Assembly (NCBI GenBank): GCA_016839905.1
Contig: JAEOTJ010000432.1
Location: 1 to 9,661, forward strand
Reading direction: 5' to 3'
DNA length: 9,661 bases
Source: Promethearchaeota archaeon
GTDB taxonomy: Archaea; Asgardarchaeota; Lokiarchaeia; Sigynarchaeales; SOKP01
Shown: one piece after another, positions 1 to 9,661 of the stretch
Position numbering within the stretch: position 1 is the first letter of the stretch
How the letters are laid out: every line of letters begins with the position of its first letter
Notes under the pieces: model-generated
Told to the model about the DNA's origin: nothing
The model's input: only the letters and a program-made list of their open reading frames with translations
The model's database searches: none
Program-made: the position numbers and the translations under genes

Positions 1-25
1 CCAATAAAGTTTTAGGTTAAAAATA

Positions 26-1948
26 TTATTCAAGTTTAGAGATCTTATAGGAGCCAAGGGCTTCATACAGCTTGTCATGAATTAATTCCACGATCTCATC
101 ATTAATTTCTTCAATTATTTTAGCAGGAATGTATTCTCCAACCTGGCTTGAGAGTTCCTTTAGCATTTCGGGATTTAATTCATTAGCAATGGATTCAAAA
201 AGGGTTTCTTTCTCAATTTCAGAGGTCTTCACTTGAATCGTTTTATCGTCCTCTGAAATCAATGCGAGGTCCTTTTTCGGTCTTAAATCTTTTATGGAGA
301 TATTTAATTCTTTCAATATCGCATCAAGTTTAGGAATAAATTCGGGAAAGACCTTTATTGTATCTTCATATAATTCTCTCGCCTTGATAAATGAATCGCG
401 TCGTAAATGAGCGTAGAATAATGAAGTAATATATAAAGGATTATATCGATCTGTCAAGTAGATTTTCAAGCAAAAATCCTCTAACCTCTCCCAAGCTTGT
501 TGTTGCTTGTAAATATCATTCAATAATGAAAAAGAATCTTCTGAATGATCCAAGAATTGATACCAAACCCTTTCAGCAATAAGAAAGGCCCTATCCAAAT
601 CTCCTTTCATTAAATATGCTCTTGATTTCTGATAGAGAACTTTCGCATAAAGATTTGATAAATTTAAATTATCATATAATAGTTGTTCCATCTCATCAAT
701 GAGTTTTAAAGCTTCGATTAGATTTTTCTCCACATCAATATAATATCCAGTTAAAGTTAATCTTATTAAGACTTCATAGGGCATTAATTCACAAGCTTTT
801 TTTGCGAGTTTAACAAAATCATCATAACGATTGAAGTGAAGATAGTATAATACGACATTTGTTAGAATGGTAGGATTATTTGGCTCGATTTCTAAACATT
901 TTTCACCCCAAATCAATGCCTCCTCATAGTTACTCAGCCTTTGATTTATTTTAAAAAGGGTTTCTAGAACCTCTAACCTTCTTGGAGAATTTTTTTCAAT
1001 ATTGTTTAGCTTTTCTTCTAATTCTATAGAAAATAATGTTAATTTTTTAACATCTGTAGGTAAATCTTGCCATAGAGACTTATATCCTCTTCTTTTTTTT
1101 AAGAAAAAGTCAATCATCCTCTCAACATAAGAACGAATCTGGGCTTGTTGAGCAAAATCCAACTCTAAATTATGACTTTTTATGTTATTGATAGCGATCA
1201 TGATGGATTCTTGGCTAATATCGAAATTATAATTTTCAAAAATTAACTCTTGAAGGATTCCTCTTTTCGTGCGAAGGTGAATTTCCTGCATCAAGGTTTC
1301 GTAAAATAACGAATTTTGAGATAAAAACCACTTGTTTTTTTTATCATCTATAATTGTTAATGTTTTCATTATATTATTCCATTCCTTGCAAAAATAATCT
1401 ATATCAATCGGATTAATTTTAAAAGCCTTGCAGAATTCTCCTTGCGACAGCTGCACTTTTTTTGGCTGCAATCGTATCCAATTGATCGAGCGACAGTTTT
1501 GAATATCAAATCTTGCGAGATAATATGCTAAATAATACTGGAATTCTTCTGATGGTAATCGAGAGTGGAAGTTATAATTTCGGAATTGAATAAAATTCTC
1601 TACACAGTCAATCAACAACGAATTTGGAATGTTTCCAAGTCGTTTTAAGAACCCATCTCGAATTTTCTTGATTTCCTTTTCTACCAATAAGAAGACTTGA
1701 ATATAATGAGAAGGATCTTTTTTTCCTCTATATCTCTCTAATTCGATCTTGCCTTCAGGAGTGATTAAATTATAAATCTTCCTACCCTCATATTCTATTT
1801 GAATCAATTTATCATCACGTAATCTATTCAAGTGCTTTGTAATCGTATTTCGAGACAACTTTAATCCTTGACTCAATTCCGTGAAATTTTTCCTTCCTTT
1901 ATCATCAATAAACTCTAAAATTTTAATATCATTAGGTAAATCTTCCAT
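26..1948 (-). CDS. Winged-helix DNA-binding protein with C-terminal TPR-like repeats
   Basis: Residues 1-75 form a typical winged helix-turn-helix of MarR/ArsR type: a first helix around KILEFI, an FTELSQGLKLSRNTITKHLNRL helix-turn-helix at about 22-43, and a beta-wing around IEYEGRKIYNLI. Residues 80-320 are mostly helical and match no family I recognise. Residues about 328-540 show TPR-like spacing; the best units are 328-361 (ending EALIWGEKCLEIEPNNP), 362-395 and 435-468. The tail (about 545-640) is charged and helical. The 640-aa length and the wHTH-TPR order suggest a DNA-binding regulator that senses a partner protein through its TPRs; the ligand or partner is unknown. The ATG start is preceded by no Shine-Dalgarno, so a short or leaderless message is likely. 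It is divergent from the 211-aa gene and could regulate it; that is inference. A T-rich stretch follows the stop at the window edge. Confidence 0.85.
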   Translation of the reverse strand: MEDLPNDIKILEFIDDKGRKNFTELSQGLKLSRNTITKHLNRLRDDKLIQIEYEGRKIYNLITPEGKIELERYRGKKDPSHYIQVFLLVEKEIKKIRDGFLKRLGNIPNSLLIDCVENFIQFRNYNFHSRLPSEEFQYYLAYYLARFDIQNCRSINWIRLQPKKVQLSQGEFCKAFKINPIDIDYFCKEWNNIMKTLTIIDDKKNKWFLSQNSLFYETLMQEIHLRTKRGILQELIFENYNFDISQESIMIAINNIKSHNLELDFAQQAQIRSYVERMIDFFLKKRRGYKSLWQDLPTDVKKLTLFSIELEEKLNNIEKNSPRRLEVLETLFKINQRLSNYEEALIWGEKCLEIEPNNPTILTNVVLYYLHFNRYDDFVKLAKKACELMPYEVLIRLTLTGYYIDVEKNLIEALKLIDEMEQLLYDNLNLSNLYAKVLYQKSRAYLMKGDLDRAFLIAERVWYQFLDHSEDSFSLLNDIYKQQQAWERLEDFCLKIYLTDRYNPLYITSLFYAHLRRDSFIKARELYEDTIKVFPEFIPKLDAILKELNISIKDLRPKKDLALISEDDKTIQVKTSEIEKETLFESIANELNPEMLKELSSQVGEYIPAKIIEEINDEIVELIHDKLYEALGSYKISKLE

Positions 1949-2069
1949 TTTTCATAACTTTTTTATGGTGCATCTGGATATACCAAAGTATAGTCACATC
2001 TACTTATTAATCTTATGGTTTCTATTTATAATTTAAAGAAGTTAAAATTTTTAATATAGTGGAAAAGAT
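1949..2069. promoter_or_regulatory. Divergent intergenic promoter region
   Basis: These 121 nt separate two divergently transcribed genes, so two promoters must lie here. For the plus-strand gene, TTTATAATTTAAAG at 2025-2038 is a good TATA-like element and would place initiation near 2055-2061, giving a leader of only 9-15 nt. For the minus-strand gene, the TATATC-like sequence around 1976-1984 lies about 31 nt upstream of the ATG and would also give a very short leader. A small inverted repeat, CATAA-N5-TTATG (1953-1967), sits 4 nt upstream of the minus-strand ATG and could be an operator, but arms of 5 bp in AT-rich DNA are weak evidence. No gene was found in this stretch. Confidence 0.4.
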
Positions 2070-2705
2070 ATGGTAAGCGTGAATTTTAGACAAAATGATG
2101 ATATTACTAATCAACGAGTTATTGAATTCTTTAAAAAAATAGGTTATGAGCATATAGGTAAGAGCAATAATTCAATTAAAGTAGAAGATGATTATTTGAC
2201 AACAGATATATTTATTAGGAAAACTCAATCCGGACGTTTCCATCTCCACGTGGCTTTCGGAAAGAAATACTCCGGTACTGAAAATTACCCGCAAGTTAAA
2301 ATCTTTGCTCATTTTGATTTCATTAAATTTAAAAACGGTAAGGAAAGGCATTATCCTGATAGAAATGAGAAAAGAAGTATGAGGGAAATGTATAGGATTA
2401 ATGATAAAATGATTTCTGAGAATATAGGCTTCTTGGAAATTAAAGATAGAAAATGTGCTCACACCACTCTTGAATTAAAATTTAAAGCAAAATTCCTGGA
2501 TCGGATTCAAAAGGAATATGAGCGATATGAAAAAGGTAAATATAGAAAACGATTTAATTCATCGCAATGTACGTTAGCGATTTTTGAGCAAGAAAAATAT
2601 ATGCACGTTGTATTTGTATATGTCAATATTGTTGGCAAGGATCATCATTTAATTAAAAATAAAGCCATATCTGAGCTGAATAAAATCATTAACTCTTTAG
2701 AATAA
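2070..2705 (+). CDS. Conserved-looking hypothetical protein with HLH and HFD motifs
   Basis: I do not recognise the family of this 211-aa protein. Residues 10-30 look like a helix (RVIEFFKKIGYEHIG). Residues 43-86 look like beta strands, including GRFHLHVAFG at 55-64 and VKIFAHFDF at 76-84. The paired His-x-His (58-60) and His-Phe-Asp (81-83) could bind metal or form an active site. Residues 100-118 and 139-160 are charged helices, and 167-186 (CTLAIFEQEKYMHVVFVYVN) looks like two more strands. There is no signal peptide or membrane segment, so it is probably cytoplasmic. The ATG start lacks a clear Shine-Dalgarno, which fits the short leader predicted from the TATA-like box upstream. It is the only plus-strand gene in the window, and its stop lies 4 nt from the stop of the convergent nuclease-like gene. 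A toxin, nuclease or adaptor role cannot be decided from sequence. Confidence 0.7.
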   Translation: MVSVNFRQNDDITNQRVIEFFKKIGYEHIGKSNNSIKVEDDYLTTDIFIRKTQSGRFHLHVAFGKKYSGTENYPQVKIFAHFDFIKFKNGKERHYPDRNEKRSMREMYRINDKMISENIGFLEIKDRKCAHTTLELKFKAKFLDRIQKEYERYEKGKYRKRFNSSQCTLAIFEQEKYMHVVFVYVNIVGKDHHLIKNKAISELNKIINSLE

Positions 2706-2725
2706 ATAATTATTTCTTTAAAGAG
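2693..2725. terminator. Symmetrical hairpin across two convergent stop codons
   Basis: Arms CTCTTTA (2693-2699) and TAAAGAG (2719-2725) pair over 7 bp, and an inner AAATAATTATTT palindrome adds a short inner stem with an AATT loop. The structure spans both stop codons of the convergent genes and could act as a bidirectional terminator or protect the 3' ends. Archaeal termination depends mainly on T-tracts rather than on hairpins, and the arms lie in the coding ends of both genes, so the function is uncertain. Confidence 0.35.
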
Positions 2726-3522
2726 CTAAAAGTTTTGATATTCTCAGTTAATCGAGCGAAAATTGTAGATAAATCTTCATCTCCTTTTTCTACATATACC
2801 TCCTCATATTTATCCTCCTTTACTCCTTCATTATTTATAATATGAGCAAAAACTTGTATTAATTTTTCTCTTGTATTAATAAAACCAATTACCCGATTAC
2901 TTGGCATATGTTTAAAGACAACTGATTGAGTAGTTGAATAGACTTCTACCGAAGTATCTAACCTTTCAATATCTTTAATAATTTTATCGAAAATATTTCT
3001 TAATTTATTATTCTTTAATTTATTTAGATGATCTTTTATTTTTTTTTCTTTAGGTAGAGTATAATCTAAAACAGGTATTTCAATAGGTTTAAAAATTATA
3101 CCAATTTCTTTTTGAGGAGTTAAATGCGTGGTATATTCTATTAAATTAATTTTTATGTTAAGTAAAGAAACTTTCTCTTTTATAACTTCAAGATAACTTT
3201 TAGAAATTAATATAATTCTTGGTTTTCCCTCTGCGTCAATTTTATTTTTATTATAAGTTAGGGCAATTCTATGTTTATTCTTAAGTACATCAACATAATA
3301 ATTTAAAGCTTGATGTAAATGGTATTTATCTTCATCCACTTTAACTTCTATAACGGTTAAAATCCTATCTTTATCAACACAAAGGAAGTCATACCTACCT
3401 GATTGAGATCTAAATTCATGTTTTAAAATGATTAATCCTTGCTCTAGAGAATCAATTTCTTTTTTAATAATCCCGTGAAGTTCTCGTTCATCTTTAGGTT
3501 TATAATCTTGTAAAACAGGCAT
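2710..3522 (-). CDS. PD-(D/E)XK nuclease-like protein (NucS/DUF91-like) with DUF5655-like tail
   Basis: The first 140 residues of this 270-aa protein carry the signature of the PD-(D/E)XK restriction-like fold. A conserved-looking Glu at 14 lies in the first helix (ERELHGII), Asp45 follows a GRYDF strand, Glu59-Val-Lys61 forms the E-x-K motif (VIEVK), and Gln71 with Tyr75/76 sits in the following helix (HQALNYY). This pattern matches DUF91/NucS-type nuclease domains, which use divalent metal to cut DNA. Residues about 160-265 resemble DUF5655, a small domain often attached to such nucleases: helix, strands around VEVYSTTQSVVFK, then a C-terminal helix. It is shorter and ordered differently from genuine NucS/EndoMS, so mismatch repair should not be assumed. 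Alternatives are a DNA-repair accessory nuclease or a solitary restriction-type enzyme. The ATG has no Shine-Dalgarno, but a BRE/TATA-like element is correctly placed for a leaderless transcript. Confidence 0.8.
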   Translation of the reverse strand: MPVLQDYKPKDERELHGIIKKEIDSLEQGLIILKHEFRSQSGRYDFLCVDKDRILTVIEVKVDEDKYHLHQALNYYVDVLKNKHRIALTYNKNKIDAEGKPRIILISKSYLEVIKEKVSLLNIKINLIEYTTHLTPQKEIGIIFKPIEIPVLDYTLPKEKKIKDHLNKLKNNKLRNIFDKIIKDIERLDTSVEVYSTTQSVVFKHMPSNRVIGFINTREKLIQVFAHIINNEGVKEDKYEEVYVEKGDEDLSTIFARLTENIKTFSSLKK

Positions 3523-3544
3523 AATTTATTTTACATTATACTAA

Positions 3545-3558
3545 TTAATAAACTCTTC
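3545..3558 (-). promoter_or_regulatory. BRE/TATA-like promoter for a leaderless nuclease-like gene
   Basis: Read on the minus strand, a purine-rich GAAGAG (3553-3558) is followed directly by TTTATTAA (3545-3552). The centre of the TATA-like octamer is about 26 nt upstream of the ATG at 3522, the spacing expected when transcription begins at the start codon itself. The absence of a Shine-Dalgarno in front of this ATG agrees with a leaderless message. The DNA is AT-rich, so a chance match is possible. Confidence 0.45.
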
Positions 3559-3633
3559 TACTTAATTTAATCTTTTTTATGACTTAGAAAGTTTCAGCAA
3601 CATATTCTATTATTAAATTAATTAAAATAAGAG

Positions 3634-3650
3634 AAAAAAGATCTTTTATA
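3634..3650 (-). terminator. T-tract terminator candidate at the end of the long minus-strand cluster
   Basis: A few bases after the stop of the last gene in the cluster, the minus strand reads TATAAAAGATCTTTTTT. It combines a 12-bp palindrome (AAAAGATCTTTT, 3636-3647) with a run of six T, and further T-rich sequence follows. Archaeal RNA polymerase terminates readily at such T-runs. The palindrome is too compact to form a good hairpin, so the T-run is the stronger argument. Confidence 0.4.
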
Positions 3651-3653
3651 AGA

Positions 3654-4139
3654 TTATAAATAATGTAAGATAGACTTCTGGTTATCATTTAATTTAAATA
3701 TTTCTTTAGTTTCTTGATCATTTCTAATAGATATTCTTGCTTTATAAGAATTTCTTCGTTTTAATTCTCTAATCATTGATCTAATCATTAAATTTGGATC
3801 GTTTTCGAGATGTAATAAATTAGAAATTATTTCTTGCCAAGAAAAAGTAAAATCTACAGCATCAAGAGAACTTTCAAAAATTTTATTTAATATTTGTAGT
3901 AGTAATACTAATTTTCTTAGATGATCAATATCGCCATCTTGAATTTTAGAAATATCATGGCACACTAATTTCAATCTATGTTCGAGTTTTTCAACTTCTT
4001 TTTTAAGCTCATTAATATCTTTATTTCTAAACTTCTGAATTAAGGGAGTTATAAAATCGTGAGTTTCAAATTTATTTGGATAAGAAGTATTATTCTTAAA
4101 TTTCCCTTTAAATATTCTTGTTTGGAACATTCTATACAT
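3654..4139 (-). CDS. Small helical coiled-coil protein of unknown function
   Basis: I do not recognise a family. The protein is 161 aa from the ATG at 4139; a TTG one codon upstream and an ATG at 4130 are alternatives, and none has a Shine-Dalgarno. The first 25 residues are basic (FQTRIFKGKFKNN). A charged coiled coil follows at about 40-68 (NELKKEVEKLEHRLKLV), then helices at 73-92 and 100-130 containing a leucine-rich segment and RSMIRELKRR. There is no signal peptide or clear membrane span. It lies 74 nt after the TFB-like gene on the same strand and is probably the last gene of that cluster. However, a TTTAAAAG element at 4156-4163, about 30 nt before the ATG at 4130, could provide its own promoter with a leaderless start there. 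A small partner of the upstream proteins is a guess from position only. Confidence 0.6.
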   Translation of the reverse strand: MYRMFQTRIFKGKFKNNTSYPNKFETHDFITPLIQKFRNKDINELKKEVEKLEHRLKLVCHDISKIQDGDIDHLRKLVLLLQILNKIFESSLDAVDFTFSWQEIISNLLHLENDPNLMIRSMIRELKRRNSYKARISIRNDQETKEIFKLNDNQKSILHYL

Positions 4140-4213
4140 CAAATAGCGACGAAATCTTTTAAATGTAGTTGTGAATGATTTAATAATTATAGAATTGTTA
4201 AGAAACTCAAAAT

Positions 4214-6934
4214 TTACTTGTCTTCTACATAATTTTTTTGCTCAATTTGTTTTTGAATGTAATTTTTTATAGTTTGAAATTTCTCTGCCCTTTCAAGCGA
4301 GCCTTGAAGAAATTTAAATATACTTTTTTTTTGATCAATATTTATTATATCTATAATTGAAAAAAGATTTAATCCTTCAAAGTCAGGATTATGGTAATTT
4401 ATATATTTCCTAACTTTTCTTCTAAGAGACGTATTTTCTGAAATAATAAATTTTATATAATTATTGAAAATCTCTTCACTTTTTATATCATATTTTATTA
4501 GAAAATTAATCATATAATATATGATGGAGCTCATTTCTATTCTAGATATTTTTTGCAAGGTAGGCATTATTAGTTCAATATCATCATTCTCTTGTAATTT
4601 AAAGGATCTTATTTGCTCTGAAATTGATTCAAATTTATTTGAAACAATTAAGTCTTCTAATCTTCCTATGAATTGATTTAGTATAAACTCCCGTTTAATA
4701 ATTAAATCTTGGATTGTTAAGTTGCTCTGAATATGGTTTTGAATATCCATGAGTAATCTAAAGCTTGACGTTCTATGACCAATATAATGGGCTTCGTTAT
4801 CATAATTCAAGTATTCCGAAATCTCATTTATTCTAGTTCTCAAGGTTACTTCTGTAACGTCACTAAGAGTTGATATTTCTTCCTGAGTTTTTCTTCTACT
4901 CGTATTTTTTAAAGAAATATAAATTATTGCCGCTAAAAATCCTTCTTTAAGCATTTGTTTGGTTTCTTTTCTCAAGAGGGCATAAAGTGAATTCAGTTTT
5001 GGTATTATTTGTTCATATACTTCTTTAATGTATATTTTTTGTAAAATTAATGCATCTTTATACAAGAATTTTATATCCCCTAAAGGATGATAATCTTTAT
5101 TTATTAATTTCTTATATTCCTCTTGTACATGCTTTAGCCATTTAAATTCGGGTTTTATGTCAAAATATAATTCTAATAAATGAAAGGGCATATCTACTCT
5201 ATCAATATTTAAATTATTTAAGTAATCATTAATAAAAACTAACAAAGATTGCTCAAAAAGCTTTCTAAGGCTTCTACCTTTTGTAAGATTGGAATCTATG
5301 ATAAAATCTATTATCTTTTCATATAATTGAGATGGGAGTATTTTCCTAAAATAAATGGTATCCCTGCGAAATCTGGATTTTTTTTGTTGTTTCAAATATA
5401 TCTCTATATCTACATCATCAATATCACTCTTATCGGTTCTGACAATAGGATATATTTTATTTTCAATTAATTTTATTGATTCAAGCTTCCATTCGTCTTT
5501 TCTCAAATTACATTTAGAGCAGTTTCTGTCAAAGGAACTATGATTTTCACATGTAGGAGTGCCAAAACCAGTTTTTATACGTTGATATATTGACATTGGA
5601 CTTCTCTTTAATTCTTTTCCAATGGCTACCATTGTAAGCACGCCATAAGCATTATTTATTATATAAAGATCCTCCTCTTTAGAATATGATCGCCTTCTTC
5701 TTTTATTTAAAGAGATTAATGCTTTAGGCAATTTCGCTCTAGTGGCAATGACGAGAGCTTCCATATCAATTAATTCAAGTTCTTCCAATTTACGAAGAGA
5801 TTCCTTTACGTCAGGAATTGGACTTCTAAACTCATGGAGGTAAACTTTATGCGTTTTCAATGATCCAACGTGCTCCTGTTTAAAGAGAGCATGGCAATTG
5901 GCTTGTTTAGATATGATCGATACTTGTCTATTACCTAAACTCTTGTAAATAAACTCAGAATCAAAGCTATACCGTGTAATATTCTTGCCTTCCACCTTTA
6001 TTTTATTAAGATGTATTTTATCCATAGTTGGAGTAATTATAAGATCAAAAAAACCTTCATCGCAAAGAATTTTACATATTTCGAATTGCGGTTCAAACCA
6101 ACCAATATCAAATTCCACTTGAAAGGGAATTAAATTCAATAATTTATATTTTTTAAAATTTGGAAATATTTTTAAACCCGTAGTATCTAGACTATAAATA
6201 GAATCTTCGATACAACAAACGTCTATAGGTTTTTCCTCAATTTTTTTCAAATTAATAATTGATAGCGGAATTGGTTGATTAATTCTCTTTTTTGGAAAAT
6301 AAATATATGATAATCCAGAATTATAATTAAAAGAAAAGATATCTAAATTATTTGCAGTGCTATTCCAGTATGCTTGAGAATCTTCAAATTCAATTATTGA
6401 ATTATCAATATTTACCTTAGAAAAAAGCAAGTTATTTAATGCTAGATAAAACGAGTTGTTTTCTTTTATAACTAAACAAGCAAATTCCTTAGTGATTTTA
6501 GTAAAATAAGCGACCATATCTAGTGGATTAAATAAATCAAAGATACTGAAATAATCCTCTTTATTTTCTTCATATACAATCTTTCCAATTCTTTCCCTAA
6601 TTGTGAGCTGATTACCCGCCCTTATTAATGCTTTCCAAACATTACCTTTTTGGCAGAATACAATGAGTTCGTTAATATTCTTTCCCGGAAGAATGAAATC
6701 GACCTTAATTTTTGCGCCCATTGCAGACTTTAATTCTTGACCTAATTCAATTTTCTTAAAAAATCTAATCTCTGGTTCTGTAGTGTCATAAATATAACGA
6801 TAAATCTCAAGAAAAGAACCTGAGTCATTTAAATCGAGTATTACGAATAAGTTATTGTTTTTATAGGGTGATGTTAATATAGTACAACTAGTTCTGAATA
6901 ATGATTCCGCAAATTTTCTAGCTATTATATCCAC
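4214..6934 (-). CDS. Large TFB-related protein with SANT-like HTH, zinc knuckle and degenerate cyclin core
   Basis: This 906-aa protein starts at a GTG, supported by a Shine-Dalgarno 6 nt upstream. Residues 1-410 are beta-rich and unassigned, possibly propeller-like. Residues 414-457 resemble a Myb/SANT helix-turn-helix (YSKEEDLYII, then IGKELKRSPMSIYQRIK). Residues 462-475 give C-x2-H-x6-C-x2-C, a likely zinc knuckle. Residues about 532-610 match TFB cyclin repeat 1 (LP..., then LTKGRSLRKLF). Residues about 618-710 match repeat 2, clearest at 683-704, where TQEEIS and VTEVTLRTRINEI mirror the TFB motif TQxEIA...VTEVTxRxRxKEL. About 195 helical residues follow. Known TFBs are about 300 aa with an N-terminal zinc ribbon; that ribbon is not recognisable here, so this is unlikely to be a standard initiation factor. 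It could bind promoter-like or structured DNA. It sits 47 nt after the ASRP-like ATPase gene. A weak TATA-like stretch at 6961-6970 in the gap is probably not used, since it would place the transcript start inside the ribosome site. Confidence 0.85.
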   Translation of the reverse strand: MDIIARKFAESLFRTSCTILTSPYKNNNLFVILDLNDSGSFLEIYRYIYDTTEPEIRFFKKIELGQELKSAMGAKIKVDFILPGKNINELIVFCQKGNVWKALIRAGNQLTIRERIGKIVYEENKEDYFSIFDLFNPLDMVAYFTKITKEFACLVIKENNSFYLALNNLLFSKVNIDNSIIEFEDSQAYWNSTANNLDIFSFNYNSGLSYIYFPKKRINQPIPLSIINLKKIEEKPIDVCCIEDSIYSLDTTGLKIFPNFKKYKLLNLIPFQVEFDIGWFEPQFEICKILCDEGFFDLIITPTMDKIHLNKIKVEGKNITRYSFDSEFIYKSLGNRQVSIISKQANCHALFKQEHVGSLKTHKVYLHEFRSPIPDVKESLRKLEELELIDMEALVIATRAKLPKALISLNKRRRRSYSKEEDLYIINNAYGVLTMVAIGKELKRSPMSIYQRIKTGFGTPTCENHSSFDRNCSKCNLRKDEWKLESIKLIENKIYPIVRTDKSDIDDVDIEIYLKQQKKSRFRRDTIYFRKILPSQLYEKIIDFIIDSNLTKGRSLRKLFEQSLLVFINDYLNNLNIDRVDMPFHLLELYFDIKPEFKWLKHVQEEYKKLINKDYHPLGDIKFLYKDALILQKIYIKEVYEQIIPKLNSLYALLRKETKQMLKEGFLAAIIYISLKNTSRRKTQEEISTLSDVTEVTLRTRINEISEYLNYDNEAHYIGHRTSSFRLLMDIQNHIQSNLTIQDLIIKREFILNQFIGRLEDLIVSNKFESISEQIRSFKLQENDDIELIMPTLQKISRIEMSSIIYYMINFLIKYDIKSEEIFNNYIKFIISENTSLRRKVRKYINYHNPDFEGLNLFSIIDIINIDQKKSIFKFLQGSLERAEKFQTIKNYIQKQIEQKNYVEDK

Positions 6935-6940
6935 CCTTGT

Positions 6941-6946
6941 CCCTCC
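6941..6946 (-). promoter_or_regulatory. Ribosome binding site that fixes the GTG start of the TFB-like gene
   Basis: On the minus strand GGAGGG lies 6 nt upstream of GTG at 6934. This is a strong Shine-Dalgarno with good spacing and supports the non-ATG start; the next downstream Met is at residue 72, deep inside the beta-rich domain. Confidence 0.75.
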
Positions 6947-6981
6947 AATGTTTTATTATAAATATAAAAATATTAAGAAAA

Positions 6982-8862
6982 TTATGCGAAACTTGATAAA
7001 ATGTCTTTATTTGTAATGAGCTCCTTTTTACCTTTATAAGGTTTATGGCGCGCTACGATCACATAATCCGTTTTTTCGGAGATATAATCTAAAATATCTT
7101 TAAATCTTGTATCGTCCATTTCAGTTGTTACCTCGTCTACTAAAAATAGAGGCTCTTCAGGTATAACCATTTGTTTTACAACCCACGTAATTATTAAAGT
7201 TATAAGGGATTTTTCAGCTCCACTTAATTTTTCTAAGGTAGTATAAACATTATTATATCGTACTATTTCTAAAGTATATTCGCCGTTTTTCTCCCCAAAC
7301 TCAATTCTTTTTAATTTAGCTAGTTCTAATAACTCAAAAGAATTTGTAAGAGCTTTATTTATCCTAATAAAAGTCTCTTTTTTAAGATGCAACACTTTTA
7401 ATTCAAAATATGAATTAATTCTTTCAGCTCTCTCAACAAATTTTTCATATCTTAAATAATCTGTTTTAAATTCACTAGATTCATCTTTTTCTTCTTCAAG
7501 TTTTCTAATTAACTTTTCCATGCTGTTTTTTTCTCCTTGTTTTTTAAACGCCTCTTCTTGATAAGGATTATCTTTTGCAAGCATTTTTTGAATTTCTAGT
7601 AAATTTGCATCTATTTTCTCGATATCGTTAGCAAGGGCTCCTTTTTTCTTATTAAGTTTAGGTAATTCTCCCGAACACTTCTTAATTGTATTATCATAGT
7701 CTTGCTTTTCTTTTCTTAAAGATTCGATTTTAATTTTAAGGAAGTTCTTTAACTCAATCAGTTCTTCTTCAAGCTCCTTTATTTGTCTTGAATAATTCCT
7801 TTCCTCTTGCTTGAAATTATTTATACTTTTCTCTAATTTCTGGACTTTAATACTTCCTTTACTAACTAAATCTTTAATCTCGATATTATCAAGTTTTTGA
7901 TGACAAGTAGGACATGTTTCTCGTTTTATCAAATCTTTATAATCTAACAAAAATGCTTTTTCAAGCGTAAGCTGTTCCTCTTTTTTCAAACGCTTTTCTT
8001 TAATATTTTCTAATTTATTCTCAAGACCATCTCGTTTTTGGACTTTTCCATCAAATTCCGCCTTTCTTTTAGGAGATTCGGCATTATAGTTTGCTATTTG
8101 GGATTCTAACTTAGCAGCACTCCTTTTTGCAACTTCTAAATCCTTCTCTAAGTTAATGATATTAATAATTATATTTTCTTTCTTATTCTTAAGTGTCTTA
8201 GCTTGTCTCCTGAGACTATCTATCTGTTCCTTTTTTTCTTTATGATCCTCCATAGACTTCTGATACTCATTAGAATTAAAAATATCTTCAATTTCTTTAT
8301 TTAATTCGTTTATTTCCTCTCTTAATTTATTAATTTGATCTTGATTTTTTGAAGTATCTTTACTCAATTTTTTTTTAAGGTCATCTCTTTTTGTTTTATA
8401 AGAGGAAAGAGTATTAGTAGTAATTTCGTAGAACAATTCGTATTTATTATCTTCTGTAATTTGATGATACCAAGACGTTATAAATCCAAAATCATTTTTT
8501 AATATACCTTGATATAAATCGGAAACAGCTCTTATAAAAGCCAATTCTTCTGAAGGGGATTTAAAAAGAGAGTCATCCACATTTGAATAAGATACAATTA
8601 CTTTTTCCCCTTTACGTTGCAATTGTACTTCATATTCAGTAGAGTTAATCTCAAACTTTACATATCCATTAATTTCTTTTTCATATAAATAATTACTGAG
8701 TAAATTTTCAGGTATTTTATTATTTGCTATTCCTAAATGAATTGCTTTTAAAAGACTAGACTTTCCCGTTCCATTTGGAGCATGAAGAATAGAGAGACCT
8801 TCTTCAAAACTAAAACTATGGACACCCATTAATCCTCCAATGTTTTTTAACTCAACTTTCAT
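6982..8862 (-). CDS. Archaea-specific SMC-related (ASRP-like) zinc-hook ATPase
   Basis: From the ATG at 8862 the product is 626 aa and has the SMC/Rad50 plan. The N-terminal lobe begins VELKNIGG and carries Walker A APNGTGKSS at 28-36. A long coiled coil (about 155-305) leads to a zinc hook, CPTCH at 317-321, and a returning coil spans about 340-470. The C-terminal lobe has the ABC signature LSGAEK (546-551), Walker B FLVDE with Asp576-Glu577, and a histidine after the last strand (His606, VIVARH). All ATPase motifs look intact, so ATP-driven dimerisation on DNA is expected. The opening VELKNIGG and the length fit ASRP better than Rad50 (about 850-900 aa) or SMC (about 1,150-1,200 aa). No Mre11 is seen nearby, which argues against Rad50. 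A nuclease-linked defence ATPase such as LmuB or DndD is an alternative. An upstream in-frame TTG at 8895 would add basic residues but lies inside the preceding ORF, and the Shine-Dalgarno favours 8862 or the TTG at 8865. Confidence 0.88.
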   Translation of the reverse strand: MKVELKNIGGLMGVHSFSFEEGLSILHAPNGTGKSSLLKAIHLGIANNKIPENLLSNYLYEKEINGYVKFEINSTEYEVQLQRKGEKVIVSYSNVDDSLFKSPSEELAFIRAVSDLYQGILKNDFGFITSWYHQITEDNKYELFYEITTNTLSSYKTKRDDLKKKLSKDTSKNQDQINKLREEINELNKEIEDIFNSNEYQKSMEDHKEKKEQIDSLRRQAKTLKNKKENIIINIINLEKDLEVAKRSAAKLESQIANYNAESPKRKAEFDGKVQKRDGLENKLENIKEKRLKKEEQLTLEKAFLLDYKDLIKRETCPTCHQKLDNIEIKDLVSKGSIKVQKLEKSINNFKQEERNYSRQIKELEEELIELKNFLKIKIESLRKEKQDYDNTIKKCSGELPKLNKKKGALANDIEKIDANLLEIQKMLAKDNPYQEEAFKKQGEKNSMEKLIRKLEEEKDESSEFKTDYLRYEKFVERAERINSYFELKVLHLKKETFIRINKALTNSFELLELAKLKRIEFGEKNGEYTLEIVRYNNVYTTLEKLSGAEKSLITLIITWVVKQMVIPEEPLFLVDEVTTEMDDTRFKDILDYISEKTDYVIVARHKPYKGKKELITNKDILSSFA

Positions 8863-8980
8863 CAAATTCAATAACCTCCTTAATTTTTTTCTCAATTACC
8901 TTATTAGGCCGCTTTGTTGAATTAAAAATTTGAATTAATTCTTGGTCCAATTCATCAAAATTTATGTTATCTTTACTCAT
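8852..8980 (-). CDS. 42-aa acidic ORF overlapping the ASRP-like gene
   Basis: This short ORF fills the gap between its two neighbours. Its ATG lies 1 nt after the stop codon of the 153-aa gene, and its TGA overlaps the first codons of the ASRP-like gene by 11 nt. The product begins MSKDNINFDELDQELIQIF and ends KKIKEVIEFDES. It is strongly charged, with an acidic N-terminal half and a Lys/Glu-rich C-terminal helix, and has no Cys or Trp. No family is recognised. The ribosome site of the ASRP-like gene lies inside this ORF, so translation of the two is probably coupled, which suggests roughly equal output and perhaps a small partner subunit. Evidence that it is a gene is positional; codon conservation cannot be tested here. 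Its own start has at most a weak GTGAT ribosome site, which is normal for coupled genes. Confidence 0.6.
   Translation of the reverse strand: MSKDNINFDELDQELIQIFNSTKRPNKVIEKKIKEVIEFDES
8874..8880 (-). promoter_or_regulatory. Ribosome binding site of the ASRP-like gene
   Basis: AGGAGGT on the minus strand lies 11 nt upstream of the ATG at 8862 and 8 nt upstream of an in-frame TTG at 8865. It rules against the TTG at 8895 as the start and makes either nearby codon possible. It lies within the 42-aa ORF, which implies translational coupling. Confidence 0.75.
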
Positions 8981-8981
8981 T

Positions 8982-9443
8982 TTAAATCACTACTTTATTC
9001 TTTTTTATTAATTCTTTAATTTCAATTAAAAATTCCGAATTTATTTTTTTTAATCTTACTACCTCGATCTTATTTTTTCCTTTAAAATTATCTATTAATC
9101 CATTTATATAATCAAAAAAAATATTATTAAGGTACCTGATTTCTTGAGGTACATCAAAGTTATGCAAATTTCTTATTGCTCTGATTTCTATTAATTCCTC
9201 AAACTCATTTAAACATATAATGAGACCTATTAGCCCTTTAATTGAATTTTGAAATTTCAAAAGTAAAATGTCTTTATCCTTTATATTTTTCTTGTTCATT
9301 TCATAAGTGGCTTTTCTAATGATCTCACACTCAGGTCCGATTAACTTTTTTAATTTCATACCAAATAATCGGATTGTATCATCTTGAGTTTCGGGAAAAA
9401 TGACTTGGAATTCATCGTATTGCATAAAATTTTGTATCTTCAT
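8982..9443 (-). CDS. Hypothetical 153-aa protein upstream of the ASRP-like gene
   Basis: I do not recognise a family. From the ATG at 9443 the protein is 153 aa; a TTG two codons upstream is less likely given the ribosome site. Residues 21-36 are a helix (DDTIRLFGMKLKKLIG), 58-80 look like two hydrophobic strands (DILLLKFQ, then GLIGLIICLNE), 83-90 another (ELIEIRAI), 98-120 a helix (YLNNIFFDYINGLIDNF), and 125-153 a strand plus a basic helix. This suggests a compact alpha/beta domain. There is no signal peptide; the GLIGLII segment is too short and too interrupted to be a convincing membrane span. It is the second gene in a tightly packed cluster, 11 nt after the preceding stop and 1 nt before the 42-aa ORF, so co-expression with the ASRP-like ATPase is very likely. 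Haloarchaeal ASRP genes are, as I recall, neighbours of rdfA, but this sequence shows no clear RdfA resemblance. Confidence 0.65.
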   Translation of the reverse strand: MKIQNFMQYDEFQVIFPETQDDTIRLFGMKLKKLIGPECEIIRKATYEMNKKNIKDKDILLLKFQNSIKGLIGLIICLNEFEELIEIRAIRNLHNFDVPQEIRYLNNIFFDYINGLIDNFKGKNKIEVVRLKKINSEFLIEIKELIKKNKVVI

Positions 9444-9451
9444 AATCAAAT

Positions 9452-9456
9452 ACCTT
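9452..9456 (-). promoter_or_regulatory. Ribosome binding site overlapping the upstream stop codon
   Basis: AAGGT on the minus strand shares bases with the TAA stop of the preceding gene and lies 8 nt upstream of the ATG at 9443. The overlap indicates translational coupling and favours ATG 9443 over TTG 9449. Confidence 0.6.
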
Positions 9457-9661
9457 ATTCTTTTGTATTAACCCATTCAAGATAAGCAAAGATCACTTCT
9501 TTTTCTACATCTCGAAAAGATAGGTTTTTAATTTCATTGGACTCTACTTTTTCCTTTATTTTTTTTAAGATATTTTGAGAATATTTCTCATCCATTTTCA
9601 ATTCTTTTATTCTAGCATCAACTTTCATTTTAGCTGTTTCTATGTCAATAAAGGGCACTTC
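9455..9661 (-). CDS. Partial hypothetical protein, C-terminal part only
   Basis: The reading frame remains open to the window edge, so 68 residues of the C-terminus are visible and the true start probably lies outside. A GTG at 9658 could be the start of a 67-aa protein, but there is not enough upstream sequence to look for a ribosome site. The visible part is helical and charged: ETAKMKVDARIKELKM, then NILKKIKEKVESNEIKNLSFRDVEKEVIFAYLEW. The segment NLSFRDVEKEVIFAYL looks like an amphipathic helix after a turn. No family is recognised. It heads the cluster as seen here, 11 nt before the next gene, so the promoter of the cluster is not in the window. Confidence 0.55.
   Translation of the reverse strand, partial: EVPFIDIETAKMKVDARIKELKMDEKYSQNILKKIKEKVESNEIKNLSFRDVEKEVIFAYLEWVNTKE

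Follow-up and report, generated by a model that had tools for sequence, protein, structure and literature searches.

The window, the whole stretch of 9,661 nucleotides of Promethearchaeota archaeon DNA analysed here, carries two neighbouring genes on the minus strand: an ATPase gene (8862-6982, 626 aa) and, after a gap of 47 nt, a gene for a 906-aa protein with similarity to archaeal TFB (6934-4214). The initial annotation had described an SMC-like ATPase gene followed at this distance by a 906-aa TFB-like gene on the same strand, and both genes were found in these places. Six reading frames of more than 150 codons lie on the minus strand of the window and one on the plus strand (2070-2705). 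The features of the pair and of the DNA upstream of it are as follows, all on the minus strand, with domains of the 906-aa protein as predicted.

4214..6934, minus, 906-aa TFB-core protein (8 other relatives listed; AF2 model pLDDT 70.7, pTM 0.38)
4217..4771, minus, putative helical C-terminal region, residues 722-906 (AF2 model)
4805..5413, minus, predicted TFB core with two cyclin repeats, residues 508-710
4826..4897, minus, predicted BRE-recognition-type HTH of repeat 2, residues 680-703 (TEVTLR)
5510..5551, minus, putative zinc knuckle C-x2-H-x6-C-x2-C, residues 462-475 (invariant in 9/9 sequences)
5564..5698, minus, predicted Myb/SANT-type HTH, residues 413-457
5810..6934, minus, predicted propeller-like, beta-rich N-terminal region, residues 1-375 (271-375 under pLDDT 50)
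6982..8862, minus, ASRP-type SMC/Rad50-like zinc-hook ATPase, 626 aa
7132..7149, minus, Walker B LFLVDE, residues 572-577 (D576 and E577 invariant in 20/20 aligned sequences)
7207..7227, minus, ABC signature LSGAEKS, residues 546-552 ([LM]SG[AS]EK in 20/20)
7900..7914, minus, zinc hook CPTCH, CPTC being residues 317-320 (CPxC in 20/20)
8758..8778, minus, Walker A PNGTGKS, residues 29-35 (GK[ST] in 20/20 aligned, window included)
8852..8980, minus, small ORF, 42 aa (11-nt overlap with the ATPase start)
8982..9449, minus, upstream protein, 155 aa (no family match at the cut-off)
9455..9661, minus, end portion of a further upstream frame (open at the contig end)

Boxes of the ribosome-binding type precede both genes, GGAGG immediately 5' of the GTG at 6934 for the TFB-like gene and AAGGAGG upstream of the ATPase gene. 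For the latter, whose stop side is at 6982, the alignment of 20 sequences favours ATG 8862 as the start over the mechanical ORF start, TTG 8895. The 47-nt gap between the genes is AT-rich with T-runs, and a terminator or a separate promoter may therefore lie between them. Upstream, a single base separates the 42-aa ORF from the 155-aa gene and five bases separate that gene from the further frame, all on the same strand. Because of this close spacing, the ATPase/TFB-like pair may be part of a longer operon that is truncated by the contig end. The 42-aa ORF itself could be either a chance frame or a small subunit.

The second gene downstream of the TFB-like one is of nuclease type (2710-3522, minus strand). 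Its 270-aa product matches PF01939, the nuclease-type domain of the NucS C-terminus, at E 2.6e-6 and DUF5655 weakly, and it carries a D...EVK motif; a search by sequence for a solved relative found none. Convergent with it is the sole plus-strand frame of more than 150 codons (2070-2705, 211 aa, no family at the cut-off), and beyond this a minus-strand gene (26-1948) specifies a 640-aa protein with a winged HTH at its N-terminus and TPR repeats. A scan of the window against Rfam gave no family at the gathering score. Repeats were also considered as real elements and set aside, as the matches were diverged and AT-rich only and were read as chance.

The 626-aa protein has the layout of an ASRP, with Walker A in the N-terminal part, the signature and Walker B in the C-terminal part, and a coiled coil with a zinc hook. 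Its ATPase motifs had been called intact, and Walker A, hook, signature and Walker B are indeed all present. The ASRP model NF045487 was the highest-scoring NCBIfam model (232.8-232.9 bits, E 8e-69); Rad50 models ranked next, the best of them at 52.2 bits and thus about 180 bits lower. At E<=0.001 the ASRP model also has matches in 14/14 control genomes, exceeding its cut-off in only 2, so it is the score margin over Rad50 that counts and not the E-value. With 232.9 bits the protein falls below the curated equivalog cut-off of 300 bits, and it is therefore best described as a divergent ASRP relative and not as an NCBI equivalog. All 20 aligned Asgard ATPases match the same model (20 of 22 rows, leaving out the partial P0030 and the Rad50-like P0031), and the published ASRP tree includes Asgard sequences (PMC9389158).

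A segment resembling the TFB core had likewise been proposed for the 906-aa protein, and this was confirmed by two comparisons. The archaeal TFB model NF001658 matched residues 665-711 (E 5.6e-8) with 32.2 bits, below its whole-protein cut-off of 384 bits, and a profile of nine TFB-like sequences matched the solved TFB 1ais/1d3u at E 5.5e-7. NF001658 was matched at E<=0.1 by 9/9 TFB-like sequences, window included; Pfam TFIIB scored 23.4 bits, just under its cut-off of 23.6. By sequence, the match is confined to the last part of TFB repeat 2. Fold comparison of the AF2 model widens it to the two-repeat core with two predicted cyclin-fold repeats, and the sequence and fold matches are in the same register. 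Residues T694, E695, V696 and R699 of the repeat-2 HTH are invariant in 9/9, and their TEV-x-x-R motif aligns to TEVTVR of Pyrococcus TFB. In TFB, the V and R of this motif contact the BRE. A search of the nine TFB-like sequences for the TFB zinc ribbon (C-x2-[CH]-x10-22-C-x2-C) found it absent in 9/9.

For the SANT-like segment of the initial annotation, the motif [YF][STL][KR][EKD][ED]D occurs in 9/9 sequences, the AF2 model places three helices at 419-428, 435-441 and 446-456, and there is a phrog_323 match (E 4.8e-4); no SANT model matched, and the name is given by motif. Foldseek matches of the propeller-like region included many DDB1 entries and were generic to propellers. The helical tail has the lowest conservation among the domains compared. 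In the viral structure library nothing notable stood among the best 50 of 577 matches, and one weak viral Brf1/TFIIB-like match was seen (E 0.047). The domain make-up proposed here draws on sequence and on a model of moderate confidence.

Recurrence of the pairing was assessed from contig sizes, a shared contig being assumed where exactly the same longest-contig size was listed for a TFB-like and an ATPase cluster. Such agreement was found for 3/8 listed TFB-like relatives (17115, 15129 and 193266 bases). That three sizes should agree exactly by coincidence was judged, not computed, to be very unlikely, and these cases were therefore taken as shared contigs, on which the closeness of the two genes is known to within the contig size. 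The proteins of these presumed pairs are 40-48% (TFB-like) and 55-66% (ATPase) identical to those of the window. The other five TFB-like relatives (contigs of 34692, 23913, 4550, 4188 and 3790 bases) had no such ATPase among the matches listed; three of these contigs, at 3790-4550 bases, are shorter than the 4649 bases occupied by both window genes. Conversely, 17/20 other close ATPase relatives (counting the partial P0030 and leaving out the Rad50-like P0031) had no TFB-like partner among the matches listed, which represent each cluster by its longest contig and may miss divergent partners, each of the three protein searches having scored about 8000 candidates. Pairing of the homologues elsewhere, on which the original proposal had been made to depend, thus seems to hold, at the level of shared contigs, for a minority of the relatives listed on both sides.

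A second protein search with an alignment as query returned the same nine TFB-like proteins, and scans of genome contigs and viral contigs found no relative. Source names were available for 7/29 other proteins listed, all of them Helarchaeota, Lokiarchaeota or Promethearchaeota, which points to an Asgard origin of the contig. The four paired ATPases are split between two starred groups of the ATPase tree (window with P0011, P0015 with P0016), and the pairing label requires two changes. In the TFB-like tree the window sequence and P0002 form a starred group, both on long branches that drew a program warning, and P0004 and P0006 lie inside one starred group of five. On this limited evidence the pairing seems to recur; from the placement of the paired sequences, it seems older than a single lineage yet not universal for the ATPase. 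A separate group of nine Asgard ATPases (P0017-P0022 and P0024-P0026), on contigs of up to 45.7 kb, had no TFB-like partner among the matches listed, and their neighbours could represent a further kind of partner.

The initial annotation also knew of no described system that pairs an SMC-related ATPase with a TFIIB-like protein. Among the papers listed in our literature searches, none has a title or abstract start describing an SMC-type ATPase with a TFB-like partner, and to that extent the statement stands; it had left unmentioned the nearest precedent, the RdfA-Sph pair of haloarchaea. RdfA genes lie directly beside a gene for an SMC-like protein in 42/54 cases in haloarchaea (PMC10869688). 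The rod shape and normal motility of Haloferax volcanii need both RdfA and Sph3, whose genes adjoin (PMC10869688). A search with an RdfA consensus matched 130 plasmid records, and 18/20 of those listed were annotated as RdfA. From these records eight loci were fetched, and in 7/8 an annotated ASRP gene adjoins RdfA (six on the same strand, one divergent, L008); one locus (L010) has no ASRP gene beside RdfA. In all seven of the ASRPs at these loci (L004-L009 and L011) the Walker A lysine is gone (NATNRT), as is the Walker B glutamate (LLDSLEA), and ATP hydrolysis by these haloarchaeal ASRPs may accordingly not be normal. For the mixed ASRP alignment, these seven were combined with five of the Asgard ATPases from the alignment of 20; 3 of the 7 served as the NCBIfam control.

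We considered the 906-aa protein as a large RdfA and dropped the idea, as hhalign between profiles of eight RdfA and nine TFB-like sequences gave a probability of 0.1% (E 0.41). The single RdfA protein scanned with NCBIfam was assigned to no family, hence a missing RdfA match among the window proteins is uninformative. A 2022 survey of ASRPs describes no apparent consensus among their flanking genes across genomes (PMC9389158), and lineage-specific partners are compatible with such an absence. ASRP genes that adjoin a partner gene are thus known, and what is new here is the sort of partner, one with a TFB core. The best reading is that ASRPs take lineage-specific, unrelated partners, RdfA in haloarchaea and a TFB-core protein here.

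We infer that the ATPase and the TFB-like protein bind each other and act jointly. Our preferred explanation, tentatively held, is that a multidomain DNA-binding partner centred on a TFB core guides the ATPase, positioning or loading it so that DNA is probably compacted or silenced. TFB uses its second cyclin fold to bind the BRE and its zinc ribbon to recruit RNA polymerase (PMC7289017). With the recognition helix kept and the ribbon absent, the partner would bind promoter-type DNA (the BRE, where TBP may take part) or related sites and would bring no polymerase in the usual manner. Contact with the ATPase may be made by the propeller-like region or the helical tail of the partner, and an ATPase dimer joined by the hook would be loaded or anchored at partner-bound sites, where it would probably compact or silence the DNA. 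A loading or positioning role fits this architecture because a TFB core with a recognition helix is found here without the polymerase-recruiting ribbon. Binding of ClsN/coalescin and transcription are mutually antagonistic, and a 2022 review leaves open whether dedicated ClsN loaders or partners exist (PMC9764264). There is also a eukaryotic precedent for a transcription factor recruiting SMC complexes, namely TFIIIC, which does so with both cohesin and condensin II (PMC7528018). Together with the absent ribbon, these points make loading or positioning the best-supported reading.

The TFB-like protein could instead be a transcription regulator, an activator or a repressor with a regulon of its own, perhaps cell-shape or envelope genes, with the ATPase co-regulated in the same pathway and no loader involved. 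A TFB core with a recognition helix plus a SANT/HTH would suit such a role, and the joint need of Haloferax for the neighbours RdfA and Sph3 offers a parallel; RdfA and the TFB-like protein are however without homology by hhalign, and lack of the ribbon that brings RNA polymerase disfavours a plain activator. We regard a shared regulatory pathway as a real but somewhat unlikely alternative. A DNA repair pair, consisting of a Rad50-like zinc-hook ATPase and a partner that recognises damage or chromatin, would account for the hook, the Rad50/SMC-type head, the rank of the Rad50 models directly after ASRP and the DDB1 entries matched by the propeller-like region. It is improbable, given the margin of the ASRP score over the best Rad50 score, the generic character of the propeller matches and the scan of 8 window proteins, none of which had a match of the Mre11 type. 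That two conserved Asgard genes are adjacent by chance, with no joint function, would agree with the many ATPase relatives for which no TFB-like partner was listed, but recurrence inferred on three other contigs, among them those of 15 and 17 kb, at the identities given above, makes mere coincidence equally hard to credit.

The initial annotation had offered a defence module as its alternative. In such a module the ATPase would act like those of Lamassu or Wadjet and sense foreign DNA, foreign promoters would be recognised by the TFB-like protein, and the nearby nuclease would cut. An LmuB model does match most of the ATPase (68.8 bits), but four LmuB models match 12/12 ASRPs tested, 7 of them haloarchaeal ones beside RdfA. 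Such a match is therefore no mark of defence, and this argument was dropped after the control. No LmuB or JetC match specific to this ATPase over other SMC-like ATPases was found, the ASRP score being far higher, and neither LmuA/LmuC nor JetA/B/D was listed among the 8 window proteins scanned, the contig ending just upstream. The nuclease-type gene (3522-2710, minus strand), with matches to PDC-S18 and PDC-S11 (best 39.9 bits), keeps this rival open by its position, although between it and the pair lie a 162-aa ORF and a gap of 131 nt. Very weak matches link a 68-aa frame end and the 162-aa ORF to ZorB (E 0.0054) and Cas11 (E 0.0015). In a phage search the TFB-like protein and the DNA 4214-9661 had no match and the ATPase three weak ones (E 0.2-0.6). 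The ATPase also had no plasmid match, a weak test, since the same search (ATPase query only) missed haloarchaeal ASRPs that are present there. Defence thus persists as the weaker rival, and we think it unlikely.

Under the loading or positioning reading, a TFB-core DNA binder encoded together with an ASRP would be a concrete candidate for a coalescin loader or partner, in archaea thought closest to eukaryotes, and such a partner would form a direct tie between chromosome folding and the machinery of general transcription. The pairing also suggests a rule by which different lineages join ASRPs to unrelated partners, RdfA in haloarchaea and this TFB-core giant here. A bolder version, more speculative and rather unlikely as a whole, is that an RNA polymerase-blind TFB core seeds the ASRP at BRE/TATA promoters, which would give Asgard archaea promoter-directed silencing or compartments and supply the missing loader of the ASRP/coalescin class.

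Compared with known systems, the 906-aa protein shares with archaeal TFB/TFIIB the two-repeat cyclin core, by model, and the recognition helix, by sequence. It differs from TFB in lacking the zinc ribbon and in its length, about three times the 312 positions of NF001658. It also has a propeller-like region, a SANT/HTH, a knuckle and a helical tail that TFB does not. In RNA polymerase I Core Factor a propeller subunit is combined with a TFIIB-like subunit; we rejected kinship with it, as the propeller match ties with those of many unrelated propellers. The ATPase shares the zinc hook, split head, coiled coil and size of the ASRP family (ClsN of Sulfolobus, Sph of haloarchaea). The haloarchaeal ASRPs score 670-716 bits with NF045487 in 3/3 scanned, against 232.9 for the window ATPase, and the Walker motifs of the seven fetched are degenerate whereas those of the Asgard ATPases are canonical. 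Like the window pair, RdfA-Sph3 joins an ASRP to an adjacent partner gene, although RdfA, of about 200 aa, is unrelated by profile comparison to the TFB-like protein. TFIIIC with cohesin and condensin II is a transcription-factor complex that recruits SMC complexes, as proposed here; the proteins are different, and the likeness is one of analogy.
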